Positions 1-64,000 of a DNA stretch of 64,000 nucleotides are shown piece by piece (within the stretch, counting starts at the first letter, position 1; each line of letters opens with the position of its first letter). The position numbers were made by a program, and so were the translations under genes. Below the pieces are notes generated by a model. That model saw only the letters and a list, made by a program, of their open reading frames with translations, ran no database searches and had not been told where the DNA came from. Where the stretch lies: contig NZ_CP034086.1 of the NCBI RefSeq assembly GCF_003855495.1, positions 1,364,001-1,428,000 on the forward strand. The letters run 5' to 3'. This DNA is from Methylocystis rosea. Lineage in GTDB: Bacteria; Pseudomonadota; Alphaproteobacteria; Rhizobiales; Beijerinckiaceae.

Positions 1-280
1 TCCTCCTCCTTCATGCCTGTCGCGCGCCAGAGGCCGCGCGCGCCCGCCATGTTGCGGCCGTGGGTCGTCGTGCGTGAACGATAAGGAGGCATTGAACTCT
101 CGCCGTCGCAAGGCTCGTCGTTCGAGCCTTTCCAAAGACGACTATCGCAGCGAACGCACCGCTGCAACTGCGGTTGGAGCAGACGAAGCCGCGGCGTTCG
201 CACCGTTTAGCCCTGCGCGCGCGCCGGGCAGGACAGGGTCAGCGTGGGCGCGAGCTTTGGCGCCAGGCTTTACCTAAACG

Positions 281-300
281 CGCGCCGCTTAAGCGGCGCG
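281..300. repeat. perfect 20-bp palindrome at carrier-protein stop codon
   Basis: The 20 bases CGCGCCGCTTAAGCGGCGCG read the same on both strands. The palindrome contains the TAA stop of the minus-strand carrier-protein gene (289-291). With almost no loop and no T-run it is not a classic intrinsic terminator. It could form a cruciform or a short hairpin in the mRNA and so protect or end the transcript, or it could be a protein-binding site. Function is inferred only. Confidence 0.45.
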
Positions 301-546
301 GCGCTCCGCTGACGGCGCCAATTTGCTGACGCAGTCTCGAATGGCGGCAATCGAAGCGAAGCTTTGTCGCCGAAGCATGGAGACCGGGAACTCGACGTCG
401 AAGGCTTCTTCCAGCGCGAGCATGGTGCGGATGGCGGCAAAGGGCGTCAGCCCTGCGCTGTAGAGATCGTCCGAATCCGACAGATGCTCCACGGGGGTAT
501 GCAGACGGCCGTGCTCTTGCAGCAAACGGCGTATCGTATCAATCAT
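289..546 (-). CDS. acyl/aminoacyl carrier protein-like, phosphopantetheine Ser replaced by Pro
   Basis: An 85-residue acidic helical protein of the carrier-protein fold. It resembles the stand-alone carrier proteins that partner aminoacyl-tRNA-synthetase-like amino acid:[carrier protein] ligases in Bradyrhizobium and relatives. The family signature is visible as SDSDDLYSAGLTPFAAIRTM around residues 23-42, followed by LALEEAFDVEFP. In the family the residue after GLT is the serine that receives 4'-phosphopantetheine; here the codon is CCC, Pro35. As read, the protein cannot be loaded in the normal way. The start at 546 follows a GGAG eight bases upstream; an in-frame start at 624 is less likely. 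No ligase partner lies to its right; the left side is cut by the window. Confidence 0.75.
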   Translation of the reverse strand: MIDTIRRLLQEHGRLHTPVEHLSDSDDLYSAGLTPFAAIRTMLALEEAFDVEFPVSMLRRQSFASIAAIRDCVSKLAPSAERRAA

Positions 547-779
547 TGATCCAACTCCAGGAGCGCCGCCGTTGAGGCGGGCTGCAGCGTTGTTGTCGCG
601 ATAAGCGCGAGGGTTTCCTAACAACCTTAACTAGCGCGCCAAGGATTCGCGCGCCTCGCCTGAACGCAGGATGAATTCGCCGCGCATACGCCGAGTCGTG
701 GCTTACAAATGGTTAATCTAATTCACCGCCGCGCGCGGTGATGTGGCCGTTTCTTTTGACCTGCGCTATGTTAGCGGCC

Positions 780-1535
780 ATGCGAACGCCGCTGCTTCTT
801 CCGCTGACGATCGTGGTCTTTCTTGGAGCCCTGCCGGCCGGAATCGCGCTGGCGGCGGCGTCGGAGACGCCTTCGATCGAATCATTGGGCGAGGAGGAGG
901 GCGATTTCCTTTTCATCCCAGGGATTGGAAGGATTCCGCTGCCGCCTGGGACCCGCGCGCTCGGCCCGGGACAAGGCGGTCGCGATGTTGATCCCGAGCG
1001 GCGCGCGCCGGCCGCCGCAGCGCCGCCCCCGCCCAAGGACCCCGCCCAGCAGCGCGCCGAAGAGATGGCGCGGCTTTATCTTCGCCTGGAGCAGGCCGAA
1101 GACGAGCGGGAGGCGAAGGGCGTTTCGGCGGCGATCCTCAGCCGCTGGGCGCATTCGGAGTCGGACACGATCAATCTGCTTGCGGCGCGCGCCCTTGCGG
1201 CGGACGCGGCCGGCGCACCGCCTCTCGCCCTGAAGCTTCTCGACTATGTGGTCGCCCTCTCGCCGCAATGGACGGAGGGCTATGTTCAGCGCGCCAAGGT
1301 GCGGGCGGAGCAGGGGGACGACAGCGGCGCGATCGCCGACCTCGAGACCGCAGCGACGCTTGAGCCGAAGCGTTTTGACGCGCTCGCCGCTCTTGGCGCG
1401 CTCAAGGCGAAGACCGGCGACAAGAAAGGGGCGCTCGCCGCCTATCGAAAGTCGCTGGCGATCGCGCCCCAGCAGGAGTCGCTTCAAAAGATCGAGGAGC
1501 GCCTGCATATTGAAGTCGAGGGGCGCGACATCTGA
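780..1535 (+). CDS. exported tetratricopeptide-repeat protein
   Basis: About 251 residues. A signal peptide is visible (positively charged start, hydrophobic stretch to about residue 25, then ALAAAS), so the product is probably periplasmic. A Pro/Ala-rich linker (about residues 70-90) leads to two or three TPR-like helical pairs between about 125 and 245, for example the segments around [18 protein letters not shown] and [19 protein letters not shown]. TPRs mediate protein-protein contacts; no partner is evident. I chose the ATG at 780 rather than 738 because it starts directly before the signal peptide. The next gene starts 17 bases downstream. Confidence 0.8.
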
Positions 1536-1552
1536 ACGCTGCGGGGAATGCG

Positions 1553-2164
1553 ATGACGACGACCGACAGGCAGGCCGCGGGCGTGGTTGCGCCCGAAGCG
1601 CTGGAGCAGCTCTTTACGGGAGCGCGGACCCACAATGGCTGGCTTCCCAAAGACGTGCCGGACAGCCTGCTCGAACTCGCCGTGGACTACGCGAAATGGG
1701 GGCCGACAAGCGCCAACTGTTCGCCGATGCGCATCATTTTCGTGCGCTCGCCCGAGGCGAAGGCCCGGCTCGCCCCGGCGATGTCGGACGCCAATCGTCC
1801 GAAGACCCTGGCCGCGCCCGCCACTGCAATCGTCGGCTATGATCTCGATTTCACGGAGACTCTCCCTCACCTTTATCCGGCGACGGACGCGCGTTCCTGG
1901 TTCATCGGCAATGAGACGCTGATCGAGGAGACGGCCTTTCGCAACGGCTCGTTGCAGGGCGCCTATCTCCTGCTCGCGCTGCGCGCGGTGGGTCTCGATT
2001 GCGGACCGATGAGCGGTTTCGACAGGGCGAAGGTCGACGCGGAATTCTTCCAGGGAACGCGGATAAAGTCGAATTTTCTGATCAACATCGGCTACGGTGA
2101 TCCCGCAAAGCTCTATCCTCGCGGCCCGCGGCTCGCTTGTGAGGAGATCGCCAGTATTCTTTAG
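1553..2164 (+). CDS. malonic semialdehyde reductase / nitroreductase family (RutE-HadB type)
   Basis: A 203-residue FMN-dependent nitroreductase-fold protein. The segments ARTHNGW near the start, [15 protein letters not shown] around residues 46-60 and the C-terminal INIGYGD are typical of the RutE/HadB group, which reduces malonic semialdehyde to 3-hydroxypropionate with NAD(P)H in uracil breakdown. No other rut genes are nearby, so the physiological substrate here is open; related enzymes act on various aldehydes or nitro compounds. The ATG is preceded by a GGGGAA-type ribosome site. It is closely spaced with the TPR gene before it and doxX after it, and probably co-transcribed with them. 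Confidence 0.85.
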
Positions 2165-2175
2165 GAGGCCAACTT

Positions 2176-2565
2176 ATGACTCTACGAATCATTCCCCAGC
2201 GCTTCGCCCCGCACGCCCAAGGGCTGCTGCGCATCGCAGCCGCTCTGCTGTTCATGCAGCACGGCGCGGCCAAGCTCTTCGGCGTTCCGCATGTCGCGAT
2301 GTTCGAGGACCTGAAGCTGTTCTCCCTCTTGGGCGCGGCCGGAATCATAGAGCTTTTCGGCGGCCTGCTGCTGCTGCTCGGCCTCTTCACCCGGCCTGTC
2401 GCCTTTATTCTTTCGGGCCAGATGGCGGTCGCTTATTTCTTTTTCCACGCCGGCCAGGATTTGTGGCCGCTCCTCAACAAGGGAGAGCTCGCCGCGCTCT
2501 ACTGCTTCGTATTTCTGTTCTTTGCAGCGGCCGGGCCCGGCGCTTTCGCGATCGACCGCGAGTGA
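2176..2565 (+). CDS. DoxX family membrane protein
   Basis: A 129-residue integral membrane protein with about four hydrophobic segments. The DoxX hallmark is visible early (RIAAALLFMQHGAAKLFG), followed by GIIELFGGLLLLLGLFTRP and ayfFFHAGQDLWPLLNKGE. DoxX-like proteins are small inner-membrane subunits of quinone-linked or redox complexes, but most family members have no assigned role. A strong AGGAGG ribosome site precedes the ATG. The gene lies 11 bases after the reductase gene, so a shared transcript is likely; a functional link to redox stress is only inference. Confidence 0.85.
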   Translation: MTLRIIPQRFAPHAQGLLRIAAALLFMQHGAAKLFGVPHVAMFEDLKLFSLLGAAGIIELFGGLLLLLGLFTRPVAFILSGQMAVAYFFFHAGQDLWPLLNKGELAALYCFVFLFFAAAGPGAFAIDRE

Positions 2566-2644
2566 CTTAGCCCTTCGCAAGCGAATCCCGGCGGCGACGC
2601 CCTTTCTATTGACATTGGGGACGGGGGACATATTCCCTTGCGGT

Positions 2645-3253
2645 ATGTCCCAGACGGCCTTCACCGCCAAGCGTCGGTCTCAAGCCTTGGCGCTGCCTAA
2701 TCTGCTGACCTATGGCCGCATGGCCGCCGTCCCGGTGGTGGCGGGGCTGCTCCTTGGCTTTACGGAGCACTGGGCGCGGTGGGCCGCGCTCGGCATTTTC
2801 ATCGCCGCCGGGGTGACGGACTTTCTCGACGGCTATTTCGCGAGAATCTGGCAGCAGCACTCGCCGCTCGGGCGGATGCTGGACCCCATTGCGGACAAGT
2901 TGCTCGTCGCGACGACCCTGATGGCGCTCGTCGCCGATCGAACTGTCGCGGGCTGGACGATCTGGGCGGCGATCATCATCCTGTGCCGCGAAATCCTCGT
3001 GTCCGGCCTGCGGGAGCACCTGGCCGAGCTCAAGGTGCGCTTGCCTGTCTCCGCCATCGCCAAATGGAAGACGGCGGCGCAGCTCGTGGCGCTGGGCTTT
3101 CTGATCGCCGGACCGGCCGGCGAAGTCGTTCTCCCCGGCACGGTCAAGATCGGCGCGGCGCTCTTGTGGGCCGCGGCGATTTTGACGCTTTACACCGGGT
3201 TCGACTATCTGCAGTCGGCGTGGAACCACTTCGGAGAAGACGAGGCGACATGA
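2645..3253 (+). CDS. pgsA: CDP-diacylglycerol-glycerol-3-phosphate 3-phosphatidyltransferase
   Basis: A 202-residue membrane enzyme that makes phosphatidylglycerol phosphate from CDP-diacylglycerol and glycerol-3-phosphate, the committed step to phosphatidylglycerol and cardiolipin. The complete CDP-alcohol phosphotransferase signature D-x2-D-G-x2-A-R-x8-G-x3-D-x3-D is present: TDFLDGYFAR at about residues 58-67, then LGRMLDPIADK. NLLTYGRM near the N-terminus is also typical. Several hydrophobic segments follow. I chose the ATG at 2645 (MSQTAF), because the in-frame extension back to 2522 overlaps doxX and is not conserved-looking. The stop overlaps the moaD start (ATGA). Confidence 0.95.
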   Translation: MSQTAFTAKRRSQALALPNLLTYGRMAAVPVVAGLLLGFTEHWARWAALGIFIAAGVTDFLDGYFARIWQQHSPLGRMLDPIADKLLVATTLMALVADRTVAGWTIWAAIIILCREILVSGLREHLAELKVRLPVSAIAKWKTAAQLVALGFLIAGPAGEVVLPGTVKIGAALLWAAAILTLYTGFDYLQSAWNHFGEDEAT

Positions 3254-3501
3254 AGGCGCTGTATTTCGCTTGGGTGCGCGAGCGCATCGGTCTGGCGGAA
3301 GAGGAGATCGCGCCGCCGCGTGAAGTCGTCACGGTCCGTGAGCTGATCGACTGGCTGTCGGCGCGGGACGAGGGATATGCGGCCGCTTTCGCCAATCCGG
3401 CGACGATCCGCGCGGCCCTCGACAAGACGCATGCGGCGCCTGACGCGCCAATCGGCGCAGCAAGGGAGATCGCCTTCTTCCCGCCGATGACGGGCGGCTG
3501 A
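3250..3501 (+). CDS. moaD: molybdopterin synthase small subunit (sulfur carrier)
   Basis: An 83-residue ubiquitin-fold sulfur carrier ending in the required Gly-Gly (PPMTGG). The C-terminal glycine is adenylated and thiocarboxylated by MoeB and then donates sulfur to precursor Z in the MoaD-MoaE complex. The start MKALYFAWVRERIG and the final VAFFPPVTGG-like motif are family hallmarks. The ATG overlaps the pgsA stop as ATGA, implying translational coupling. moaE follows one base after the stop. Together with mobA at 7507 it supports active molybdenum cofactor synthesis. Confidence 0.95.
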   Translation: MKALYFAWVRERIGLAEEEIAPPREVVTVRELIDWLSARDEGYAAAFANPATIRAALDKTHAAPDAPIGAAREIAFFPPMTGG

Positions 3502-3502
3502 G

Positions 3503-3970
3503 ATGGCGCCGCGGCCGACTCCGGCGGTGCGCGTGCAAGCGGAAGATTTCGATCTTGGGCGGGAACAGGCGCTGCTGACGCGCGGGCGGCGTGACATCGG
3601 CGCGCTCGTCAGCTTCGTGGGCCTCTGCAGGGACGAGGACGGCGCGCTCGAGGCTTTGGAGCTCGAACATTATCCCGGAATGGCTGAGGCCGAGATTCGC
3701 CGCGTCGCCGACGAAGCGCTCGAACGATGGCCTTTGCAGGGGTTGACCGTCATACACCGCTTCGGCCGCATCCAACCGGGCGAACAGATCGTTCTGGTGC
3801 TCGCGGCGGCGCGCCACCGCGCGGACGCTTTCGCCGCCGCGGCGTTTTTGATGGATTTTCTTAAAACCCGCGCGCCCTTTTGGAAAAAGGAACGGCGCGC
3901 GGATGGCGCGCCCGGCGACTGGGTCAGCGCGAAATCCGAGGACGATGCGGCCGCGGACCGTTGGCGCTAG
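3503..3970 (+). CDS. moaE: molybdopterin synthase catalytic subunit
   Basis: A 155-residue large subunit of molybdopterin synthase, which transfers two sulfurs from MoaD thiocarboxylate to cyclic pyranopterin monophosphate. Visible family features are the GALVSFVGLCRDEDG-like N-terminal strand, LELEHYPGMAEAEI, and the catalytic lysine region FLMDFLKTRAPFWKKE near residues 113-129, where the conserved lysines lie. It is the third gene of the pgsA-moaD-moaE run. Its stop overlaps by three bases the stop of the convergent membrane-protein gene. Confidence 0.95.
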   Translation: MAPRPTPAVRVQAEDFDLGREQALLTRGRRDIGALVSFVGLCRDEDGALEALELEHYPGMAEAEIRRVADEALERWPLQGLTVIHRFGRIQPGEQIVLVLAAARHRADAFAAAAFLMDFLKTRAPFWKKERRADGAPGDWVSAKSEDDAAADRWR

Positions 3971-4545
3971 ATCAGCTGTTGCGGCGCGATCAGATGCACG
4001 ACCCACCCGTGGAGCGCGACGGTCGCGACGACCAGAAAGAGCGTCGCGAGCGTGAAAACGTCGAGGTTTTCCCGTGGCACGCGCATCATCGTCGGCAGCC
4101 CGACGGAAAAAACATAGATTCCATAGAAGCCGAGCACGTCCAGCCATCGCAGGCCCGGAATCAGGCCAAACAGCGAGGCGAGCCAGACCGGCGTGTACGA
4201 ATAGGCGGTCAGCATCAGAGCGCGGCGGTCGTCGGTCTTCCCATCAAAATGCGGCGCAATGGCCGATATGACGAAGGCGACGATAAAAAACGCCGGCAGG
4301 CTCAGCAGATACTGAACGAAGGCGCGATAAAGCCCGCCCGTGAACGTCGGGTGCATGATTCCCTGCGGGCCGTGGGAGAAGCCGAAAAGCCATGAGCTGA
4401 AGAAGCTCGCGAAGGGCGGAAGAAGCGCCAATATCGCAATATAATTGCGATAGAGATCGAAGATGGACGTTTCCTCTTCGGAGATTTTTGCCCATTCGCT
4501 CTGCGGCGCGAGGATTAAGCCCTTGATCCGCGATAGCAACTGCAT
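3967..4545 (-). CDS. Yip1-family membrane protein
   Basis: About 192 residues with five or six predicted membrane segments (for example NYIAILALLPPFASFFSSWL, the YLLSLPAFFIVAFVISAIA segment and TLATLFLVVATVALHGWVV). The cytoplasmic N-terminus MQLLSRIKGLILAPQSEWAK and the central TDDRRALMLTAYSYTPVWLA are characteristic of bacterial Yip1-domain proteins, whose role is unknown. The start at 4545 is preceded by GGAGG five bases upstream; the longer frame to 4695 would overlap the divergent gene. It is divergent from the flippase-like gene, with about 150 bases between them. Confidence 0.8.
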   Translation of the reverse strand: MQLLSRIKGLILAPQSEWAKISEEETSIFDLYRNYIAILALLPPFASFFSSWLFGFSHGPQGIMHPTFTGGLYRAFVQYLLSLPAFFIVAFVISAIAPHFDGKTDDRRALMLTAYSYTPVWLASLFGLIPGLRWLDVLGFYGIYVFSVGLPTMMRVPRENLDVFTLATLFLVVATVALHGWVVHLIAPQQLI

Positions 4546-4693
4546 TCCGGCCTCCATTGATTTGCCGCAAGCGCTAATTACCGAGGCGGTCATGGAGCCG
4601 GGCTTGCGGGCGCCGGGTCCTCCATGCGAGGGAGAGTGCGGCCAGCTGCGGCCGGTTTGATGATCCACGGTGAAATCTAACGCGACGGGCCGC

Positions 4694-5677
4694 ATGAGAA
4701 AACTACTGGAATATTTTTGGCCGTTCGTCGGCCTTGTCGCGGTCGTCGCCTCTTTTTTCCTTCTCTATCACGAATTCAAGGGAGAATCGGTCGGCGCCGA
4801 GGTTTGGGCCAATCTCCAGGCCATTCCGACGAGCCGCTATCTGTTCGCTGGCCTGTCGACGCTTGTCGCCTATGCGGCGCTCGCCTGGTACGATCGCATC
4901 GCGCTCCTGCACCTGGGCGTCAAACACATCAATTGGCTGTTTATCTCGGTTTGTTCGTTTACGACCTACGCCTTGTCTCACAACATCGGCGCAAGCGTTT
5001 TCTCGGGCGCAATGGTGCGCTATCGCGCCTATTCCACCAAGGGACTGACGGCGACGCAGGTCGCCACGCTGGTGGTGTTGTGCTCCTACACCTTCGGCTT
5101 CGGCAATGTGCTGCTCGCTGGCCTTTTGCTGACCTATGACCCCGCGATCATGCAAAGACTGTCGGGCTTCCTACCGGACATCATTACAAACCCGAACACA
5201 GCGCTCGTCGTCGGTCTGTCGTGCCTGGCCTTCGTCGTTATCTACATTCTCGGATCGCTCATGCATTTTCGCGCGATCCGGCTGTTCGGGCGGTTCGAGA
5301 TTCTCTATCCGCGCCCCGGCATCATGCTGCGCCAGCTCTTCGCGGCTCCCTTGGAGCTCATTGGCGCCGCCGGCATCATCTATTTCGCGCTGCCGGAGCA
5401 GGGCAATCCTGGCTTTCTCGTCGTGCTCGGCGCGTTTCTCTTGTCCTTTTCGGCGGCTTTGGTGTCCCATGCGCCGGGCGGACTCGGCGTCTTCGAGCTG
5501 CTGTTCATCAATGTCATGCCGGATGTGCCGCGGCTGAAGGTCTTGGCTGCGCTGCTCGTCTGGCGCCTCTTCTACCTCATCGTCCCGCTGCTGATCGCGC
5601 TCGTCGTCGTCGCGCTTTTTGAACGCAAGAAACTCGTCGAGCGCTGGCGCCGGATAGAGGAACAGCCCCAAAAATAA
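4694..5677 (+). CDS. lysylphosphatidylglycerol flippase-like (MprF N-domain / YbhN) membrane protein
   Basis: About 327 residues with eight or more hydrophobic helices. The motifs YALSHNIGASVFSGAMVRYR (about residues 95-115) and SFSAALVSHAPGGLGVFELL (about 256-275) are those of the UPF0104/YbhN family, the same fold as the flippase half of MprF. No C-terminal GNAT-like lysyl-transferase domain is present, so it is not a full MprF. A role in moving a lipid or polyprenyl substrate across the inner membrane is inferred from the family. An alternative GTG start lies at 4670. A hairpin follows directly after the stop. Confidence 0.85.
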   Translation: MRKLLEYFWPFVGLVAVVASFFLLYHEFKGESVGAEVWANLQAIPTSRYLFAGLSTLVAYAALAWYDRIALLHLGVKHINWLFISVCSFTTYALSHNIGASVFSGAMVRYRAYSTKGLTATQVATLVVLCSYTFGFGNVLLAGLLLTYDPAIMQRLSGFLPDIITNPNTALVVGLSCLAFVVIYILGSLMHFRAIRLFGRFEILYPRPGIMLRQLFAAPLELIGAAGIIYFALPEQGNPGFLVVLGAFLLSFSAALVSHAPGGLGVFELLFINVMPDVPRLKVLAALLVWRLFYLIVPLLIALVVVALFERKKLVERWRRIEEQPQK

Positions 5678-5704
5678 AACGCCGGCCATCGCGGACCGGC
5701 GTTT
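5677..5704. terminator. hairpin between convergent genes
   Basis: AAACGCCGG (5677-5685) pairs perfectly with CCGGCGTTT (5696-5704) around a 10-base loop. The stem begins at the stop codon of the plus-strand flippase-like gene and lies 28 bases beyond the stop of minus-strand sciP. The A-tract on one side and the T-tract on the other would allow it to end transcripts from both directions, although the T-runs are short. Confidence 0.6.
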
Positions 5705-5731
5705 CGAACGTCTCGGCGTCTGTCGCCGCGT

Positions 5732-6007
5732 TCACATGCGATATTGCTGAAGGCGCGTGGTCCGTAGTCCGGCGAGGCCGTGCTGGTCAATCGACATCTG
5801 CCAGCTCAGGAATTCGTCCACCGTCAGCGTGTAGCGACTGCAGGCTTCGTCGAGCGAGAGCAGGCCGCCGCGCACCGCCGCCACCACTTCCGCCTTACGC
5901 CGTATCACCCAGCGTTTGGTCGAAGCGGGAGGTAAATCCGCAATGGTCAGCGGACTGCCATCGGGACCGATGACATATTTGACACGGGGACGGTGCGTCT
6001 CGGTCAT
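5732..6007 (-). CDS. sciP: CtrA inhibitor SciP (DUF1153)
   Basis: A 91-residue small helix-turn-helix protein, nearly invariant in alphaproteobacteria. The segments RPRVKYVIGPDGSPLTIADL, TKRWVIRRKAEVVAAVRGGL and the C-terminal SIDQHGLAGLR identify it clearly. In Caulobacter SciP binds CtrA and blocks its transcription of G1-inappropriate genes. ATG 6007 gives the standard N-terminus MTETHRP; a GTG at 6016 is an in-frame alternative. A near-consensus CtrA box lies 57-71 bases upstream, which would match the known activation of sciP by CtrA. Confidence 0.95.
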   Translation of the reverse strand: MTETHRPRVKYVIGPDGSPLTIADLPPASTKRWVIRRKAEVVAAVRGGLLSLDEACSRYTLTVDEFLSWQMSIDQHGLAGLRTTRLQQYRM

Positions 6008-6063
6008 CTCACTCACTCGCTACTCAAACAGCCACGTTGTAGCGTCTTTATAAAGGCGCCGCT

Positions 6064-6078
6064 TTAAGAATTGCCTAA
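6064..6078 (-). promoter_or_regulatory. candidate CtrA-binding site upstream of sciP
   Basis: Read on the minus strand the sequence is TTAG-GCAATTC-TTAA. This matches the CtrA consensus TTAA-N7-TTAA with one mismatch in the first half-site and exact spacing. It lies 57-71 bases upstream of the sciP ATG, inside an AT-rich stretch (about 6040-6125) in otherwise GC-rich DNA. CtrA activation of sciP is established in Caulobacter; binding here is inferred. Confidence 0.5.
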
Positions 6079-6276
6079 ACGGATAGCCTCTATAAGCAAT
6101 GGAAAATAAACTAAATTTTAGGAATATGCGGCGTTCGGAGACTTGGCGCGCCGCCCGCTCGCCCGCCAATACCAGAGCCGCTTACGCTTTTGCCTGGATT
6201 TGCTTGCATCGAGCGTCTTACGCCTGCTCGGCAAGGTTAGCGTCTCGAGCATCGACCGTATTGATTTGTCGAAGCG

Positions 6277-7008
6277 CTAAAAACGCGTCGTTAACTGCGT
6301 CAACCATTCTGGCGAAGCCGTGACAAGCGCCGTCTCCAACGTCTTGTCATAGCCTGACACGATCAACACGCCAATCAGGACGAGCGACGCGCCGAGCGCT
6401 TGCTTCGCCTGTTTTCCAACGGTCAGCAGCCGGTCGCGCCAACGCGCCATCGCCTGCCGCGAGAGGGCTCCAAGCAACATCAGCGGCGCGGCCGCGCCGA
6501 GACCGAACGCGGCCATCGTCGCCGCGACGGCGCTCAGGTCTTCGCCGCGTGCCGCGAGCACCGATGCGGCGCCGAGCGTCGGACCCACACAAGGGCTCCA
6601 GACGGCGCCAAGCAGTAAGCCGACGCCAAACTGACCGAACATTCCGCCGCGAGCCGCGTCGCCAAAGGCCGCGCTCAACCTGTCGCTGATCGGCCCGCCG
6701 GCGGCGGCGACGCGCGCCTGCAGCTCAGGCGCAAGCAGGATCACGCCCAGTGCGATCAGCAAAGCCGCCGCGATGAGCCGCAGCGAATCTCCATCGAGGC
6801 CGACGGCGAAGCCGATCGTCGCCATGAAAAGGCCGATCGCGACGAAGGATAGGGCGACGCCCAGCGCCAGAAGCGCCGGCGCGTAGCGATGCTCCGCCGC
6901 CGCGGCGCCGAGCACCAAAGGTAAAAGCGGGAGGACGCAGGGCGACAAAATCGAGAGCAGGCCGGCGACAAGGGCGACGCCGAAGGCGCCAAGCGCGCTC
7001 GCGTCCAT
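6277..7008 (-). CDS. ccdA: CcdA-type thiol-disulfide transmembrane transporter
   Basis: A 243-residue protein with six predicted membrane helices and the two signature cysteine motifs of the CcdA/DsbD-beta family: LSPCVLPLLPLVLG (Cys24) and WSPCVGPTLG (about Cys139). The two cysteines carry electrons from cytoplasmic thioredoxin across the membrane to periplasmic thiol proteins. Its obvious partner is the exported thioredoxin encoded four bases upstream in the same operon. Targets could be cytochrome c maturation or periplasmic disulfide repair; no ccm genes are in the window to decide. Confidence 0.9.
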   Translation of the reverse strand: MDASALGAFGVALVAGLLSILSPCVLPLLPLVLGAAAAEHRYAPALLALGVALSFVAIGLFMATIGFAVGLDGDSLRLIAAALLIALGVILLAPELQARVAAAGGPISDRLSAAFGDAARGGMFGQFGVGLLLGAVWSPCVGPTLGAASVLAARGEDLSAVAATMAAFGLGAAAPLMLLGALSRQAMARWRDRLLTVGKQAKQALGASLVLIGVLIVSGYDKTLETALVTASPEWLTQLTTRF

Positions 7009-7012
7009 CGAT

Positions 7013-7411
7013 TTACAGAGCCTTCGAGAGAAGCGCTGAAATTTCGCCCGGATCGGTCACCCCGACGGAGCGCCCGACTTCCTTATCGCCTTTGAAGACG
7101 ATGATCGTGCTTTGCCGGTTGGCCTTCAGCGTGCGGAGAGCGCTCTTCTGGCTGTCGAAATCGACGCGGAACATGGCGACGTCGGCATATTTCGGATCGG
7201 CTTCGACGCGCTGCATCGCCGGCTCCTGCGCGCGGCAGGTCGGACACCACGGCGCGTAAACATGCACGATGATCGACTTGCCGGCGGTCTGTGCGGCGGC
7301 GAAGGCCTGCGGCGTAAAACTCTGCTCTGCGGCGCCGGCGGGCGCGGCCGAAGAAAAGATCGCGGAAGCGAAAAGAAAGGCGAAAACGGCGAGTCGGCGG
7401 CGCGAAATCAT
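7013..7411 (-). CDS. exported thioredoxin-fold protein (WCPTC)
   Basis: A 132-residue protein with a signal peptide (MISRRR, hydrophobic core, cleavage near AGAAEQ at about residue 28) and a thioredoxin domain containing the active site APWCPTCRAQEP, Cys56 and Cys59. The cis-Pro region is replaced by the STIIVFKGDKEVGRSVG segment typical of short thioredoxins. It probably works in the periplasm as a reductant recharged by CcdA, whose gene starts four bases after this stop. The pair resembles a minimal DsbD system split into two proteins. Confidence 0.9.
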   Translation of the reverse strand: MISRRRLAVFAFLFASAIFSSAAPAGAAEQSFTPQAFAAAQTAGKSIIVHVYAPWCPTCRAQEPAMQRVEADPKYADVAMFRVDFDSQKSALRTLKANRQSTIIVFKGDKEVGRSVGVTDPGEISALLSKAL

Positions 7412-7506
7412 GTGCTTCCCTCGAAAGGCTGCCCCTTGCGCGAGCGGCGCTCAGGGTTATGAACGAACATAATGGCGCCCCTCTTTGAAACCAAACCGGA
7501 CAGCGC

Positions 7507-8121
7507 ATGAACGACTGCATCGGCGTCATCCTCGCCGGCGGGTTGGCGCGGCGCATGGGCGGGGGCGACAAGCCGCTCGTCGAGATCGCCGGCCGGCCGA
7601 TTCTTCAGCATGTGATCGACCGCCTGAAGCCGCAGTGCGGCCTTCTCGCGATCAACGCCAACGGCGACCCTGTACGCTTTTCCGCTTTCGGACTGCCCGT
7701 CATCTGCGACAGCGTTGAAGGTTTCGCGGGGCCGCTCGCCGGCATCCTCGCCGGCATGGACTTTGGCGCCGCGAAAGGCGCGGCGCATGTGCTGAGCGCG
7801 CCGGGCGACACCCCGTTCCTGCCCGCCGATCTCCGCTCGCGACTTCAAGCCGCTCGGGCCAGTGCAGGCGCGACGATCGCCGTCGCCGCGTCGAATGGGC
7901 GAACCCATCACGCCGTGGCGCTGTGGCCGGTCGCGCTGCGCGAGGATTTGCGGCGCGCGCTCGTTGAGGAAGACGAGCGCAAAGTGTCGGCCTTCATCGG
8001 GCGTTATGCGAATACGATCGTCGATTGGCCGATCGAGCCCTACGACCCTTTCTTCAACGTCAACCGACCGGAGGATCTGGCGCGCGCCGAGGCGATAGCC
8101 AAGGAAGAGTCGCGCAGCTAA
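7507..8121 (+). CDS. mobA: molybdenum cofactor guanylyltransferase
   Basis: A 204-residue enzyme that joins GMP to molybdopterin to make the bis-MGD cofactor. The nucleotide-binding signature [20 protein letters not shown] (residues 6-25) fits the family pattern LAGG-x3-RMG-x2-DK exactly. [12 protein letters not shown] supplies the Mg-binding aspartate, and [11 protein letters not shown] near the C-terminus is also conserved. It complements moaD-moaE at 3.2-4.0 kb. Divergent from the thioredoxin gene, with about 95 bases for promoters. Confidence 0.95.
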
Positions 8122-8166
8122 AATCGACGCGCAGCCAAGGCTGAAGAGACCGGCGCAGGACAGGAC

Positions 8167-8739
8167 ATGAGCGAGCAGACAAAAAAAGAGGGATTGACGA
8201 GCAAGGTGAAGGAGGAAGCCAAGGCCTTTTACCCGGTGTTCCTCTACGTGTGGTTCCTGCTCGCCGTGCTCGGCGTGCACAAATCGGTTGTGCTGTCGCA
8301 GGCGCATATCGTGCAGCATCAGGGCTTCGCCGCCGCCAAGGCGCTTGCGTTCGCAAAGGTGCTGTTCGTCGCCAACAAGTTTGGCATCTGGCGCGTCTTC
8401 GACAAAAGGCCGCTGATCGTGCCGATCCTGGCCAAGTCGCTGCTGTTCGGTCTGCTGCTCATCGGCATGGACGTCATCGAACAGGCGCTGCTGGAGCATT
8501 TTTGGCCGGCCCATGCCGACCATGATCCCGTGGACCTCCACAATCTGCGCACGCTACTGTCGGTCGGACTGGTCACCTTCGCCGCGCTGATCCCGTTCTT
8601 TGGCTTCCGCGAATTCGCCAAGCTGATCGGGGAGGCGGAGCTACGAAAGGTGCTCTTCGTGCGTCGCGAGAATTTCGTTCCGCAGCGCGAAGCCGAGCCC
8701 GCGGCGTCGCCCGCGCCCGCGGAACCCCTTGAGAGCTAA
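8167..8739 (+). CDS. conserved membrane protein of unknown function
   Basis: A 190-residue protein I cannot assign. A charged N-terminus rich in Lys/Glu is followed by three or four hydrophobic segments (around 22-45, 65-85, 90-110, 130-150) and an Ala/Pro/Glu-rich C-terminal tail. It starts 45 bases after mobA with an AGGAC-type ribosome site, so the two may share a transcript. Its stop overlaps the stop of convergent cysK. Nothing visible suggests catalysis. Confidence 0.75.
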   Translation: MSEQTKKEGLTSKVKEEAKAFYPVFLYVWFLLAVLGVHKSVVLSQAHIVQHQGFAAAKALAFAKVLFVANKFGIWRVFDKRPLIVPILAKSLLFGLLLIGMDVIEQALLEHFWPAHADHDPVDLHNLRTLLSVGLVTFAALIPFFGFREFAKLIGEAELRKVLFVRRENFVPQREAEPAASPAPAEPLES

Positions 8740-9767
8740 ACGAAGCCCGGATCCATCGCGACGGCGCCTTCGAGCCAGGGCGGCGTCGGCAGGTTTTGGC
8801 TGCGCAGGAAGTCGGCGTTGAAGAGCTTCGAAGCGTATCTTGCGCCGCCGTCGCACAGCACGGTCACGATCGTATTCCCGGGGCCCAGATCGCGCGCTAG
8901 CCTGATGGCGCCGGCGATGTTGATTCCGGAAGAGCCGCCCAGCAACAGGCCCTCCTGCTCGGCGAGATCGAAAACGATGCGCAGCGCCTCGTCATCGGGG
9001 ATGCGGTAGGCGACGTCGACCGGCGCCCCCTCGAGATTGGCGGTGATCCGACCTTGGCCAATCCCTTCCGTGATGGATGAGCCTTCACCCTTCAACTCGC
9101 CGGTCGTGTAATAGGAATAGAGCGCCGCCCCGTACGGATCGGCCAGCCCGATCTTCACGTCCGGATTTCTCTCCTTGAGCGCCATGCCGACGCCTGCGAG
9201 CGTGCCGCCGGTGCCGCAGGCGCAAATGAAGGCGTCCACAGCGCCCTCCAGCGCTTCGTAGATCTCGGGCCCGGTGGTGGTGAGATGCGCGACGCGGTTG
9301 GCGACATTGTCGAACTGGTTGGCCCAGACGGCGCCGTTCGGCTCTTCCCTGGCGAGGCGCTCGGCGAGCCGTCCGGAAAGCTTCACATAATTATTGGGAT
9401 TGGCGTAGGGAACCGCCGGCACTTCCACGAGCTGCGCGCCTTGCAGGCGCAGCATGTCCTTCTTTTCCTGGCTCTGAGTCTCGGGAATCACGATCACCGT
9501 GCGAAAGCCGAGCGCGTTCGCGACGAGCGCGAGCCCGATGCCGGTGTTGCCGGCAGTGCCTTCGACGATGACCCCGCCCGGCTTCAGCAATCCTTTCGCG
9601 CGGGCGTCTTCGACGATGGACAGCGCCGCGCGGTCCTTCACGGAACCGCCCGGGTTCATGAATTCGGCCTTGCCGAGAATGCGGCAGCCGGTCGCCTTCG
9701 AGGCGCCGTGCAATTCAATGAGCGGCGTGCGCCCGATGGCTTCGATGACGCTGGAGGCGACGGTCAT
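8736..9767 (-). CDS. cysK: cysteine synthase A (O-acetylserine sulfhydrylase family)
   Basis: A 343-residue PLP enzyme that condenses O-acetylserine and sulfide to cysteine. Visible features: NPGGSVKDRAA (PLP lysine, about residue 45), EGTAGNTGIGLA (substrate loop), ACGTGGTLAG (PLP phosphate-binding loop), and GLLLGGSSGIN with the C-terminal serine that contacts the pyridine nitrogen. It is longer than classic CysK (about 310). The SVKDR and TAGNTG motifs also occur in cysteine-synthase-like enzymes acting on other substrates, so exact specificity is likely but not proven. AGGAA precedes the ATG. Convergent with the unknown membrane-protein gene. Confidence 0.9.
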   Translation of the reverse strand: MTVASSVIEAIGRTPLIELHGASKATGCRILGKAEFMNPGGSVKDRAALSIVEDARAKGLLKPGGVIVEGTAGNTGIGLALVANALGFRTVIVIPETQSQEKKDMLRLQGAQLVEVPAVPYANPNNYVKLSGRLAERLAREEPNGAVWANQFDNVANRVAHLTTTGPEIYEALEGAVDAFICACGTGGTLAGVGMALKERNPDVKIGLADPYGAALYSYYTTGELKGEGSSITEGIGQGRITANLEGAPVDVAYRIPDDEALRIVFDLAEQEGLLLGGSSGINIAGAIRLARDLGPGNTIVTVLCDGGARYASKLFNADFLRSQNLPTPPWLEGAVAMDPGFV

Positions 9768-9797
9768 TGATGATTCCTGGCGAGTGGCGGATCGTTC

Positions 9798-10682
9798 CTA
9801 GCCGACCGGCGGCTCCCGCTCAAAGGCGAAAATCGCGCCATGCCGCGCCTGTGCGCCCGGGGCCAGAATTCGAATCGAGGGCTTTTCATAGAGATCGCCG
9901 TAAAAGTCGTCCGGATCGCCGTGGCCTGTCCATGGCTCTACGCACAGATAAGGGGCGGGCGGCAGCGTCCAAAATCCGACATGCGGGAAATCGTCGAGCG
10001 TGACCGAAAGACGCGCGCCTTCGCCATTGTCGAAAACGAGGCTGTGGCTCGCAAGATCGAGAAAGCACAACGCGTCGCGCGTGAACATTTCTGATTCGAG
10101 CGGCATTCGCCGGCCGACAAGCGGCGTCTTGCGGATGGGTTTCGAGAAAAGCCCGCCCGGTCCAATGATGGGAACTTCGGCGCGCTCAGCCCTCTCGAAT
10201 ATGATCGCATGCGACGAGGAAGAGCCGGCGAGCGGCCAGCGAAAGGCGGGATGCAAGCCGCAAGCGTAGGGCAGGGGCCGGGAGTCGGCATTCGTGACAA
10301 TCAGATTGTTTTCGAGCGCGCCGGCGCGAAGCTGGAACTCCACTTCGAACCGGAAGGCGAAGGGGTAGAGCGCGCGGGTCTCGGCGTCGTCGACGAGCGC
10401 GAGGCGCAAATAGTCGTTGCGCCGCTCGGCGACGTCGAAGCGCTTTTTCCAGGCGAAGCCATGGAGCGCAAGCGGATAGGTCTCGCCGTCGACGCGCACG
10501 CGGCCGTCGCGCGTCCAGCCGACAACGGGAAACAGCACGGGCGCGGTCTGGTCCCAGACCTTAGGATCCTTCGCCCAGATCATGTCGACCCCCCGCGCGC
10601 GCCAGGAAGAAAGCTCAGCGCCGAAAGCCAGGATCTCCGCGCCGTCGCCGGAGGAATGAGTGAGCTGAATCGCGTCGGTCAT
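9798..10682 (-). CDS. aldose 1-epimerase family protein
   Basis: A 294-residue beta-sandwich protein of the galactose mutarotase superfamily, LacX-like subgroup. Recognisable segments are PVLFPVVGWTRDG, LALHGFAWKK (His about 75), CGLHPAFRWPL (the catalytic His region, about residue 148) and VEPWTGHGDP. It would interconvert alpha and beta anomers of hexoses or act on a phosphorylated sugar. No sugar-catabolic genes flank it. It lies 30 bases upstream of cysK on the same strand, so co-transcription is possible but not a functional hint. Confidence 0.85.
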   Translation of the reverse strand: MTDAIQLTHSSGDGAEILAFGAELSSWRARGVDMIWAKDPKVWDQTAPVLFPVVGWTRDGRVRVDGETYPLALHGFAWKKRFDVAERRNDYLRLALVDDAETRALYPFAFRFEVEFQLRAGALENNLIVTNADSRPLPYACGLHPAFRWPLAGSSSSHAIIFERAERAEVPIIGPGGLFSKPIRKTPLVGRRMPLESEMFTRDALCFLDLASHSLVFDNGEGARLSVTLDDFPHVGFWTLPPAPYLCVEPWTGHGDPDDFYGDLYEKPSIRILAPGAQARHGAIFAFEREPPVG

Positions 10683-10840
10683 GGGTCAATTCCATCGTCG
10701 GACACAAGTCCAGGCGAATGCTTCGAAAATCAACGCGATCCTCCAGTGCGCCGCTTGAGCGGCGGCGCCCGCCGCAATAAGGTCGCGCCGCCACGCCCGC
10801 CACGCATGTTGGCGCCGCGCAACGCCAATGAGAAGGCCTT

Positions 10841-11527
10841 ATGAATAGTCTCGTCTCGGACATCGGCGCCGGAGTTTTCAGAACCGAGCTGACGCTCTTT
10901 TTCTCGACGTTCACGACGCTGCTGGCGGTCATCAATCCTTTTGAGGTGCTCCCGGTCTTCCTTCTGCTCCTGCGCGAGAAAAGCAACCAGGAGCGCGGTC
11001 GCGTGGCGTTCATGGCCTGTCTCTATGCGCTGCTGCTGATCCTCTTCTTCCTGTTCTTTGGCGCGGTGATCTTAAAAATCTTCGGCGTCTCGCTCAGCAT
11101 GGTGCGCATCGCCGGCGGGATCGTGCTGATGAAGATCGGCTTTGAGCTTTTTTTACCCTCGTCGGACGGCGACGGAACGCCGGCGTTCGCCCGATCGACG
11201 GGCAATATCGCCTTCATGCCGCTTGCGATGCCGCTCATGATCGGCCCGGGCCCGATCGCCACCGTGCTCGGGATGATGGCCACCGTTGAGCACTCGTCCC
11301 ACGAGGCGCTGGCGTTCGGCGTCATCCTCGGCGCAATCTTTCTCGCCGTGGGCGTCACCTACGCCTGCCTCGCCTTCGCGACGCGGTTGACCACAACGCT
11401 GGGGCCGCTGGGGATTGACGCCGCGACCAGGATCGTCGGCTTCTTCGTCTCGGCGATGGGCGTATCGTTGATCTTCAACGGCGTCATGGACGCGCTTCGG
11501 TCGGCAGGCTTTGGCGGCTTGCATTAG
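10841..11527 (+). CDS. MarC family integral membrane protein
   Basis: A 228-residue protein with six predicted membrane helices. Typical family segments are TTLLAVINPFEVLPVFLLL (about residues 23-41), RIAGGIVLMKIGFELF, and AFMPLAMPLMIGPGPIATVL. Despite the historic name the family is not shown to cause multidrug resistance, and its function is unknown. A GAGAAGG ribosome site supports the ATG at 10841. It is monocistronic, convergent with the lipase-like gene. Confidence 0.9.
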   Translation: MNSLVSDIGAGVFRTELTLFFSTFTTLLAVINPFEVLPVFLLLLREKSNQERGRVAFMACLYALLLILFFLFFGAVILKIFGVSLSMVRIAGGIVLMKIGFELFLPSSDGDGTPAFARSTGNIAFMPLAMPLMIGPGPIATVLGMMATVEHSSHEALAFGVILGAIFLAVGVTYACLAFATRLTTTLGPLGIDAATRIVGFFVSAMGVSLIFNGVMDALRSAGFGGLH

Positions 11528-11545
11528 CCGCTCTGGGAGACAAGG

Positions 11546-12736
11546 CTAAAGGCTGCGCAAGGTTTCGCCGAGCCTCAGATAGATCTCCCGATGCGCGTCG
11601 CGCAGTCCGGGCACCCATGGTTTGAGCTGCGCGCCGACGACCGCGTCGAAATGGTCGAACCGCTGGCCGATAGCCTTGTCGAGATATTCGTAATACCAGC
11701 GCCCCGGCTTAAGTCTTTGGCGTTTAAAGACGCCTTCGCCTCCCACCGGCTCTTCCCGCGCCGTAAAGGGATATCTTTGCGAGATGACGCTCACCGCGCC
11801 ATCATTGGGCCGCCACTGCGGCAGCGAAAGGTCGCCGCCGCCCCAACCGACGATCGGCGCCTTGGCGAAGTTGGCCTCGCGCGCCTGGTAGAGCGCCGGC
11901 TGCCAGAGAATAGGATGGATCGTCGGGTCGGGCCGCCAGGTTTTGCTAAAAAAGCCGGAAGCCCGAACATGCGTGGCGTTGGTTACGAGCGACAGATAAT
12001 AGGTCCCCGGATGGGATCTGAACCGCGCGTTGGCGTTGCGGCAGCCCTGCAGCGTCATGTCGAAGGCGAGATTGTCCTCGCCCGCGACGAAGGCGCCGGC
12101 GTCCAGACGCGCCATCGCCGCTTTCGCATCGGCTTCGCCGTTGGTCCATTGGTCAAGATGGAGATCGAAGGGCTTGCGCATGGCGCTCGGCACGCCGGCG
12201 GCCATTCCGAGAAAATTGAATGACTCCGCAATGAACCGGCTCGGCCTGCGCTTGAGCCGTCCGTCTTCACGATCGCAGCCGAAGCCGTAGGGCAGCAATG
12301 AGCCGTTGATGGCGCCGGCGACGCTGACCACACCTTCGACCCAGCCAGCGTTTGTCCCTTGCCCCCAGAAATCGCTGGCGAGCAACGCCTGCAACTGCAT
12401 GGCGGTCTGGGCGCCTGCGCCATGGCCGATAAGGATCACTGGGTTTTCCGCCGACCATTCGGGCGCAAAAGGCTCTGTATATTCCCGCGAATAGCGGGCG
12501 TGGCGCGCCTCGCTGCTGTGCTGCGCGCCGTAATCGACCCTTCCGCCGCCGATTTGCGCGAAAAGCTCGCAGGCGCGGTCGTGGAACGAGCTGACTGGTC
12601 CCACCTTCGCTTCATGGACCGCGAAAGGTTCGCCGATCTGATCGAGCGCATCGCCCCAATAGGGAAGTCCGAATTCCTGAGGACCCCAGCCGAAGAAATC
12701 ATGCACGAAAATAATATGAGTGGATTTAAGCGCCAT
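11546..12736 (-). CDS. family I.5 lipase-like protein with Ser-to-Gly at the nucleophile (probable pseudoenzyme)
   Basis: A 396-residue homologue of the thermoalkalophilic Geobacillus (family I.5) lipases. Shared landmarks: VHDFFGWG near residue 11, VGPVSSFHDRACELFAQIGG with DYGAQH, FDLHLDQW, GTYYLSLVTNATH, the catalytic-Asp segment PNDGAVS and the catalytic-His segment RFDHFDAVVG. The structural zinc ligands appear kept (Asp53, His73, His79, same spacing as Asp61, His81, His87 of L1 lipase). The nucleophile motif, however, is GHGAGAQ: Gly106 (codon GGC) stands where the Ser of H-S-x-G should be. No signal peptide is visible. It is the third gene of an operon with a tyrosinase, 38 bases after it. 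A binding, carrier or structural role is inferred. Confidence 0.85.
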   Translation of the reverse strand: MALKSTHIIFVHDFFGWGPQEFGLPYWGDALDQIGEPFAVHEAKVGPVSSFHDRACELFAQIGGGRVDYGAQHSSEARHARYSREYTEPFAPEWSAENPVILIGHGAGAQTAMQLQALLASDFWGQGTNAGWVEGVVSVAGAINGSLLPYGFGCDREDGRLKRRPSRFIAESFNFLGMAAGVPSAMRKPFDLHLDQWTNGEADAKAAMARLDAGAFVAGEDNLAFDMTLQGCRNANARFRSHPGTYYLSLVTNATHVRASGFFSKTWRPDPTIHPILWQPALYQAREANFAKAPIVGWGGGDLSLPQWRPNDGAVSVISQRYPFTAREEPVGGEGVFKRQRLKPGRWYYEYLDKAIGQRFDHFDAVVGAQLKPWVPGLRDAHREIYLRLGETLRSL

Positions 12737-12774
12737 CGCTGGTCCGAAATTCGATAGAAATCAGTGTTCGGCGC

Positions 12775-13740
12775 TCAAATGAGCGCGTCGTATTCGTAGA
12801 TCGCGCTCACGTCGAGCGTCTCCCGCGGCGTCGCACTGCGGCCGAGCGGCGAGCCGATCGGATCGTCTATGCGATGACCTTTGAGGTCCGCGCCAGCCGT
12901 CATGTCGGGAACGTAGACGCGCCCATTTCGGGACATCCAACTCTCCCAGAGGCGATCAATGTTGCAATGATTGAGAAAGAAAACCGGATCATTGGGCGAG
13001 GAGCCAAGCAACATCTCTCCGCCAATCCAGACGTGGACGAGATTGTGCATGGAGGTCGCGGAAACGCCGTCGTCGTTCATCCACCCTTCGATGCGATTAC
13101 GGAAGGTGTTCGCGTCGGCGTCCCAGTCGGGCGAATCATAGGGCGACAGCGCCAGCGCATTCGTCACATGCGCCGTTCTCGGCAGCGCATCCGTGCTGAC
13201 GCCGAAGGCGCGTCGGAGGCCGCGGTTCACGGAACGCAACTCTCCGGAAATATTCGTGGAGATGCGCACTCTGAACGCGGATGGATCGTTTGCGTGAAAC
13301 GCAAAAGGGCCGCTAGCGACCGGATTTCCCTCGCCGCCCATGCAGTTCGCCCCCCAGATGGCGGCCGAACTCTGCTCCTGCGGCGGCAGGTCGCCGTCTT
13401 CGGCCCAATCCCAGTAGGGCAGACCAAAATTCGCGTCGTTCAAAACCCGCTGGAGGTTTTGCTCGAAGACCATCAGCATCACACGATGCCATGGCGCGAA
13501 AATTGGCCCGCGGTGCGCCGCGTTCCGCTGCGCGGGATTTCCCGGCGGCGTCTCGATCATCATGGCGGTGACGTGCCAGATGACGAAAAGATCGTAGGTG
13601 CTCACTGAGCGCGCCGCGCCGGGAATGCCGAATTCATCGGTCGTTCGGCCGGACGCCTCTTTTTTCAATAGTTTGACGCCCTCAATATATTGATCGCGAA
13701 CCCCTGCATTCGTTGAGATATTGCTTCGGACGACGGCCAT
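12775..13740 (-). CDS. tyrosinase (type-3 copper polyphenol oxidase)
   Basis: A 321-residue binuclear copper enzyme. All six ligands are visible: CuA His56 (FVIWHV), His76 (AAHRGP) and His85 (FAPWHR); CuB His232 and His236 (MHNLVHVW) and His258 (FFLNHCNID). Asn233, next to His232, and Glu218 (RIEGW) occupy positions linked in other tyrosinases to deprotonation of monophenols, so both monophenolase and diphenolase activity are plausible. No signal or Tat peptide is seen, suggesting a cytoplasmic location. The start at 13740 has AGGAGAGAG upstream; the longer frame to 13971 overlaps the preceding gene. It sits 35 bases after the MelC1-like chaperone gene. Confidence 0.93.
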   Translation of the reverse strand: MAVVRSNISTNAGVRDQYIEGVKLLKKEASGRTTDEFGIPGAARSVSTYDLFVIWHVTAMMIETPPGNPAQRNAAHRGPIFAPWHRVMLMVFEQNLQRVLNDANFGLPYWDWAEDGDLPPQEQSSAAIWGANCMGGEGNPVASGPFAFHANDPSAFRVRISTNISGELRSVNRGLRRAFGVSTDALPRTAHVTNALALSPYDSPDWDADANTFRNRIEGWMNDDGVSATSMHNLVHVWIGGEMLLGSSPNDPVFFLNHCNIDRLWESWMSRNGRVYVPDMTAGADLKGHRIDDPIGSPLGRSATPRETLDVSAIYEYDALI

Positions 13741-13749
13741 CGTCTCTCT

Positions 13750-13785
13750 CCTGAAAATCAATGTTCGCCTGAAAATCAATGCTCG
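13750..13785. repeat. 18-bp tandem duplication between chaperone and tyrosinase genes
   Basis: Two adjacent 18-base copies (13750-13767 and 13768-13785) beginning CCTGAAAATCAATG differ at one base. On the minus strand each copy carries an in-frame TGA; the first reached (13776-13778) ends the chaperone gene, the second (13758-13760) would be a back-up stop. The downstream copy also supplies part of the purine-rich leader before the tyrosinase ribosome site. Confidence 0.8.
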
Positions 13786-14204
13786 TGTTTTGAACCTTTC
13801 TTCGCTGCGGGCTTGCTTTTGCGAGCAGGAGCGGGCCGGCGCTTGTGGCTTGCTGGGGGGCGGCTCTTGCTCGGGGCCGGCTTTCGCTCGAACTCCTCGG
13901 GAAAGCCGTCGATCAGCGCCCGCACCATGTCGACCGCCGACGCGGTCTGGTAGTTCGGCAATGAATGACAATGAACCTGGCCGGAGGCGTCGACGCCGAG
14001 CGGCGCGCGAACCTTCTTTCCATCCACCAAGATCTTGTACGTCGTGACGATTTCGATCTCGTGGCCGCGATAGTGGTCATTGCGGACGGACTGCGCGCCG
14101 CCCGCGCCATGACCGGCGTGCGCTGGCGCTTTGTCACGCGCGCGCGTGAGATAGTCGCTAAGTTTGCGAGGGGCGGCCCCCTGCGCGAGCTTCTTGGTCT
14201 CCAT
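13776..14204 (-). CDS. MelC1-like apotyrosinase chaperone (caddie protein)
   Basis: A 142-residue protein with a small folded core (about residues 42-105) and a basic Pro/Lys/Arg tail ending GSKHEH. The core pattern YRGHEIEI, TTYKILVDGKKV, then LPNYQTASAVDMVRALIDGF parallels the Streptomyces tyrosinase cofactor MelC1, in which YKGRRI, a VDG strand and HYEPVATPRAAARAAV occur in the same order. Tyr85 falls at the position of the caddie tyrosine that enters the tyrosinase active site. HCH (78-80) and several other histidines could bind copper. Unlike MelC1 no export signal is seen. Start 14204 has GGAG upstream. Immediately upstream of tyrosinase, as in melC. The assignment is by pattern, not by alignment. 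Confidence 0.7.
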   Translation of the reverse strand: METKKLAQGAAPRKLSDYLTRARDKAPAHAGHGAGGAQSVRNDHYRGHEIEIVTTYKILVDGKKVRAPLGVDASGQVHCHSLPNYQTASAVDMVRALIDGFPEEFERKPAPSKSRPPASHKRRPAPARKSKPAAKKGSKHEH

Positions 14205-14497
14205 AAGCGCTCCGCACAATTCCTTTTATGCAATCTGCTGCAGCCGTGGCGCGAAGGCGCTCGCTAAGTGCTCGAAAAATCTAAAGACTTCAGCCGAACG
14301 TTCGCCTCATCAAAACGGATGGGATCGAAAATTTTCCTCTAGCATTATGACGCGGCCAATGGACAGTGATGTCAAGTGAATCCCAAGGCGTTAGAATTGC
14401 GAAATTATTTGCGCCACTCGGACGCTCCGGCCCTCATCGCGATCGGAAGAACTTGCGTGGCTTGTCGGCGAGGCTTAGCGACTCGATCGAGGCATCA
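14205..14497. promoter_or_regulatory. divergent intergenic region, tyrosinase operon and recJ
   Basis: These 293 bases separate two divergent transcripts and must hold promoters for both. The stretch about 14270-14410 is less GC-rich than its surroundings. I cannot pick out convincing -35/-10 pairs. A GAGG element six bases before 14498 is the recJ ribosome site. An open frame from 14366 in frame with recJ is judged to be upstream sequence. Confidence 0.4.
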
Positions 14498-16294
14498 ATG
14501 TCCGATTCGATGGTTCCCGCCTTTCTGGGGGTCGAGCGCTCCGTGCTCGGTCGACGTTGGCGCGGGCGTCTGGACGCCAGAGGCGAGGCGCAGGCGCTTG
14601 CGCTGACCCAGGCGCATGGCATCGACGATTTTCTTGCGCGGGTGATCGCCGGGCGCGGCGTCACGGTCGCCGACGCCGCTGGCTATCTCGATCCCAAGCT
14701 GCGCGACCTCCTGCCGGACCCCTCGTCGCTGCGCGACATGGACGCGGCGACCACCCGGCTTGCGGACGCGATTGAAAAGTCCGAGCAGATCGCCGTTTTT
14801 GGCGACTATGACGTCGACGGCGCCTGTTCCTCGGCGCTGCTTATCGACTTTTGGCGCGCGTCCGGCGCGCCGGAGCCCTTGCTCCATATTCCCGACCGGA
14901 TCATCGAGGGCTATGGGCCGAATGTCGAGGCGATCCGCGATCTCGCGGCGCGAGGCGCAACTCTGCTGGCGACCGTCGACTGCGGGACTTCAAGTCACGA
15001 CGCGTTCGCCGTCGCGCGGGCGCTTGGCCTCGATGTGATCGTCCTCGACCATCATCAGGCGCCGGAAATCCTGCCGGATGCGCTCGTCGTCAATCCCAAC
15101 AGGCTCGATGATCTATCGGGGCAGGGAGCGCTCTGCGCCGCGGGGGTGGTTTTTCTTGTCCTCATCGGATTGTCGAGGACGCTGCGTGCGCGCGGCTGGT
15201 GGAGCGACGATCGACCAGAGCCGGATCTTCTCGCCGCGCTCGATCTCGTCGCGCTGGCGACGGTCGCCGACGTCTCGCCGCTGGCGCGGCTCAACAGGGC
15301 GCTCGTAGCCAAGGGTCTGATGGTGATGGGGGCGCGATCGCGTCCGGGGCTCGCCGCGCTGATGGACGCCGCCCGTTTAGATGGGCCACCGCGCGCCTAT
15401 CATCTTGGTTTCGCGCTCGGGCCGCGGATTAACGCCGGCGGTCGGATCGGCGACGCCGGCCTCGGCGCAAGGCTTCTCACACTCGCTGACGGCATGGAAG
15501 CGCGTCGCATCGCTCTCGAGCTGGACCGGCTGAATGGCGAACGACAGGTCGTCGAAAGGATGATTTTGGAGCAGGCGGTCGCCGAGGCGGAAGCGCAGTT
15601 GGCAGGGTCCAATCGACTGTCGTGTCTCGTCGTGCATGGACAGGATTGGCATCCCGGCGTTGTCGGACTAATCGCATCACGCTTAAAGGAACGCTTCAAC
15701 ACTCCAGCATTTGTTATTGCTTTCAATGGAGAATATGGAACAGGTTCAGGTAGGAGTTTAAGTGGCGTCGACCTTGGAGCCGGCGTGCGGCGCGCGGTCG
15801 AAATGGGCCTGGCGGTCAAGGGGGGCGGGCATGCGATGGCCGCCGGCGTGACTTTGGCCCGGGGCAAGATCGACGAGTTTCGCGCCTTTCTCGATGAGGC
15901 GCTGGCGGCGTCCGTCGAAGCCGCGCATCTCGACGATGCGCTGGTTGTCGACGCGGCAGTCGCCGGACGAGGAGTCTGTCTTGAACTGCTGCGACGGGTC
16001 GAGCGAGCCGGTCCATTCGGGCAGGGCAACCCCGAGCCCTTGTTTGCTCTCCCCGAGCAGCAGGTCACATTCGCCCAGACGGTTGGGGCCGATCATGTGC
16101 GCGCCCGCTTGCGTTCGCGCGACGGCGCTACGGTCGACGCCATCGCCTTTCGCGCCGTGCAGTCGCCGCTGGGCGAGGCGCTGTTGAGGGGTGACGGGGC
16201 GCAGCTTCACGTCGCGGCGAAACTGTCACGCAATGTCTTTCGCGGCATCGAGCGCGTCGAGACGCGAATCGTCGACCTCGCGCGCGTTCAATGA
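14498..16294 (+). CDS. recJ: single-stranded-DNA-specific 5'-3' exonuclease RecJ
   Basis: A 598-residue DHH-family exonuclease used in recombination and mismatch or base-excision repair. Catalytic motifs are complete: FGDYDVDGAC (Asp103, Asp105, Asp107), TVDCG (Asp161), DHH (184-186), then the DHHA1 domain with GGGHAMAAG and the C-terminal OB domain with GPFGQGNPEP. The ATG at 14498 (MSDSMVP) follows GAGG; in-frame upstream codons back to 14366 look non-coding. About 100 bases within the gene (15661-15765) are only some 45% GC while both sides are near 65-70%, although the protein there is conserved-looking. Confidence 0.95.
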   Translation: MSDSMVPAFLGVERSVLGRRWRGRLDARGEAQALALTQAHGIDDFLARVIAGRGVTVADAAGYLDPKLRDLLPDPSSLRDMDAATTRLADAIEKSEQIAVFGDYDVDGACSSALLIDFWRASGAPEPLLHIPDRIIEGYGPNVEAIRDLAARGATLLATVDCGTSSHDAFAVARALGLDVIVLDHHQAPEILPDALVVNPNRLDDLSGQGALCAAGVVFLVLIGLSRTLRARGWWSDDRPEPDLLAALDLVALATVADVSPLARLNRALVAKGLMVMGARSRPGLAALMDAARLDGPPRAYHLGFALGPRINAGGRIGDAGLGARLLTLADGMEARRIALELDRLNGERQVVERMILEQAVAEAEAQLAGSNRLSCLVVHGQDWHPGVVGLIASRLKERFNTPAFVIAFNGEYGTGSGRSLSGVDLGAGVRRAVEMGLAVKGGGHAMAAGVTLARGKIDEFRAFLDEALAASVEAAHLDDALVVDAAVAGRGVCLELLRRVERAGPFGQGNPEPLFALPEQQVTFAQTVGADHVRARLRSRDGATVDAIAFRAVQSPLGEALLRGDGAQLHVAAKLSRNVFRGIERVETRIVDLARVQ

Positions 16295-16345
16295 AGCCGA
16301 ACAGACTGTGGCGCCAAGGCCACATCTGTTTTCAATCTCGATGAG

Positions 16346-16368
16346 CACACGCTTTTAGAGAGCGTGTG
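16346..16368 (+). terminator. hairpin after recJ
   Basis: CACACGCT (16346-16353) pairs with AGCGTGTG (16361-16368) around a seven-base loop, about 52 bases after the recJ stop. It is followed by a short T-containing stretch (GCATTTTGG). It is a plausible, rather weak intrinsic terminator for recJ. Confidence 0.5.
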
Positions 16369-16571
16369 TCGCATTTTGGTCTCATTCGGGACGCCTGCTG
16401 ACGCCAGCGTAACTGCGTTTAACGACAACTTCACACATCAACGAGACACTCCGCAGGTTGTACCGCGCGGCGGCTCTAGGTCGCGTCGAAAATGAAGGAA
16501 GCGCCGCCGCTTGTGGGGCGGGCTTCAGTGCAGTCGGCGGCGGATCGAAGTTGGTGGCAAGGACCGTCTGG

Positions 16572-17579
16572 ATGCGATTTGTCGTCTTTAAAAACGCTGC
16601 TCATGCGCCGCGTCCGCTCGTTCGCTCCTCAATCCTCCTTTCCAAACTGCTGCCTCTCGTCTGTCTCGGCGCGCTCGCCGGATGCTCTTCGACCACGGGA
16701 TCGCATAGAAGCGCCGGCCTCGGCGGATTCGGGCAGATCGACCCGCGTTACGGGGTGCGTCCCAGCCCGCGGGTGATCGCCGAGGGCGAAGAAGTGCCGA
16801 AGGGCGGCGGCGCCTATATGGTCGGCAAGCCCTATAAGATCGCCGGCCGAACCTATTACCCGAGCGAGAGGCCCTATTCCTCGGTCGGAACCGCTTCCTG
16901 GTATGGTTCGGATTTCCACGGACGTCGCACCGCCAACGGCGAAATATTCGACAGGGCGTCGATTTCCGCCGCCCACCCGACAATGCCGCTTCCCAGCTAT
17001 GCGCGCGTCACTAATTTGCGCAATGACCGTTCCATGGTCGTGCGCGTCAATGACCGTGGCCCCTATCATGGCGGACGCGTCATGGACGTTTCGCAGCGCG
17101 TGGCGCATGCGCTTGATTTTCATGGCGTCGGCACCGCGCGCGTCAAGGTCGAATGGATCGGCCGAGCCGATCTTGCCGGCGACGACGACGAAAAATTGCT
17201 TGCGACCCTGCGCGACGATGGCCAGCCCGCGCAGATCGACGCCCCGGTGATGACGGCGGCGAATGAGGACCCGGCGCGCGCGGCGCGCTATGATGAAAGG
17301 GCGGAAGTCGCCGAACTCGCGGCGCGCGTCGCCTATGAGAATGGGCAGGCGTCAGATGACCAGATGCGGGCCTATGTCAGGCAGGAGAGCGACGCGCCCA
17401 TGCCTCCCTCGCGAGAGCAAGCCAGCATCGACGTAGAACCCGTCGCTTCGACCCAGAAGGCCAAGAAAGTCGTGGCGCCGCTGCCGCCAGTGCGGCCCGC
17501 GCATCTCGGCGGCCCGCGTCAAGCTTCCGCTCACAACGCCGTCCGACAGGCGCTGAACTCCTCGGTTCGAACGAACTGA
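16572..17579 (+). CDS. rlpA: septal ring lytic transglycosylase RlpA family lipoprotein
   Basis: About 335 residues. A lipobox LGALAGC places the acylated cysteine near residue 38, so it is an outer-membrane or envelope lipoprotein. The RlpA double-psi beta-barrel follows: GTASWYGSDFHGRRTANGE, then RVTNLRNDRSMVVRVNDRGP and the DVSQRVAHAL motif (about residues 105-195), with the Asp and His of the catalytic site in WYG..FHG and VNDRGP. The C-terminal part is low complexity; a SPOR domain is not evident. The start is uncertain: ATG 16572 gives a long n-region, and 16458 is also in frame. Upstream of the D-Ala-D-Ala carboxypeptidase, a usual neighbour in Hyphomicrobiales. Confidence 0.85.
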   Translation: MRFVVFKNAAHAPRPLVRSSILLSKLLPLVCLGALAGCSSTTGSHRSAGLGGFGQIDPRYGVRPSPRVIAEGEEVPKGGGAYMVGKPYKIAGRTYYPSERPYSSVGTASWYGSDFHGRRTANGEIFDRASISAAHPTMPLPSYARVTNLRNDRSMVVRVNDRGPYHGGRVMDVSQRVAHALDFHGVGTARVKVEWIGRADLAGDDDEKLLATLRDDGQPAQIDAPVMTAANEDPARAARYDERAEVAELAARVAYENGQASDDQMRAYVRQESDAPMPPSREQASIDVEPVASTQKAKKVVAPLPPVRPAHLGGPRQASAHNAVRQALNSSVRTN

Positions 17580-17665
17580 GCGGCCCACGCCGCGATTGCA
17601 ATTTTCGGCGTCGCGCGCCATCTTCTCCCGGCTTGCCGCGCTGCGGCGTAAATCGGGAGCGCGTC

Positions 17666-18853
17666 TTGCCGAAATTTCCCGGGCTTCACCTTATTCTGAC
17701 GCTTTTCGCATTGGGGGCGCTTGGGGCAGCGCCGTCGCGCGCCCAGAATTTTCAAACGAGCGTCCCGCACGCCATCCTGATCGACGCTGGCACGAACACC
17801 GTTCTGTTCGAGAAAGGCGCCGACGACTACGCCAAGCCCGCATCGACCGTCAAAATTCTGACGGCGGAGCTGATCTTTCAGGCTTTGGCGGAAGGAAAAC
17901 TGAAGCTCGACGATGAATTCACGGTTTCCGAGCACGCCTGGCGCACCGGCGGGGCGCCGGCTGGCGGCTCTGCGATGTTCCTCGCGCTCAACAGCCGAGT
18001 GCGGGTCGAGGATCTCATCCGGGGCTTGGTGATCCAGTCCGGCAACGACGCGGCGATTACGCTCGCCGAAGGCCTCGCAGGGGCCGAAGAATCCTTCGTG
18101 ACGCGGATGAACAAGCGCGCCGCCGAGCTTGGCCTTGTCAAATCGCGCTTCGGCAATCCCTGGGGCATGGACGGGCCTGACCAAAAGGTGACGGCGCGCG
18201 AAATGGCGAAGCTCGCGGCGCACATGATCAAGACCTACCCCGAATATTACCGCTATTTTGGCGAGAAAGAATATACTTGGAATAAGATTCGCCAACAGAA
18301 CCGCAATCCTTTGTTGACGATGAGCATCGGCGCTGACGGGTTGAAGACCGGCAATATCGATAAGGACAGCGGCTACGGCTTGGTGGGCTCCGCCACGCAG
18401 GACGGCCGACGCCTGATCGTCGCCGTTTACGGCGCGAAGAGCGCGAAGGAACGGGCTGAAGAAGCGCGCAAATTGCTGCAATGGGGATTCCGCAACTTCG
18501 AAGAGAAGGAGCTTTTCAAGGCCGGCGAACCCATCGGGCCCGCGCAGGTCTATGGCGGCACGAAGGGGTCCGTCGAGCTGACGGCGAAAGAGGACATCAA
18601 GGTGCTTCTGCCACGCGGCGCGAACGAGAGGCTGATGGGCAAGATCGTTTACGAAGGCCCTGTGCTGGCGCCGGTCGAGGCGGGCGCAACGGTTGGACGC
18701 CTCGAAGTGAAACGCGGAAATTCCGTCGTGCTCGAACAGCCGTTGCAGACTGTGGAATCGGTCGAGCAGGGATCGCTGCCGCGGCGCGCCTTCGACGCTA
18801 TTTACGAATCCGCCGCCGCGGCCATTCACCAGAAACTCTCCGGCAAGAAATGA
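17666..18853 (+). CDS. D-alanyl-D-alanine carboxypeptidase (penicillin-binding protein, DacA/DacF type)
   Basis: About 395 residues. An export signal (hydrophobic residues 7-24, cleavage near PSRAQ) leads to the peptidase S11 domain with the three active-site motifs: S-T-V-K (Ser60-Lys63), S-G-N (125-127) and K-T-G in GLKTGN. A C-terminal beta-domain (PBP5_C) and an amphipathic tail (AAAAIHQKLSGKK) for membrane anchoring follow. It trims pentapeptide side chains of peptidoglycan in the periplasm. I prefer the TTG at 17666, which has GGGAG six bases upstream; TTG 17633 is possible. Its stop overlaps the tmk start as ATGA. Confidence 0.93.
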   Translation: MPKFPGLHLILTLFALGALGAAPSRAQNFQTSVPHAILIDAGTNTVLFEKGADDYAKPASTVKILTAELIFQALAEGKLKLDDEFTVSEHAWRTGGAPAGGSAMFLALNSRVRVEDLIRGLVIQSGNDAAITLAEGLAGAEESFVTRMNKRAAELGLVKSRFGNPWGMDGPDQKVTAREMAKLAAHMIKTYPEYYRYFGEKEYTWNKIRQQNRNPLLTMSIGADGLKTGNIDKDSGYGLVGSATQDGRRLIVAVYGAKSAKERAEEARKLLQWGFRNFEEKELFKAGEPIGPAQVYGGTKGSVELTAKEDIKVLLPRGANERLMGKIVYEGPVLAPVEAGATVGRLEVKRGNSVVLEQPLQTVESVEQGSLPRRAFDAIYESAAAAIHQKLSGKK

Positions 18854-19524
18854 CCTTCCAGGCGACGCCCGAAAAAGGCCGCTTCATCACCTTCGAAGGC
18901 GGCGAGGGCGTCGGCAAGTCGACGCAGCTTGCAAGGCTCGCCGAACATTTGCGCGATTGCGGTTTCGAGGTGGTGACGACGCGCGAGCCCGGCGGCACGC
19001 CAAAGGCCGAGAAGCTGCGCGCTTTCCTGCTCTCGGGACGCGCCGCGCCGCTTGGTCCGCTCGCCGAGGCGGCGCTGTTTTCTGCGGCGCGCGCCGATCA
19101 TGTCGAAACCTTGATCGCGCCGGCCCTGAAGCGCGGCGCATGGGTGCTGTGCGACCGCTTCGCCGATTCGACCCGCGCCTATCAGGGCGCGCGGGGCGGG
19201 GTCGACGCCAAGACTCTGGCGCTGCTCGAAGCAGCGGCGGTCGGCGAAACGCGGCCGGATCTGACGATCATGCTCGACCTGCCGGCGCAAGAAGGCCTCA
19301 CGCGGGCGGCGTCGCGGCGGAAGGGCGAAGTGGTCGATCGTTTCGAGCGCGAAGCGCCATCCTTTCACGAGGAGCTGCGGCAGGCCTTCCTCGACATCGC
19401 CGAGAGCGCGCCGGAACGCTGCTGCGTGATTGACGCCGGCATGTCCATCGACGACGTCGCGCGCGCGGTGCAGCGGCTCGTTCACGACCGCTTCCTGGCG
19501 CACGCCGCACAAGCCGCGCAATGA
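18850..19524 (+). CDS. tmk: thymidylate kinase
   Basis: A 224-residue kinase that phosphorylates dTMP to dTDP. The P-loop FEGGEGVGKST (about residues 15-25), the TREPGGT motif, the DRFADSTRAYQG (DRY/H-type) motif and the lid region are all visible. The ATG overlaps the preceding carboxypeptidase stop (ATGA) and its own stop overlaps the holB start (ATGA), so the three are translationally coupled. This gene order is conserved in Hyphomicrobiales. Confidence 0.97.
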   Translation: MTFQATPEKGRFITFEGGEGVGKSTQLARLAEHLRDCGFEVVTTREPGGTPKAEKLRAFLLSGRAAPLGPLAEAALFSAARADHVETLIAPALKRGAWVLCDRFADSTRAYQGARGGVDAKTLALLEAAAVGETRPDLTIMLDLPAQEGLTRAASRRKGEVVDRFEREAPSFHEELRQAFLDIAESAPERCCVIDAGMSIDDVARAVQRLVHDRFLAHAAQAAQ

Positions 19525-20591
19525 GCCGCGAAGAGGGGAACCCGGAAAGCGATCGCTACGACGACGCCCCGCATCCGCGGGAGACCCTGGGGCTTTTCGG
19601 TCATGCCGAGGCGGAGCATGAATTTCTCGACGCCTACCGCCGCAACAAGATGGCGCAGGCGTGGATCATCGGCGGGCCGGAAGGCGTCGGCAAGGCGACG
19701 CTCGCCTGGCGCCTGGCGCGGTTTCTCCTGGCGCATCCCGAACCCGCCGCAGCGGCGGTCCAGTCCGCGGAGAGCCTTGCGGTGCCCGCGGACCATCCGG
19801 CGGCGCGTCGGATCGCCTCAATGGCGCTCGCCGATATTTTTCTGCTGCGCCGCGCCTGGAACGACAAGACCAAAAAGCACTTCACCGAAATCCGCATCGA
19901 GGACGTGCGGAAGGTTATTCAGGCCTTCCATCAGGGGTCGGGGACCGGCGGCTGGCGGATCGCCATCGTCGACTGCGCCGACGATCTCAATCGCGCCAGC
20001 GCCAACGCGCTTTTAAAGCTCATTGAGGAGCCCCCGCAACGCTCGCTGTTTCTGCTCGTCGCGCATCAGCCGGGCCGCATGCTGCCGACGATCCGTTCGC
20101 GCTGTCGCAGACTGATGCTCGGCGCATTGTCGCCGGAAGACACGATCGCCGCCGTGAAAAATCTTGGGTCCCCCTGGTCGCAGGCGCCTGAATCGGACCT
20201 GCTCGTCGCCGCGGCGCGCGCCGAGGGCTCCGTGCGCGAGGCGCTGCGGCTGCTGGACGATGACGGCGTCGCCTTCGACGCCGCCGTGCGCCGGCTTTTC
20301 GACAGGTTGCCGCAGGTCGATTGGCTCGGCGCGCATATGCTGGCCGACAAGCTCACCGGCCGCGAAAACGAAGCGGCCTATGAGACCTTCATGCGCGCGA
20401 CGCAGCGCCATCTCGACTCGCGCGTCCGCGCGCTCGCGCAGATCGGCGCCGCCCCTTCGAGACTTGCCCGCTACGCGAGCGCCTGGGACGCCATTCGCGA
20501 CGCCGCCAGGGAAACCGAGGTGTTCAATTTCGACAAGCGCGCGCTGGTGCTGGGGATCTTCGATCGGCTCGCGAAAGCCGAAGCCGGCTAG
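19521..20591 (+). CDS. holB: DNA polymerase III subunit delta'
   Basis: A 356-residue clamp-loader subunit of the AAA+ fold. Visible are the GHAEAEHEFLDAY N-terminus, a P-loop-like GPEGVGKATLAW, the sensor region ANALLKLIEEPPQRSLFLLV and SRCRRL, which are strongly conserved in DnaX/HolB proteins. It opens and loads the sliding clamp with DnaX and HolA. ATGA overlap with tmk. In many relatives metG follows at once; here a palindromic mosaic repeat follows and metG is 27 kb away. Confidence 0.95.
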   Translation: MSREEGNPESDRYDDAPHPRETLGLFGHAEAEHEFLDAYRRNKMAQAWIIGGPEGVGKATLAWRLARFLLAHPEPAAAAVQSAESLAVPADHPAARRIASMALADIFLLRRAWNDKTKKHFTEIRIEDVRKVIQAFHQGSGTGGWRIAIVDCADDLNRASANALLKLIEEPPQRSLFLLVAHQPGRMLPTIRSRCRRLMLGALSPEDTIAAVKNLGSPWSQAPESDLLVAAARAEGSVREALRLLDDDGVAFDAAVRRLFDRLPQVDWLGAHMLADKLTGRENEAAYETFMRATQRHLDSRVRALAQIGAAPSRLARYASAWDAIRDAARETEVFNFDKRALVLGIFDRLAKAEAG

Positions 20592-20597
20592 ATGACG

Positions 20598-20703
20598 CTG
20601 CATTTGGTGGAATCGCCCAAATGCAGACAACCTGATCGATTCCCAGAGTTTAGAGCGCGCTCTAGGCGAAAAACCGGTTCCCACCTTTTTCGCAGCGCGC
20701 TCT
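20598..20703. repeat. mosaic of two palindromic intergenic elements (RIME/BIME-like)
   Basis: Two hairpins lie between the convergent holB and cca genes. The first has a perfect 10-bp stem (20598-20607 with 20617-20626). The second is a long nested hairpin: AGAGCGCGCT (20652-20661) pairs with AGCGCGCTCT (20694-20703), and inside it GCGAAAAA pairs with TTTTTCGC around a loop containing CCGGTTCCC. This architecture resembles the repeated palindromic mosaic elements of Hyphomicrobiales. It may also serve as a bidirectional terminator, since both strands present A/T tracts. Copy number in the genome cannot be seen from here. Confidence 0.7.
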
Positions 20704-20714
20704 CGTGGCGGGCG

Positions 20715-21962
20715 CTAGCGCGCCTCCCGGCCGCTGTTCGCCATCGCGTTTTCAAGAAGCTGCAGAACGACTGCGGGGTCGCGCGGGAAGCCGGCGCGTA
20801 TCCATTCAGCTTGCAGCGTTCTAAGCGCGTCGCCCAATTGCTTGCCCGGCGCGACGCCGCGCGCGATGAGATCTGCGCCCTTGATGGGGAAGGCGGGCGT
20901 CGGCGTTTCCTCGAGATAGCGCGCCGCCTCCCGCCAATCCGGATCGTCCGCCGCCGCGGCGCTTTCCGCATGCGCCAGCGCCAGCGCATCGGCCGCCGCG
21001 CGCGCGCCGCACAGGAACAGCATCTCGCGCAGATGCGACGCTGGCGGCGGCGCGTCGCGTCCATGCAAGGGCGCGAGCGTTCGCGCCGCCGCCGCAAGCC
21101 GCGCGAATTCGTCGTTGGAGAGCCGCAGCCGCTCGCGCAGCCGCTCGGCGTCTTCGGCGGTCAGCACCGAAAAGGCCGCAAGCCGCAGCACCGCGTCCGC
21201 CGATTTGCCCAAAGCCGCTTCGCGTGCGGCGAGGCGCTGCAGCCGAGAGGGATAGCCGATGCCGAGAATGACTTCGATAACGCCGGCGTGCGACATGGCG
21301 CGCAGCACGTCCGGCGCTCGGCGCGCGAGCAGCAGCTTCATCAGTTCGGCGCGGATGCGCTCGCGCGACAGGCGCGAGAGATTCTCCCGCGCGACGATCG
21401 ACTCATGCAGGCCCTCGCGATCGAAGGGCCCTTCGCCATGAGAGGCGTTGAAACGAAAGAAGCGCAGGATCCGCAGATAGTCCTCGCGAATCCGCGTCGC
21501 CGCGTCGCCGATGAAGCGGATGCGCCGCGCCTCGATGTCCGCGAGGGCGTCCGTATAATCGTGAATCTCGCCATCGAAAGAGAGCGACAGCGCGTTGATA
21601 GTGAAGTCGCGCCGCTTCGCGTCCTGCTCGAAGTCGCCGCCAAAGCGCACCTTGGCGAAGCGGCCGTCGGTCTCGACGTCCTCACGCAGCGTCGTGACTT
21701 CAAACGGCGTTCCCGCGACGACGATGGTCACCGTGCCATGTTCGATGCCGGTCGGCACGCCTTTCAGTCCGGCGTCGCGCGCGGCCGCAAGGACGGCGTC
21801 GGGCAGCGCCGTCGTCGCGAGGTCGATCTCGTGAGGCGGCAGACCGAGCAGAGCGTCGCGCACGGCGCCGCCGACCACGCGCGTTTCTGCGCCCGTCTTC
21901 GAGAGCGCCGCAAACAGCGTCGCCAGCCGGGGATCGTCAAGCAGTCTCTGCGCCGCGTTCAT
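20715..21962 (-). CDS. cca: CCA tRNA nucleotidyltransferase / poly(A) polymerase family
   Basis: A 415-residue class II nucleotidyltransferase that adds or repairs the CCA end of tRNAs. Visible: VVGGAVRDALLG, then HEIDLATT, the TGIEHGTVT motif, KRRDFTINALS, and the RRIRFIGDAATRIREDYLRILR head/neck motif. The usual D-x-D metal-binding pair reads E-I-D here, so one aspartate is glutamate while the carboxylate is kept. Its ATG overlaps the stop of the small DUF6111 gene upstream. Poly(A) polymerase activity is an alternative for the family. Confidence 0.9.
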   Translation of the reverse strand: MNAAQRLLDDPRLATLFAALSKTGAETRVVGGAVRDALLGLPPHEIDLATTALPDAVLAAARDAGLKGVPTGIEHGTVTIVVAGTPFEVTTLREDVETDGRFAKVRFGGDFEQDAKRRDFTINALSLSFDGEIHDYTDALADIEARRIRFIGDAATRIREDYLRILRFFRFNASHGEGPFDREGLHESIVARENLSRLSRERIRAELMKLLLARRAPDVLRAMSHAGVIEVILGIGYPSRLQRLAAREAALGKSADAVLRLAAFSVLTAEDAERLRERLRLSNDEFARLAAAARTLAPLHGRDAPPPASHLREMLFLCGARAAADALALAHAESAAAADDPDWREAARYLEETPTPAFPIKGADLIARGVAPGKQLGDALRTLQAEWIRAGFPRDPAVVLQLLENAMANSGREAR

Positions 21963-22216
21963 TGGAAGCGGCCCGGCTGCAATTTTCCGTTCTCCATGTG
22001 GGCCGGCACATAAGCGCCCTGGTTAAGCCGGCTGAAGCCGAGCGTCACGACTCCGATGATGGCGATGAGGAGGCCCGCGATCGTCAGCAGCGATACGACC
22101 CTGCCATGCCAGAGCTCGCGCACGAAAGGCCAGCGAAGCTGCAACGAATGGAAAAGCGCATAGGCCACGAAGGGCGTCAGGAAGAGCAGGGCGGTTTCAA
22201 CGATTGCGCGCCACAT
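21959..22216 (-). CDS. DUF6111 family small membrane protein
   Basis: An 85-residue protein with two membrane helices (about residues 3-22 and 37-57) and the conserved C-terminus GAYVPAHMENGKLQPGRF. This is the pattern of a small alphaproteobacterial family of unknown role that is regularly encoded just before cca. ATG 22216 gives the family N-terminus MWRAIVETALLFL; the frame extends to 22315 but that part looks non-coding. The stop overlaps the cca start (ATGA), indicating coupling. Confidence 0.8.
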   Translation of the reverse strand: MWRAIVETALLFLTPFVAYALFHSLQLRWPFVRELWHGRVVSLLTIAGLLIAIIGVVTLGFSRLNQGAYVPAHMENGKLQPGRFQ

Positions 22217-22548
22217 GGGCGGAAACGCCTTTCGTGATGAGGATGTCCGACGAATATACTCCGATGAATATACATGGCGTCCGTCGAGGGCGTTTAATGC
22301 GGCATGCATGAACAAACTGTCACGTCCAAATTACGGTTTTGGCGGTAAAATGCCTCTTTAACGCGCCGGTTGCGCTTGAATTGCAGCGGCGGAGAGACGA
22401 AGATTGCGCTTGGCCCTAATCCCCGCCGCTTCGCTTTATATGCGGAGCCGAATGGCGCGGGGGCTTTGAATCGCGTGCGGCGAAACACGGCAGCGCCGCT
22501 ACGATGCGCCCGATCCTCTTCATAGACAGGCTGCCTGAGCACGCTGAA
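22217..22548. other. divergent promoter region with a short tandem repeat
   Basis: About 330 bases between minus-strand DUF6111-cca and the plus-strand MoxR operon. Two adjacent 14-base units, CCGACGAATATACT (22247-22260) and CCGATGAATATACA (22261-22274), match at 12 positions. On the minus strand each gives TATATT, a -10-like hexamer 30-60 bases before the DUF6111 start. The rest shows no recognisable gene; an in-frame MoxR extension to 22504 is possible. Confidence 0.45.
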
Positions 22549-23553
<1,005 letters not shown>

Positions 23554-23590
23554 CGAGCCGTCGCTCGGCTCTTTCCTCTGACGGAGAAAG

Positions 23591-24532
23591 ATGACGATGT
23601 TTGCTGACGTCGCCACGCGCGCCTACGATCCTGCACAGCGCAAGCCCGCAGATGGCGCTACGGCGGCCGATCTCGCGAGCCGGATGCCGAGGCTGGTGGC
23701 GCGGGCGCATGAGATCGCGGCGAGCCTCGCCTATGGCGTTCATGGCCGCAAGCGCGCGGGCGTCGGCGAGACGTTTTGGCAATACCGGCCATTTGCATCG
23801 GGCGAATCGGCGCATCGCATCGACTGGCGCCGCTCGGCGCGCGGCGATCAGCTCTATGTGCGCGAGCGTGAATGGGAGGCCGCGCACGACTATTTCCTCT
23901 GGATGGATTGTTCTCCCTCCATGGCCTTCGGCTCGTCTCTCGCTTCCGACGACAAGCTGTCCCGCGGCGTGACCCTGGGGCTGGCGCTCGCCGACGTGCT
24001 CGTTCGCGGCGGCGAGCGGGCGGCGGCGCTGGGCCTGACCGCGCCGATCTCGGCGCGCGACGTGATCGACCGGCTGGCGCGCGCTCTGGCTGACAACGCA
24101 ACGGAGGCGGCGCGCGACGAGCTTCCGCCGCAGGCGCCGCTCCGCCCCCGCGCCCGCGTCATTCTGATCTCAGACTTCCTCATCGATCCGGATGCGCTGG
24201 CCGCGCGCCTGCGGCGCTTCGCCGACGCCGGCGCCTCCGGCGCGGTGCTGATGGTGACCGATCCCAGCGAAGAAACCTTGCCGTTCTCCGGCGAAACCAC
24301 TTTTCTAGACACCGACGGCGGCCCGGCCTTCTACGCAGGCGACGCGCGCAGCTTGCGCGCGGCCTATGCGCGCCGCTTCGAGGCGCATCGCGACGCCGTG
24401 CGCCGCGCGGCGCAACGCGTCGGCTTCATCTTCCTGCAGCATCGCACCGACAGGCCAGCCTCCGAAGCGGCGCTGGCGCTCGCTATGGGATTGCTCGGAG
24501 CGGATGGAGTCAGCTTCGAGGAGCGGCGCTGA
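23591..24532 (+). CDS. DUF58 domain protein
   Basis: A 313-residue protein. The conserved DUF58 core GVHGRKRAGVGETFWQYRPF...IDWRRSARGDQLYVREREWE lies at about residues 48-98, followed by a VWA-like domain with DCSPSMAFGS, a degenerate metal-ion site, and later VILISDFLID. Such proteins are the usual clients of MoxR ATPases, but their biochemistry is not established. GGAG lies just before the ATG. The next gene's ATG overlaps this stop (TGATG). Confidence 0.9.
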   Translation: MTMFADVATRAYDPAQRKPADGATAADLASRMPRLVARAHEIAASLAYGVHGRKRAGVGETFWQYRPFASGESAHRIDWRRSARGDQLYVREREWEAAHDYFLWMDCSPSMAFGSSLASDDKLSRGVTLGLALADVLVRGGERAAALGLTAPISARDVIDRLARALADNATEAARDELPPQAPLRPRARVILISDFLIDPDALAARLRRFADAGASGAVLMVTDPSEETLPFSGETTFLDTDGGPAFYAGDARSLRAAYARRFEAHRDAVRRAAQRVGFIFLQHRTDRPASEAALALAMGLLGADGVSFEERR

Positions 24533-27291
24533 TGTTTTCCTTCACCGCGCCGCTCGCGCTGTTTGGTCTCATCAGCCTGCCGATGATCTATTGGCTGTTG
24601 CGGGTCACGCCGCCGCGTCCGCGCGAGATCGTCTTTCCGCCGACGAAAATTCTGCGCGAACTCAAGCCCGACGAAGAGACGCCGGCAAAAACCCCTTGGT
24701 GGCTGATGGCGCTGCGGCTAGCGCTCGCCGCCGCGTTGATTTTCGCGATGGCGGGACCGGTCTGGGCGCCGAGCGGCGTCGTCGCGTCCACCGCGCCGAC
24801 GCTTGTCATCCTCGACGACGGCTGGACGGCGGCGCCGACATGGGAGCGACGCCTTGCGGGGGCGGCGTCGATCATCGAGTCGGTCGCGCGCGCCGGCGGA
24901 CCGGTCGCGGTCGCGCTTGCGTCAGAATCCGCGGCGCCGGTTCCAGGCGACGGGCCGCGCGCGATGGAAAAATTGCGCTCGGCGCGGCCCAAGCCATTTC
25001 TGCCGGACCGCAAGGCGATCGGCGAACAGGTCACGGCCTTCGCCCACGGCCGTAAGGCGCGCATCGTATGGATCAGCGACGGCGTCGCGCAGGGCGACGC
25101 CGCAGGCTTCGTGCGCGCGCTGAAAGAGTCGGGCGCGAGCGCCGTCGAGATTTACGTCGAAGACCATGCGCCGCGCGCGCTCGCCGCGCCGACAAATGAT
25201 GCGGCCACGCTGAGCGTCGATGTGCTGCGCATCGGCGACGACGCGTCGGCGGTCGTCGACGCGCTTGACGCGAAAGGTCGAACGGTCGGCCGAGCCGAAG
25301 TGGATTTTGGCGGCGCGCGGCGCGTTCGAGGGAAAATCGAACTGCCGGTCGAACTTCGCAACGAGGTGAGTCATCTGCGCATCGAAGGAGAAAACTCCGC
25401 CGGCGCCGTCGCGCTTCTTGACGCGCGCTCGAAAGTGAAGCGCGTGGCGCTGATCGGAGGCGGCGCGGCCGATGAGGCGCAGCCGCTGCTCTCGCCGCTC
25501 TACTACCTGGAAAAAGCGCTTGCGCCCTTCGCCCAAATCCGCACGGCGCGTCCCGGCGTCGTGGATCCGGTGCAGGCGTTGCTCGCCGAACAGCCCAATA
25601 TCATGGGGCTCGCAGATGTCGGGCTCGCGCCCGGCGAGACATTCGACGCGGTGTCGCGCTTCGTTGAAGAAGGCGGGACGCTCATTCGTTTCGCCGGGCC
25701 GCGTCTCGCCAACGCCGAGGATGGTCTGCTGCCCGTGCGCCTGCGCCGGAACGGCCGCGTGCTCGGCGGGGCCATGTCCTGGGAGGAGCCAAAAGCGCTC
25801 GCCGAGTTTGACGCCACCAGCCCCTTCTTCGGCTTGCCGGCTTCGAAGGACGTCACGGTGCAGCGGCAGGTGCTCGCCGAGCCCGATCCGGGACTTGCCG
25901 ACAAGACCTGGGCCCGCCTGTCCGACGGCACGCCGCTCGTGACCGCGGAACGACGCGGGAAGGGGCTGATCGTGCTGTTTCACGTCAACGCCGACGCCAA
26001 TTGGTCGAATCTGCCAATCTCGGGACTTTTCGTTGAGATGCTGAAACGGATCAGCGCCATGGCTGGAGAGTCGACGCCTGCGAGCAGCGAACGATCTGGC
26101 GCCGATCCGGCGGCTTTCGCGCCGATGCGCCTACTCGATGGATTTGGCGCGCTCGGCGCGCCGGGCCTCAGCGCGCAAAGCATTCCGCCTGGCTTCGACG
26201 GGCCTGCAAGCGCCGAACATCCGCCTGGGCTATACGGCTCGGGGGAGGCTTTCGTCGCGGTGCAGACCTTGCGCCCGACTGACGAGATCAGCGCTTTCGA
26301 TTTCGCCGGCGCCGGACTGAGCGCGGACGTGTTGCGGGCCGGCGGCCAACTCGATTTGCGCGGGCCGCTGCTCGTCTTCGCTCTCGCCGCCTTCATCGCC
26401 GACGCGCTGATCGTTCTGGCGCTTGCCGGAAAGCTGCGGCTGCGGCCGCTGAGCGCCGCTACCGCGGCGCTTCTGGCGCTCTCCTGCGTAGCGGCGACGA
26501 TTGATGAAACACGTGCGGAGACGGCGCCGAAATCCACCGCCACCCAGCGCGACAAGGACGCCGCGCTGACGGCGCGGCTCGCCTATGTGATCTCGGGCGA
26601 CGCCCGCGTTGATGAAATATCGCGGCTGGGCCTCGAGGCGCTCACCCAGGCGCTGAATGCGCGCACCTCTTTCGCACCGGGCGATCCGGTGGGCGTCGAT
26701 CCGGCGAAGGACGAACTCGCCTTTTATCCCTTGCTCTACTGGCCGATCGTCGCGAGCGCGCCGCAGCCGCCCGCGAAGACGGTGGCGAAAGTCACCGCCT
26801 ATATGAAGCAGGGCGGCACAATCATCTTCGACACGCGAGACGCGCTCTCTCAACGTGTCGGCGGCGCGCCGAGTCCGGAGGCGCAATGGCTGCGCGACCT
26901 GACGAAAGGCTTGGACATTCCGCCTTTGGAAGTGACGCCGCGCGATCACGTCATCACCAAGACCTTCTATTTGCTTGATGGATTCGTCGGCCGTTACGCC
27001 AATGGCGAGACCTGGGTCGAGGCGCTGCCGCCGGAGCCGAAAGATCAGGCCGCGCGTCCGGTGCGCGCGACGGACAGCGTCTCCGCGATCGTCATCACCT
27101 CGAACGACCTCGCCAGCGCCTGGGCGCATGACAAACGCGGCCAGCCGCTGTTTCCCTTGACGCCGGGCGGCGCGCGCCAGCGCGAATTCGCGCTCCGCGG
27201 CGGCATCAATTTGGTGATGTATACGCTGACCGGGAACTATAAGTCGGATCAGGTGCATGTGCGCGACTTGCTGGAAAGGCTGGGCCAATGA
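24532..27291 (+). CDS. BatA-like / DUF4159 membrane protein
   Basis: A 919-residue inner-membrane protein. The N-terminus (TAPLALFGLISLPMIYWLLR, then PPTKILREL and a second helix ending GPVWAP) is the BatA/aerotolerance-type domain. A central region with a VWA/GATase-like fold follows, with a further pair of hydrophobic segments near residues 615-665. The C-terminal domain (about 670-919; TARLAYVISGDARVDEISRLGLEAL, GGTIIFDTRD) is DUF4159. It is coupled to DUF58 by TGATG and to the next gene by ATGA. The operon is thought to act in envelope stress or assembly; no substrate is visible. Confidence 0.88.
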   Translation: MFSFTAPLALFGLISLPMIYWLLRVTPPRPREIVFPPTKILRELKPDEETPAKTPWWLMALRLALAAALIFAMAGPVWAPSGVVASTAPTLVILDDGWTAAPTWERRLAGAASIIESVARAGGPVAVALASESAAPVPGDGPRAMEKLRSARPKPFLPDRKAIGEQVTAFAHGRKARIVWISDGVAQGDAAGFVRALKESGASAVEIYVEDHAPRALAAPTNDAATLSVDVLRIGDDASAVVDALDAKGRTVGRAEVDFGGARRVRGKIELPVELRNEVSHLRIEGENSAGAVALLDARSKVKRVALIGGGAADEAQPLLSPLYYLEKALAPFAQIRTARPGVVDPVQALLAEQPNIMGLADVGLAPGETFDAVSRFVEEGGTLIRFAGPRLANAEDGLLPVRLRRNGRVLGGAMSWEEPKALAEFDATSPFFGLPASKDVTVQRQVLAEPDPGLADKTWARLSDGTPLVTAERRGKGLIVLFHVNADANWSNLPISGLFVEMLKRISAMAGESTPASSERSGADPAAFAPMRLLDGFGALGAPGLSAQSIPPGFDGPASAEHPPGLYGSGEAFVAVQTLRPTDEISAFDFAGAGLSADVLRAGGQLDLRGPLLVFALAAFIADALIVLALAGKLRLRPLSAATAALLALSCVAATIDETRAETAPKSTATQRDKDAALTARLAYVISGDARVDEISRLGLEALTQALNARTSFAPGDPVGVDPAKDELAFYPLLYWPIVASAPQPPAKTVAKVTAYMKQGGTIIFDTRDALSQRVGGAPSPEAQWLRDLTKGLDIPPLEVTPRDHVITKTFYLLDGFVGRYANGETWVEALPPEPKDQAARPVRATDSVSAIVITSNDLASAWAHDKRGQPLFPLTPGGARQREFALRGGINLVMYTLTGNYKSDQVHVRDLLERLGQ

Positions 27292-29366
27292 GCGACCTCA
27301 CGCTCGCCTTTTCGCCGCTCGTTCCCTGGTCGGCGCTGATCATTCTCGGCCTGCTTGGCGCCGGCGCGCTGGCGCTGATGGCGGCCAAACGCCAGCGGGG
27401 CGCGCCGCTCCGGGCGTTTGCTTTCGCCTTGCTGATTGCGGCGCTCGCCGACCCGTCGCTCGTGCGCGAAAAACGCGATCCGCAAAAGAGCGTCGTCGCG
27501 GTGGTTGTCGACAAGAGCGACAGCCAGAATTTCGGCGCGAGAAACGCGCAAACGGAAGAGGCGCGCAAGGCGCTCGACTCTGCGCTCGCCAAATTCGGCG
27601 ACGTCGAGACGCGCACGATCACGGTGTCGAACGACGCTTCCGGCAATGACGGCACCAAGCTCTTCGGCGCGCTCGCCGAAGTTTTGAAGGACGTTCCGTC
27701 GGAGCGCGTCGGCGGCGCAATTCTTCTGACCGACGGCGTCGTTCACGATATTCCCGCCAAGGCCGAAGCGCTCGGCTTCAAAGCGCCCGTTCAAGCGCTC
27801 GTGACGGGGCATAAGGGCGAGCGCGACCGCCGCATCGAACTCGTCGAGGCGCCGCGTTTTGGCATCGTCGGCAAGGATCAGATCATCCGCGCCCGCGTCG
27901 TCGATCTTGGCGGCGACGGCGCCCGCATACCGATTTCAGTGCGCCGCGACGGCGAAGCACTGCCGACCTTCAGCCCCGTGCCTGGCGACATCGTCAGCAT
28001 TCCGGTGCGCATCGAACATGGCGGACAAAATGTCGTCGAACTCGAAATTCCGTCAGCGCCCGGCGAGCTGACGCCGCTCGACAATAAGGCCGTGCTGACG
28101 ATCGAAGGCGTGCGCGACCGGCTCAAAGTGTTGCTTGTGTCGGGCGAGCCGCATCCGGGCGAGCGGAGCTGGCGCAATCTCTTGCGCGCCGACGCCAATG
28201 TCGAACTGGTGCATTTCACCATTTTGCGGCCGCCGGAGAAGCTCGACGTCACGCCGGCGAGCGAATTGTCGCTGATCGCCTTTCCGACCGCCGATCTCTT
28301 CGGGAAGAAAATCAACGAATTCGATCTCATCATTTTCGATCGCTATTCGAGCCAAACGACGCTGCCCTCGATCTATTTCGAGAACATCGCCAATTACGTC
28401 GAGAATGGCGGCGCCTTTCTCGCGGCTGTCGGCCCGGATTACGCGACCTTGCGGGGCCTCTATTACTCGCCGCTCGAAAACATTCTGCCGGCGCGCCCTG
28501 ACGGCGCGCTCATTGAACAGGCGTTTCGCGCCCGCGTCAGCAAGGACGGCGAGAAGCATCCGGTGACGCGCGGCCTCGCCGGCGCCAAATCCGAGCCGCC
28601 GAATTGGGGCGAATGGTTCAGGCAGGTCGACGCCAATGTGGTGAAGGGCGACTCGATCATGTCGGGCGTGCACGACAAGCCGCTGCTGGTGCTCTCGCAC
28701 GAAGGCAAGGGCAGGGTGGCGCTGCTGCTCTCTGACCAGATTTGGCTCTGGGCGCGCGGCTATGAAGGCGGCGGCCCGCATGTCGATCTGACGCGCCGCC
28801 TGGCGCATTGGCTGATGAAGGAGCCGGATCTCGAAGAAGAGGCGCTGCGCGCTTCCGCGCATGGCCGCGAGATCAGCGTCGAGCGCCAGACAATGAAGGA
28901 GCGACCGGCGCCGGTGATGGCGACGGCGCCGTCCGGCGCGCGCGACGAGATCGCCGTCGCGCAAGGCGAGCCGGGACTGTGGCGCGCGCGTTTCGACGCC
29001 AAGGAAATGGGTCTGTGGCGCTTCCAGAGCGAAGGCCTCACCGCGCTTGTGAACGTCGGCCCGCCCAATCCGCGCGAGTTTCGCGAAGTGGCCTCGACGA
29101 CGGAGAAACTGCAACCGCTCGTGGAAGCGACCGGCGGCACGGCGCGGCGTTTATCGAACGGCGGCGCCGACACGGTCTCCATGCCGCGCGTCGTCGAATT
29201 GCGCGACGCCAACCGCTATGGCGGCTCGGACTGGATCGGGATCAGACAGACCGGCGCCTCGACGCTCGTCGGCGTCGAAATCGCGCCGCTTGGTCTGGGG
29301 CTTTGGGCGATGCTGGCGCTGGTCGGCGCCGTCGTCGCGGCCTGGGGCTGGGAGGGGCGGCGGTAG
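27288..29366 (+). CDS. large membrane protein with VWA/glutamine-amidotransferase-like region
   Basis: A 692-residue protein, the last of the MoxR operon. Two N-terminal helices (about residues 10-30 and 43-58) and one C-terminal helix (about 665-685) frame a large extracytoplasmic domain. The segment VVAVVVDKSDSQNFG looks like a VWA strand with a degenerate metal site (DKSDS rather than DxSxS). The middle part (KVLLVSGEPHPGERSWRNLL and the EFDLIIFDRY segment) resembles the class-I-amidotransferase-like fold of this family. ATGA overlap with the DUF4159 gene. Function unknown; co-function with MoxR is inferred from context. Confidence 0.85.
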   Translation: MSDLTLAFSPLVPWSALIILGLLGAGALALMAAKRQRGAPLRAFAFALLIAALADPSLVREKRDPQKSVVAVVVDKSDSQNFGARNAQTEEARKALDSALAKFGDVETRTITVSNDASGNDGTKLFGALAEVLKDVPSERVGGAILLTDGVVHDIPAKAEALGFKAPVQALVTGHKGERDRRIELVEAPRFGIVGKDQIIRARVVDLGGDGARIPISVRRDGEALPTFSPVPGDIVSIPVRIEHGGQNVVELEIPSAPGELTPLDNKAVLTIEGVRDRLKVLLVSGEPHPGERSWRNLLRADANVELVHFTILRPPEKLDVTPASELSLIAFPTADLFGKKINEFDLIIFDRYSSQTTLPSIYFENIANYVENGGAFLAAVGPDYATLRGLYYSPLENILPARPDGALIEQAFRARVSKDGEKHPVTRGLAGAKSEPPNWGEWFRQVDANVVKGDSIMSGVHDKPLLVLSHEGKGRVALLLSDQIWLWARGYEGGGPHVDLTRRLAHWLMKEPDLEEEALRASAHGREISVERQTMKERPAPVMATAPSGARDEIAVAQGEPGLWRARFDAKEMGLWRFQSEGLTALVNVGPPNPREFREVASTTEKLQPLVEATGGTARRLSNGGADTVSMPRVVELRDANRYGGSDWIGIRQTGASTLVGVEIAPLGLGLWAMLALVGAVVAAWGWEGRR

Positions 29367-29400
29367 ATTTGGGCTCCACCACCCGTGGCTCTCAAGCTGC

Positions 29401-29922
29401 TCAGGTGATGGGACCCCACTGGCCGCTTCCCCCGCCGATGCCCGCAAATGGCACTCCTCCGCCTTGGAACATGCCATATGTCTGACCGCCGCGAATAAGA
29501 TTTAAGTTGGCCCATGCCGAAACAAAATTGCATTCAAAATCGCTTTGACCTGACAAATCTGAAAGGTTGTTATAGTAAAATGTTCCTCCTGCTACCGAAA
29601 GAAAACCACCGAACGCACCCCAGCCAGAGCCTTTGTACTCCAATCCAAGAAGTGGCAAATCCAATTTAACATAGATATGCACTAGAATGGCGGTCGGGAC
29701 GAGGGTAGCAGGAGTACTGTATTTGAAAGCAGCGACATTTGGCGTCTCCGTGCGGCGCGCTCCCAGCGTGTTGTCAGTGAATTTCGAGAGACATGTTTTC
29801 AGCCATGCCTTGTCGTCGATGGCGTCGAACAGCGCTCTCACGGACTCTTCCGACGCAGCGGCGTCAACCCGTCGGAAATACTTCAAAAAACTTGAAAATA
29901 ATTGATCGTCGCTATCAGTCAT
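29401..29922 (-). CDS. VapA/VapB-like protein (R_equi_Vir type), in AT-rich DNA
   Basis: A 173-residue protein. The C-terminal half matches the pattern of the virulence-associated proteins of Rhodococcus equi. There is a hydrophobic strand PTAILVHIYVKLDLP, a Gly-rich strand GSGWGAFGGFLSVAGGTFYY with NNLSDL (compare the GTLYTDDL segment of VapA), and the end QGGGVPFAGIGGGSGQW (compare the VapA ending AGAVSTV-GIGGGSGSW). The N-terminal about 80 residues are helical and charged (DSDDQLFSSFLKYFRRV) with no signal peptide, unlike VapA. GGAG precedes the ATG. The gene is about 40-50% GC against about 65% around it, suggesting transfer. Convergent with the MoxR operon. The assignment rests on recognition, not alignment. 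Confidence 0.6.
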   Translation of the reverse strand: MTDSDDQLFSSFLKYFRRVDAAASEESVRALFDAIDDKAWLKTCLSKFTDNTLGARRTETPNVAAFKYSTPATLVPTAILVHIYVKLDLPLLGLEYKGSGWGAFGGFLSVAGGTFYYNNLSDLSGQSDFECNFVSAWANLNLIRGGQTYGMFQGGGVPFAGIGGGSGQWGPIT

Positions 29923-30175
29923 GTGAGCGCTCCAAAATGAAAATATGACCGCTTATTTTGCTAATTATCCTGATTTTTGATGAGTTTAGCAGCACCGCAA
30001 TCTTAATCAAGGCTGCTGTGTTTCCCACAGGAACCCGTCGTCCTGCTTATGAATAAGCCTTTCAAAAACGAACGATGCGGAGCAAGTTCTTCTCCTGAAC
30101 GCACGAAATGACACGTGGGGATGCAACAGCGCGTGATCTAATAAGGCTCCCATTGTTACTCTCGGAGCGATTCGC
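29923..30175. other. AT-rich intergenic region upstream of VapA-like gene and anmK
   Basis: These 253 bases hold no convincing gene. GC content is visibly low at 29930-30110, continuing the composition of the VapA-like gene. The region separates two divergent genes and must contain both promoters. The anmK ribosome site CGGAG lies at its right end. I see no inverted repeats that would mark a mobile element end. Confidence 0.4.
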
Positions 30176-31285
30176 TTGCCCACCTACCGCTCAATAGGCC
30201 TCATGTCCGGCACGTCCATGGACGGCGTCGATGTCGCGTTGATCGAAACCGATGGCGACGCCGCCGTCGTCTTCGGACCGACGGGGCACTACCCCTATAG
30301 CGACGCCGACCGCGCGCTGCTGCGCAACGCGCTCGCCGAAGCCGCGACGCTTGAAGATCGCGACGCGCGGCCCGGCGTTCTCGCCTTCGCGGAGCGCATG
30401 GTGACCGACCGCCACGCCGAGGCGGTCGAGGCGTTGTTGCGGGATCATGAGATCGACCCGGCAAGCGTCAATATCGTCGGTTTTCATGGCCAGACGGTGC
30501 TGCACCGTCCCAAGCAAAGGCTCACGATCCAGATCGGCGACGGGCCGGCGCTCGCCGCGCGTCTCGGACTCGACGTGGCTTATGATTTCCGCGCCGCCGA
30601 CATCGCCGCCGGCGGCGAAGGCGCGCCGATTGTGCCCGTGTTCCATCGCGCACTTGTCCTCGCCGGCGGCATGAAGGGTGAGGTCGCGCTGCTCAATATC
30701 GGCGGCGTCGCCAACGTCACTTATGTCGCGGACGGCGAGGAGCCGATCGCCTGCGACACGGGGCCCGGCAATGCGCTCATCGACGATCTGATGCTTCAGC
30801 GCACCGGCGCGCCGATCGACCGGCACGGCCATATGGCGGCGCGCGGCCGCGTCAATGAAGCGACGCTGCTGAAGATGCTGGCGCATCCCTTCTTCGATCA
30901 GCCGCCGCCGAAATCGCTCGACCGCAACGCCTTCGCGCTTGATGCGGTCGCCAAGCTCTCGACCGAGGACGCCGCCGCGACGCTGACCGCCTTTACGGCG
31001 TCTTCCGTGCTGCGGCTTTTTCCGCATCTGCCGACTCAGCCGCAACTGCTGATCGTCTGCGGCGGCGGCGCGCGCAATCCGATCCTCGTGCGCGAACTCG
31101 TCATGCGCCTGCCGTGCAAGGTGACGACGGCCGACGCGGTCGGATGGTCAGCGGATTCGATGGAGGCGCAGGCCTTCGCCTATCTCGCCGCGCGCGTGCT
31201 GGAAGGACTGCCGCTCACCTTCCCGACGACGACCGGCGCGCCTCAAGCCATGTGCGGCGGCGTGCTGGCGCGAGCGGCCGCGTAA
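30176..31285 (+). CDS. anmK: anhydro-N-acetylmuramic acid kinase
   Basis: A 369-residue sugar kinase that hydrolyses and phosphorylates 1,6-anhydro-MurNAc to MurNAc-6-phosphate in peptidoglycan recycling. Visible motifs: IGLMSGTSMDGVDVALI (phosphate loop, residues 7-23), VGFHGQTVLHRP, YDFRAADIAAGGEGAPIVPV, LNIGGVANVTY, CDTGPGNALIDD and VCGGGARNP. The start is TTG at 30176, with GGAG eight bases upstream. It stands alone between an AT-rich islet and a palindromic sequence. Confidence 0.95.
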   Translation: MPTYRSIGLMSGTSMDGVDVALIETDGDAAVVFGPTGHYPYSDADRALLRNALAEAATLEDRDARPGVLAFAERMVTDRHAEAVEALLRDHEIDPASVNIVGFHGQTVLHRPKQRLTIQIGDGPALAARLGLDVAYDFRAADIAAGGEGAPIVPVFHRALVLAGGMKGEVALLNIGGVANVTYVADGEEPIACDTGPGNALIDDLMLQRTGAPIDRHGHMAARGRVNEATLLKMLAHPFFDQPPPKSLDRNAFALDAVAKLSTEDAAATLTAFTASSVLRLFPHLPTQPQLLIVCGGGARNPILVRELVMRLPCKVTTADAVGWSADSMEAQAFAYLAARVLEGLPLTFPTTTGAPQAMCGGVLARAAA

Positions 31286-31302
31286 GCGTCATAGATCGCA
31301 GC

Positions 31303-31350
31303 GTCATTCCCCTATGGATTCCCGATCGCGCTTCGCGCGTCGGGGATGAC
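31303..31350. repeat. palindromic intergenic sequence after anmK
   Basis: GTCATTCCC near the left end is mirrored by GGGGATGAC at the right, and inside are CGATCGCGCTTCGCGCGTCG with further self-complementarity. Sequences of this type (GTCATTCCCG...GGGATGAC) are dispersed in many proteobacterial genomes. It lies between the convergent anmK and hydrolase genes and could form a bidirectional terminator-like hairpin. Whether it is repeated elsewhere is not visible here. Confidence 0.5.
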
Positions 31351-31359
31351 AATGAAGCG

Positions 31360-32034
31360 TCAGTCGCCCCGCGCGGGAATGGCGATCCTCGGCGGATTGC
31401 CGAGACGCCTGTCGAGATAGGCGTCGACATGCGCGATCAGCGGCTCGATCCTGTTCTCGAAGAAATGGTTCGCGCCCTCGACCACGGCATGTTCGATAAG
31501 AATGCCCTTCTGCGTCTTGAGCTTCTCGATGAGCCCCGTCACTTCCTTGAGCGGCGCGACGCGGTCCTGGTCGCCATGAATGAAGAGGCCCGAAGAGGGG
31601 CAGGGCGCCAGGAAGGAGAAGTCAAAACGATTTGCCGGCGGCGCGATCGAGATAAACCCTTCGATCTCAGGACGGCGCATCAGCAGCTGCATGCCGATCC
31701 AGGAGCCGAAGGAGACGCCCGCGATCCAGCAGGCGCGCGCTTCCGGATTGACCGCCTGCGCCCAGTCGAGCGCAGCCGCCGCGTCGGAAAGTTCGCCCGA
31801 GCCATGGTCGAAGGCGCCCTGCGAACGGCCGACGCCGCGGAAATTGAAGCGCAGCACGGAAAAACCACGCTCCGCGAAGGCGTAGTAAAGGTGATAAACA
31901 ATCTGATTGTTCATCGTGCCGCCGAACTGCGGATGCGGATGCAGAATGATCGCGATCGGCGCGCCGCGCGTGGCGGACTGATGGAACCGGCCCTCGAGCC
32001 TGCCGGCCGGACCGGTGAAGATAACCTCGGGCAT
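31360..32034 (-). CDS. alpha/beta hydrolase (COG2945 type)
   Basis: A 224-residue hydrolase. Its start MPEVIFTGPAGRLEGRF, the oxyanion-side segment ILHPHPQFGGTMNN, RFNFRGVGRSQG, the nucleophile elbow AGVSFGSWIG (Ser about 105), LFIHGDQDRVAP (acid) and GANHFF (His) are typical of this small alphaproteobacterial hydrolase group. The substrate is unknown; an esterase or thioesterase role would fit. ATG 32034 follows AGGGA; the frame to 32220 overlaps the divergent sigma-factor gene. Confidence 0.85.
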   Translation of the reverse strand: MPEVIFTGPAGRLEGRFHQSATRGAPIAIILHPHPQFGGTMNNQIVYHLYYAFAERGFSVLRFNFRGVGRSQGAFDHGSGELSDAAAALDWAQAVNPEARACWIAGVSFGSWIGMQLLMRRPEIEGFISIAPPANRFDFSFLAPCPSSGLFIHGDQDRVAPLKEVTGLIEKLKTQKGILIEHAVVEGANHFFENRIEPLIAHVDAYLDRRLGNPPRIAIPARGD

Positions 32035-32203
32035 TCGGAATCCCTTGCGAAACTGGCAGGCGCGCCTTCTACCACGCGGGCTACTGTAAAATGCAAGGAA
32101 ATTCGGCAGATCCCGGGCCGCGGCGAAATTTCGCCGCGCCGACCAAAGGAATTTGCGCTCACACCCGTCAATAGTCTCGACGGGATCGAATAACGGGGGC
32201 GAC

Positions 32204-32743
32204 TTGCCGGGCGAAGACACCGACGGCGAATTGGCGCGACGGGCGGCCGCCGGCGAGGCTGCCGCTTTCGCCGTGTTGGCCGAGCGCCATTACGACCGGG
32301 TCTATGCGCTCGCGTGGCGCTGTTGCGGCGCGCGCGCTGAAGCGCAGGACATCGCTCAGGACGCAATGGTGAAGATGGCGATGGGGATGAGCGCCTTTCG
32401 CAACGACTGCGCCTTTACGACCTGGGCCTATCGCATCGCCTATACGACCGCGATCGATCACATCCGGGCGCGGCGCAAAATTGTGGCGCTGGAACCGGCG
32501 CGCATGTCGGCGCTCGTGGACGGCGCCGACGGCGACACCCCAGAGGATGAGATGATGGGGCAGGAACTCTGGCGCGTGGTGCGCGCCCTGCCGGATCAAC
32601 AACGCGACGCCGTGCTGCTCGTCTATGCGCAGGACCTGTCGCATGGCGAGGCGGCGGCGCTGATGGGTTGTTCGGAGAAGACCGTGTCGTGGCATCTGCA
32701 TGAGGCGCGCAAGCGCCTCAGGAACATGCTGGAGGTTTTGTGA
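32204..32743 (+). CDS. ECF-type RNA polymerase sigma factor
   Basis: About 179 residues. Region 2 (FAVLAERHYDRVYALAWRCC, EAQDIAQDAMVKM, FTTWAYRIA) and region 4 (LPDQQRDAVLLVYAQDLSHG then EKTVSWHLHEARKRLR) are clear. It would direct RNA polymerase to extracytoplasmic-stress promoters. The start is uncertain: TTG 32204 gives a normal ECF N-terminus, and TTG 32153 is in frame with AAGGA too close by. The next gene downstream encodes a membrane-anchored VWA protein with a cytoplasmic N-terminal segment that could restrain the sigma factor (inference). Confidence 0.88.
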   Translation: MPGEDTDGELARRAAAGEAAAFAVLAERHYDRVYALAWRCCGARAEAQDIAQDAMVKMAMGMSAFRNDCAFTTWAYRIAYTTAIDHIRARRKIVALEPARMSALVDGADGDTPEDEMMGQELWRVVRALPDQQRDAVLLVYAQDLSHGEAAALMGCSEKTVSWHLHEARKRLRNMLEVL

Positions 32744-32788
32744 CGCTGCGCTTTTCGAAAACTCGCGCGAGTGTGACGATCCGGGCAT

Positions 32789-32920
32789 TCCCCTCCCCAC
32801 GCTTTAGCGGCGGGGAGGGGCTAGGGGTGGGGGGCGACTCCGTCCCGTGCGGACGTCCTTTTGCCCCCCACCCGGTTCGCTTAGCGAACCACCCTCCCCG
32901 CCGCTACGTGGGGGGAGGGT
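32789..32920. repeat. large inverted palindromic repeat element (REP-like) in the sigma-VWA operon
   Basis: The left end (CCCCTCCCCACG, then TAGCGGCGGGGAGGGG) is repeated in inverted orientation at the right end (CCTCCCCGCCGCTACG, then GGGGGAGGG). Between them GGGTGGGGGGC near 32825 is mirrored by GCCCCCCACCC near 32863, and GGTTCGC-TTA-GCGAACC forms a perfect small hairpin at about 32874-32890. Such CCCTCCCC/GGGGAGGG palindromic elements are dispersed in alphaproteobacterial genomes. It lies 45 bases after the sigma-factor stop and 40 before the VWA start. Confidence 0.75.
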
Positions 32921-32960
32921 TGGTCACGGGCTGGCTGTTGGCGCAAGGGGAGACGGCGTA

Positions 32961-35003
32961 GTGGCCGAACACGACCATCTCTCAAAGCTCAAAGACGCGC
33001 CGATCCCGCCGCCCGATGGCGAGGCGAAGCGCCTAGCGCTCGCAGCGGCGATGGCCGCTTTTGAGAAAGGCGCGGCCGAGACCCAAGGATCGGCCGCGCC
33101 GCAACGTCTCAGTCACGCATCCTCTCCAACGGAAGGGAAAAGAAAGATGCGTCAGACGTTCTATTTCAACCGCGCGCTCGCGGCCTCGATCGCCGCGCTG
33201 ATGATCGGCGCGCCCGCCGCCTTCATGCTCTCGCGCAACTATGCGCCGGGCGGCGGGAGCATATCCAATCCTGTTGGCCCCATCTCGCCGGCGGCCGAGG
33301 TCGCCGTAGCGCCGCGCATGGAGGCTCCGGCGGCAATCCAGCCCGCTCCCGCGCCCTCGGCCTCTGTCGCAGGAGAAGAGAGAGCGAAGACGGCGGGCGC
33401 GCTCGGAGGTCGACGCGACGGCCTTGTTGCGCCGCCGCCTCCGCGCCTCGCCGGTCGAGACGGCGCCGCGCAGCGGCTGTCGCGATCTATTCAGCCCGCG
33501 AAACCGGTCGCCGTGATGAACGCAGAAGGCGTCCGGCCGCCGATGTCGGTTGATACGAATGTCGCGCCTGAGAGCGAATTTCGCGACAGGTTCGAGTCAA
33601 AGGAGACGAACCCCGTCAAGTTAGCGGCGACGGACCCCGTCTCGACCTTCTCGATCGACGTCGATGCCGCCTCCTACGCCTTCGCGCGCCGCGCGCTCAA
33701 CGCCGGGCGCCTGCCGCCGAAAGATTCGGTGCGGGTCGAGGAGTTCGTCAATTACTTTCCCTACGACTATCCGAAGCCCGAAAGCGCGCAGACGCCATTC
33801 AAGCCGACGATCACGGTGACGCCAAGCCCGTGGAACGCCGGCAATCGCCTCGTGCATGTGGCGATACAGGGCTATGCGCTGCAAAGCGCCGAGCGCCCGC
33901 GCGCCAATCTCGTGTTTCTGATCGACGTGTCGGGCTCCATGTCGCCGCAGGATCGGCTGCCGCTCGTCAAGAACGCGCTGCGGATGCTGGTCGACGAGTT
34001 GAAGCCTGAAGACACGGTCGCGGTCGTCACCTACGCTTCGGGCTCGGGCGTCGCGCTCGAGCCGACGAAGGTCGCCGACAAGGCCAAAATTCTCGGGGCG
34101 ATCGACGCCCTCGGCGCGGGCGGCTCGACCGCCGGCGCGCAAGGCATTCAGGACGCCTACCGCCTGGCGGAGAGCAACTTTGACAGGTCGGCGGTCAATC
34201 GCGTGATCCTCGCCACCGACGGCGATTTCAATGTCGGCGTCACGGATCAGCGCGAATTGAAGGGGCTGATCGAAAGAAAGCGCGAGAAGGGCGTTTTCCT
34301 GTCGATACTCGGCGTCGGCCAAGGCAATTACAACGACGCGCTGATGCAAGCGTTGGCGCAGAACGGCAATGGCGCGGCGGTCTATGTCGATAACCTCAAC
34401 GAAGCGCGCAAAGCGCTGGTTGAGGAAGCGTCGTCGACGCTCTTTCCTATCGCCAAGGACGTTAAAATCCAGGTGGAGTGGAATCCGGCTCGCGTCTCAG
34501 AATATCGCCTGATCGGTTATGAAACCCGCGCGCTGCGCCGCGAGGATTTCAACAACGACAAGGTGGACGCAGGCGATGTCGGCTCCGGTCACCGCGTCAC
34601 CGCGATTTACGAGATCACACAGGTCGGCGCCGAAAAGAAGCTGGTCGACGATCTGCGTTACGGCAAGAAGACGCCGGCGCCGGTCTCGGCGCAGGGTGCG
34701 GAAAGCGAACTCGGCTTCCTCAAGCTGCGCTACAAGCTGCCGAAGGAGGAGGCCTCACGGCTTATCACGCAGCCGATCGCCGAATCGCCAAGCATTGAAA
34801 GTATCGCGCGCGCGTCGCAGGACGTGCGATTCTCCGTCGCCGTCGCGGCCTTCGCGCAGCTGCTGAAAGGCGCGCCCTATCTTGGCGATTACAGCTACGA
34901 CGATGTGATCGCGCTGGCGCAGAGCGCCAAGGGCGACGATCCGTTCGGCTACCGCGCGGAATTCGTCAATCTCGCGCGGCTGGCGAAGTCGGCGCGGCCG
35001 TAA
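32961..35003 (+). CDS. membrane-anchored von Willebrand factor A protein (YfbK type)
   Basis: About 680 residues. A cytoplasmic N-terminus of some 70 residues (KLKDAPIPPPDGEAKRLALA, AAMAAFEKG) precedes one membrane helix (FNRALAASIAALMIGAPAAFML), so the rest is periplasmic. A Pro/Ala-rich linker is followed by the YfbK N-domain (DPVSTFSIDVDAASYAFARR), a VWA domain with the MIDAS motif DVSGSMS and ATDGDFNVG, and a DUF3520-like C-terminus. Start GTG 32961 has GGGGAG eight bases upstream. Following a sigma factor, the N-terminal segment may act as an anti-sigma domain, as in other VWA-ECF pairs (inference). Confidence 0.88.
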   Translation: MAEHDHLSKLKDAPIPPPDGEAKRLALAAAMAAFEKGAAETQGSAAPQRLSHASSPTEGKRKMRQTFYFNRALAASIAALMIGAPAAFMLSRNYAPGGGSISNPVGPISPAAEVAVAPRMEAPAAIQPAPAPSASVAGEERAKTAGALGGRRDGLVAPPPPRLAGRDGAAQRLSRSIQPAKPVAVMNAEGVRPPMSVDTNVAPESEFRDRFESKETNPVKLAATDPVSTFSIDVDAASYAFARRALNAGRLPPKDSVRVEEFVNYFPYDYPKPESAQTPFKPTITVTPSPWNAGNRLVHVAIQGYALQSAERPRANLVFLIDVSGSMSPQDRLPLVKNALRMLVDELKPEDTVAVVTYASGSGVALEPTKVADKAKILGAIDALGAGGSTAGAQGIQDAYRLAESNFDRSAVNRVILATDGDFNVGVTDQRELKGLIERKREKGVFLSILGVGQGNYNDALMQALAQNGNGAAVYVDNLNEARKALVEEASSTLFPIAKDVKIQVEWNPARVSEYRLIGYETRALRREDFNNDKVDAGDVGSGHRVTAIYEITQVGAEKKLVDDLRYGKKTPAPVSAQGAESELGFLKLRYKLPKEEASRLITQPIAESPSIESIARASQDVRFSVAVAAFAQLLKGAPYLGDYSYDDVIALAQSAKGDDPFGYRAEFVNLARLAKSARP

Positions 35004-35101
35004 GCCGGCGCGTGACGCCTTTCCGAAAGGAGCGGCGCAGGCACGAGAACGCGCCTGCGCCGCCGCGCTCTGCTATAATGCGGCAACCGAAATCGAGGCC
35101 C

Positions 35102-36259
35102 ATGTCCGCCCGCGTCTATCTCGACCACAACGCGACATCGCCGCTGCGCCCGGAAGCGCGGGCGGCGATGCTCGATGCGCTGGAGACGCTCGGCAATCCT
35201 TCCTCCGTCCATGCCGAGGGCAGGGCGGCCAAGGCGCTGCTCGAAGACGCGCGGGCCGCGGTCGCGCAAGCGATCGGCGCGGAGCGGCGCAGCGTCGTCT
35301 TCACCAGCGGCGCGACAGAGGCGGCGAATCTCGCGCTTACGCCGGCGCTTCGCCGAGAGGGCGACGAAGCGCCAATAGAGGCATTGCTGATCGGCGCCGG
35401 CGAGCACCACTGCGTCTTGCAGGGGCATCGCTTTCCGCCCGACGCGGTTGAAACCCTTCCGTTGACCCCGGAAGGCGTCATTTCGCTCGACGCGCTGGAA
35501 GAGGCGCTCGTGCGGCGCTCCGGCAGTCGCGTGATGCTCGCGCTGCAGGCCGTCAACAATGAAACCGGCGTCATCCAGCCCGTCGCCGAGGCGGCCGCGC
35601 TGATCCATGCGGCGAAAGGCGTCCTTGTCTGCGACGCCGTGCAATCCGTCGGCCGACTGAAGACGACATTCGCGACGACCGGCGCGGATATAATGTTCTT
35701 TTCCTCACATAAGCTGGGCGGGCCCATGGGCGTCGGCGCGCTCGCCTTTCGTGATGAGAGCCTGCATCTGGAGGCGCCGGCGCTGCGCGGCGGCGGCCAG
35801 GAATTCGGCCGCCGCGCGGGGACGGAGAATGTCGCCGGAATCGCCGGCTTTGCAGCGGCGCTGACGGCGGCGACCGCCGATTTGGCAGGAGAGGCGTCTC
35901 GACTCGCAGATTTGCGCGACGCGTTGGAGCGGCAAGTCTTGAAAGTCGCGCCAGACGCCCGATTCTACGGTTCAAGGGCGCCGCGCGCGCCAAACGCCAG
36001 CGCTTTCTCGCTTCCCGGCCTCGCCCCACGCACAATGTTGATGGCGCTTGACCTAGAGAATGTCGCGCTTTCAGCAGGCTCAGCCTGTTCTTCAGGCAAA
36101 ATGACGGCGTCGCACGTGCTTGCGGCAATGGGCGCGGCTGAAAGGGAGGCGCTGAGGGCCAGTTTCGGTTGGTCTTCGACGCAAGAGGATGTAGAACAGT
36201 TCGGAAAGGTTCTTGCACGTGTCGTGGATCGCATGCGGTCCCGGCATTTCGCCGCCTAG
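35102..36259 (+). CDS. cysteine desulfurase (IscS/NifS class I type)
   Basis: A 385-residue PLP enzyme that removes sulfur from cysteine. Features: YLDHNATSPLRPEA, TSGATEAANLAL, AGEHHCVLQ, NNETGVIQP, the PLP lysine in SSHKLGGPMGVG (about residue 205) and the catalytic Cys in SAGSACSSGKM (about 330). The loop length around the Cys is that of group I enzymes. In Hyphomicrobiales SUF operons this desulfurase often precedes sufB, with SufS later, so it may supply sulfur to SUF or to tRNA thiolation. It lies 88 bases before sufB. Confidence 0.92.
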   Translation: MSARVYLDHNATSPLRPEARAAMLDALETLGNPSSVHAEGRAAKALLEDARAAVAQAIGAERRSVVFTSGATEAANLALTPALRREGDEAPIEALLIGAGEHHCVLQGHRFPPDAVETLPLTPEGVISLDALEEALVRRSGSRVMLALQAVNNETGVIQPVAEAAALIHAAKGVLVCDAVQSVGRLKTTFATTGADIMFFSSHKLGGPMGVGALAFRDESLHLEAPALRGGGQEFGRRAGTENVAGIAGFAAALTAATADLAGEASRLADLRDALERQVLKVAPDARFYGSRAPRAPNASAFSLPGLAPRTMLMALDLENVALSAGSACSSGKMTASHVLAAMGAAEREALRASFGWSSTQEDVEQFGKVLARVVDRMRSRHFAA

Positions 36260-36347
36260 TCGACGCCTAAGAGGGCGCCAACGCGCAGGCGGCGGCGGAA
36301 CGATCGGCCGGCGGGCCTTGAACCCGTCGTGACGAGGAGAAGGACAG

Positions 36348-37817
36348 ATGGCGGCTCGTCAGGAGACCGTTGCGCGCGTCGAGTCAATCGACGTCGACGC
36401 CTATAAGTACGGGTTTTCGACCGATATCGAATCGGAAAAGGCCCCCAAAGGGCTGAATGAAGACATCGTTCGTTTCATCTCGGCCAAGAAGGGCGAGCCG
36501 CAATGGCTTACCGACTGGCGCCTCGACGCTTACCGGCGCTGGCTGACGATGCCTGAGCCGCGCTGGGCGCGTGTTCACTATCCCCGCATCGACTTCCAGG
36601 ACCTCTATTATTACTCGGCGCCGAAATCGACGCCGGGCCCGAAGTCGCTCGACGAGGTCGATCCCGAGCTGCTGCGCACATATGAGAAGCTGGGCATTCC
36701 GCTGCGCGAGCAGGAGATTCTCGCCGGCGTCGAAACGCGCCGCGTCGCCGTCGACGCGGTTTTCGACAGCGTATCCGTCGCGACCACCTTCAAGGCGGAA
36801 CTGGCCAAAGCCGGCGTGATCTTCTGTCCGATTTCCGAGGCGGTGCAAACGCACCCGGAGCTCGTGCGCAAATATCTTGGCTCGGTCGTGCCGGTGACCG
36901 ACAATTTCTACGCGACGCTGAACAGCGCGGTCTTCTCCGACGGCTCCTTCGTCTATGTGCCAAAGGGCGTGCGCTGCCCGATGGAGCTTTCGACCTACTT
37001 CCGCATCAATGAGCAGAATACGGGACAGTTCGAGCGCACGCTGATCATCGCCGACGAAGGCTCGTATGTGAGCTACCTCGAAGGCTGCACGGCGCCCAAG
37101 CGCGACGAAAACCAGCTTCATGCGGCCGTGGTGGAGCTCGTCGCGCTCGACGACGCCGAAATCAAATATTCGACGGTGCAGAACTGGTATCCCGGCGACA
37201 GCGAGGGCAGGGGCGGAATTTACAATTTCGTCACCAAGCGCGGCGATTGTCGCGGCCGCAACTCGCATATTTCCTGGACGCAGGTCGAGACGGGTTCGGC
37301 GATCACCTGGAAATATCCGTCATGCATCCTGCGCGGCGACGGCTCGCAAGGCGAGTTCTACTCGATCGCGGTGTCGAACGGCTATCAGCAGGTCGACAGC
37401 GGCACCAAGATGCTGCATCTCGGCAAGAACACCAAAAGCCGCATCATCTCCAAAGGCATCTCGGCCGGACGTTCGCAGAACACTTATCGGGGCCAGGTTT
37501 CCGCGCATCGTAAGGCCGATGGCGCGCGCAATTTCACGCAGTGCGACAGTCTGCTGATCGGGCCCAACTGCGGGGCGCATACGGTTCCCTATATCGAATC
37601 GAAGAATCCGAGCGCGCAGTTCGAGCATGAAGCGACCACGTCGAAGATTTCCGAAGACCAGCTGTTCTACGCCATGCAGCGCGGGCTTTCGGCGGAAGAG
37701 GCGACGGCGCTGATCGTCAACGGCTTCGTGCGCGACGTGCTGCAGCAGCTGCCGATGGAGTTCGCGGTCGAGGCGCAGAAGCTGATTTCGATCTCGCTTG
37801 AAGGAAGCGTGGGGTGA
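36348..37817 (+). CDS. sufB: Fe-S cluster assembly scaffold subunit SufB
   Basis: A 489-residue subunit of the SufBC2D scaffold on which iron-sulfur clusters are built in the cytoplasm. Strong family segments include [80 protein letters not shown] and, near the C-terminus, [20 protein letters not shown]. The ribosome site GAGGAGAAGG is excellent. The stop codon overlaps the start of the ParD-like gene as TGATG, where sufC would normally follow. Confidence 0.97.
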
Positions 37818-38074
37818 TGCGCACGTTGCACATTTCTCTTCCAGAGGAATTGGAGTCCGAGCTTGCTGCTGCGGTCGATTCCGGCGAGTTCGAGTCCGAG
37901 AATGACGCCATTCGCGCCGCAGTCGCACAGTGGCGCGCTGAACGCCTTGTCGAGCGGATGAGCGTGGATGAATTGCGAAGACTATGGCGTGAAGGCGTCG
38001 AAAGCGGCTCCGGGCGTTTCGGCGAGATCGATGAAATCAAAGCCGAGGCGCGCCGTCGTCATTCACAGAGCTAA
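37817..38074 (+). CDS. ParD/CC2985-type antitoxin, inserted between sufB and sufC
   Basis: An 85-residue protein with an N-terminal ribbon-helix-helix ([20 protein letters not shown], then SGEFESENDAIRAAVAQW) and a charged C-terminal tail (RRLWREGVESGSG...EIDEIKAEARRRHS) of the kind that wraps the toxin. It would bind DNA as a dimer and neutralise the ParE-like protein encoded six bases downstream. Its ATG overlaps the sufB stop (TGATG), so it is translationally coupled to sufB. Codon use looks less GC-rich than sufB. Confidence 0.9.
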   Translation: MRTLHISLPEELESELAAAVDSGEFESENDAIRAAVAQWRAERLVERMSVDELRRLWREGVESGSGRFGEIDEIKAEARRRHSQS

Positions 38075-38080
38075 TTCTCC

Positions 38081-38365
38081 ATGCGCATCGTTCGAACGGC
38101 GCGCGCGGAACAGGACCTAATCGAGATCTGGTCTTATATCGCAAATGAGAATGAGACCGCGGCGGATTGGACGTTGGATGCGCTGGAAAGGAAAACGAGA
38201 TTGTTGGGCTTACATCCGCAAATCGGACGAGAGCGACCGGACATCGGCAAAGGCGTGAGAAGCGCGATAAGCGGCGCCTATCTCATCCTGTACCGGTTAC
38301 TCGAGGACCGCGTGGAAGTGGTTCGCTATGTGCATATGAGACGACGGCTCGAGGGGCTGAATTGA
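38081..38365 (+). CDS. ParE/RelE-superfamily toxin
   Basis: A 94-residue protein. The pattern RTARAEQDLIEIWSYIANEN, LDALERKTRLLGLHPQIGRE, RSAISGAYLILYRLLEDRVE and VRYVHMRRRL is that of ParE-type plasmid-stabilisation proteins. ParE toxins poison DNA gyrase, and other members of the superfamily cut mRNA on ribosomes; which applies here cannot be told. It is paired with the ParD-like antitoxin directly upstream. Its TGA stop overlaps the sufC ATG (TGATG), so the module sits seamlessly inside the SUF operon. Confidence 0.92.
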   Translation: MRIVRTARAEQDLIEIWSYIANENETAADWTLDALERKTRLLGLHPQIGRERPDIGKGVRSAISGAYLILYRLLEDRVEVVRYVHMRRRLEGLN

Positions 38366-39117
38366 TGCTCGAAATCAAGGACCTCCACGTCTCCGTCGGC
38401 GAGCGGGAAATCCTCAAAGGCCTGACGCTCAGCGTTAAGGCCGGAGAAGTCGCGGCGATCATGGGGCCGAACGGGACGGGCAAATCGACGCTCTCCTACG
38501 TCATCGCCGGGCGCGAAGGCTATGAGGCGACGACGGGCGACGTGCGGCTCAACGGAGAGAATATTCTCGAACTCGATCCCGCGGAGCGGGCCGCCAAGGG
38601 CGTCTTTCTCGCCTTTCAATATCCCGTCGAGATCCCCGGCGTCGCGACCATGACGTTCCTCAAGGCGGCGCTCAACGCGCAGCGCCGCGCCCGCGGCGAG
38701 CCGGAATTGCAGACGCCGGAGTTCATGAAGCGCGTCAAGGAGGCCGCGGCGTCGCTCGGCATCGCACAGGATATGCTGCGCCGGCCGCTGAACGCCGGTT
38801 TTTCGGGCGGCGAGAAGAAACGGATGGAAATCCTGCAGATGGCGCTCCTGCAGCCGCGTCTCGCGATCCTCGATGAGACGGATTCGGGGCTCGACATCGA
38901 CGCGCTGCGCGTCGTGGCGGACGGCGTCAACGCGCTGCGCTCGCCCGAGCGCGCCGTCATCGTCATTACCCATTATCAGCGCCTGCTTGAATATATCAGG
39001 CCAGATTCTGTGCATGTGATGGCGCAGGGGCGCATCATGCGGTCGGGCGGTCCGGAACTTGCTCTGGAGCTCGAGGAGCGCGGCTATCAGGATTACATCG
39101 CGCAAGAGGCGGCATAA
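38365..39117 (+). CDS. sufC: SUF system ATPase SufC
   Basis: A 250-residue ABC-type ATPase that drives conformational change in the SufBC2D complex. Walker A GPNGTGKSTLSY (about residues 34-45), the Q-loop LAFQYPVEIPGV, signature GFSGGEKKRMEI, Walker B LAILDETDSGLDIDA and the H-loop VITHYQRLL are all present. The start at 38365 (MLEIKDLHV) overlaps the ParE stop as TGATG, and lacks an own strong ribosome site, which suggests it depends on translation of the toxin gene. Confidence 0.97.
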   Translation: MLEIKDLHVSVGEREILKGLTLSVKAGEVAAIMGPNGTGKSTLSYVIAGREGYEATTGDVRLNGENILELDPAERAAKGVFLAFQYPVEIPGVATMTFLKAALNAQRRARGEPELQTPEFMKRVKEAAASLGIAQDMLRRPLNAGFSGGEKKRMEILQMALLQPRLAILDETDSGLDIDALRVVADGVNALRSPERAVIVITHYQRLLEYIRPDSVHVMAQGRIMRSGGPELALELEERGYQDYIAQEAA

Positions 39118-39120
39118 GCG

Positions 39121-40413
39121 ATGATCAAGCTGGCGAGCGAAGCGGAAGCGACGCTTTCCTCCTTTTATGAAGAGATGCGCGACAAGGGCGCGCCGCGTCT
39201 GCGCGCGGCCGGCTGGGCGTCATTCTCCGAGTCTGGCGTGCCGAACCGGCGCGTGGAGTCATGGCATTACACGGACCTGAAAACCGCGATGGGCCGGCCG
39301 GCGCCGCTCGCCACCGCCTCCCGCGCCGCATTGTCGCTGCCGCGCGCGCATGATTCTCTGCGGCTCGTCACGCTCGATGGCGTTTTCCGGCCAGATCTTT
39401 CGGACATCGCGCGGCTCCCCGATGGCGTCGTCGCGCAATCGCTGCGCGACGCGCTGGCGCAGGGCGAGCCGCATGTCCTGTCAGCGCTCGCCAGCGCCGA
39501 TATCGGCGCGCAGGACCCGATCCTCGCGCTCAATGCGGCGCTGATGCAGGACGGCGTCGTCATTCAGATCGCGCCGGGCGCTGCGATCGACCGCGCGATC
39601 GAACTCACGACGTTGGCGTCGGCGGAAGCCGCGCAATCGACCTATACGCGCGCGCTCGTCATGCTGGGCGCGGGCGCGCGAGCGACAGTGATCGAAACTC
39701 TAGGAGCGCTTTCGTCGGCGCCGGCGCAGGACAATAGCGCCCTCGTGCTTCGCTTGGCGCCAGGCGCGCGCCTCGACCTCGTCACTCATTTCTCGGGCGG
39801 CGTCGATCAGGCGATCCGCGTCGCGTCGCTGCTCGCGCATCTCGACGCGGGGGCCATGATCAATTCCTTCGCGCTGATCGAAGGCGAAGGGTTGAACCGA
39901 AGGCAGATCTTCGCGCGCCTCGACGGCGAGAACGCGAAGGCGGTCTTTAACGGCGCGACCTTGGGACGCGGCCGCTTGCACGCCGACACGACCCTCATCA
40001 TGGATCACGCAAAACCATGCGGCGAAAGCCGGGAGGTTTTTCGTAATATCCTCGATGACCAGAGCGTCGGCGTGTTTCAGGGCAAGGTTATCGTGCGTCC
40101 GGGCGCGCAGAAGACGGACGGCGTCATGCAGTCGAAGGCGCTGTTACTCTCCGAGCAGGCGGCGATGAACAACAAGCCGGAGCTCGAAATCTTCGCCGAC
40201 GACGTGCAATGCGGCCATGGCGCGACGTGCGGCAGGCTCGACAAGGATCAGTTGTTCTATCTCACCGCGCGCGGACTGCCGCGCCGCGAGGCCGAAGCCT
40301 TGCTTATCGAGGGCTTCGCCAATGAGGCGATGGACGCAATCGAGGATGAGCAGTTGAGGGCGTTTCTCAGCGATCGCGTCAGCGCGTGGCTTTCTAGAAG
40401 GATCAGCCGATGA
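39121..40413 (+). CDS. sufD: Fe-S cluster assembly protein SufD
   Basis: A 430-residue SufB paralogue forming the heterodimer with SufB in the SUF scaffold. The N-terminus shows GVPNRRVESWHYTDLK, and the C-terminal beta-helix ends with the conserved VGVFQGKVIVRPGAQKTDG, MNNKPELEIFADDVQCGHGA and FYLTARGLPRREAEALLIEGF. The His in CGHGAT is the conserved residue used in cluster assembly. It begins three bases after sufC and overlaps sufS (ATGA). Confidence 0.96.
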   Translation: MIKLASEAEATLSSFYEEMRDKGAPRLRAAGWASFSESGVPNRRVESWHYTDLKTAMGRPAPLATASRAALSLPRAHDSLRLVTLDGVFRPDLSDIARLPDGVVAQSLRDALAQGEPHVLSALASADIGAQDPILALNAALMQDGVVIQIAPGAAIDRAIELTTLASAEAAQSTYTRALVMLGAGARATVIETLGALSSAPAQDNSALVLRLAPGARLDLVTHFSGGVDQAIRVASLLAHLDAGAMINSFALIEGEGLNRRQIFARLDGENAKAVFNGATLGRGRLHADTTLIMDHAKPCGESREVFRNILDDQSVGVFQGKVIVRPGAQKTDGVMQSKALLLSEQAAMNNKPELEIFADDVQCGHGATCGRLDKDQLFYLTARGLPRREAEALLIEGFANEAMDAIEDEQLRAFLSDRVSAWLSRRISR

Positions 40414-41654
40414 ACGAGATTACCCGCATTCAGACGGCTTATGACATTGAAGCGGTTCGGGCGGATTTTCCCATTCTTTCCGAGCGCCCTTATGGGAAGC
40501 CGCTTGCCTATCTCGACAACGCCGCCTCGGCGCAAAAGCCGCGCGCCGTGATCGATCGGCTGACGCATTTCTACGAGCATGAATACGCCAATGTGCATCG
40601 TGGACTGCATTATCTCGCCAACGCCGCAACCGAAGGCTATGAGGGCGCGCGCGAGACGCTGCGCCGCTTCCTCAACGCCGAATCGACGGACGAGATCATT
40701 TTCACCCGCGGCGCGACCGAAGCCTTGAATCTGGTCGCGGCTTCCTTCGGCCAAGCGCATATCGGCGAAGGCGACGAGATTATTCTGTCGATGATGGAGC
40801 ACCACTCCAACATCGTTCCCTGGCATTTGCTGCGCGAGCGCAAGGGCGCCGTGTTGAAATGGCTGGAGGTCGATGACGACGGCCGCTTCGACCTCGAAGC
40901 TTTCGAGAAACTGTTCACCAAGCGCACGAAGATCGTCGCGCTCACGCATATGTCGAATGTGCTCGGCGCACCGACCCCGATCGCCGAGGTCGCCCGCATC
41001 GCCCACGCGCATGGCGTGCCGCTGGTCGTCGACGGCTCGCAAGGCGCTGTGCATCTCGATGTCGACGTGCGTGCGCTCGACGTCGACTTTTATGTGGTGA
41101 CCGGCCACAAACTTTATGCCCCGACCGGCATCGGCGCGCTTTATGGCAAGCGTAAATGGTTGGAAGCGTTGCCGCCGTTCTGCGGCGGCGGCGAGATGAT
41201 CGAAACGGTGACGCTCGAGAGCGTCACCTATAACACTCCGCCGCACCGGTTCGAGGCGGGCACGCCGCCGATCGCGCAGGCGGTCGGGCTCGGCGCGGCG
41301 CTCGACTATATGGAGCGCATCGGCCGGGACGCGATCCGCGAGTATGAAGCGGGACTGACCGCTTACGCGCATCAAAGACTGTCGCAGATCGAGGGGCTCA
41401 GAATTTATGGGCGGGCGCCGGATAAGGGGCCGATCCTGTCTTTCGACATGGCGGCGGCGCATGCGCACGACATCGCCACGGTGATCGATCGTTCCGGCAT
41501 AGCTGTGCGCGCCGGGACGCATTGCGCCATGCCGCTTCTTTCGCGTTTGGGCGTCACCTCCACCTGTCGCGCATCCTTCGCGCTCTACAACACGCGCGAG
41601 GAGATCGACCGGCTGGCGGAAGCGCTCGAAAAGGCCCGCTCTCTTTTCGCCTGA
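40410..41654 (+). CDS. sufS: cysteine desulfurase SufS
   Basis: A 414-residue class II cysteine desulfurase. Characteristic segments: PLAYLDNAASAQKPRAVID, HRGLHYLANAATEGYEGAR, the MMEHHSNIVPWHLL segment, the PLP lysine in VTGHKLYAPTGIGALYG (about residue 232) and the catalytic Cys in the GVTSTCRASFALYNT segment (about residue 376). SufS normally passes its persulfide to SufE or SufU; no sufE gene is in the window. ATGA overlap with sufD. Confidence 0.96.
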   Translation: MNEITRIQTAYDIEAVRADFPILSERPYGKPLAYLDNAASAQKPRAVIDRLTHFYEHEYANVHRGLHYLANAATEGYEGARETLRRFLNAESTDEIIFTRGATEALNLVAASFGQAHIGEGDEIILSMMEHHSNIVPWHLLRERKGAVLKWLEVDDDGRFDLEAFEKLFTKRTKIVALTHMSNVLGAPTPIAEVARIAHAHGVPLVVDGSQGAVHLDVDVRALDVDFYVVTGHKLYAPTGIGALYGKRKWLEALPPFCGGGEMIETVTLESVTYNTPPHRFEAGTPPIAQAVGLGAALDYMERIGRDAIREYEAGLTAYAHQRLSQIEGLRIYGRAPDKGPILSFDMAAAHAHDIATVIDRSGIAVRAGTHCAMPLLSRLGVTSTCRASFALYNTREEIDRLAEALEKARSLFA

Positions 41655-41664
41655 GGAGAATTTC

Positions 41665-42048
41665 GTGTTCATGAACGATGCTCCCAATACGAGCGAAGCC
41701 CAGCGCTCCGCGACTGCGGACCGGACGTCTCAGGCCATTGAAAATGAGCGGCTGACGAACGACATCGTTAAGGCGCTCAAGACCGTCTACGATCCTGAAA
41801 TTCCCGCTGACATTTATGAGCTTGGCCTCATCTACCGGGTCGACATCGCGGAAGAAGGCTTCGTCGAGATCGACATGACGCTGACTGCGCCAGGCTGCCC
41901 GGTCGCCGGCGAAATGCCGGTGTGGGTTAAAAATGCGGTGAGCGCAGTGCCTGGCGTCAGCGAGGTGAAGGTGAACATGGTGTTCGATCCGCCTTGGGAT
42001 CAAAGCCGAATGTCGGACGAAGCGCGCGTCGCGCTCGACATGTGGTGA
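41665..42048 (+). CDS. sufT: SUF system assembly protein SufT (MIP18/DUF59 family)
   Basis: A 127-residue DUF59 protein that assists maturation or transfer of Fe-S clusters. The family core ALKTVYDPEIPADIYELGLI, TLTAPGCPVAGEMP (with the conserved Cys about 79) and VNMVFDPPWDQSRMSDEARV is complete. GAGGAG sits six bases before a GTG at 41665, which I take as start; the ATG at 41671 is the alternative. It follows sufS by 10 bases. Confidence 0.95.
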   Translation: MFMNDAPNTSEAQRSATADRTSQAIENERLTNDIVKALKTVYDPEIPADIYELGLIYRVDIAEEGFVEIDMTLTAPGCPVAGEMPVWVKNAVSAVPGVSEVKVNMVFDPPWDQSRMSDEARVALDMW

Positions 42049-42077
42049 GCGGACACGCCTAGGGGAACGATTTTGCG

Positions 42078-42470
42078 ATGACATCCATGCAGAAGATGAG
42101 CGTGATGAACGTCAGCCCCGCCGCGGCGGAGCGGGTCCGTGGCCTGCTTGCGAGCGGCGCGGAAGGGAAGGGGCTGCGGGTCTCCGTGGAGAAGGGCGGG
42201 TGCGCCGGCATGTCCTACAAAATGGAGATCGCTGAACCCAAGCGGGGCGACGAGGTCATCGACATCGAGGGCGGTCGGGTGATCGTCGACGCTGCGGCGG
42301 TGCTCTACCTGCTCGGCACGACGATGGACGTGAAGACGACGCAGTTCTCCTCGACCTTTGTGTTTGAAAACCCCAATCAGACGTCGGCCTGCGGCTGCGG
42401 CGAGAGCGTCGAGCTGACGCCGGCCGACCCGGAAAAGGTCGGCGCCGCGTCGCAGATGGGGAGTTCCTGA
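42078..42470 (+). CDS. sufA: A-type Fe-S carrier SufA/IscA family
   Basis: A 130-residue A-type carrier. The three cluster-binding cysteines are visible in KGGCAGMSYK (Cys42) and ACGCGES (Cys104, Cys106). It can take clusters from the SUF scaffold and deliver them to apoproteins. The N-terminus has a short Met/Ser extension; an internal ATG might also serve. It is the last recognised suf gene, followed 16 bases later by the TfoX-like gene. Confidence 0.95.
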   Translation: MTSMQKMSVMNVSPAAAERVRGLLASGAEGKGLRVSVEKGGCAGMSYKMEIAEPKRGDEVIDIEGGRVIVDAAAVLYLLGTTMDVKTTQFSSTFVFENPNQTSACGCGESVELTPADPEKVGAASQMGSS

Positions 42471-42486
42471 TCGCGTCGAGGCCGCC

Positions 42487-42864
42487 ATGGACCGCGCGCG
42501 TATCGAGGAGGTTTTCGCGCCATTTGCCGCTGTGTCCGTCAAGCGCATGTTCGGCGGCCACGGCGTTTACGCCGATGGCCTCTTCTTCGCCATTGAGGCC
42601 GGCGGCGAAATCTACCTGAAGGCCGATCGGCATAGCGCCGCGCGGTTTCAAGAGGCGGGCTCCCGGCCTTTCGTTTACCAAGGCAAGGACCGACCGATCA
42701 AGATCTCCTATTGGAGCCTTCCGGACCAGGCGCTCGAAGACGCCGACGAACTGGTTCGATGGGCGAAGTTTGCGGTTGAAGCCGCGCGCCGGGCAGGCCC
42801 GAAACGGCGGATTCCGGCCGCGGAGAGGCGCAAGGCGTCACATTCCGCTGAAAGAGACTGCTAA
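42487..42864 (+). CDS. TfoX/Sxy N-terminal domain protein
   Basis: A 125-residue protein consisting of a TfoX N-terminal domain: SVKRMFGGHGVYADGLFFAI and EIYLKADRHSAARFQEAGSR, PFVYQGKDRPIKISYWSLPD. No C-terminal TfoX domain is present. Full-length TfoX proteins regulate competence with CRP, but the short stand-alone alphaproteobacterial versions have no defined role. The C-terminal 30 residues are basic. It is probably transcribed with sufA. Confidence 0.88.
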   Translation: MDRARIEEVFAPFAAVSVKRMFGGHGVYADGLFFAIEAGGEIYLKADRHSAARFQEAGSRPFVYQGKDRPIKISYWSLPDQALEDADELVRWAKFAVEAARRAGPKRRIPAAERRKASHSAERDC

Positions 42865-42979
42865 CAAGCCGATAAGCATTTGAAATACATTGATCTTCTT
42901 AAGACGTTGAGGCTGGCGTCGCCCGCTCGAATCGCCTATAGACATGTGAACTCGACGCTATCCTTGAACTGGCGCTCAC

Positions 42980-45709
42980 TTGGCCGACGACGACACCAAG
43001 AAAAACGATCCCGACAAGCCCGGCTCTGACATAAGGCCGGTTTCGATCGCCGACGAGATGAAGCGCAGCTATCTCGATTACGCGATGAGCGTGATCGTGT
43101 CGCGCGCGCTGCCGGACGTGCGCGACGGCCTGAAGCCCGTGCATCGGCGCATTCTGTTTTCGATGCACGAGAACGGCCATACGCCCGATAAGTCATATGT
43201 TAAGTCGGCGCGCATCGTCGGCGACGTGATGGGTAAATATCATCCGCACGGCGACGCGGCGATCTACGACGCGCTTGTGCGCATGGCGCAGCCCTTTTCG
43301 ATGCGGCTGCCGCTCATCGACGGGCAGGGCAATTTCGGATCGGTCGACAACGATCCGCCGGCGGCGATGCGCTACACCGAGTCCCGGCTCGCAAAGCCTG
43401 CGCTCGCGCTGCTCGAAGATCTTGATGAAGGCACCGTCGACTTTCAAGCCAATTACGACGGCAAGGAGCACGAGCCGACGGTTCTGCCGGCGCGTTTCCC
43501 AAATCTGCTGGTCAACGGCGCCGGCGGCATCGCCGTCGGCATGGCGACGAACATTCCGCCGCATAATCTCGGCGAGGTCATCGACGCCTGCATCGCCATG
43601 ATCGATCGGCCCGACATCACCATCGCCGAGCTGATGGACATCGTGCCGGGACCGGACTTTCCGACCGCGGCGAGCATTCTTGGGCGTGGCGGCATTCGCA
43701 ACGCCTTCACGACTGGCCGCGGTTCGATCATCATGCGCGCCAAGTCAGAGATCGAAACTCTGCGCAAGGATCGCGAGGCGATCATCTTCACCGAAATTCC
43801 CTATCAGGTGAACAAGGCGACGCTGATCGAGCGCATCGCCGATCTGGTGCGGGAGAAGAAGATCGAGGGCGTCGCCGATCTGCGCGATGAGTCCGATCGT
43901 GACGGCATGCGCATCGTCGTCGAACTGAAGCGCGACGCTGTCGCCGACGTCGTGCTCAACCAGCTTTGGCGTCATACGACGCTGCAGACAAGCTTTCCCG
44001 TCAATATGATCGCGTTGAACGGCGGCCGCCCGGAGCTGATGACGCTCCATGACGTGCTGCGCGCCTTCGTTGATTTCCGCGAGACGGTCGTCACCCGCCG
44101 CACGAAATTCCGCCTCAACAAGGCGCGCGACAATGCCCATCTGCAGGTCGGCCTCGCCATTGCGGTCGCGAATATCGACGAGGTCATTCATCTCATCCGC
44201 ACGTCGCCCGACGCCACCGCGGCGCGCGAAGCGCTCATGGCGCGCGACTGGCCGGCCAAGGACATGGCGCCGCTCGTTGAGCTGATCGCCGACCCGCGCC
44301 ACAGGCTCAGCGATGATGGCGCCATCCGGCTTTCGGAGGCGCAGGCGCGCGCCATCCTCGAATTGCGTCTGCAACGGCTCACGGCGCTCGGACGCGAGGA
44401 AATCTCCGAAGCTTTGAACAAGCTTGCCGTCGAGATCGCCGATTACCTCGACATTCTGCGCTCGCGCGAACGCCTGTTCGGCATCGTCAAGGACGAACTC
44501 CTGGCGGTGAAGGAAGCTCACGCCACGCCGCGCCGCACGCAAATTCTTGAATCCGACGGCGAGGTCGAGGACGAGGACCTGATCGCGCGCGAAGACATGG
44601 TCGTCACCGTCTCGCACGCCGGCTATATCAAGCGTGTGCCGCTCTCGACCTATCGCGCGCAAAGGCGCGGCGGCAAAGGCCGTTCCGGCATGCAGACGAA
44701 GGAGGAGGATTTCGTCCATCGTCTGTTCGTCGCCAATACGCATACGCCGGTGCTGTTCTTTTCCTCGCTCGGCAAGGCCTATAAGGAGAAGGTCTGGAGA
44801 TTGCCGCTCTCGGCGCCGCAGGCGCGCGGCAAGGCGCTCGTCAATCTGCTGCCGCTCGAACAGAACGAGCGCATCACCTCGATCATGCCGCTACCCGAAG
44901 ATGAGGAAAGCTGGGCGACGCTCGACGTCATTTTCGCGACGACGCGCGGCACGGTGAGGCGCAATAAACTTTCCGATTTCGTCGACGTTCGCCGCAACGG
45001 CCTCATCGCCATGAAGCTCGACGACGGCGAAGCCATCGTCGACGTCGCGACCGCGACCGAGCGCGACGACGTGCTGCTGACCACACGCGACGGCCAATGC
45101 ATCCGCTTCGCCGTGCCGGAGGTCCGCGTCTTCCAGGGCCGCACCTCGATGGGCGTGCGCGGCGTCGCGCTCGGGCAGGACGATCGGGTGATCTCGCTGT
45201 CCATCCTCAATCATTTCGACGCCGCCGGCGAGGAACGGGCCGCCTATCTAAAGCGCGCCAACGCGCTGCGCCGGCGCATGGGCGAAGATGTTTCGCCCGA
45301 GGCGGGGACCGAGACGGAAGAGGCCGCGATCGCCGTGGAGCTGTCGGATACGCGCTTTTACGAGATGCAGGCGGCCGAGCAGATCATTCTGACCGTGTCC
45401 GAAAACGGTTACGGTAAACGTACGAGCTCTTATGAATATCGTACGACAGGTCGCGGCGGCAAAGGCATCGTCGCGATGGCGGTGAACGCCAGAAACGGCA
45501 AGCTCGTCGCCTCTTTCCCCGTCGGCCATGGCGATGAAATCATGCTGGTGACGGACGGCGGTCAGCTGATCCGCTGCTCCGTCGACGGCATCCGCATCGC
45601 CGGGCGCGGCGCTCAGGGCGTCATTGTCTTCGACACGGCTGAAGACGAGCGCGTCGTTTCCGTCGAACATATCGGCGATGTCGGCGAGGGCGAGGACGCC
45701 GAAGCCTAA
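42980..45709 (+). CDS. gyrA: DNA gyrase subunit A
   Basis: A 909-residue type II topoisomerase subunit. The catalytic tyrosine is Tyr132 in AAMRYTESR. The quinolone-determining loop reads [10 protein letters not shown], with Ala93 where E. coli has Ser83, and Asp97 matching Asp87. The GyrA box QRRGGKG needed for DNA wrapping is present at the start of the C-terminal beta-pinwheel. The start is TTG 42980 ([10 protein letters not shown]). An acidic insertion about residues 760-790 and an acidic tail (GEGEDAEA) fit alphaproteobacterial GyrA. A short segment near 45400-45450 uses AT-richer codons. Confidence 0.97.
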
Positions 45710-45737
45710 TCTGGACGCTCAACGATAGGGTAGGCGC

Positions 45738-46511
45738 ATGAGCGAGGGCGGCGACGACGCAGACGGCCCCGTGCTGGTCACCGGCGCGCCGCGTCGCATC
45801 GGCCTCGCCATCGCCGAGCGCTTCGCACGCGAGGGGCGGCCCCTCGTGCTACACGCCTCTCCGCGTTCGGCCGAGGAGGCCGAGCTTGCAGCGCACGCGA
45901 TCCGGATACGCGGGGGGCGCGCGGCGACGGCCATCGCCGATCTTGCCGATGCGGAGTCGACGCAGCGCCTTATTGAGCAGGCCGGCGAAGCCTTCGGACC
46001 GCTACGGCTCCTCGTCAACAACGCCTCGATTTTTGAAGTTGACGCGGCGCAGGACTTTTCGCTCGAGCTTTATGAGCGGCAGATGCAGGTCAATCTGCGC
46101 GCGCCGCTGCTGCTGTCGCGCGACTTTGCGGCGGCGCTGCCGGCGAGCGTCGATGGCGCCATCGTCAATATCCTGGATCAGCGGGTTTTGCGTCTCACGC
46201 CACGCTACTTCTCCTACACGCTATCGAAATCGGCGCTGTGGGCGGCGACGCGCACCATGGCGCAGGCCTACGCGCCGCGAATTCGCGTCAATGCCGTCGG
46301 ACCGGGGCCGGTCTTTGCAAATGCCGCGCTCGGCGAGCGGGAGTTTGAGATGGAGGCCCGCGGCGTGCCGCTGCAGCGAGCCGCCGACGTCTCCGGCGTG
46401 GTCGACGCTGTCGTTTACCTCAGCCGGGCGAAAAGCGTGACCGGTCAGATGATCGCCGTCGACAGCGGCCAGCATCTGGGCTGGCGTACGCCCGACGTCG
46501 GGCCGGAATAG
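45738..46511 (+). CDS. short-chain dehydrogenase/reductase (FolM/pteridine-reductase-like)
   Basis: A 257-residue SDR. The cofactor motif VLVTGAPRRIGLAIAERFA uses TGAPRRIG, the variant with basic residues typical of NADPH-using FolM and pteridine reductases. LLVNNASIFE (NNAS), the catalytic YTLSK (Y-x3-K) and RVNAVGPGPV follow. Reduction of dihydrobiopterin or dihydrofolate is a reasonable inference; no other folate genes are adjacent. It follows gyrA by 28 bases. Confidence 0.85.
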   Translation: MSEGGDDADGPVLVTGAPRRIGLAIAERFAREGRPLVLHASPRSAEEAELAAHAIRIRGGRAATAIADLADAESTQRLIEQAGEAFGPLRLLVNNASIFEVDAAQDFSLELYERQMQVNLRAPLLLSRDFAAALPASVDGAIVNILDQRVLRLTPRYFSYTLSKSALWAATRTMAQAYAPRIRVNAVGPGPVFANAALGEREFEMEARGVPLQRAADVSGVVDAVVYLSRAKSVTGQMIAVDSGQHLGWRTPDVGPE

Positions 46512-46524
46512 GCCAGGGCTGACG

Positions 46525-46767
46525 TCAATCTGCGCTCGGGAGGCGGCGCATCGTGAACTCGATCCGCCCATCCTCCAGCTCGCGCCAGAACTCGATCTCG
46601 GTCATATAGGCGGCCTTGGGGAAGCGCTCGAACCACTCGCGCGCCTTCGCGCGCGCCTCAAGACGCTCCAGCGAGAAGGTCTCACGCCGCCAGCCATTTG
46701 TGTGACCGCTCCGCTTCTCGGCGAAGCGCCTCGCAAGATCCCTCGGCGCGTTTTTGGTTACGCTCAT
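46525..46767 (-). CDS. small conserved hypothetical protein
   Basis: An 80-residue charged protein, rich in Arg and Glu, with a compact pattern (NAPRDLARRFAEKRSGHTNG, WFERFPKAAYMTEIEFWREL, EDGRIEFTMRRLP) suggesting a small alpha-beta fold. I do not recognise a function. ATG 46767 has GGAG seven bases upstream; in-frame ATGs at 46773 and 46788 lie too close to or before that site. It lies between two plus-strand genes, convergent with the SDR and divergent from the glycosylase. Confidence 0.7.
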   Translation of the reverse strand: MSVTKNAPRDLARRFAEKRSGHTNGWRRETFSLERLEARAKAREWFERFPKAAYMTEIEFWRELEDGRIEFTMRRLPSAD

Positions 46768-46829
46768 ACTCATGCTCCGAGCGATCAATTTAGCGCATCG
46801 CAGGCGGGAAGGGGAGTCGCAGATCCGTC

Positions 46830-47345
46830 ATGACCTATTCCGTCGGCTTCCCGCCCGCGGCGACACGCGACGCAAAGCTCTTGATTCTCGGGTCGCTTCC
46901 CGGCCAGCGTTCTCTGGAGCGCCAGCAGTATTACGCGCAGCCGCGCAACGCGTTCTGGACGCTGATGGGCAGTCTGTTCGGCCTCGACGCGGGCACTTGT
47001 TACGTCGATCGTCTCCAGAGCCTGAACGCGCGCGGCGTCGCCCTCTGGGATGTCTGCGCAAGCGCCCATCGGCCTGGCAGCCTCGACCAGCGGATCGACC
47101 TCTCGACTGTCCGATCCAATGATTTTGAGCGCTTTTTCGAAGAGCATCCAGATATCACGCTGATTTGCTTCAATGGCGCTACAGCGGCCAGCCTTTATCA
47201 ACGGCTGGTTCTGCCCAGACTGTCGGTTCGCGCCGCGGCGATTGCTTCACGCCGATTGCCCTCGACGAGTCCCGCGCATGCATCGATGACATTCGCCCAA
47301 AAGCACGAAAAATGGCGATCCGCACTCGCCCCATTTCTCGATTAG
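46830..47345 (+). CDS. hypoxanthine-DNA glycosylase (uracil-DNA glycosylase superfamily, family 6)
   Basis: A 171-residue base-excision repair enzyme. LLILGSLPGQRSLERQQYYA (motif 1 region, residues 17-36), PRNAFWTLMG, ITLICFNGATAA and LPSTSPAHAS (motif 2) are those of the HDG group, which removes deaminated adenine (hypoxanthine) from DNA rather than uracil. Stand-alone, divergent from the small hypothetical gene. Confidence 0.88.
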   Translation: MTYSVGFPPAATRDAKLLILGSLPGQRSLERQQYYAQPRNAFWTLMGSLFGLDAGTCYVDRLQSLNARGVALWDVCASAHRPGSLDQRIDLSTVRSNDFERFFEEHPDITLICFNGATAASLYQRLVLPRLSVRAAAIASRRLPSTSPAHASMTFAQKHEKWRSALAPFLD

Positions 47346-47391
47346 CTCTAGGGCGCTTCCCCGCGCCCAAAAACCGCGCTAGACCCGAGCC

Positions 47392-48951
47392 ATGCCTGAA
47401 CGTCCCCCTTACATGATCTCGACGGCCATTCCCTATGCGAATGGCGCGCCGCATATTGGTCACGCCTATGAGCGCATCGCCACCGACGCCTTCGCGCGAT
47501 GGAAGCGGCTCGACGGCTATGACGTGCTGTTTGTCACCGGCATGGACGAGCACGGGCAGAAGATGCAGCGCACCGCCGAAAAGGAAGGGCTGACGCCGGG
47601 GGCGCTCGCCGACCGCACGGCCGCGCAATTCGCCCGGATGGGCGAAGCGCTGAACGCCCGCGCCGACGACATCGTGCGCACGACGCAGGCGCGCCACAAA
47701 GAGACCGTGCTCGAAATGTGGCGGCGGATGGAGGCGAACGGCGACCTCTATCTTTCCAAATACGCCGGCTGGTATTCGGTGCGCGACGAGGCCTATTACG
47801 ACGAGGACGAACTCACCGAGCGGGATGGCAAGAAATTCGCGCCGACGGGCACGCCGGTCGAGTGGGTGGAGGAGGAGAGCTGGTTCTTCAAATTGTCGGC
47901 CTATGCGGAGAAATTGCTCGCGCATTACGCGGCTTATCCGCACTTCATCACGCCCGAACACTATAAGAACGAGATCGTCGCCTTCGTGAAGCGCGGGCTC
48001 ACGGACCTCTCGGTGTCGCGCACGACCTTCGACTGGGGCATCGAGATTCCGCCGAGCGCGCAGACCGCCGCGAAGCATGTGATGTATGTCTGGGTCGACG
48101 CACTTACGAATTACGTAACAGCTACAGGATATCTTACGGAAGGCGGAAATAGAGCACGTTTCTGGCCGGCCGACGCGCATGTCATCGGCAAGGACATCAC
48201 CCGTTTTCACGCCATCTACTGGCCGGCGTTCCTGATGTCCGCAGGCGCGCCTCTGCCCAAGCAGGTCGTCGTGCACGGCTTCCTGTTTTCCAAAGGCGAG
48301 AAGATGTCGAAGTCGGTCGGCAATGTCGTCGATCCCATCGATTTGGCCGAGCGCTATGGCGTCGACCAGCTGCGCTACTTCTTTTTGCGCGAGATCCCCT
48401 TTGGCCAGGACGGCAACTATTCGCACGAGGCGATCGTCAACCGCATCAACGCCGATCTCGCCAATGACCTCGGCAATCTCGCGCAGCGGTCGCTGTCGAT
48501 GATCGCCAAGAATTGTATGGGCGCCGTACCACGTAAACACGCGCTTACGGACGCCGATAAAGACATTCTCGCGCAGGCGGCCGACGTTCTCGCGAAAGCG
48601 CGCGCCGCCATGGACGATTACGCGCCGCACCACGCGCTGGCGGAAATTTTCCGTATCGTCGCCGAGGCCAATCGCTATTTCGCCGGTGAAGAGCCCTGGG
48701 CGAAGAAGAAGAGCGACCCTGCGCGGATGGAGACGATTCTCTACGTCACCGCCGAGACGCTGCGCCGGCTGGCGATTCCCCTGCAGCCGTTTATGCCCGA
48801 CTCAGCCGGCAAGCTTCTCGATCTCCTGGGCGTCGGCCCGGACGAACGGGATTTGGCGCATGCCGACGAGGCGAACGCCCTGCAGGAGGGCGCGCCGCTG
48901 CCGCCGCCAACGCCGATCTTTCCGAGATTTGTGGAGGAGGAAGCGAGTTAG
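47392..48951 (+). CDS. metG: methionyl-tRNA synthetase
   Basis: A 519-residue class I synthetase that charges tRNA-Met. The HIGH motif is [14 protein letters not shown] (about residues 15-28), KMSKS lies in [13 protein letters not shown] (about residue 304), and the anticodon-binding alpha-helical domain follows. There is no C-terminal tRNA-binding extension. In many relatives metG follows holB and precedes tatD; here it is separated from both. The segment 48100-48165 uses unusually AT-rich codons for this genome. Confidence 0.97.
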
Positions 48952-49045
48952 TCCCGCTCCAGCAGGCGCGGAGAGCCGCCGGCCGCGCTCGCCATGCGCT
49001 GACCATAATCAGCCGTTTCAAATGGCGGCGGCGCAGCGGCGCGCA

Positions 49046-49061
49046 AATGACCTTGGTCATT
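49046..49061. promoter_or_regulatory. perfect 16-bp palindrome, possible operator
   Basis: AATGACCTTGGTCATT is perfectly self-complementary. It lies 95 bases after metG and about 155 bases before the start of the Pro-rich anchored protein. A short exact palindrome of this size in an intergenic stretch is typical of a dimeric repressor site, but no cognate regulator is nearby. Confidence 0.35.
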
Positions 49062-49215
49062 GCGGGCTTGTCGGCCAAAGCGCGGGCGTGCAATTATGAA
49101 CGCCCGGGCTCCTGGTGAAGGAACTCGCGCCGCTCGGTCGAGCGCCCGCGCAACAATATCCGCCTTCGTTGTGTCGTATCTCGGACGGCTCTTTTCTTAC
49201 AGAGGAACTCATGGA

Positions 49216-49698
49216 ATGGCGCGTGGCATTTCAACAATTCTGACGGCGGTTATCTTCGGCGCGATCGGTTTTGGGCTCGGCATCTACGCTGCGCCGACCG
49301 AAGGCGTCGCCAATCTGAAAGCCGCGATCGAGGGCCGGTTCAAACCGGCGCCCGCCGAGGACGCTGCGCCGGCCGAAACCCCGGCGACTCCCGCCGAGTC
49401 GGATGCGACCGCCCAACCCGACGCCTCGGCCGCGCCTGCGCCTGAGACGCCTCCGGCTGAGCAGCCGGCGGCCGTAGAGGCTCCAATGGAGAGCGCGCCT
49501 GCGCCCGCTCCGGCGCCGTTGACCGAAGCGCCGCCGCCGCCCCAGCCCGCGCCCATGGCGATGCCGGAGGCGCCTCCGGCCCCAGAGGCAGTGGTCGAAC
49601 AGCCGGTGAAGCCCAAGGTGAAGCCGAAGCCCAAGGCTAAGCCCAAGCCGAAGCCCGCAGCTCCGGTCGAGGAGCCGGCTGAACAGCCGGCGCAGTAA
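49216..49698 (+). CDS. membrane-anchored Pro/Ala/Lys-rich protein
   Basis: About 160 residues. One N-terminal membrane helix (ISTILTAVIFGAIGFGLGIY, residues 5-24) is followed by a disordered region dominated by Pro, Ala and Glu and ending in a repeated Lys-Pro stretch (KPKVKPKPKAKPKPKPA, about 134-150). The layout resembles proteins spanning the periplasm to reach the peptidoglycan, but no recognised domain follows. ATG 49216 is preceded by GAGGA. The frame stays open upstream to 49060 without coding character. Confidence 0.7.
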   Translation: MARGISTILTAVIFGAIGFGLGIYAAPTEGVANLKAAIEGRFKPAPAEDAAPAETPATPAESDATAQPDASAAPAPETPPAEQPAAVEAPMESAPAPAPAPLTEAPPPPQPAPMAMPEAPPAPEAVVEQPVKPKVKPKPKAKPKPKPAAPVEEPAEQPAQ

Positions 49699-49935
49699 AG
49701 CCAGTCTCCGCGACCCGTCCCTGTTTCGAACTCTACGAGCAGGGGCGGGGTCGCGGCAGGCGACTGTCGAGGATTCGTTTTCGGCAGTCCGCTCTTCGAA
49801 CAGCTCCGCGAGCGCGGCGGCGTGCGCCCGGAATCGCTTGTCGAAGCTTGGCCGAGCGGCTCACGCAAAGAACTCGGCGAGAACCCCTTGCGCCTGCCGA
49901 TGCAGGCGATTTTCTATGAGGCCAGGGCGGAGTAA
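49699..49935 (+). pseudogene. possible gene remnant in frame with the preceding gene
   Basis: Directly after the TAA of the Pro-rich gene (49696-49698) the same frame stays open for 78 codons to a TAA at 49933-49935. The last 50 codons read like real protein (GFVFGSPLFEQLRERGGVRP, then the end NPLRLPMQAIFYEARAE) with normal GC-rich third positions, but there is no start codon or ribosome site. It may be the 3' end of a decayed gene; the family is not recognised. Confidence 0.3.
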
Positions 49936-49943
49936 CGCCCGCG

Positions 49944-50312
49944 CTACTGCGGCTGCGTCATCAGCTCGAGCACATGGCCGTCAGGGCTTTTAAAATAGAC
50001 TCCTCGGCCGCCGTTCCAGTCGTTCAGCTGGCCGTCCGTGAATCGACCCGGCGCGCTTCCAAAGGCGACGCCTTCGTCCTTCACGCGCCGGAAGATCTCA
50101 TCGAACTCATTATCGCCGACGTGGAAGGCATAGTGGCTGGCGCCGAAGCCCTCATCCTTGTCGAACAGCAGGGTGAGTTCGCTGTTGACCTTCACCGGCG
50201 CGAAATGGCCCTTGGCGCCCTCGTAGCGCAGACCAAAAATCCGTGCGAACCAGCGCGCCGCCGCCTCATTGTCGCGCGCCGGCACGATGGTGTGATTGAG
50301 AATGATGGCCAT
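49944..50312 (-). CDS. VOC-superfamily (glyoxalase/dioxygenase-like) protein
   Basis: A 122-residue single-domain VOC protein with paired beta-alpha-beta-beta-beta modules. Likely metal ligands are His7 (NHTIVPARD), a His in SHYAFHVGD and Glu in GHVLELM. Proteins of this size include lyases, isomerases and antibiotic-binding proteins; the true substrate is unknown. It lies downstream of the CapA-like gene on the same strand. Confidence 0.85.
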   Translation of the reverse strand: MAIILNHTIVPARDNEAAARWFARIFGLRYEGAKGHFAPVKVNSELTLLFDKDEGFGASHYAFHVGDNEFDEIFRRVKDEGVAFGSAPGRFTDGQLNDWNGGRGVYFKSPDGHVLELMTQPQ

Positions 50313-50388
50313 CGATCAAACTCCGCCTGTCTCTCGATTGAATCTCAGATGGGGAGTCCTCGCGTCCCCGTCACGAGCGTCGCGGCGC

Positions 50389-51531
50389 TCATTGGCCGCC
50401 GGACCAGGAAGCCGACAGCGCGCCATCTGGTTGGCGCCGGACGCGAACGCCGAATGGCGCGCTTTCGCGATCGAGCGTTTGCGCGAGCCATTCGGCGTCG
50501 GCGGCCGAGGCCCGTTCGAGGCGAAAGCGCCGCATATGCAGCGGGACCAATCGAAGTTGCACGAGATCGCCGCTCGTATCGATGTCTGCAAAATACATCA
50601 GGGATAAATCGCCGCGATAGCGCTCTTGGCCATCGATGCCCTCATAGTCGTTGAGGAAATCGCCGCAGCCATAAAGCGCCAAGCGGTTGCGATGAACCTC
50701 AAATCCCCTCGCATGATGTGACGAATGTCCATGGAGGACGGAAGCGCCGGCGTCTTCGATCAGCCGATGCGCGAATTGTCTTTTGGCGTTCGAAACGTCA
50801 TAGCCCCAGTTCGAGCCCCAGTGGATCGACATCACTAGAATATCTTCGCGGCGCGCCGCGTTTCGCGCCAGATCGCAGGCGAAGGCGGCGCTTTCCGCAG
50901 AAAGGTCAGGCAGAAGATTGACGCCGGGCGAAGACGGCGTCGCCGCCCACTCCAAGGGCGTTCCGCTGTCGGGCAGGGCGAAGGACAGCACGACCACCCG
51001 TCCCTTGCTCGGGATCTCAATAATCGCCGGCCGCTGCGCTTGGCCGGCGGAGCGTCCGGCGCCGGCGACGGCGATCTTCAGACGCTCGAGCGCGCCGAGC
51101 GTCTCAAGGAGGCCGGAGCGGCCCCAATCGAGAACGTGATTATTGGCCAGCGCGCAGCAATCGATTCCGGCGGCGCGCAGACATTCCGCATTCTGCGGAC
51201 TGACGCGATAATTGATCGCCTTGTGTTCGGCCGTCTCGCTGCGCGTCACGCTTGTTTCGAGATTGATGATGCGGGCGTCGGGCGCGTGTGCTTCAAGCTC
51301 GGCGAGCGCGTCGCCCCAGATATAGGAAGGATCAACCGGCCGCGGAATCGGCCCGGACGCCGCTTCCGCCAGGCGAACATATTCTTGCGCCGAGGAAACA
51401 TATTCCTCATAGAGGTTCGGCGGGCAGGGCGACGGAAGGATCTGATCGACGCCTCGGCCGATCATCACGTCGCCGCACAGGAAAAGTCGGACGGACGGCG
51501 CCCCGTCACCCGGCGGCGCGGCTTCGTTCAT
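50389..51531 (-). CDS. CapA-family (PGA_cap) metallophosphatase-like protein
   Basis: A 380-residue protein of the capsule-synthesis CapA family. Motifs of the calcineurin-like fold: LFLCGDVMIGRGVD (residues 16-29), INLETSVT, CCALANNHVLDWG, and HGHSSHHARGFEVH. CapA is linked to poly-gamma-glutamate export, but many stand-alone homologues have no such context, and no capB/capC are here. No signal peptide is seen. ATG 51531 overlaps the stop of the small gene upstream (ATGA), indicating coupling. Confidence 0.88.
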   Translation of the reverse strand: MNEAAPPGDGAPSVRLFLCGDVMIGRGVDQILPSPCPPNLYEEYVSSAQEYVRLAEAASGPIPRPVDPSYIWGDALAELEAHAPDARIINLETSVTRSETAEHKAINYRVSPQNAECLRAAGIDCCALANNHVLDWGRSGLLETLGALERLKIAVAGAGRSAGQAQRPAIIEIPSKGRVVVLSFALPDSGTPLEWAATPSSPGVNLLPDLSAESAAFACDLARNAARREDILVMSIHWGSNWGYDVSNAKRQFAHRLIEDAGASVLHGHSSHHARGFEVHRNRLALYGCGDFLNDYEGIDGQERYRGDLSLMYFADIDTSGDLVQLRLVPLHMRRFRLERASAADAEWLAQTLDRESAPFGVRVRRQPDGALSASWSGGQ

Positions 51532-51794
51532 ATCGTGGGCGGAAGATTCTCTTCGTCGTCGCCGGCGACCAGCGAGACGATTTCTCCCGCCACGTCCTTG
51601 AGCGGCGCGCCGGCGCCAAAGATGTCCCGATCGCCGGACATCCACATGGCCGCCTCCTCGACGTCAGCGATCGTTGGCCGCAGATCCATGATCGCCGACA
51701 GCGTCGCGTCGTCGATGTCGCCGAGGACGTCCGTCACGTCCTTGATCGTCGCCAGCGGGCGGCCGTCGCCGTCCGGCGCGGAAGACTGCGTCAA
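51528..51794 (-). CDS. small acidic hypothetical protein
   Basis: An 88-residue acidic protein (segments TIKDVTDVLGDIDDATLSAI, DLRPTIADVEEAAMWMSGD, VAGEIVSLVAGDDEENLPP), probably helical. I do not recognise it. The start is TTG 51794 with GAGGAG seven bases upstream. It is coupled by ATGA to the CapA-like gene, so the two products may work together or be co-regulated. Confidence 0.75.
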   Translation of the reverse strand: MTQSSAPDGDGRPLATIKDVTDVLGDIDDATLSAIMDLRPTIADVEEAAMWMSGDRDIFGAGAPLKDVAGEIVSLVAGDDEENLPPTI

Positions 51795-52051
51795 GTTTCT
51801 GCTCCTCGCGCTTGCAACGTCCCGCCCGAGCTTGACCTGTGACGGTCTCGCATGATGCCGGCGAGGAGAAAGGCGCGTTGCATAGCCAAGAAGATATAGC
51901 GCCGCCCATCTGAGCCGCGAAGGAGCCCGAGGCTAAATATTTGTGTTTTCCGCCGTCCGAGCCATATTGCCGCATTGGCCAAAGCGCGTCATCAAGCACC
52001 CGGCGCGCGCGCCCGGGGCCATCCCGTTTTGCTCTTTCCTGACCGAGTCTG

Positions 52052-52843
52052 ATGCTCATCGATACCCATTGTCACCTCGACTTTCCCGATTTCGCGCCAG
52101 AGCTCGCGGAGACGATCGCCCGCGCCAAGGCGCGCGGCGTCGCGAGAATGATCACGATCTCGACGCATCTGTCGCGCTTCGAGCGTGTAAAGGCGGTCGC
52201 CGAAACCTATCCGGAGGTCTTCTGCACGGTCGGGACGCATCCGCACCATTCGCACGAAGAGGCCGAGCCGACCGTCGAGGCGCTGGTGACGCTGTCGCAA
52301 CATCCAAAATGCGTCGGATTGGGCGAAGCGGGCCTTGACTATCACTATGACCACGCGCCGCGCGACGTGGCGCAGCGCATCTTCCGCATTCACGTCCAGG
52401 CCGCCCGCGAAACCGGCCTGCCGCTCGTCATTCATACGCGCGACGCCGACGACGACTGCGCCGCGATTCTGAAGGACGAAATGGGGAAGGGGGCTTTCCC
52501 CGCCCTGCTCCATTGCTTCACGAGCGGGCCCGCGCTCGCCCAGACCGCGCTGCAGCTCGGCCTCTATATTTCCTTTTCCGGCGTCGTAACATTCAAGAAC
52601 GCCGAATATCTGCGCGAGATCGCCCGCGACGTGCCGCTGGAGCGCCTGCTGGTCGAAACCGACGCGCCCTTCCTTGCGCCGACGCCTCATCGCGGCAAGC
52701 GCAACGAGCCGGCCTTCGTCGTCGACACCGCGCGCGTGCTCGCCGAACTCAAGGGAATCAGCGCCGCTGAACTCGCGATCGCCACAACCGAAAATGCGTT
52801 GCGGCTGTTTTCCAAAATGCCGCCTCTGGACGCCGTCGCGTGA
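52052..52843 (+). CDS. TatD family metal-dependent hydrolase
   Basis: A 263-residue TIM-barrel deoxyribonuclease-like protein. Metal ligands are visible in DTHCHLDFPDF (His5, His7), GLGEAGLDYHYDH, VIHTRDADDD, HCFTSG and VETDAPFLAP. TatD enzymes act as 3'-5' DNases or on D-aminoacyl-tRNA. Its stop overlaps the GTG start of the next gene (GTGA). In many relatives tatD and the metallo-hydrolase follow metG directly; here 3.1 kb with five other genes lies between. Confidence 0.93.
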   Translation: MLIDTHCHLDFPDFAPELAETIARAKARGVARMITISTHLSRFERVKAVAETYPEVFCTVGTHPHHSHEEAEPTVEALVTLSQHPKCVGLGEAGLDYHYDHAPRDVAQRIFRIHVQAARETGLPLVIHTRDADDDCAAILKDEMGKGAFPALLHCFTSGPALAQTALQLGLYISFSGVVTFKNAEYLREIARDVPLERLLVETDAPFLAPTPHRGKRNEPAFVVDTARVLAELKGISAAELAIATTENALRLFSKMPPLDAVA

Positions 52844-53634
52844 GCTTGAGAATCAGCATCCTTGGGTGCGGCTCGTCGGGCGGCGTGCCGCGCGTCGGGC
52901 AGGGCTGGGGAAAGTGCGATCCGGACAATCCGAAAAATCGGCGCCGGCGCTGTTCGATTCTCGTCGCTCGAGGTCCTGCTGACGCAGCGACGCAAGTGCT
53001 CGTGGACACCGGACCGGATCTACGCGAGCAACTCATCGACGCCGACGTCAAGCGGCTCGACGCGGTCTTCTATACCCATCCCCACGCCGACCACACCCAC
53101 GGCGTCGACGATGTGCGCGGCCTGGTCATTCTGAGCGGTCGGCGCATCCCGGCCTATATGGACGAACCGACTTCGCGGTCTTTCGCCACGAAGTTCGACT
53201 ACATCTTCAAGACGCCGCCGGGGAGCTTTTATCCGCCGCTGATGACCGAGCATCGGCTGCATCTGGGGCGCGCCGAGACGGTCGAGGGACCGGGCGGCGC
53301 CATCGTCGCCACGCCTTTTCGCCTGGACCATGGCGACATGGACGCACTCGGCTTTCGCTTCGACAACGTGGCCTACACGCCGGATCTTCACGCGGTTCCG
53401 CCAGAGAGCGTTCAGTATCTGGAAGGGCTCGATCTCTGGATTATCGACGCGCTGCGCCATCAGCGGCACGGCACGCATCTGTCCGTCAGTCAGGCGCTGG
53501 ACTTCATCGCGCATTTCAAGCCAAAGCGCGCCGTTCTGACGGATCTGCACGTTGATTTGGATTACGACGCGCTCGCCGCGACGCTGCCGGAAAATGTCAC
53601 GCCGGCTTTTGACGGAATGGCGCTCGAAGTCTGA
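52840..53634 (+). CDS. MBL-fold metallo-hydrolase (PhnP-like)
   Basis: A 264-residue metallo-beta-lactamase-fold enzyme. ILGCGSSGGVPRVGQGWGKC at the start and the HxHxDH metal motif in THPHADHTHGVDD are visible, with FRLDHGDMDALGF and the C-terminal VLTDLHVDLDY. PhnP is a cyclic phosphodiesterase of phosphonate catabolism, but tatD-linked homologues are thought to be general phosphodiesterases. GTG start coupled to tatD (GTGA). Confidence 0.92.
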   Translation: MSLRISILGCGSSGGVPRVGQGWGKCDPDNPKNRRRRCSILVARGPADAATQVLVDTGPDLREQLIDADVKRLDAVFYTHPHADHTHGVDDVRGLVILSGRRIPAYMDEPTSRSFATKFDYIFKTPPGSFYPPLMTEHRLHLGRAETVEGPGGAIVATPFRLDHGDMDALGFRFDNVAYTPDLHAVPPESVQYLEGLDLWIIDALRHQRHGTHLSVSQALDFIAHFKPKRAVLTDLHVDLDYDALAATLPENVTPAFDGMALEV

Positions 53635-54152
53635 CGTCGCAGCTATCGCCAAAAATGATATATTTTGGTTCCATAATATGGATTATGCGAATCGTGGATG
53701 AGGATGGATGCGGCTGGCGCCGTCTGCTCTTGCCTTTCGCTCGCCTGAGATTTTGCGTCGATGTCATGTCCGGCGGAACGCCGCCGCCGGCGTCCTCGGA
53801 TGACGCATTATGTTGACAAGGCGGCGCGTGTTCAGCGCATGGCGCGTCAATCCCAACCGCGCAACGCACCTAAACTCCTGCAATCGCGAACATTCCCGCC
53901 GACGCAGGAATTTGACCTAGTTGTCAAACCGTGGCGACTGTTTGGATTTTTGGATCACCCCACGGAATTTGCTGGCCTTAGGGGGCCAAACTCTGGTAAA
54001 AGGCTCGCTGCGCGGGACTATATGGCATTCAAGAGGCACATCATCGTCGTTTCCGGGCGGGCGCGTTTTTTGAGACGCGCCAACTGGAGCGGTTGGGCGC
54101 ACAAGGTTGGCATAGCGGTCTTGCCGTTTTTGGCGGAGACGAGCAGGTAGAC
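53635..54152. other. 518-bp intergenic region with palindromes, leader of the cold-shock gene
   Basis: No convincing gene is present; a 129-codon frame (53761-54150) lacks coding character. TCCAT-AAT-ATGGA (53670-53682) is an exact 13-base palindrome in an AT-rich patch. TTGAC-CTAGTT-GTCAA (53912-53927) is an inverted repeat whose left half also looks like a -35 box. The long untranslated leader before the csp start would suit the temperature-responsive leaders known for csp mRNAs (inference). Confidence 0.4.
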
Positions 54153-54818
54153 ATGAGCAAAGGTAGAGATTTTCGGGGCCCCCGCAAGCGCGGATTTGAT
54201 GACGACGCTCCGTATAGCTATGATTCGCCGCGCACGAGCCGGGCGCCGCGATCTCCCTTTGGCGGCGGATTTCCAGATTCGCCGCCTCCGATGTCGAACG
54301 AGCCAGCAGTCGACGCCATCGTGAAGTGGTTTAAGACTGACAAGGGGTTCGGCTTCGTTGAGCTTGCCAATGGCACCGGCGACGCGTTCCTCCATATCGG
54401 CGCCGTTCAGGCGGCGGGATATGACACGCTGCCGCCCGGCGCGAAATTGCAGGTGCAGGTCACGAGCTCGGTGAAGGGCCAGCAAGTGGCGCGCATTCTC
54501 GAGGTCGATTTGGCTGGCGCCGCTGAGCGGGCGCCTCCGCCGCCGCCGCGCGCAGGCGGCGGTTTTGACAGCCCCCGGCCCCGTCGTCAGGCGCCCGATC
54601 CGTCGACCGCCGTTCCGGTCGCCGGCAAGGTCAAATGGTTCGACGAGACAAAAGGCTTCGGCTTCGTGCAGTCGGACGACGGCGGCAAGGACGTGTTCGT
54701 CCATATTTCGATTCTGGGCCCATCCGGCGTGAACCGGCTCGCCGAGGGGCAGCCGGTCACTATGCAGGTCGTCGATACGGCGAAAGGCAGAGAAGCGCTG
54801 TCGATCATCCTGGATTGA
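54153..54818 (+). CDS. cold-shock protein with two cold-shock domains
   Basis: A 221-residue nucleic-acid-binding protein. After a basic, Gly/Pro/Arg-rich N-terminus (about 1-50), the first CSD contains IVKWFKTDKGFGFVELANG (57-75) and FLHI; a Pro/Arg-rich linker leads to the second CSD with GKVKWFDETKGFGFVQSDDG (158-177) and VFVHIS. Double-CSD proteins are typical of Hyphomicrobiales and bind RNA or single-stranded DNA. The ATG at 54153 has a weak site (AGGTAGAC). A strong terminator follows. Confidence 0.93.
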   Translation: MSKGRDFRGPRKRGFDDDAPYSYDSPRTSRAPRSPFGGGFPDSPPPMSNEPAVDAIVKWFKTDKGFGFVELANGTGDAFLHIGAVQAAGYDTLPPGAKLQVQVTSSVKGQQVARILEVDLAGAAERAPPPPPRAGGGFDSPRPRRQAPDPSTAVPVAGKVKWFDETKGFGFVQSDDGGKDVFVHISILGPSGVNRLAEGQPVTMQVVDTAKGREALSIILD

Positions 54819-54838
54819 GCCGCGCTCCGTAGATCCGT

Positions 54839-54878
54839 GCGCCGCGTTCCTCCTTGAGGGCCGCGGCGCTTTTCTTTT
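54839..54878 (+). terminator. rho-independent terminator after the cold-shock gene
   Basis: GCGCCGCG (54839-54846) pairs with CGCGGCGC (54862-54869) and is followed at once by TTTTCTTTT (54870-54878). This is the clearest intrinsic terminator in the window, 20 bases after the csp stop and ending 10 bases before mazG, so mazG needs its own promoter or readthrough. Confidence 0.85.
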
Positions 54879-54888
54879 GGGAACCCTC

Positions 54889-55710
54889 ATGTCCGGTCGA
54901 CCGCCCGGCGACGTCGCCAGACTGATCGAAATCATGGCGGCGCTGCGCACGCCCGGAAGCGGTTGTCCCTGGGATCTCGTTCAGAATTTCCGCTCGATCG
55001 CGCCCTACACGATCGAGGAAGCCTATGAGGTCGCTGACGCCATCGAGCGCAACGATCTTACCGATCTCAAAGACGAGTTAGGCGATCTCCTCCTGCAGGT
55101 CGTGTTCCATGCCCGAATGGCGCAGGAGCAGGCCGCCTTCGCCTTCGAGGACGTCGTCGACGCCATCTGCGACAAGCTCATTCGCCGGCATCCGCACGTG
55201 TTCGGCGACGCCCAGGCTCTCGACGCCGACGGCGTGACCACACAATGGAGCGCAATCAAAGCGCGCGAGAAGATGGCGAAGCAGGGCGCGCCGCCGGCCA
55301 GTCTGCTTGACGGCGTGCCCCTCGCCCTGCCCGCGCTGACGCGCGCCCTCAAGCTGCAACAGAAGGCGTCCGCGGTCGGCTTCGACTGGGACGACGCGCA
55401 GCAGGTTCTTGGCAAGATTCGCGAGGAAACCGAGGAAGTCGCCGCGGAACTCGCGCTTCCCGGCGCGCAGGCTTCGCCGGCGCTTGAAGAGGAGATCGGC
55501 GATCTGCTGTTTGTCGTCGCCAATCTTGCGCGTCACGCCAAGGTCGATCCCGAGCAGGCGCTTCGTGGCGCCAACACCAAGTTCGAGCGGCGGTTCCACC
55601 ATATCGAGCGGCGCCTCGCAGAGATGGGCCATTCGCCTGAAGCGGCGTCTCTCGATGAGATGGAAGCGCTATGGGTCGAGGCGAAAGGCGCGGAACGCAA
55701 GCCGCGCTGA
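54889..55710 (+). CDS. mazG: nucleoside triphosphate pyrophosphohydrolase
   Basis: A 273-residue protein with two MazG domains in tandem. The first shows GCPWDLVQNFRSIAPYTIEE, then DLKDELGDLLLQVVFHARMA with the E-x2-E...E-x2-D metal motif; the second has EETEEVAAEL and LEEEIGDLLFVVANLARHAK. It hydrolyses NTPs to NMP and pyrophosphate, removing aberrant nucleotides. ATG 54889 (MSGRPPGDV) is chosen over 54877, which lies in the terminator T-run. It belongs to the conserved hfq-hflX-mazG neighbourhood, although here it is convergent with hflX. Confidence 0.95.
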   Translation: MSGRPPGDVARLIEIMAALRTPGSGCPWDLVQNFRSIAPYTIEEAYEVADAIERNDLTDLKDELGDLLLQVVFHARMAQEQAAFAFEDVVDAICDKLIRRHPHVFGDAQALDADGVTTQWSAIKAREKMAKQGAPPASLLDGVPLALPALTRALKLQQKASAVGFDWDDAQQVLGKIREETEEVAAELALPGAQASPALEEEIGDLLFVVANLARHAKVDPEQALRGANTKFERRFHHIERRLAEMGHSPEAASLDEMEALWVEAKGAERKPR

Positions 55711-55730
55711 CAAGTACGCGCCCCCGTCCG

Positions 55731-57095
55731 TTAGCGCCCCGCGCCGGCTTCGCGGATCATTTCGGCCTGAGGGAACCGCCTCGCGAGGCCCTCCGAACGT
55801 TCAGGATCGATACGCACGACGAGATGGACGCCGCCCTCCGGCAACGCTTCGCGTTCGAGCACTTCGGTATGGGCATGAAGCCAGGCGAGGCCCTCGCCGT
55901 CGGCGACGTCGAGGTTCATTTCAAATCGAACCCGTCCCGCCGCCAGCGTGGATTCGATCCTTGCCAGCAACTCATCGAGCCCCTGCCCGGTCAAGGCTGA
56001 CACGAGCGTCGGCCGCCGCTGAGGCTCGATCCCGCTCACGGCGAGCTGCAGCGCCGAAAGCCGATCGGGATCGAGCGCGTCGATCTTGTTCCAAACTTCC
56101 AAAATCCGCCCCTCGGCCTCGCCTTTCAGACCGAGTTCGCTCAGGATCGACTCGACGTCCTTCGCCTGCGCTTCCCAATCTTCGTGCGAGACGTCGCGAA
56201 TATGGAGAACCACGTCGGCCAGCGTCACTTCTTCGAGCGTCGCCCGGAAGGCGGAGACGAGCATGGTGGGCAGGTCGGAGATGAATCCCACCGTGTCGGA
56301 GAGCAGAATGCGCGCGCCATGCGGCAGTTTGATCTGGCGAAGGGTGGGATCGAGGGTGGCGAACAGCATGTCCTGCGCCAGCACCTCGGCCTTGGTCAGA
56401 CGATTGAAAAGCGTGGACTTTCCGGCATTCGTGTAACCGACCAGCGCGACCACCGGATAGGGAACGTCACGCCGCGTCTTGCGATGCAGCGCGCGCGTGC
56501 GCTTCACCTTGTCAAGATCGTGCTCGATGCGCCGCATCCGCTCCTCGATCAGGCGCCGGTCCGTCTCGATCTGCGTCTCGCCGGGGCCGCCAAGAAAACC
56601 GAAACCGCCGCGCTGGCGTTCAAGGTGGGTCCAGGAGCGGACGAGCCGCGACTTCTGATAGGAGAGATGCGCGAACTCCACCTGTAGCGCGCCTTCCTTG
56701 GTTCGGGCGCGCTCGCCGAAGATTTCGAGAATGAGCCCGGTCCTGTCGATGACCTTGGCGTCCCACGCCCTTTCAAGATTGCGCTGCTGCACGGGCGAGA
56801 GTTGGCAGTCCATGCTGACCAGCGCGGCGTCCTTCGCCTTGACGAGTTCGCCGATCTCTTCGACCTTGCCCTTCCCTAGGTAAGTCGCGGGTCGAACTTC
56901 GTTCAACGATATGGGAAGCTGACCGACGACATCGAGGTCGATCGCCTCGGCAAGCCCCACCGCCTCGATGAGACGCGCCGCCGTGTCGCGCGCACGCGCC
57001 GCGCCGCCTTGAGTCACATAGGGCCCAATGACCAATGCGCGGGCGCCGGCGCCGTTCGGCGCCGTCCCGTTAACTTCTCCGCTGTCAGCCTTCAA
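55731..57095 (-). CDS. hflX: ribosome-associated GTPase HflX
   Basis: A 454-residue GTPase that splits stalled ribosomes under stress. The N-terminal HflX domain (YLGKGKVEEIGELVKAKDAA, LSPVQQRNLERAW, GFLGGPGETQIETDRR) precedes the G domain: G1 GYTNAGKSTLFN, G2 and G3 FATLDPTLRQ and DTVGFISDLP, G4 NKID. The start is TTG 57095, five bases after the hfq stop with GTAGG upstream; the frame continues through hfq to 57275 but that is a shadow. Operon with hfq. Confidence 0.95.
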   Translation of the reverse strand: MKADSGEVNGTAPNGAGARALVIGPYVTQGGAARARDTAARLIEAVGLAEAIDLDVVGQLPISLNEVRPATYLGKGKVEEIGELVKAKDAALVSMDCQLSPVQQRNLERAWDAKVIDRTGLILEIFGERARTKEGALQVEFAHLSYQKSRLVRSWTHLERQRGGFGFLGGPGETQIETDRRLIEERMRRIEHDLDKVKRTRALHRKTRRDVPYPVVALVGYTNAGKSTLFNRLTKAEVLAQDMLFATLDPTLRQIKLPHGARILLSDTVGFISDLPTMLVSAFRATLEEVTLADVVLHIRDVSHEDWEAQAKDVESILSELGLKGEAEGRILEVWNKIDALDPDRLSALQLAVSGIEPQRRPTLVSALTGQGLDELLARIESTLAAGRVRFEMNLDVADGEGLAWLHAHTEVLEREALPEGGVHLVVRIDPERSEGLARRFPQAEMIREAGAGR

Positions 57096-57099
57096 TCGC

Positions 57100-57363
57100 C
57101 TACCGCTGTTTGTCGGCCTGGCTCTCGTCGTCGCCCGGCTCAAACATTTGTATGGGGTGTCCGGGCATGATCGTCGAGATGGCGTGCTTGTAGACGAGCT
57201 GAGAATGCCCGTCTCGTCGCAGCAACAGGCAAAAATTATCGAACCAGGTGACGATTCCCTGGAGCTTGACGCCATTGACGAGGAAGATGGTGAGCGGGAC
57301 TTTATTCTTCCTGACGAAATTCAAAAATGTATCTTGCAGATTCTGCGAACGCTCTGACGACAT
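57100..57363 (-). CDS. hfq: RNA chaperone Hfq
   Basis: An 87-residue Sm-like hexameric protein that pairs small RNAs with mRNAs. Sm1 ([40 protein letters not shown]) and Sm2 ([13 protein letters not shown]) are complete. ATG 57363 (MSSERSQN) has AGGA six bases upstream; the in-frame ATG at 57447 would add 28 residues not usual for Hfq. It lies between ntrX and hflX in the classic alphaproteobacterial order. Confidence 0.97.
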
Positions 57364-57592
57364 CGGCTGTCCTGTTCTGTTTTTTGAGCCGAGCGGAATG
57401 ACGCCGCCCCCAGGGGATCGTTCTTCTTTTTTCGCCGCCGTGGTCATTAGAACCTTTCAAATGGCGAAGCGCAAGGCGCAAGTCGCGCGCTTTCCGCCGC
57501 CAGTTTATGGGAGGCGTTCGGCTTCAACTCCGCGCCAGCTCTCGCCGCAAGCATAATGCAACGCTTTAACTAGCTCATCTAAGTTAATGTTT

Positions 57593-58960
57593 CTATGACT
57601 CGACAGAGAGCGACTTAAGTTTTCGGTGTAAGGCCGAGCGCTCCATGCCGATGAACTCCGCCGTTCGGGAGATATTCCCGGAGAAGCGATTGAGCTGAGC
57701 GACGAGGTATTCGCGCTCGAAAACTTCCCGCGCCTCTCTGAGTGGCAGGCTCATCAGTTTCTCGCCGCGAACGCCGGCGGGAGTCGCCGGCACGAGTTCG
57801 CCGACATCGGCCGGAAGCATTTCGGCCGTGATCGTCGCGCCGGAATCGCCAGACGTGAGGATCATTAAGCGCTCTACATTATTCCTCAACTGGCGGATGT
57901 TGCCGGGCCAGTCGTGCAACTGCAGGATAGCGAGGGCGTCTTCCGAGATCCGTCGGCGCGGCATGCCGGAAGCGAGCGACATGTTCTCCATGAAATAGTC
58001 GATGAGCGCCGGGATGTCCTCGCGCCGCTCCGCCAGCGAGGGAATCCGGATCGGCACCACCGCGAGGCGATGAAATAGATCCTCGCGCAGCGTTCCCTCT
58101 TCGATCGCCGACGCGAGATCTCGCGCCGAGGACGAGATAATGCGCACGTCGACCTCGACCTTGTTCGATCCGCCGACCCGCTGAAACGTCTGATCGACCA
58201 GCACGCGCAGGATTTTCGCCTGGCTATCCTTTGGCATGTCGGCGATTTCGTCGAGGAACAGCGTCCCGCCGTGCGCCTCCTCAAGCGCGCCGATCTTGCG
58301 CTCGCCGTCGGCGCCTTCGCGACCGAACAGCTCGATTTCCATGTTCTCCGGCGTGATCGTGGCCGAATTGATGACGACGAACGGTCCGCCGGCGCGACTC
58401 GACGCCTCGTGGATGCAGCGGGCGGCGAGTTCCTTGCCTGTGCCGGGGGCGCCGGTGATCAGCACGCGCGAATTCACAGGGGCGACGCGGCCAATTAGCT
58501 GCTGCAGCTGATGGGCCGCCGGCGAATCGCCGACGATGCGGTCGAAGGCTCCTGCCCGCTGGCGCAGCGCGGAAAGTTCGCGCCGCAGCTGATAGGCTTC
58601 AAGCGCCCGCTCGGCGACGAGCACCAGCCGATCCGCCTTGAAGGGCTTTTCGATAAAGTCGTATGCGCCGATCTTGATCGCGCTGACCGCGGTTTCGATA
58701 TTGCCGTGGCCCGAGATCATGACCACGGGCAAGCCCTTGTGCTGCTTCTGCACGAGTTCGAGCACCTGGAGGCCGTCCAGCCGAGACCCTTGCAGCCAGA
58801 TGTCGAGAAAAACGAGATGCGGACGCCGGCTCGCGATCGCCGCAAGCGCTTCGTCGGAGTCTTTGGCGGTGCGGACCCCGTGCCCTTCGTCGCTCAGAAT
58901 TCCGGCGACAAGCTCTCTGATGTCCTCTTCATCGTCGACGATCAAAATATCGCTGGCCAT
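57593..58960 (-). CDS. ntrX: response regulator NtrX
   Basis: A 455-residue response regulator of the NtrY-NtrX pair (nitrogen and redox/envelope control). The receiver has the phosphoacceptor Asp in LVFLDIWLQG (about residue 53) and the conserved Lys in DFIEKPFKADRL. The AAA+ domain has Walker A GAPGTGKELAA and Walker [14 protein letters not shown], and the C-terminus is a Fis-type HTH (GNISRTAEFIGMERSALHRK). The GAFTGA loop needed to contact sigma-54 is absent: LFGREGADGERKIGALEEAH stands there. The gene is coupled to ntrY, sharing base 58960. Confidence 0.95.
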   Translation of the reverse strand: MASDILIVDDEEDIRELVAGILSDEGHGVRTAKDSDEALAAIASRRPHLVFLDIWLQGSRLDGLQVLELVQKQHKGLPVVMISGHGNIETAVSAIKIGAYDFIEKPFKADRLVLVAERALEAYQLRRELSALRQRAGAFDRIVGDSPAAHQLQQLIGRVAPVNSRVLITGAPGTGKELAARCIHEASSRAGGPFVVINSATITPENMEIELFGREGADGERKIGALEEAHGGTLFLDEIADMPKDSQAKILRVLVDQTFQRVGGSNKVEVDVRIISSSARDLASAIEEGTLREDLFHRLAVVPIRIPSLAERREDIPALIDYFMENMSLASGMPRRRISEDALAILQLHDWPGNIRQLRNNVERLMILTSGDSGATITAEMLPADVGELVPATPAGVRGEKLMSLPLREAREVFEREYLVAQLNRFSGNISRTAEFIGMERSALHRKLKSLSVES

Positions 58961-61248
58961 TATACCCCGCCCTGTCCCGGCTCACTTGCATGCGCCGGCG
59001 CTTTTTCAGCCTGTGCGCCAGCCGCGCCTGGCTCCTCCTTCGAGGACGTCTCCGCGGCAAGGGGCACGATAAGCCTGACGCAGGCCCCCCGACCCGACGG
59101 CGCGTCCAGCAGCTCCAACCGGCCTCCGTGATCCTCGACGATTTTGGCGACGATCGGCAGGCCCAGTCCGGTGCCGTCCGATCGCGTCGTCATGTAAGGC
59201 TCGAGCAAGCGCTGCCGGTTCATCGCCGGGAAGCCCTTACCATTATCGATCACGTCGATTTCAGCCATGCGATCGCGCACATTCAATCTGATTTCGACTC
59301 TCCCCTTTTCCAGAGCGTCTTTTTCTTCGCGTGCGGCGATGCCTTCGACGGCGTTCTTCACGATATTGGTGAGCGCCTGCGACAGCAAGCGACGATCGAA
59401 CTGCGCGATGACGGGCGTTTCCGGCAACTCTTCGACGATGTCGAGATCGGCGTTGCCGACCCGCATGAGGAACGCGACCTGCCGAATGCATTCGTTGAGA
59501 TCGTCGCGCGCCGGGCGCGCCTTCGGCATACGCGCAAAGGAGGAAAACTCGTCGACCATACGCTTGATGTCGTCAACTTGGCGCACAATCGTGTCTGTGC
59601 ATTGGTCGAAAATGTCGCGATCTTCCTGGATGACCTTGCCGTATTTGCGGCGCAGCCGCTCGGCCGAAAGCTGAATCGGCGTCAACGGATTTTTAATCTC
59701 GTGGGCAATGCGCCGTGCGACGTCCGCCCAGGCGGAAGTGCGCTGCGCCATCACGAGGTCGGTGATGTCGTCGAGCGTCACCACATAGTTATGATGCCCC
59801 GCATCGGCGCGCGCCGAGGTCACTCGCACATTCAAGGTGCGCTCTGCGACGCCGCGCTTGATAATAATCTGGCTTTGAACGGCGCGCGGAAAGACTTCCG
59901 CCGCGTCCTTCAGGATCGGGACGATCTCCGGCAAGACCGACGCGACCGAGGCGCCGACGGTCGCCTGCCCGGTCGCATCTGCGAGCGACAGTTCCTCGGC
60001 TGAGCGGTTGAGAATGGTGACGACGCTTGCCGAGTCCACGCCCATAACCGCGACCGGCACGCCGGAGAGCACGGCCTCGGTGAATTCGCGACGTTCGTCA
60101 TTGATCCGATTGGCTTCGATCAGCCGGTTTTGCTGAAGATTGAGCTCGGTGGTCATATTATTGAAGACGTCGCCGAGGCGCGCCAATTCGCCATGCTGTT
60201 TGTCGACGTTGACGCGAACGTCGAGATTGCCGGCCGACACCTCGTCGGTTGCGGCGATCAGGTCGCGGATCGGCGTCACCAGCCGATCGGCGAAATCCAG
60301 TCCGAACCAGATGGACGACAGCAGCATGATCGTCGTCAGGAAGGCGTACATCAGCACGAAGGCCCGCTGGACGGCGGCGCGATAGGCGTCGAAGACGTCA
60401 TAACTGCTGATCAGGTTCTGAGCCTGTTTGGGAAATTCCACGGCGATCGGGTCAATTGGCCGAGTGACGTAAAGGAACGTGTCCTGAAAGGCGCTGAGCG
60501 CACGCAAAGCGACGAAGCTCTTGCCGTCATCGATGACAAGGCACAGAGGCTCCCCGCGCCGCGCGTCGTCGAACTCGGATTGCGGCGGGGCGATGATGAT
60601 GGAGGCGGCGTTCTGCGCCACGTCGACGCGGTCGAGAATTTCGCCGTTGGATTTCACCAGCGCCGCGACGGAGAAGCCCAGGAAATACGCTCGTGACTGA
60701 AATATTTGATGAAAATACGGACGGTCCGAGTTGTAGAGAATGGCCGCGCGATCGAGGTCCGAAGCCGTGAGCTGCGCCTCCTGCAGTAGCGCCCGGCACT
60801 GACTCTCGCGGAACACGGCCGCGGCTTCCGCTGTATTGTGGACGAAGACCTTGACGCTCGACATGAAGGCGGGATTGAGCACGCGCTCCAGCGTCAGCGA
60901 TCCCGCTACGGCGAGCAGAATCGCTGGAATCAGAGCAATAACCGAGAAAAAGCCGACCGTGCGCACGTGAAGGCGCGCCGCCGCTTCGCCGCGCCGCCAG
61001 ACGCGGTAAAGGCGCCAGGCCTTGACGATCACCATCGCGAGCAGAACGGCGACAAAGACGCCGTTGATGAGGAGCAACGGCAATAGGCGGTCGTCTGTCG
61101 GCGATATCGCGCCGAATTCGGCCACGACCAGGAATGTAGCCAACGCGCAGCCGACGGCGCCGATCACGATGATCGGACCGAACCAGCTGCGAAACGGCGT
61201 TCTGCCTTTCGCCTTTGGCGGAGAAGCCGAGTCTCCGGTCAGGGCCAT
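58960..61248 (-). CDS. ntrY: sensor histidine kinase NtrY
   Basis: A 762-residue membrane kinase. Hydrophobic segments at about 25-45, 55-75, 95-120 and 300-320 enclose an extracytoplasmic sensor region. HAMP, PAS, HisKA (H-box [20 protein letters not shown]) and the HATPase domain (N-box LTNIVKNAVEGI, G-boxes DNGKGFP and GTGLGLPIVAKIVEDHGG) follow. It phosphorylates NtrX and may cross-talk with NtrC. The Ala/Glu/Pro tail is low complexity. It starts 55 bases after ntrC. Confidence 0.95.
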   Translation of the reverse strand: MALTGDSASPPKAKGRTPFRSWFGPIIVIGAVGCALATFLVVAEFGAISPTDDRLLPLLLINGVFVAVLLAMVIVKAWRLYRVWRRGEAAARLHVRTVGFFSVIALIPAILLAVAGSLTLERVLNPAFMSSVKVFVHNTAEAAAVFRESQCRALLQEAQLTASDLDRAAILYNSDRPYFHQIFQSRAYFLGFSVAALVKSNGEILDRVDVAQNAASIIIAPPQSEFDDARRGEPLCLVIDDGKSFVALRALSAFQDTFLYVTRPIDPIAVEFPKQAQNLISSYDVFDAYRAAVQRAFVLMYAFLTTIMLLSSIWFGLDFADRLVTPIRDLIAATDEVSAGNLDVRVNVDKQHGELARLGDVFNNMTTELNLQQNRLIEANRINDERREFTEAVLSGVPVAVMGVDSASVVTILNRSAEELSLADATGQATVGASVASVLPEIVPILKDAAEVFPRAVQSQIIIKRGVAERTLNVRVTSARADAGHHNYVVTLDDITDLVMAQRTSAWADVARRIAHEIKNPLTPIQLSAERLRRKYGKVIQEDRDIFDQCTDTIVRQVDDIKRMVDEFSSFARMPKARPARDDLNECIRQVAFLMRVGNADLDIVEELPETPVIAQFDRRLLSQALTNIVKNAVEGIAAREEKDALEKGRVEIRLNVRDRMAEIDVIDNGKGFPAMNRQRLLEPYMTTRSDGTGLGLPIVAKIVEDHGGRLELLDAPSGRGACVRLIVPLAAETSSKEEPGAAGAQAEKAPAHASEPGQGGV

Positions 61249-61303
61249 GGCGCCTGTATAGGCTCCGCCCGCGCCGGTGGCAATTGAACGGCCCGAAGAG
61301 TCG

Positions 61304-62776
61304 CTATCGCGGTGAACGCATCAGGCGGATGTCGAGATCGTTTACTTTTTTGCGCAGCGTGTTGCGGTTCAATCCGAGCAATTCCGCCGCCTTGATCTGA
61401 TTGCCGCGCGTCGCCGCAAGCGCCGCCGAGACAAGCGGGATTTCGATCTCGCGAATGATCCGGTGATAGAGACCGGGCGGCGGCAACTGATCCCCATAGT
61501 CGCGGAAGAGCTTGGCGAGATGAAGCTCGACGGAGCTCGAAAGCGTTTGTCCATCAGACAATTCTTGCGACGGCGCGGCTGCGGCTGAGCCTTTGTCGCC
61601 CGGGTCAGCCTGCCGAATCTCATGTTCAAGTTCGGTCTCGACGAGCTGATCGGAAATGACTTCCTGCGGGTGCAGCGCGGCAAGCCTGCGGATGAGGTTT
61701 TCGAGTTCGCGGATGTTGCCCGGCCAGCGATATCTCTTCATCCGGTCGAGCGCGGCCTGATCGATGTATTTCTGCGGCAGTCCTTCGCTCGCCGCCACCT
61801 TGAAGAAGTGATGCACGAGGTCGGGGATGTCCTCGGCGCGCTCGCGCAGCGGGGGCAGCCGAAGCGGCACGACGTTGAGGCGGAAGTAGAGATCCTCGCG
61901 AAACAGGCCCTGCTGGATCAGGATCCGCAGATCCTTGTTGGTGGCGGCGATGATTCGGACATTGGTCTTGATCGGCGTGCGTCCGCCCACGGTCGTGTAT
62001 TCGCCCTGCTGCAGCACGCGAAGCAGCCTGGTCTGCGCCTCCATCGGCATGTCGCCGATCTCGTCGAGAAACAGCGTGCCGCCCTCGGCCTGCTCGAAGC
62101 GCCCGGCCGATCGCTGGTTGGCGCCGGTGAAGGCGCCCTTCTCATGGCCGAAGAGTTCGCTTTCGATCAGATCGCGCGGAATCGCCGCCATGTTGACGGC
62201 GACGAAGGGACCCTTCTTGCGCTTTCCGTAATCGTGCAGGGCGCGGGCGACCAGCTCCTTGCCGGTTCCCGACTCGCCATTGATCATGACCGTGAGGTCG
62301 GTCTGCATCAATCGCGCGAGCGAGCGATAGATTTCCTGCATCGCTGGGGAGCGGCCGACGAGCGGCATTCCCTCGATCTCATCGTGGCGATCATCTTCGG
62401 GCTGCTTGCGGGGCTCGGCCATGGCGCGGCCGACGATGCCCACGAGCTCCTTGAGGTCGAAAGGTTTGGGCAGATAGTCGTATGCGCCGCGCTCTGACGC
62501 CCGAATGGCGGTCATGAACGTGTTTTGCGCGCTCATGACGATGATCGGAAGCTCAGGACGAAGCTTTTTGATGCGCGGCAGAAGCTCGAAAGCGTTCTCG
62601 TCGGGCATGACGACATCGGTGACGACGAGATCGCCCTCGCCCGACTGCACCCACCGCCACAAGGTCGCGGCCGCGCCGGTGGTGCGCACTTCATAGCCTG
62701 CGCGCGAAAGCGCCTGCGCGACGACCGTGCGTATGGAAGCATCGTCGTCAGCGACCAGAATTTCTCCTCGCGTCAT
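61304..62776 (-). CDS. ntrC: nitrogen regulation response regulator NtrC
   Basis: A 490-residue sigma-54 activator. The receiver shows VADDDAS and the Asp in [14 protein letters not shown] (about residue 53). The AAA+ domain has [15 protein letters not shown], the sigma-54 contact loop GAFTGA in [28 protein letters not shown], and [15 protein letters not shown]. The Fis-type HTH is [20 protein letters not shown]. Phosphorylated by NtrB under nitrogen limitation it activates nitrogen-assimilation genes. ATG 62776 has GGGAG nine bases upstream; GTG 62812 is in frame but overlaps ntrB. Confidence 0.97.
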
Positions 62777-62804
62777 TGCTTCGGTCTCCCGCCTTTGCGA
62801 GATG

Positions 62805-63977
62805 TCATGCACGCCGTTCCTCGCGTTGATCGGGCCGCTTTGCCCTGTACATCGGCATCAAAACCCGAAACGTTGTCCGTCTGGGGAGGGACTCGCACTC
62901 CACGATGCCGCCGTGGTCGTTGACGATCTTCGCAACCAGTGCAAGTCCGAGGCCAGTTCCTGTCGATTTGGTGGTGACAAAGGGATCAAAGAGATGCGCG
63001 GCGATGTCTTCCGGAACGCCGGGGCCATTGTCGCGCACACAGAATTCGAGCGGCAGTCCAATGGGACTTTTCTCGCCAAGCGCGCGCAGGCTGACGCCGG
63101 GCCGGAAAGCGGTCGAGAGTTCAATCTCCCCATCGACGGCTTCGCCCACGGCTTCCGCCGCGTTCTTCACGAGATTGAGGAAGGCCTGCACCAATTGATC
63201 GCGGTTGGCGTAAACCGGCGGCAGCGATGGGTCGTAGTTCTCGACGAAGCGAACGTTGCGGGCGAATCCGCTCTGTGCGACGCGCTTCACGTGATCCAGC
63301 ACCGAATGGATGTTCACCTGCTCTCGCTGCAATGGACGCGCGTCGGAAAACACCTCCATCCGGTCGACAAGACGCACAATCCGATCGGTCTCATCGCAAA
63401 TCAGCCGCGTCAGCGCGCGGTCCTGATCGCCCAGCGCGGATTCTAGCAGTTGTGCGGCGCCGCGAATGCCGGACAGCGGATTCTTGATTTCATGCGCCAG
63501 CATTGAGGCCAGCCCAGAAACCGAGCGAACGGCGCCACGATGCGTCAACTGCCTGTCTATTTTATCGGCAATTGTCCGCTCTTGCAGCATGACAAGCACG
63601 AGCCCGTCGCCTTCTGGCAGCGGCGCGCAATGAACGTCGACGCGTCGGTCGGCCTCCTGGCCGGGACGGCCGAGATCGACCTTGTATTCGTTGATCGTCG
63701 CGCCGCGTTCGCGAACCTGCTCGATGAGCGCGGTGAGCGGCGATCCGAACGGCAGCAGCCGATCGAGCGACTGACCGATGAGCAGAGGCTTGCCGAGTTC
63801 AAAGAAAGCCTCCGCGGCGGCGTTGGCGTCCTCAATGACGCCGTCGCGGGCGACGGTCAGAATCGCGTTGGGCAGAGCCTCAAGCATGCATGATCGGCCG
63901 GCGTCATTGATGATCTTGAGCGGCTCGTAGCCGCCGCAATGCGCGCTATTGCGTCGAGGGCGGTCGAAAACGCTCAT
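62805..63977 (-). CDS. ntrB: nitrogen regulation sensor kinase NtrB
   Basis: A 390-residue soluble histidine kinase without membrane segments. An N-terminal PAS domain ([20 protein letters not shown]) is followed by the H-box [20 protein letters not shown] (His about 174) and the ATP-binding domain ([41 protein letters not shown]). With PII protein GlnB it switches NtrC between phosphorylated and unphosphorylated states. The ATG overlaps the stop of an upstream frame as ATGA, consistent with the usual dusB-ntrB coupling. Confidence 0.96.
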
Positions 63978-64000
63978 GCCGCGATCCCCTGCTCTGCAGG
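63974..64000 (-). CDS. 3' end of an upstream gene, probably dusB (partial)
   Basis: Only the last eight codons and stop are in the window. On the minus strand they read [12 protein letters not shown], and the TGA overlaps the ntrB ATG as ATGA. In alphaproteobacteria the tRNA-dihydrouridine synthase gene dusB (nifR3) normally sits here. Nothing in eight residues can confirm that. Confidence 0.3.

Follow-up and report, generated by a model that had tools for sequence, protein, structure and literature searches.

Three genes with ATG starts lie on the minus strand of the analyzed window, a stretch of 64,000 nucleotides from Methylocystis rosea (contig positions 1364001–1428000). The first (14204–13776) encodes a caddie-like, distantly MelC1-like protein of 142 amino acids, which is a probable copper chaperone. 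It is followed by the gene of a tyrosinase of 321 amino acids (13740–12775; PF00264) and by that of a family I.5 lipase homologue of 396 amino acids (12736–11546), herein called the lipase-like gene. On the same strand, gap 1 between the caddie-like gene and the tyrosinase gene (13741..13775) spans 35 bases and contains the ribosome site AGGAGAGAGACG; a unit of 17–18 bases within this gap is doubled in six of the nine loci compared. Gap 2 between the tyrosinase and lipase-like genes (12737..12774) spans 38 bases in M. rosea and 41–42 bases in the eight relatives compared. Purine-rich sites precede all three starts, namely GGAG (caddie-like), AGGAGAG (tyrosinase), and a weaker CGGA (lipase-like). 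The set is environed by two plus-strand genes: the divergent recJ (14498..16294), with its RecJ_OB, DHH, and DHHA1 domains, and the convergent marC (10841..11527; PF01914) downstream of the lipase-like gene. recJ is the positional marker common to linked loci, which carry all three genes, and solo loci, which carry the lipase-like gene alone.

The sequence-only reading that preceded this analysis had placed three minus-strand genes here with gaps of 35 and 38 bases, a ribosome site for each, and the same three gene identities (caddie-like protein, tyrosinase, and family I.5 lipase homologue), and all of this is borne out. Its operon is graded here as probable. The three-gene arrangement is not due to chance: it recurs in 12 of 12 genus genomes with a close tyrosinase.

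A leader of the gene set extends between recJ and the caddie-like gene (14205..14400, minus strand) and was delineated from an alignment of 15 upstream regions. It is conserved in all 15 loci compared, those without the tyrosinase pair included, and its block CCGTTTTGATGAGGCG at about 14303–14320 carries at most two changes in each of them, linked or solo. With up to three mismatches allowed, the leader motif occurs at eight places of the genome versus one for the reversed control; only one of the eight is exact. The leader gives no Rfam match, and a promoter scan of the strand that carries the gene set detects no sigma-70 site for it. Spacing and shared leader suggest co-transcription of the three genes, and the arrangement fits one transcript whose head would, in the solo loci, now feed the lipase-like gene directly.

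Features of the three encoded proteins

The tyrosinase clearly exceeds the Pfam cut-off of PF00264 (141 bits versus 22.6) and aligns with Bacillus and Streptomyces tyrosinases of solved structure at an E value of about 1e-48; it stays below the equivalog cut-off of NCBIfam TyrosinaseMelC2 (177.5 bits versus 450). All six copper-ligand histidines are there, H56, H76, and H85 as well as H232, H236, and H258, with their roles assigned by motif comparison. By the same comparison, Asn233 follows HisB1, and Glu218 occupies the waterkeeper position; the roles of these two residues in tyrosinases are treated in the available text of PMC10526336. Judged by these motifs, the protein should be an active enzyme. 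A plasmid search with the tyrosinase returns 148 records, all below 60% identity. Among eight of these plasmid regions, inspected with 1500 bases on each side, six lead to Streptomyces caddies, and the regions from Mycetohabitans and Rhizobium plasmids have no caddie-like gene ahead of the tyrosinase.

In the caddie-like protein, H78-C79-H80 and H29/H32 are invariant. It has no match to Pfam MelC1 (PF06236) at E values up to 1, and this Pfam family has no match across the entire own genome at E values up to 10. Its predicted model is of low confidence (mean pLDDT 51), and solved caddies are the top structural matches ahead of everything else, with no Foldseek match at an E value of 0.001 or better. 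The likeness to MelC1 lies below every sequence threshold and rests on a comparison of this low-confidence model. The copper residues His82, Met84, and His97 of the caddie, whose role is read from mutant names in PDB titles, are not conserved; in a weak alignment they face Arg, Pro, and a gap, and an HxM motif is absent from the whole sequence. In the same weak alignment, Tyr85 faces caddie Tyr98, the residue that extends into the active site of the tyrosinase; Tyr85 is invariant in the nine rows of alignment A3 and is not kept at this column in the homologue of genome G456. The caddie-like family is found in three of 385 genomes of the class, one of these being a chance match: the hit in G390 (E 6e-4) was discarded, as it lies within an era-like gene on the opposite strand. 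A plasmid search with this protein gives no match.

The lipase-like protein exceeds the cut-off of PF24708 (78 bits versus 27) and matches solved family I.5 lipases over residues 8–333 of 396 (36 PDB sequences, best E value 2e-33). Its nucleophile motif reads GHGAG at 104–108, with Gly106 in place of the serine. GHGAG is present in all 18 close sequences (88–100% identity), both linked and solo; therefore, the serine loss is common to both forms. The same 18 sequences show HD (H12-D13) where HG would be expected at 12–13. Asp312 and His362 are kept in 17 of the 17 close sequences that reach them (the sequence of L065 is a cut piece of 298 residues) and never vary in alignment A4. The putative zinc ligands D53, H73, H79, and D195 are invariant in 15 of the 15 rows of A4, and we take them to be the counterparts of the zinc ligands D61, H81, H87, and D238 of lipase L1. 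The serine is kept (GHSAG) in two genus homologues at about 52–53% (G297 and G298) and also in two Treponema homologues. The missing serine had been pointed out beforehand and holds in 18 of 18 close orthologues with Asp and His intact; on this exchange of Ser for Gly, the lipase-like protein is presumed to be catalytically dead. Its AF2 model is poor (pLDDT 44) and was left out of the fold search. Plasmid matches to this protein are confined to three Gram-positive plasmids.

None of the three proteins had been expected to carry an obvious export signal, and a Kyte–Doolittle scan agrees. It finds no strongly hydrophobic stretch, the best 19-residue means being 0.40, 0.97, and 1.26. The N terminus of the caddie-like protein has neither an RR pair nor a hydrophobic stretch.

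Distribution and loss of the tyrosinase pair

Among 39 genomes of the genus, the lipase-like family is found in 20 (18 close), the tyrosinase in 14 (12 close), and the caddie-like protein in 13. In 12 of 12 cases, a close tyrosinase is immediately preceded by the caddie-like gene and immediately followed by the lipase-like gene; one of the caddie-like genes is truncated at a contig end. The proposed pairing of caddie and tyrosinase is right. The tyrosinase of G327 (40%, with one internal stop) is excluded from the close ones. By its lipase-like gene, the locus has M. rosea SV97 as its nearest named relative.

Relatives with a tyrosinase that lacks these neighbors had been named in advance as evidence against the association. 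Such relatives exist with respect to the lipase-like gene and not with respect to the caddie-like gene. G310 has a tyrosinase at 63% and a caddie-like gene at 54%, located elsewhere, and no lipase-like match in a genome that is 89% complete. G456, which belongs to another family, pairs a tyrosinase at 46% with a caddie-like gene; the approximately 450 bases of contig that are left carry no lipase-like gene. A scan of 84,980 species with the lipase-like query, which as a single-protein search detects close relatives only, gives 17 loci: 15 of the Methylocystis type and two from Treponema. The lipase-like family HMM finds its own genome only among 385 genomes of the class, presumably the set that contains G456, and so does a single-sequence search among 297 genomes of the order. 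The tyrosinase has a match in 20 of the 385 genomes, many of them weak.

Six close loci (L008–L012 and L014) show recJ, then the lipase-like gene alone, and then marC; the sequence of L012 begins only beyond recJ, and L008 and L009 have a split marC frame. The coordinates of these solo loci coincide with those of genomes G321, G322, G326, G323, G325, and G327. In six of six, the DNA ahead of the solo lipase-like gene aligns by blastn with the 3' end of the tyrosinase gene plus gap 2, with E values of 9e-7 to 9e-16 for the remains in five loci and 7e-6 in L009. The coding tail alone scores 19–37 in the six loci, and for none of them did any of 1000 block shuffles attain the observed score. For the outgroup L068 (G297; longer stretch supplied), the score is 13, which 416 of 1000 shuffles attain. 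In L008, a 5' portion of the caddie-like gene also survives, its ATG changed to TTG, whereas L010, L011, L012, and L014 share one junction between the leader and a single position of the tyrosinase gene. All six solo lipase-like copies are full length and open. The six solo genomes yielded no close tyrosinase at any other place; two of them are only 59% and 64% complete. One of the six, G327, contains the distant tyrosinase with an internal stop.

The tyrosinase remains and the differing junctions imply a deletion of the pair that took no fewer than two steps or events. Since the lipase tree leaves a clade of the solo genomes undecided (p-AU 0.45), this number of deletion events is a minimum. 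These remains at the DNA level show that the tyrosinase pair has been deleted from six relatives and the lipase-like gene retained. L068, which bears the serine, lies beside recJ, and has no tyrosinase traces, points to an earlier insertion of the pair at the place next to recJ. Loci that lost the pair but held on to the lipase-like gene amount to a natural experiment in which the two functions are separated.

The mean dN/dS of the lipase-like gene is 0.090 among eight linked and 0.141 among six solo sequences. Its solo/linked ratio is 1.57, compared with 1.43 for recJ, 1.29 for the cysK-like gene, 1.16 for marC, and 1.07 for the epimerase gene, these controls covering four or five of the six solo loci. 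An earlier run with nine linked sequences gave median values of 0.092 (linked) and 0.139 (solo), with 0.116 for the tyrosinase. Because the solo loci may have diverged in part before the losses, the four of them that share one deletion junction were considered separately; their dN/dS is 0.142 at a mean dS of 0.326, and the differences among them postdate the deletion if it was a single event. From these substitution patterns, the lipase-like gene is shown to be kept by purifying selection without the tyrosinase, and its constraint has possibly been relaxed slightly after the tyrosinase was lost.

Relation to described systems

Intracellular pairs of caddie and tyrosinase are already known. The melD genes of Streptomyces encode an intracellular polyphenol oxidase and its helper (MelD1–MelD2), and the pair protects against phenolics, as stated in the available text of PMC2758597. 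Both features of a melD-type pair (PMC2758597) are found in Methylocystis: the helper gene comes first, directly before the oxidase gene, and no Tat export signal is seen on the helper. The melD enzyme is cytoplasmic (PMC2758597), and the Methylocystis tyrosinase would be so too. In contrast, the melD helper is a MelC1 homologue by sequence, and the melD genes mostly overlap by 17 bases (PMC2758597), whereas the Methylocystis caddie-like protein lies beyond Pfam MelC1 and carries the HCH motif. The word "lipase" is absent from the text of PMC2758597. With the Streptomyces melC system (MelC1 caddie and MelC2; PDB 1wx2 and others), the locus shares the gene order and the six copper histidines and, judged by the low-confidence model, may share the caddie-like fold; it differs in that no Tat signal is seen and caddie His82, Met84, and His97 are not conserved.

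Two further systems are comparable in part. Marinomonas PpoB1–PpoB2 likewise unites, in one operon, the tyrosinase of a Gram-negative bacterium and a partner for copper transfer, but PpoB2 resembles putative transmembrane COG5486 proteins and not a caddie, according to the available text of PMC2855505. Rhizobium MelA is also an alphaproteobacterial intracellular tyrosinase; unlike the Methylocystis enzyme, it has 609 amino acids and, as it is described in the available text of PMC2758597, no associated helper gene. M. rosea itself is contained in a table of tyrosinase host organisms (PMC9454253, available part). Like family I.5 members (Geobacillus L1/BTL2 and Clostridium EstA/EstB; PMC12616515, available part), the lipase-like protein has the Asp and His of the triad and all four predicted zinc ligands, two Asp and two His. 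Unlike them, it has Gly for the catalytic Ser and HD for HG in 18 of 18 close Methylocystis sequences.

Neither the trio nor a Ser-less I.5 lipase was found described among titles and abstracts of the open-licence papers searched. The sequence-only reading knew of no described system of this composition, which can stand for the trio and falls for the caddie–tyrosinase pair in view of Streptomyces melD (PMC2758597, available text). What is new is the divergent, HCH-bearing putative chaperone, a pseudo-lipase that is conserved, and the fossil traces of how the two came apart.

Interpretation of the gene set

We consider it reasonably likely that the locus combines a MelD-like intracellular phenol oxidase and its divergent caddie with a co-transcribed but separately selected, zinc-binding pseudo-lipase. 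Herein, a two-plus-one gene set would be transcribed from one leader. The caddie-like protein would load copper into the tyrosinase in the cytoplasm, and the tyrosinase would most likely oxidize phenols or catechols by analogy with MelD1–MelD2. The lipase-like fold would have lost hydrolysis and kept its zinc site and the rest of the triad. It most likely binds a ligand, hydrophobic or ester-like, within the former lipid pocket, and its zinc site is probably a structural element. It would have a selected role of its own and not be an obligate part of the tyrosinase. Possibly it also serves the tyrosinase, which is not needed to explain its retention.

The lipase-like protein had previously been read as a working part of a copper-phenol oxidation module. 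In such a three-protein module, the lipase fold would bind the hydrophobic substrate or product of the tyrosinase, and the solo copies would be leftovers that persist temporarily. A module would predict that the 12 close tyrosinases all keep both neighbors, as they do, and the somewhat higher dN/dS of the lipase-like gene in solo genomes (0.141 versus 0.090) points in the same direction; recJ as a control rises 1.43-fold too, however. The single-module idea is weakened because the deletions removed the pair and left the lipase-like gene: six loci lost the pair and kept a Ser-less gene under purifying selection, with all six copies full length and open and Gly106 already in them. The dN/dS of 0.142 at a mean dS of 0.33 in the four shared-junction loci argues that the gene was kept long after the loss, and the related pairs of G310 and G456 manage without it. 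We regard the module as unlikely, and the deletions caution that a conserved operon need not encode a complex.

That the lipase-like protein is still an enzyme of changed chemistry, with Asp13 and His362 or the zinc site replacing the serine, appears more unlikely still. In its favor, every one of the 18 sequences that has Gly for Ser also has HD for HG at residue 13, and no row of A4 departs from Asp312, His362, or the four putative zinc ligands; against it, we know of no family I.5 member that works in this manner, and the model (pLDDT 44) is not of useful quality. The pair and the lipase-like gene could also be mere neighbors: the pair would have entered the space between recJ and a lipase-like gene unrelated to it, and its position would mean nothing functionally beyond the borrowed transcript. 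The Ser-bearing homologue of G297 adjoins recJ with no tyrosinase trace (416 of 1000 shuffles reach its score), and the pair is located elsewhere in G310 and G456. However, all 12 genomes retain the order and the short gaps (gaps from nine loci), a pattern that shared descent could also have caused, and we hold mere adjacency to be very improbable.

A more specific proposal is tentative and on balance doubtful. It holds that this clade has two novel kinds of protein together: that an alphaproteobacterial caddie subfamily delivers copper through the invariant His-Cys-His instead of the His/Met residues of Streptomyces, and that a zinc-bearing I.5 fold became a binding protein or new enzyme by the exchanges of Ser for Gly and HG for HD and outlived the tyrosinase. 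With a Ser-less lipase family member under strong selection in methanotrophs, nonhydrolytic roles of the fold are directly testable. If confirmed, the caddie-like protein would extend caddie-fold copper chaperones beyond Streptomyces, with different likely ligands, and its setting is that of copper-dependent methane oxidizers.

Repeated and additional bases around the gene set

A unit of 17-18 bases, with GATTTTCAGG at its end, occurs twice in the region where the caddie-like gene ends (window positions 13741-13800). This unit is present in two copies in this strain and five others, and in one copy in the compared loci L005, L007, and L013. Upstream of the lipase-like gene, two of the loci that carry this gene alone (L011 and L014) contain ~110 additional bases between recJ and the conserved leader. 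These bases have inverted-repeat character and are perhaps a small mobile repeat.

A second tyrosinase frame

The genome G301 contains a second, short tyrosinase frame of 228 aa, with a 92-aa ORF in front of it (L034:1417-2421, minus strand; L073). This small ORF gave no match against PDB and Pfam and exhibits the caddie-like features NYRGRVIEL and LIDGKEV.

Other genes in the window

The window also contains a cluster of MoxR ATPase, DUF58, and BatA/DUF4159 genes (22504-29366), which is followed by genes for an AnmK kinase (30176-31285) and a YfbK-type VWA protein (32847-35003). Together with these two genes, the cluster is ordinary.
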